From an uncultured Oscillospiraceae bacterium (GTDB taxonomy: Bacteria > Bacillota > Clostridia > Oscillospirales > Oscillospiraceae), in contig CAKSXP010000046.1 in assembly GCA_934515035.1 (NCBI GenBank), positions 1 through 10,046 on the forward strand: a DNA stretch of 10,046 nt, read 5' to 3'. Position numbers and translations under genes: made by a program. Positions 1-10,046 of this stretch are shown here, piece after piece. The notes beneath the pieces were generated by a model that was not told the origin of the DNA, did not search any database, and saw only the letters and a program-made list of their open reading frames with translations. Within the stretch, counting starts at the first letter, position 1, and the number at the start of each line of letters is the position of its first letter.

Positions 1-932
1 TCGTCGCGCCGGGCGAGGCAATAATCGGCGCGGACAGCCACACCTGCACCTACGGCGCGGTCGGCGCTTTCTCAACAGGCGTCGGCTCGACGGATATGGG
101 CGCGGCCATGGCCGTCGGCGAGACCTGGTTCAAGGTGCCGCAGGCGATAAAGGTCAACCTCACCGGCTCCCTCGGACCCTATGTCAGCGGCAAGGACGTC
201 ATCCTCTCCCTCATCGGGATGATCGGCGTTGACGGCGCGCTGTACCAGTCGCTGGAGTTTTCGGGCAGCGGCGTTAAGAACCTGACGATCTATGACCGGC
301 TCACGATCTGCAACATGGCGATCGAGGCCGGCGCGAAAAACGGCATCTTCCCCGTCGACGAGGTAACGCGCGAATTTCTCTCCGGCCGCGTCAGCCGCGA
401 GTGGACGGCCTTCGAGGCCGACCCCGACGCCGAGTACAGCCGCGTTATCGACATCGATCTGTCGAAGCTCGACTGCACCGTATCCTATCCGCATCTGCCG
501 GAGAACACGCACCCCGCCGCCGAGGGCGGCGATATCGCAGTCGATCAGGTCGTTATCGGCTCCTGCACCAACGGCAATATCGCGGACATGCAGGCCGCGG
601 CCGAGATACTCAAAGGCCGCCATATCGCGCCCAACGTCCGCGCTATCGTCATCCCCGCGACACAGTATGTCTACAAAGAATGCATAAAGCGCGGCTGGAC
701 AGAGATATTCATCGACGCCGGCTGCGTCGTCTCCACGCCGACCTGCGGCCCCTGCCTCGGCGGTCACATGGGCGTGCTCGCCGCGGGCGAGAGGTGCATC
801 TCCACCACCAACCGCAACTTCGTCGGCCGCATGGGCCACGTTGACAGCGAGGTATACCTCGCCTCCCCCGCCGTCGCGGCGGCCTCCGCCGTGACCGGAC
901 ACATCTCTCATCCGATGGAGGTAATGTCATGA
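1..932 (+). CDS. leuC: 3-isopropylmalate dehydratase large subunit (5'-truncated by window edge)
   Basis: This is the large, iron-sulfur subunit of isopropylmalate isomerase, which with LeuD converts 2-isopropylmalate to 3-isopropylmalate in leucine biosynthesis (cytoplasm). The reading frame is open from the window edge (complete codons from position 3), so about 309 C-terminal residues are present. Since the family is usually around 420 residues, roughly 110 are missing. Visible family motifs are [11 protein letters not shown] near the start, [18 protein letters not shown], then GSCTNG and [10 protein letters not shown]. The three cysteines of GSCTNG (codon 564-566) and CGPC (744-746, 753-755) are the expected [4Fe-4S] ligands. 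The C-terminal part has [10 protein letters not shown], also typical. The stop overlaps the leuD start (ATGA), so the two subunits are translationally coupled. The frame is intact and nothing looks degraded. The family is certain. Assignment to LeuC rather than homoaconitase follows from the leuD and leuB neighbours. Confidence 0.97.
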
Positions 933-1411
933 ACGCACACGGAACAGCACATAAATACGGCGACCACATCGACACGGACGTCATAATCCCCGCGCGCTAT
1001 CTGGCGACGCAGGACCACAGGGAGCTGGCCTCCCACTGCATGGAGGATATAGACGCCTCCTTCACCGGCAAGGTCAAAAACGGCGACATCATGGTCGCGG
1101 GTCTCAACTTCGGCTGCGGCTCCTCCCGCGAGCACGCGCCCATAGCCATCAAGGCAAGCGGCATCTCATGCGTCATCGCAAAGACCTTTGCGCGCATCTT
1201 TTACCGCAACGCGATAAACATCGGCCTTGCCATTCTCGAGTGCGAGGCGGCGAGCGACGGCATACGCGACGGCGACGAGGTCTCCATCGACTTCGACACC
1301 GGCGTCATAACCAACGTAACAAAGGGCGAGACCTATCAGGCGGAGCCCTTCCCCGAGTTCATCAGGGACATGATAAGCAAGGGCGGCCTGATGGCCTCCC
1401 TCAGGGACTGA
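929..1411 (+). CDS. leuD: 3-isopropylmalate dehydratase small subunit
   Basis: This 160-residue swivel-domain subunit completes the isopropylmalate isomerase active site with LeuC. The length fits the short LeuD type of about 160-170 residues, seen in archaea and many Clostridia, rather than the roughly 200-residue enterobacterial type. Motifs are [16 protein letters not shown] near the N-terminus and [19 protein letters not shown] around residues 60-80, which is the substrate-recognition loop of the aconitase swivel family, followed by [14 protein letters not shown]. The ATG at 929 is preceded by GGAGG at 917-921 with 7 nt spacing and overlaps the leuC stop by 4 nt, which fixes the start. 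The leuB SD overlaps the leuD stop, so all three genes should be made from one message. Isoleucine codons include many ATA (7 of 18 by eye), a local signature used below for comparison with the lipoprotein gene. Confidence 0.97.
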
Positions 1412-1416
1412 GGTGA
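1410..1416 (+). promoter_or_regulatory. leuB ribosome binding site (decides start)
   Basis: GAGGTGA overlaps the leuD stop codon and lies 5 nt before ATG 1422. It favours that ATG over the in-frame GTG at 1413, which is embedded in the SD itself. Confidence 0.75.
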
Positions 1417-1421
1417 CGGAA

Positions 1422-2492
1422 ATGCGCAAAAACATAGCGGTCATACGCGGCGACGGGATAGGCCCCGAGATAGTCGGCGAGGCCGTCGGCGTTCTGGACG
1501 CCGTCGCCGGAAAGTTCGGACACGAGTTCATATACACCGAAGCGCCCATGGGCGGCAGCGCCATCGACGCCTTCGGCGATCCGCTGCCCGAGTCGAGCCT
1601 CAAGACCTGCCTGGAGAGCGACAGCGTGCTGCTCGGCGCCGTAGGCGGCCCGAAATGGGACGGTGTTCCGGCACAGATGCGTCCCGAAAAGGGACTTCTG
1701 CGGCTTCGCGCGGGCATGGGACTTTATGCAAACGTGCGCCCGGCAAAGATGTTCCCCGTTCTCTCCGACGCCTGCCCTCTGAAGAAGGAGACCGCCGCGC
1801 GCGGCATCGACTTTGTTGTCGTGCGCGAGCTCATCGGTGGCGTATACTTCGGCGAGCACCGCACCGAGGAGCTGAACGGCGAAAAAAAGGCCACTGACAT
1901 CATGGCCTATTCCGAGCACGAGATCCGCCGCATCGCCCACGTCGCCTTCGGCATGGCGCGCAAGCGCCGCGGCCGCGTCTGCTCCGTGGACAAGGCGAAC
2001 GTTCTGGACACCTCCCGGCTCTGGCGCGCCGTTGTGACCGAGGTATCAAAGGAATATCCCGACGTTGAGCTGTCGCACATGTATGTGGACAACGCCGCGA
2101 TGCAGCTCGTGCGCGACCCCGCCCAGTTCGACGTTATCGTGACGGAAAACCTCTTCGGCGATATTCTCTCCGACGAGGCAAGCATGATAACCGGCTCGAT
2201 CGGCATGATCCCCTCCTCGAGCATGGGCGAGACGGGCCGCGGGCTTTACGAGCCCATCCACGGCTCCGCGCCCGATATCGCGGGCACGGACAGGGCAAAC
2301 CCGATCGGCACCATTCTCGCCGCGGCAATGATGCTGCGGTACAGCTTCGATATGCCCGCCGAGGCGGACGCTGTCGAGGCCGCCGTTGACGCTGTGCTGT
2401 GCGACGGCTTCCGCTGCGGCGATATAATGAGCGAGGGCAGCCGGCTCGCCGGCTGCCGCGAAATGGGCAAAGCCATAAGGGACAGGATCTGA
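1422..2492 (+). CDS. leuB: 3-isopropylmalate dehydrogenase
   Basis: This NAD-dependent enzyme oxidises and decarboxylates 3-isopropylmalate to 2-oxoisocaproate, the step before the final transamination in leucine synthesis. The protein has 356 residues, normal for the family. It begins with GDGIGPEIV, then has [11 protein letters not shown], the substrate-binding run [34 protein letters not shown] carrying the catalytic lysine, and [18 protein letters not shown] with the metal-binding aspartates. [20 protein letters not shown] near the C-terminus is the NAD-binding region. The start is chosen at ATG 1422 because GAGGTGA at 1410-1416 sits 5 nt upstream. An in-frame GTG at 1413 lies inside that SD and would add three residues. 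The gene is the last of leuCDB and is followed within 15 nt by an intrinsic terminator. No leuA or regulatory leader is visible in the window. Confidence 0.97.
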
Positions 2493-2505
2493 CATGTCAT
2501 AAAGC

Positions 2506-2539
2506 AAAAAAGCAGAGCCGGCTGCGTCTCTGCTTTTTT
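2506..2539 (+). terminator. Intrinsic terminator of leuCDB
   Basis: A perfect 12-bp inverted repeat (AAAAAAGCAGAG at 2506-2517 with CTCTGCTTTTTT at 2528-2539) encloses a 10-nt loop and ends in six T. It starts 14 nt after the leuB stop. The A-tract on the left arm could also give some termination for minus-strand transcripts. The stem and part of the loop are nearly identical to the terminator at 4020-4049. Confidence 0.93.
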
Positions 2540-2567
2540 CATTCTGTCAAAGAGCGCCGTTTCTTTC

Positions 2568-2596
2568 TTGAATCAGCGGCGCGGCTGTGGTATGAT
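2568..2596 (+). promoter_or_regulatory. Sigma-A type promoter with extended -10
   Basis: TTGAAT (2568-2573) and TATGAT (2591-2596) are separated by 17 bp, and TG at 2588-2589 forms an extended -10 (TGGTATGAT). The expected transcription start is about G2603, which is also the first base of the perfect core of the long closing helix of the downstream RNA. A short inverted pair, GCGCCG at 2554-2559 and CGGCGC at 2577-2582, brackets the -35 and reaches into the spacer; it might be a regulator site but is short and GC-rich. This is the only clear promoter seen between leuB and the lipoprotein gene. Confidence 0.75.
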
Positions 2597-2602
2597 ATGC
2601 TT

Positions 2603-2799
2603 GCCAAACAAAGCTTAATAGAGGAAATCTGCTCTTCAGGGGGAGAGGTATGCCCATTTATCATTATCCGGTTTGCGTTTGGTAAAAAACGCAGCTCCAC
2701 TCGGATGATGATAAGGGTTTCCTTTTGTCTATGGGCTTTGTTTGGCGACAATCGGAGTTGCGTTTTTCGGTGCGTCAGCTTCGGTTGGCGCACTTTTTT
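2603..2799 (+). ncRNA. Structured RNA of unknown class: leader or small RNA with own promoter and terminator
   Basis: About 197 nt between the predicted transcription start and the end of a U-tract fold into nested helices that I checked base by base. Helix A pairs 2601-2617 with 2732-2748, with a perfect 12-bp core (GCCAAACAAAGC 2603-2614 with 2735-2746). Helix B pairs 2620-2629 with 2716-2725. Hairpin C is 2632-2637/2642-2647 with loop AGGG. Helix D pairs 2658-2670 with 2702-2714 (13 bp, one G-U) and is capped by E, 2674-2680/2687-2693. A further 14-bp helix F pairs 2685-2698 with 2754-2767. It competes with E and crosses A, B and D, so it is either a pseudoknot or an alternative fold. The RNA ends with the UUCG-capped terminator at 2770-2799. 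The lipoprotein SD begins 7 nt later. No T-box, cobalamin, lysine or other riboswitch signature is recognised. The structure is seen directly; function and class are unknown. Confidence 0.72.
2770..2799 (+). terminator. UUCG-capped intrinsic terminator just upstream of the lipoprotein gene
   Basis: A 10-bp stem (2770-2779 with 2784-2793, including two G-U pairs) is closed by a cUUCGg tetraloop and followed by six T at 2794-2799. It ends 7 nt before the GGAGG of the lipoprotein gene. Transcripts from the promoter at 2568-2596 must read through it to express that gene, so it is either the 3' end of a small RNA or an attenuator. Confidence 0.88.
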
Positions 2800-2806
2800 A
2801 TTTTAC

Positions 2807-2811
2807 GGAGG
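2807..2811 (+). promoter_or_regulatory. Ribosome binding site of the lipoprotein gene
   Basis: GGAGG is placed 8 nt before ATG 2820, immediately after the U-tract of the upstream terminator. It decides the start against an in-frame upstream ATG at 2742 that lies within the structured RNA. Confidence 0.85.
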
Positions 2812-2819
2812 AAAAACAG

Positions 2820-3983
2820 ATGAAACTGAAACGAGCCGTCATGCTTCTCCTGACATTGGCGCTGTGCCTGTCTCTTTGCGCCTGCGGCGGGGGCCCCGGA
2901 CCGGCTGACGAGCCGTCGCCGGAACCGACGGAAAACGCCTATGCCGATGTGGAGGCGTGTGCCGGATATGCTATCGAAAAGCTGAAGACCGTCCTGAAAG
3001 ATCCCGGCAGTCTGCTGGTAAATTCCATGAGCGCCGTGGAAACCGACGACAGCTATATCTATTTGATCGACTACTCCGCTGCAAACAGCTTCGGCGGCAT
3101 GAACCGCGACAGCCTGTATCTGGATGTGTACAGTATCGAAGACGGCTTTGCCGTCCGTACCTACGGAACGGGCGCCTTTTACGATGACGACAACCAGCAG
3201 TACACGGCCCAGTTCTATATGAAGTACAACAAGATCTCGGGCGCATATGTGTTCGACCCGGAGACCGTTCGCGTAACGGCTCTGGACGTGACCTACGTGG
3301 ACACCACCATCGACCAGAGGGTCGAGCTTGTGGGAAAGCTGACGGGAGAAAAGGACGCCGGTACCGGCTATGAGGGCGCATGGGATTTTGAGGTGACCGA
3401 CAGTTCCTTGCGGAAGGTCGTGTATTTCACCGATGGCACGGACCTGAGCTGGTATGAGCAATTCACCGGATACCCCTATGAGATCACCATTTCCGCCGTC
3501 AAAGACGAGAACGGAAATTATCAGGAAGCCGAGATCGTGGAGGACACGGTGCGCAATGCGACGGACGAGGAACGGTTCCAGCGGTTTGACTACTATGACA
3601 GAAAGATACTTGCCCAGACGATGCCTTCTTCCGGCTGTGAGGTCATGGACGCGGACGCCATTCACGCCGCGCTGGACGACCGGACATTTTCCATGCGGAA
3701 CAATTACGGCGGCGACGAGGACGGGACTCATACCATTACCTTCCGCGCAGACGGCACGCTGGACGCAAATTACACCTACGAGGGCGAGCAGTACAGCATG
3801 TATGAAGGATGGGAGGTGACGGACGGCAGCGTCGTTCTGACGCACCGCTTCACCGGCTCCACCGGAGAAGAAAAGACATCCGCAAAGACCTTTACGGCAT
3901 ACCGGTATGACGACACAAGGATCCTGCTGATCGGAAACGGTATGGATGCCGACTCTTCCATGGTGCTTACGGTCCGTCCGTAA
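2820..3983 (+). CDS. Predicted lipoprotein, function unknown
   Basis: This 387-residue secreted lipoprotein has the signal MKLKRAVMLLLTLALCLSL and a lipobox L19-C20-A21-C22, so Cys22 should be lipidated and the protein anchored outside the cell membrane. A Gly/Pro/Glu-rich linker (23-37) follows. Residues 40-110 hold a conserved-looking segment with LKDPGSLLVNSM and YLIDYSAANSFGGMNRDSLY. Residues 160-245 form a second beta-rich part (TTIDQRVELVGKLTGEKDAG). Residues 275-387 look like a small beta-barrel or lipocalin-like domain (DRTFSMRNN, ITFRADGTL, GSVVLTH, ILLIGNG). No catalytic motif is recognised. ATG 2820 is chosen because GGAGG at 2807-2811 lies 8 nt upstream and the signal peptide begins there; the frame is open further upstream from 2742, but that part overlaps the terminator. 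Isoleucine ATA is rare here (1 of 14) compared with leuD (7 of 18), which suggests a different origin. It has no downstream partner on its strand. Confidence 0.9.
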   Translation: MKLKRAVMLLLTLALCLSLCACGGGPGPADEPSPEPTENAYADVEACAGYAIEKLKTVLKDPGSLLVNSMSAVETDDSYIYLIDYSAANSFGGMNRDSLYLDVYSIEDGFAVRTYGTGAFYDDDNQQYTAQFYMKYNKISGAYVFDPETVRVTALDVTYVDTTIDQRVELVGKLTGEKDAGTGYEGAWDFEVTDSSLRKVVYFTDGTDLSWYEQFTGYPYEITISAVKDENGNYQEAEIVEDTVRNATDEERFQRFDYYDRKILAQTMPSSGCEVMDADAIHAALDDRTFSMRNNYGGDEDGTHTITFRADGTLDANYTYEGEQYSMYEGWEVTDGSVVLTHRFTGSTGEEKTSAKTFTAYRYDDTRILLIGNGMDADSSMVLTVRP

Positions 3984-4019
3984 GGCCAAAATGTGAGTTC
4001 AGCTCAATAAACCGACAGA

Positions 4020-4049
4020 AAAAGCAGAGACGGTTAGGTCTCTGCTTTT
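4020..4049. terminator. Bidirectional intrinsic terminator between convergent genes
   Basis: A perfect 11-bp inverted repeat (AAAAGCAGAGA at 4020-4030 with TCTCTGCTTTT at 4039-4049) has an 8-nt loop. T runs follow the stem in both directions (4046-4049 on +, the complement of 4019-4023 on -). It lies 36 nt after the lipoprotein stop and directly abuts the stop of the minus-strand CoA-transferase gene, so it should end both transcripts. The stem is nearly the same as that of the leuB terminator. Confidence 0.92.
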
Positions 4050-4050
4050 C

Positions 4051-5382
4051 TTATTTATTCCCTTTTATCCAGATCTTCTGCTGTTCGGCGCAGCGTATCA
4101 GCTCGTCGCGGAAATCGGGGTGCGCGATGGAGATCAGGCTTTCGGCCCTTTCCCAGGTCGTAAGGCCCTCGAGATTCACGATGCCATACTCCGTTGCGAC
4201 GAAATATGCCTGGCTGCGCGGCACGGTGACTATATCTCCGGCAAAATGCGGCACGATGTTCGACCTGCGCACGCCCTGCGGGTCAACGTATGTACTCGTC
4301 ATGCAGATAAACGCCTTGCCCCCGCGCGACATGGACGCGCCGGTCAGAAAATCGAGCTGTCCGCCCGTTCCGCTTATCTGGCGCGAGCCGGAGCTCTCCG
4401 AACATATCTGTCCATACAGGTCAACGGCGATGCAGCTGTTGATCGAGACCATGTTGTCCATCTGCGTTATGATGCCCGGCTCGTTGACATATTGCAGCGG
4501 GCAGCCTATAACGCCGGGGTTGTCGTCCACCCAGTCATACAGCTCGCGCGTTCCGAGGATTATTCCGGTGACGCCCTTGTTGCGGTGGAGCTGCTTGCGG
4601 GAGTTCGTCAGCTTTCCGGCCTTGTACAGTTCAAAGTATCCGTTGGAGCAGAGCTCCGTATGCATGCCGAGGTCCCGGAGATCGGACTGCGCTATCAGCG
4701 TGCCGATGGCGTCCGGCATACCGCCGATGCCGAGCTGTATCGTCGCGCCGTCCACCAGATACGGAATGATGCTCTCGGCTATCCTGATATCCTCCGGCGA
4801 CGGGGCGGAGGGCTTCATCTCGATAAGCGGCGCGTGCTCTCCCTCGACGATGAAGTCCACATCCGAAATATGCACGCACTCGTCAAACCCGCCGAGGACC
4901 CGCGGAAGGTGCTCGTTCACCTCGACAATAACGATATCCGCGGCCTCCAGAACGCCGAGCGCGCCCCCGACGGAGCAGGACAGGTTGAAATATCCGTGCC
5001 TGTCCATCGGCGCGACGCTCACCATAGCGACGTTCACCTTCAGAAAATGCTTGTAATACGGCGTATAGTTGCGGAAGATCATCGGGATATAATTGCACAA
5101 TCCCCTGTCGCAGAGCTTCCGCTCATAGGCGGAGCAATGCCAGCTGTTATAAATGAAGTGCTCCCGATTCGGGTCGCACTCGACGACCTGGATCGGCCCG
5201 AAGATAAGATTGCCGCGCAGCTTCACGTCCGTCAGCTCGTCCCGGCGCTTTGCAAGGGCCTCGTCCAGCAGCGTCGGGAAGCCGAGCGAGAGGGTGTAAT
5301 CCACCCAGTCGCCGGACTTTACCACCTTTACGGCTTCCTCCGGCGTCCGCATTTTACGGCGGTATTCGTCATATATGCTCAT
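4051..5382 (-). CDS. Acetyl-CoA hydrolase/transferase family CoA-transferase, probably butyryl-CoA:acetate CoA-transferase
   Basis: This 443-residue cytoplasmic enzyme moves CoA between an acyl-CoA and a free acid, and belongs to the family of 4-hydroxybutyrate, butyrate and propionate CoA-transferases. The N-terminal half carries GNLIFGPIQVVE and MDRHGYFNLSCSVGG. Residues 218-221 are GIGG. Residues 240-249 (MHTELCSNGY) hold Glu243, at the place where the family has its catalytic glutamate that forms the glutamyl-CoA thioester. SGTGGQLDFLTGA (337-349) and FVATEYGIVNLEG (394-406) are the usual C-terminal CoA-binding region. Length and motifs fit the butyryl-CoA:acetate enzymes of gut Clostridia, but the substrate cannot be fixed from sequence alone; 4-hydroxybutyrate or propionate are alternatives. 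The start at 5382 has AAGGAG at 5394-5399 and lies 21 nt after the upstream CHR gene. It is the last gene of the minus-strand run and ends against the bidirectional terminator. Confidence 0.9.
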   Translation of the reverse strand: MSIYDEYRRKMRTPEEAVKVVKSGDWVDYTLSLGFPTLLDEALAKRRDELTDVKLRGNLIFGPIQVVECDPNREHFIYNSWHCSAYERKLCDRGLCNYIPMIFRNYTPYYKHFLKVNVAMVSVAPMDRHGYFNLSCSVGGALGVLEAADIVIVEVNEHLPRVLGGFDECVHISDVDFIVEGEHAPLIEMKPSAPSPEDIRIAESIIPYLVDGATIQLGIGGMPDAIGTLIAQSDLRDLGMHTELCSNGYFELYKAGKLTNSRKQLHRNKGVTGIILGTRELYDWVDDNPGVIGCPLQYVNEPGIITQMDNMVSINSCIAVDLYGQICSESSGSRQISGTGGQLDFLTGASMSRGGKAFICMTSTYVDPQGVRRSNIVPHFAGDIVTVPRSQAYFVATEYGIVNLEGLTTWERAESLISIAHPDFRDELIRCAEQQKIWIKGNK

Positions 5383-5403
5383 TATCTGTCTATCTCCTTC
5401 ATG

Positions 5404-5976
5404 TCACGCGCCGGCAAATCTGAACACTATGCCGACGACGGCAGAGAACAGAATGAAGAATACCGGGTGCAGCTTTCTGGTCGGCTTTACATATCTCGTC
5501 AGCACAAGCAGCACGGCCGCCAGCGCCAGCGCGCGCCAGTTGAACAGCGCGGGACCGAACCCCGCGTCCATGTTCAGCAGCGCTATGCCGCAGACGGAAA
5601 GGCCCGCCGCCGCTATAAGCCCGCTCGAGGCCGGGCGCAGACCGTAAAACGCCGCCGAAACAAAGCGGTTATTGCGGAAGCTCTTCAGAAAAAGGGCTAT
5701 CACCATAATAATTATCACGGGAGAGGTTATGAGTCCCACAGTCGCAATGACCGCGCCGGGAACGCCCCCCATCGTAAAGCCGACATAGGTCGCCATATTG
5801 ACGCCGATGGGGCCGGGCGTGGATTCCGACACCGCCACCATATCGGCAAGCTGGGCCTGAGTGAACCAGCCGGTGGTGTTTGCCATATCGCTCAGAAACG
5901 GAAGCGTTGCAAGGCCGCCGCCGATGGAGAAAAGCCCCGTCTTGAAAAACTCCCAGAACAGACGCAGATAGATCAT
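5404..5976 (-). CDS. CHR family (chromate transporter-like) half-size membrane protein, second of pair
   Basis: This 190-residue membrane protein matches one CHR domain. The full-length ChrA of many bacteria has two such domains in one chain, whereas Firmicutes often have two separate half-size proteins that are thought to work together. The family signatures are FSIGGGLATLPFL (17-28 region) and STPGPIGVNMATYVG (52-66). Hydrophobic segments follow at about 72-100, 112-135 and 145-190. The start ATG overlaps the stop of the other half by 4 nt (ATGA at 5973-5976), which makes translation coupled and equal amounts likely. Chromate efflux is the named function of characterised members. For this pair the natural substrate is unknown, and the context (a CoA-transferase gene 21 nt downstream) does not point to chromate. 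It looks intact. Confidence 0.9.
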   Translation of the reverse strand: MIYLRLFWEFFKTGLFSIGGGLATLPFLSDMANTTGWFTQAQLADMVAVSESTPGPIGVNMATYVGFTMGGVPGAVIATVGLITSPVIIIMVIALFLKSFRNNRFVSAAFYGLRPASSGLIAAAGLSVCGIALLNMDAGFGPALFNWRALALAAVLLVLTRYVKPTRKLHPVFFILFSAVVGIVFRFAGA

Positions 5977-6524
5977 TTCTTTGCGCCCCCCTTCTGTTTT
6001 ACGGCCGTTATCACTATTCCGCAGACGGCGGAGGCCAGCACGAAAACGACCGGCGAAAGGTCCGTGATGCAGACGAGTATCGTCACCACAGCGAAGACAA
6101 CGAAGGTCGCGGCGTCTATGACCGCGCTCTTGAGCAGCTTCAGCACCGCGTTGAATATCAGCACGCAGACGCAGACACGTATCCCCGCAAAGGCGTTTTT
6201 CACAACGGCGAGGTCGGCAAAGTTTGAGATCAGTGCCGCGAGCAGGGTTATTATCACAAGGGAGGGAAACACGACCCCGAGCGTTGCGACGATACCGCCG
6301 ATGACTCCGCGCCTGTTATAGCCGATAAAGGTCGCCGTGTTGACCGCGATAACGCCGGGTGTGCACTGGCCGATAGCATAGTAATCGGCAAGCTCCTCGT
6401 CGCTCGCCCAGTGCTTTTTTTCAACTACCTCGCGCTGGAGTATGGGAAGCATCGCATAGCCCCCGCCGAAGGTCAGGCCCCCGATGCGCGCGAACGTCAG
6501 GAAAAGATCCGCCAGCTCTTTCAA
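5973..6524 (-). CDS. CHR family (chromate transporter-like) half-size membrane protein, first of pair, TTG start
   Basis: This 183-residue single CHR-domain protein is the partner of the one encoded directly downstream. The signatures are LTFGGGYAMLPILQREVV (17-34) and QCTPGVIAVNTATFIGYN (53-70). Several hydrophobic segments follow (about 73-100, 107-128, 132-175), and the chain ends in a basic tail QKGGAKK. It shares the GGG...LP and TPG.I.VN.AT pattern with its partner, as expected for the two halves of ChrA-type transporters. The start appears to be TTG at 6524: AAGGAG at 6530-6535 is 5 nt upstream, the N-terminus MKELADLFLTFARIG is the usual one for the family, and the codon overlaps the stop of the upstream gene as TTGA. 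It probably forms a membrane complex with the second half; the substrate is unproven. Confidence 0.9.
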   Translation of the reverse strand: MKELADLFLTFARIGGLTFGGGYAMLPILQREVVEKKHWASDEELADYYAIGQCTPGVIAVNTATFIGYNRRGVIGGIVATLGVVFPSLVIITLLAALISNFADLAVVKNAFAGIRVCVCVLIFNAVLKLLKSAVIDAATFVVFAVVTILVCITDLSPVVFVLASAVCGIVITAVKQKGGAKK

Positions 6525-7291
6525 CTCTGCTCCTTCTCTCTTCCGGCGCGCCGGGTCTCGATTATCCTCTCTGTCTCGGCCAGCTGCTCCGGCGTGTTGA
6601 CGCCGATTATCTCAAGGCCCAGATCCCGCTTATAGACGCAGACCCGGCCGCCCTTTTCGCGTATCAGCGCCGGCGCGTCGGTCAGATAGTATTCTCCCTG
6701 TGAGTTGTCGCTTCGCAGTTCCGAAAGGACGCCGCCGAGGGTCGCTGCGTCGAATATGTAAACACCGCTGTTGAGCTCGTCTATCGCCTTCTGCTCCGGC
6801 GTGCAGTCGCGTTCCTCCACCATGCGTTCAAACCCGCCGTTTTCATCGCGGATTATACGGCCGTAGGGCAGCGGCACGGAGCTGGTCCCGCTCAGGATGG
6901 TGCAGGCGGCGCCGTTTTTCTCGTGCTCGCGGCACAGGCCGAGATAGCTCTCCCGCGTCAGAAGCGGCATATCGCCGCAGCAGACGAGCACATCCCCGTC
7001 GTAGCCGTCCAGAAGTCCGTATGCGGCCATGACGGCGTGCCCGGTGCCGAGCTGCTCGCGCTGTTCGGCAAAGGCATATCCCCCGAACGCGGATATGACC
7101 TGGTCCTTTTTGTATCCGACCACTATGATGGTATCCTCCGGTGCTATGAAATCCAGCGCCCCCAGCACATAGCCCAGAAGCGGCTTTCCGGCCGCCATGC
7201 GCATGACCTTCGGCAGGTCGTATTGCTCGGAATGGAGTCTCGTCCCCTTCCCTGCGGCGAGGACGACTGCTTTAAGCTTCTTATTCTGCAT
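6521..7291 (-). CDS. GlmU-type nucleotidyltransferase, uridyltransferase domain only
   Basis: This 256-residue cytoplasmic enzyme resembles the N-terminal half of GlmU, which makes UDP-GlcNAc from UTP and GlcNAc-1-phosphate. Visible motifs are VVLAAGKGTRLHSEQYDLPKVM (9-30, NTP-binding signature with the basic residues), QLGTGHAVMAA (80-90), CCGDMPLL (104-111, catalytic metal-binding Asp), PYGRIIRD (142-149), ELNSGVYIFD (172-181), GEYYLTD (199-205) and GVNTPEQLAE (230-239). The left-handed beta-helix acetyltransferase domain of GlmU (about 200 residues) is absent and the chain ends in a charged tail, so this is a stand-alone pyrophosphorylase-like enzyme. The sugar is not certain. ATG 7291 is the conventional start; GTG 7294 directly before it has better spacing (9 nt) to GGAGG at 7304-7308. 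The gene overlaps the preceding one by 11-14 nt and the following one by 4 nt. Confidence 0.9.
   Translation of the reverse strand: MQNKKLKAVVLAAGKGTRLHSEQYDLPKVMRMAAGKPLLGYVLGALDFIAPEDTIIVVGYKKDQVISAFGGYAFAEQREQLGTGHAVMAAYGLLDGYDGDVLVCCGDMPLLTRESYLGLCREHEKNGAACTILSGTSSVPLPYGRIIRDENGGFERMVEERDCTPEQKAIDELNSGVYIFDAATLGGVLSELRSDNSQGEYYLTDAPALIREKGGRVCVYKRDLGLEIIGVNTPEQLAETERIIETRRAGREKEQS
6530..6535 (-). promoter_or_regulatory. Ribosome binding site for the TTG start
   Basis: AAGGAG on the minus strand lies 5 nt before TTG 6524, inside the end of the nucleotidyltransferase gene. It supports the use of TTG as start, since no ATG or GTG in frame gives the full family N-terminus. Confidence 0.7.
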
Positions 7292-8432
7292 CACTCAATG
7301 AAACCTCCGGAGCGGTCGTCTCCCTGACGGGGGCGACCGTGAATTTATTCAGTGCAAGATATTTTAACAGCTGCGTCACGGCGGACATCTCCGTCTCCTC
7401 CAGCTTTATGAGCACATCGGCACGCACGGGCTCCGGCTCGATAAGCGAGATGAAGGCCGCGGGCGAAGAGATCTTCTCCCCGTCCTTTTCCGGCGAGATG
7501 GCAGCGCCGCACTGCCAGTATACAAGCGAGTTTTCCTTCGCAAAGCGTCGGCAATCCTCCGCGTTTTCCCCGTCTGACGCGACAAGCAGCGTCGCCGTGC
7601 GCGTCCTTTCGAGAATGGCGCCGTAAGCCTCCGCATACCCGGCCTCGTCCTCGAACCAGACGCCGACGGCAAAGCCCTCCACGATCAGCGCGCGAACGGC
7701 GTCCGCGTTCTCCGTCACCTGCTCCGCCGTCAGGAAAAACGCGGCGTCATAGCCATGCGAGGAAAGCGCCTTTACGATCTGTTCGTCCGGCAGGCCCACA
7801 AAGCAGAGATAAACGCTCGTTGCGCTGCGGTCCGGCATCGGTGCAGGGCTCGTGTCCTGGCCACCGGATGGGCGGTCCGACGCATCCGCCGGGCTGCTCG
7901 GACTGGGGGAAACTATGCCGTAATATGCATTGTACATCGCTCTCATCGAGTCCGACGCGGCTGACAGGAACTGTTCGTCGGAGAGCACGACGGCGCTGTT
8001 CTTTATCCTCACGATACTGCCGTAGCTGCTGCCTGTGACGGTCGACCAGCTCAGCCCGAAGGTCCGGCACACAAAGGCCACCGGCACATACACCGTGCCG
8101 TAGAGATAATACGCCTGCGCGGAATAATAGTTTTCCGCCGCGTCATAGGTATTTCCGCTCTCCAGCTCAAAGTATATCTGGGTCGAGTTCGTCACGAGCG
8201 AAGCCGTTTTCGCCTCCTGAAAATAGCTGTAGCTCACGCCGAAGTATGAAAAAAGCGAAGCGGGAACGTAAACGTTGCTGCCGGAGTAATATGCATAGGC
8301 ATAGTCTATGAGCGTGTCGTTGACCGATATGAAGTTGAGTCCGGCGGCTCCGGCGCTCGTGGAGACGAGCGGCATCAGCGCGAGCAGCAGGACCGCGACC
8401 AGAGCCGCCGCCGTTATTTTCTTTTTCATCAT
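7281..8432 (-). CDS. Secreted protein with copper-amine-oxidase-like stalk domain and degenerate polysaccharide-deacetylase (NodB-like) domain
   Basis: This 383-residue exported protein has a signal peptide MMKKKITAAALVAVLLLALM with probable cleavage near residues 27-30 (TSAGAAG). Residues 33-145 resemble the copper amine oxidase N-terminal stalk domain common in surface proteins of Clostridia: two VYVP runs (54-57, 114-117), a G-L-S-W segment and many tyrosines. Residues 174-204 are a Ser/Pro/Asp-rich linker. Residues 206-370 read like a NodB-type deacetylase: SVYLCFVGLPDEQIVKAL, then AAFFLTAEQVTENADAVRALIVEGFAVGV. The metal-binding FDDGP is replaced by FVGLP and the usual H-x3-H after EGFAVG is missing, so deacetylation is unlikely; a carbohydrate-binding or structural role is an inference. 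ATG 8432 is chosen because the signal peptide begins there and AAGGTG at 8443-8448 is 10 nt upstream. The frame runs on upstream to 8645, but that stretch is antiframe to glgP and not protein-like. Confidence 0.85.
   Translation of the reverse strand: MMKKKITAAALVAVLLLALMPLVSTSAGAAGLNFISVNDTLIDYAYAYYSGSNVYVPASLFSYFGVSYSYFQEAKTASLVTNSTQIYFELESGNTYDAAENYYSAQAYYLYGTVYVPVAFVCRTFGLSWSTVTGSSYGSIVRIKNSAVVLSDEQFLSAASDSMRAMYNAYYGIVSPSPSSPADASDRPSGGQDTSPAPMPDRSATSVYLCFVGLPDEQIVKALSSHGYDAAFFLTAEQVTENADAVRALIVEGFAVGVWFEDEAGYAEAYGAILERTRTATLLVASDGENAEDCRRFAKENSLVYWQCGAAISPEKDGEKISSPAAFISLIEPEPVRADVLIKLEETEMSAVTQLLKYLALNKFTVAPVRETTAPEVSLSDAE
7304..7308 (-). promoter_or_regulatory. Ribosome binding site of the nucleotidyltransferase gene (start ambiguous)
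   Basis: GGAGG on the minus strand lies 9 nt before GTG 7294 and 12 nt before ATG 7291. Spacing favours GTG, codon choice favours ATG; the two proteins differ by one residue. Confidence 0.6.
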
Positions 8433-8439
8433 GGCTGTC

Positions 8440-10046
8440 TCACACCTTCCAAATCTCACGGGCATACTGCAAAACCGCGCGGTCGGCGGCAAAAGCGCCG
8501 CTCCCGGCGATATTCGCCAGCGAAACGCGCAGAGCCTCTCTTTCGTCCTCCAGCAGGGAATAGAGCCTGTCGTGCGCCTGCACATAGCTGTCAAAATCCG
8601 CAAGAAGCATATATCTGTCCCCGCCGCAGAGCAGGGACGAGGCAAGATCCGAATAGCTTTCCCCGTCCGAAAAACCGCGGCTGAACCTGTCGAGCACGCG
8701 CATCGCGTTCTCCGACGCGCAGGGCCGTATCCCCTCGCGGCGGCGGCGCTCGACCTCCTCCGCGCGCAGTCCGAACAGGATCATGTTCTCGCCGCCGAGT
8801 ATCGAATACATCTCGACATTCGCTCCGTCGAGCGTGCCGATCGTTATGGCGCCGTTCATCATGAGCTTCATGTTCCCCGTGCCGGAGGCCTCCAGTCCCG
8901 CGCAGGATATCTGTTCGGAGACCTGTGCGGCCGGCATCAGCTTTTCCGCCGCCGTCACACGGTAGTTTTCCAGAAAAACGACCTGCATCTTTCCGCGGCA
9001 GAGCCTATCCTCCGCCACATCGCGCACCAGAGAATTTATGAGCCTTATTATCCGCTTTGCCGCATGGTAGCCGGGAGCGGCCTTTGCGCCGAAGACGAAC
9101 GTGCGCGGCATGAACTCCGCGCCGGGATCGTCGTGGATGCGGTTTTGCAGATGCGTTATCAGCATGGCGCACATGAGCTGTCTTTTATACTCGTGCAGGC
9201 GCTTGACCTGAACGTCGAGCACCGCGCCGGGATCAATGGCCGCTCCGCCCGAGCGAAGGAGCCAAGTGGCAAAGCGCCGCTTGTTTTCATCCTTGATAAG
9301 CCCAAGCTCGCGCAGCACCGCGCCGTCCGTCTCAAACCCGCGCAGACGCTCAAGCTCGCCGGCGTCTCTCAGCCAGCCCTCGCCGATGAGCGAGGATATC
9401 AGCCCGGCAAGGCCCGGATTGCACTGGCTCAGCCAGCGCCGGTGGTCGATCCCGTTTGTAACGAAAGTATAGCACTCCGGACGCTTTTCGTAAACCTCCC
9501 TGAACAATTTCGTTCTCAAAATACTGCCGTGGAGCGCGGAGACCCCGTTTATCCTGAAGCAGGCGGCCTGACAGATATTCGCCATATGCACAACGTCTCC
9601 GTTTATTATAAGGTTGGGAAGCACCTTTTCCTCCGCCCCGTCCATCTCCCGCCGGAGCCATTCGCCCCAGCGCCTGTCGATCTCGACGATCAGCTCCCAT
9701 ATCCGGGGCAGCAGCCGGCTGACAAGCTCCTGCGGCCAGACCTCCAGCGCCTCCTGCATGATAGTATGGTTTGTATACGCCGTGCTCTCCGTCACTATCT
9801 TCCAGGCCTCGTCCCAGTCCATACCCTCGCCGTCAAGGAATATGCGCATGAGCTCCGGTATGATAAGCGCCGGGTGCGTATCGTTTATCTGTATGACGTT
9901 CATCTTCTCAAACCCGCGCACGGAGCCGAACCGCCTCTTGTGCTCCCTCACTATCGACTGCGCCGTCGCGGAACCAAAGAAATACTGCTGCTTGAGCCGC
10001 AGCGTTCTTCCCTCGTCATGATCGTCCGCGGGATAGAGCACCTTGG
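8440..10046 (-). CDS. glgP: Glycogen/starch phosphorylase (5' part beyond window edge)
   Basis: This PLP-dependent enzyme releases glucose-1-phosphate from glycogen or other alpha-1,4-glucans in the cytoplasm. About 535 C-terminal residues are in the window. Since the family is about 750-850 residues, roughly the first third is missing. Motifs seen in order are KVLYPADD and LRLKQQYFF, VIQINDTHPAL (active-site region), TNHTIMQEALEVWP, NGVSALHGSILRTKLF, FVTNGIDHRRWL, LDVQVKRLHEYKRQL, and GTGNMKLMMNGAITIGTLDG. In the last one the lysine of codon 8866-8868 forms the Schiff base with PLP. The frame is intact to the stop. An in-frame GTG near 10041 is an internal valine codon and not the start. It is the first gene visible of the minus-strand run, 7 nt before the secreted protein gene. 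Glucan specificity (glycogen or maltodextrin) cannot be told from this part. Confidence 0.96.
   Translation of the reverse strand, partial: KVLYPADDHDEGRTLRLKQQYFFGSATAQSIVREHKRRFGSVRGFEKMNVIQINDTHPALIIPELMRIFLDGEGMDWDEAWKIVTESTAYTNHTIMQEALEVWPQELVSRLLPRIWELIVEIDRRWGEWLRREMDGAEEKVLPNLIINGDVVHMANICQAACFRINGVSALHGSILRTKLFREVYEKRPECYTFVTNGIDHRRWLSQCNPGLAGLISSLIGEGWLRDAGELERLRGFETDGAVLRELGLIKDENKRRFATWLLRSGGAAIDPGAVLDVQVKRLHEYKRQLMCAMLITHLQNRIHDDPGAEFMPRTFVFGAKAAPGYHAAKRIIRLINSLVRDVAEDRLCRGKMQVVFLENYRVTAAEKLMPAAQVSEQISCAGLEASGTGNMKLMMNGAITIGTLDGANVEMYSILGGENMILFGLRAEEVERRRREGIRPCASENAMRVLDRFSRGFSDGESYSDLASSLLCGGDRYMLLADFDSYVQAHDRLYSLLEDEREALRVSLANIAGSGAFAADRAVLQYAREIWKV

Follow-up and report, generated by a model that had tools for sequence, protein, structure and literature searches.

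The DNA analysed here, which we call the window, is a single stretch of 10,046 nucleotides. A structured region at 2603-2799 sits between leuB and a gene with a lipoprotein-type signal. The initial annotation had assigned this region an RNA with its own promoter, a start at about 2603 on the first base of a perfect helix core and a UUCG-capped terminator at its end. A promoter/terminator scan of the window returned a sigma-70-type, TG-extended promoter-like site, the extended -10 of which ends 6 nt upstream of helix P1, in agreement with the proposed start, and a terminator stem at 2769-2794 (11 pairs, 4-nt loop). An inverted repeat after leuB, seen in the sequence and absent from the output of that scan, is likely the leuB terminator and would separate the element from the leu operon. 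What the annotation had missed downstream is a ribosome site with an ATG, the latter 20 nt past the U-tract. No Pfam family was found in the 413-aa frame of this gene by a Pfam scan. Upstream, the same frame runs without a stop across the terminator as far as a TTG (2742-2819), probably by chance. The features of the locus are:

2506-2539, no strand assigned: inverted repeat AAAAAAGCAGAG...CTCTGCTTTTTT after leuB, likely its terminator.
2568-2596, + strand: promoter, with -35 TTGAAT at 2568-2573, a 17-nt spacer, extended -10 TATGAT at 2591-2596 and TG before the -10.
2603-2614, + strand: 5' strand of helix P1, with the predicted transcript start at 2603.
2806-2812, + strand: Shine-Dalgarno-like CGGAGGA of the downstream gene.
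2820-3983, + strand: gene assumed to be controlled; its 387-aa product has a signal (MKLKRAVMLLLTLALCLSLCAC...) that by eye is of the lipoprotein type.

The stretch 2595-2805 folds with -89.1 kcal/mol, compared with -54.5 (sd 4.3) for 200 dinucleotide shuffles (z -8.1), none of which folds as stably. Together with the compensatory changes in homologues (see below), this bears out the view that a structured RNA is real. Three of the five helices originally drawn are whole in the minimum-energy fold, namely 2601-2617/2732-2748 (17/17 pairs), 2658-2670/2702-2714 (13/13) and 2674-2680/2687-2693 (7/7). The other two, 2620-2629/2716-2725 (3/10) and 2632-2637/2642-2647 (1/6), are complementary as written and mostly pair otherwise in that fold. 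Two further pairings had escaped notice: a pseudoknot of 14 unbroken pairs in the window (2685-2698/2754-2767) and a putative antiterminator (2754-2763/2772-2782). The terminator stretch has -17.8 kcal/mol in the window. The parts of the RNA are, in five ordered segments and the helices that frame them:

2603-2614/2735-2746, + strand: perfect core of P1, 12 pairs.
2658-2670, + strand: 5' strand of helix P2, paired with 2702-2714.
2670-2680, + strand: segment 1, the 5' arm of a local hairpin, P3 (from the fold; -9.5 kcal/mol in the window).
2681-2698, + strand: segment 2, GGUAAAAAACGCAGCUCC, partner of segment 1 (P3) or of segment 3 (pseudoknot).
2702-2714, + strand: 3' strand of P2 (from the fold and the own-versus-swapped gain).
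2735-2746, + strand: 3' strand of P1 (from the fold and family covariation).
2747-2753, + strand: linker GACAAUC, similar in most relatives in the alignments and often AGCAAUC.
2754-2767, + strand: segment 3, GGAGUUGCGUUUUU, pseudoknot 3' strand and antiterminator 5' arm.
2770-2779, + strand: segment 4, the terminator 5' arm, also within the antiterminator 3' arm (2772-2782).
2784-2799, + strand: segment 5, the terminator 3' arm (2784-2793) and U-tract (2794-2799); the loop UUCG lies at 2780-2783.

Collecting homologues by blastn, as had been suggested, did yield copies, and they carry compensatory changes. Six of 26 genomes behind leuB-related loci contain the element (E < 1e-6), one of them in four copies; these six are labelled Clostridia, Ruminiclostridium, Ruminococcus and Oscillospiraceae MAGs, and isolate names put several in herbivore guts. 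The two closest leuB relatives show no element beside leuB and none genome-wide, and plasmids gave no blastn match. A covariance model was built from 14 sequences; its only pairs are those of P1 and the terminator, and the pseudoknot and P2 are absent from it. Of 147 genomes drawn from the order of G003, 50 matched this model, with 138 matches in all, as did 33 of 200 drawn from the family of G002, an Oscillibacter-labelled MAG genome. Three genomes (G062, G097 and G124) occur in both draws, so the family of G002 belongs to the order of G003; from genome labels and the closest named leuB proteins (Oscillospiraceae, Oscillibacter, Dysosmobacter) we infer that this order is Oscillospirales. With laxer filters, eight of ten chosen genomes were positive, at 6-16 matches each. 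In two overlapping phylum draws of 299 and 119 genomes, in which order members were not counted, the sole match was G003 itself, with none in the 298 other genomes of the larger draw; stricter filters were used there, large draws lose weak matches and a blank result carries little weight, so that the limits of the distribution are soft. Eight more distant genomes did not match the model either, and the family is likely restricted to one order.

The alignments rest on 125 distinct RNAs, window included (112 of the 138 order matches and 13 others). Alignment A2 holds 102 distinct rows of these and A3 the other 23; a held-out set comprises 50 RNAs from genomes not used before. Copies within one genome visibly differ in sequence. 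At least 190 nt is reached by 35 of the 125 RNAs, and many of these have one more hairpin, placed between P1 and P2, that by eye resembles GGGRUAnUAUACCCUUUU (L104, L132, L167, L178 and others), with a poorer counterpart at 2638-2655 of the window; it is possibly a second binding site. Complete promoter-RNA-terminator units also occur in tandem, three of them about 45 nt apart and ahead of one gene in L156:253-811 (G162:C48) and two about 140 nt apart in L107:1501-1960 (G155:C41). By the model, two of six contigs from viral contig searches carry the RNA (four of six search patterns returned nothing). It is also present in three gut records labelled 'Bacteriophage sp.'. Among ten proteins checked from three of these virus-labelled contigs there were phage-family matches, including one weak match to a major head protein (L219), so that these contigs may be phages.

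The RNA had been called unclassified and perhaps a new class, and the Rfam searches are in keeping with this. The window gave no hit over the gathering cut-off (Rfam 15), 16 loci gave two hits, to a tRNA and to a SAM riboswitch, neither of which lies on the element, and 20 further loci gave none. Weak hits obtained in E-value mode (AgrB, ncS025, MicA, STnc560 and others) scored far below their gathering scores and were discarded. The SAM riboswitch lies on the minus strand at L100:1-84, opposite in strand to one copy and close upstream of it. A survey of structured RNAs in the human microbiome lists 3161 intergenic candidates, and 508 candidates at most 25 bp upstream of genes (PMC8040213); nothing like this family appears in those portions of its main text that were covered, and its supplementary tables may list fragments. 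Nor is the family described in the titles and opening lines of abstracts of the literature searched, PMC8040213 and PMC11109978 included. This RNA-leader family is thus apparently undescribed so far.

Within the family, all nine counted P1 pairs are present in 119 of 125 distinct members; in A2, each of the nine has changed on both sides somewhere, and 99.5% of cells are paired. P1 and the terminator are part of the alignment model, and their pair counts are therefore favoured. P1, pseudoknot and terminator taken together in A2 have standard pairs in 97.3% of cells (88.8% in shuffles, 36-62% when slid) and 240 cells changed on both sides against 47 in shuffles. The pseudoknot alone, which joins an apical GGUAAAARYGCAnRCUC to GGAGYnnUGCRUUUUU between P1 and the terminator, is paired in 94.7% of A2 cells (90.1% in shuffles, 45-64% in slid versions). 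Its two helices reach 97.4% and 88.4%, 89 cells changed on both sides (shuffles, 18), and its covariation score was matched by none of 500 shuffles; the number of pairs changed on both sides was matched by 20 of 500. Four A-U pairs hardly vary and most others covary.

A second test compared the pairing of each RNA's own partners with that of partners swapped between RNAs. For the 102 RNAs of A2 the gain was 18.2 +- 0.5 for P2 (which is outside the model), +5.05 +- 0.31 for the pseudoknot, +5.37 +- 0.39 for P3 (segment 1 arm with segment 2) and +2.13 +- 0.32 for linker plus segment 3 with the terminator 5' arm; three pairings with no expected role gave +0.06 to +0.29. The gains kept their sign elsewhere, with negatives near zero. 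In the 23 RNAs of A3 we obtained +3.42 +- 0.82 (P3), +2.69 +- 0.47 (antiterminator) and -0.25 (negative), and in the 50 held-out RNAs +3.06 +- 0.37 (pseudoknot), +4.34 +- 0.42 (P3) and +1.81 +- 0.35 kcal/mol (antiterminator), with negatives of -0.24, -0.22 and +0.20 kcal/mol. In 96 of the 102 RNAs, segment 2 is tied up in a local hairpin, which takes in the A-run and more in 78 of them and the 3' part of the segment in 18; by pairing, P3 is weak or absent in the remaining 6. Judged by a threshold of -5 kcal/mol, which like the other helix thresholds was set in this analysis, P3 fails in 17 of 102 and 30 of 102 shuffled RNAs pass. All four helices pass in 82/102 RNAs and 46/50 held-out ones, against 1/102 and 1/50 after shuffling. 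A U-A-U triple helix, considered on account of the A- and U-runs, was rejected: both U-strands would pair antiparallel to the A-strand, and the P3 arm was neutral towards segment 3 in the swapping test.

The antiterminator hairpin has a mean of -11.6 kcal/mol with each RNA's own partners, -9.3 when these are swapped and -5.7 with segment 3 shuffled. Its column covariation is modest and the least among the switch pairings: 89.2% of cells are paired compared with 86.5% in shuffles, one of the 11 pairs is unpaired in 44 of 100 cells, and the five pairs changed on both sides are at chance level (reached by 135 of 500 shuffles), while the covariation score was matched by 0 of 500. Because segment 2 is shared between P3 and the pseudoknot, and segment 3 between the pseudoknot and the terminator arm, the two states exclude each other. 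Covariation and energies are thus those predicted for a fold with P3 and the antiterminator (1:2 and 3:4) that excludes a fold with the pseudoknot and the terminator (2:3 and 4:5).

The promoter claimed for the window is conserved as well. Sites scoring at least 9/12 precede 107 of 124 copies (14 of 124 shuffled regions); the spacer is 17 in 102 of the 107, and in 92 of them the -10 ends 6 nt before P1. Among held-out copies the -10 is correctly placed in 49 of 50. Of 120 copies, 79 have a ribosome site with an ATG no more than 40 nt behind them, 59 of these at 15-25 nt. The corresponding count is 4 of 155 for other terminators of the same DNA and 145 of 4840 for places picked at random. Such a close gene follows 28 of 49 held-out copies; 41 of 120 copies and 21 of 49 held-out ones are without it. 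By position the element therefore lies in the 5' leader of a gene, the control of which is assumed.

The genes themselves are diverse. The 103 next-ORF proteins scanned gave matches to 64 Pfam families, of which BspA-type LRR (8) and zinc ribbon (7) are the commonest; others are helix-turn-helix (3), EcoRI-type methylase (2) and AMP-binding (2), and no common metabolic theme was seen in the 25 families listed of the 64. A hydrophobic N-terminus is found in 55 of 117 directly downstream proteins and in 36 of 128 other ORFs of the same loci (P 0.002); the figures are 18 and 12 for a lipobox (P 0.17) and 7 and 11 for CxxC pairs (P 0.47). By eye, look-alike small proteins stand directly behind the element in L144, L195, L204, L251, L256, L261 and L275, and two of the 103 proteins match DUF6809. 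L104 and L191, one a phage-labelled record and the other a genome, have similar methylase-like proteins behind the element.

We propose, with a probability of roughly 70%, that the element is a cis-acting transcription attenuator carried as a cassette of promoter, switch and terminator. Its helices, promoter, terminator and gene linkage are supported by the comparative analysis; that the pseudoknot state is the OFF state, and that there is a signal, we infer. RNA polymerase would start at 2603 and make P1 and P2. If P3 holds segment 2, segment 3 would stay free to pair with the terminator 5' arm, the antiterminator would form and the gene would be read. If instead the pseudoknot takes segment 3, the terminator would form and transcription would stop near 2799. 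Some signal, be it a ligand, a protein or another RNA, would bias the choice of fold. Since the pseudoknot duplex is more stable than P3 in the window (-17.0 versus -9.5 kcal/mol), OFF may be the default, and so varied a set of downstream genes speaks for a global signal more than for the product of one pathway. The initial interpretation is supported, and needs extending to a switch with a pseudoknot, a competing hairpin and an antiterminator.

The chief alternative, which we regard as improbable though worth weighing, is a free-standing, stable small RNA that acts in trans, its copies multiplied for dose and the neighbouring gene incidental or read by leakage. An RNA with its own promoter, a start at P1, a closed fold and a terminator is indeed a complete unit. 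A leader would hardly be expected in tandem units like those of L156 and L107, as upstream units would have to pass further terminators; with the third of copies that have no close gene (41 of 120), these units lend a trans-acting role, alone or additional, some likelihood. Against it, 79 of 120 copies stand at most 40 nt from a ribosome site and ATG, roughly 25-fold more often than other terminators do, and a plain small RNA would not be expected to keep segment 3 paired to the terminator arm. That the RNA fronts a gene makes cis control likelier than a free-standing RNA.

We give very little credence to a processive-antitermination RNA. Such RNAs, of which put and EAR are types, would modify RNA polymerase to pass the terminator, and the pairings would serve that fold. 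A structured pseudoknot RNA beside a terminator and ahead of genes would suit this idea, but an antiterminator that uses the terminator arm itself is the simpler mechanism, there is no Rfam family match, and LoaP, one dedicated factor for such antitermination, exceeded the cut-off in just one of 147 order genomes (G089, a non-carrier) whereas the RNA occurs in 50. Equally far-fetched to us is a repeat, mobile or selfish, whose spread takes place at the DNA level, which is incidentally transcribed and which owes its gene linkage to insertion preference. Many copies per genome, patchy presence, tandem copies, accessory-looking downstream genes and the few virus-labelled contigs that carry the RNA would fit; the kept pseudoknot, P3 and antiterminator pairings nevertheless indicate that the folding of the RNA is under selection, sequence differences are visible between the copies within a genome, and no transposase is among the 25 listed of 64 downstream Pfam families.

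Three further candidates were set aside. c-di-GMP is unlikely as the general signal, since GGDEF proteins occur in 21 of the 50 genomes with the RNA and in 59 of the 97 without it, and 29 of the 50 carriers have no GGDEF match at the threshold used (genome completeness is not given). For a leader-peptide attenuator, 18 of the 35 long RNAs and 26 of the 90 short ones have a short ORF with a ribosome site (35% and 27% when shuffled), and no conserved leader peptide was found, the peptides listed for long RNAs not being alike. In the window, a ribosome-like site within the RNA is followed by a short ORF that encodes MPIYHYPVCVW (2650-2685); this ORF is not conserved in relatives. A 6S-like RNA, considered from shape alone, gave no match, and the position ahead of genes speaks against it.

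Evenly balanced in our judgement is the wider proposal that the attenuator represents an undescribed class of cis RNA switch, placed as a cassette at as many as 16 sites in a single genome of gut bacteria of the Oscillospirales type, which would set unrelated accessory and surface genes under one global signal. If so, this would be a frequent regulatory RNA in a large group of gut bacteria that is difficult to work with, and its mechanism could already be read from the sequence. As the genes behind it are unrelated, finding the signal would reveal a global regulatory input, and the alternating pairing scheme offers clear single-strand mutations as tests.

A terminator-antiterminator leader with a pseudoknot is a known kind of element. 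One arm common to terminator and antiterminator is also a feature of T-box leaders and of protein-dependent attenuators of the PyrR type; unlike those systems, the element has no Rfam match and no common gene set. The trp-type amino-acid attenuators use ordered segments, alternating pairing and a leader peptide. Here too the alternating pairing of ordered segments would decide between terminator and antiterminator, but without a conserved leader peptide, and the 2:3 pairing crosses helices P1 and P2 and is thus a pseudoknot. The fluoride and preQ1 riboswitches are transcriptional switches with pseudoknot aptamers, and resemble the element as 5' leaders in which a pseudoknot strand competes with a platform that ends in an intrinsic terminator. 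The present RNA differs from them in having no ligand assigned, no Rfam match and no common downstream pathway, and in that segments 2 and 3 each have two rival partners and the whole is carried behind its own promoter at a nearly fixed spacing.
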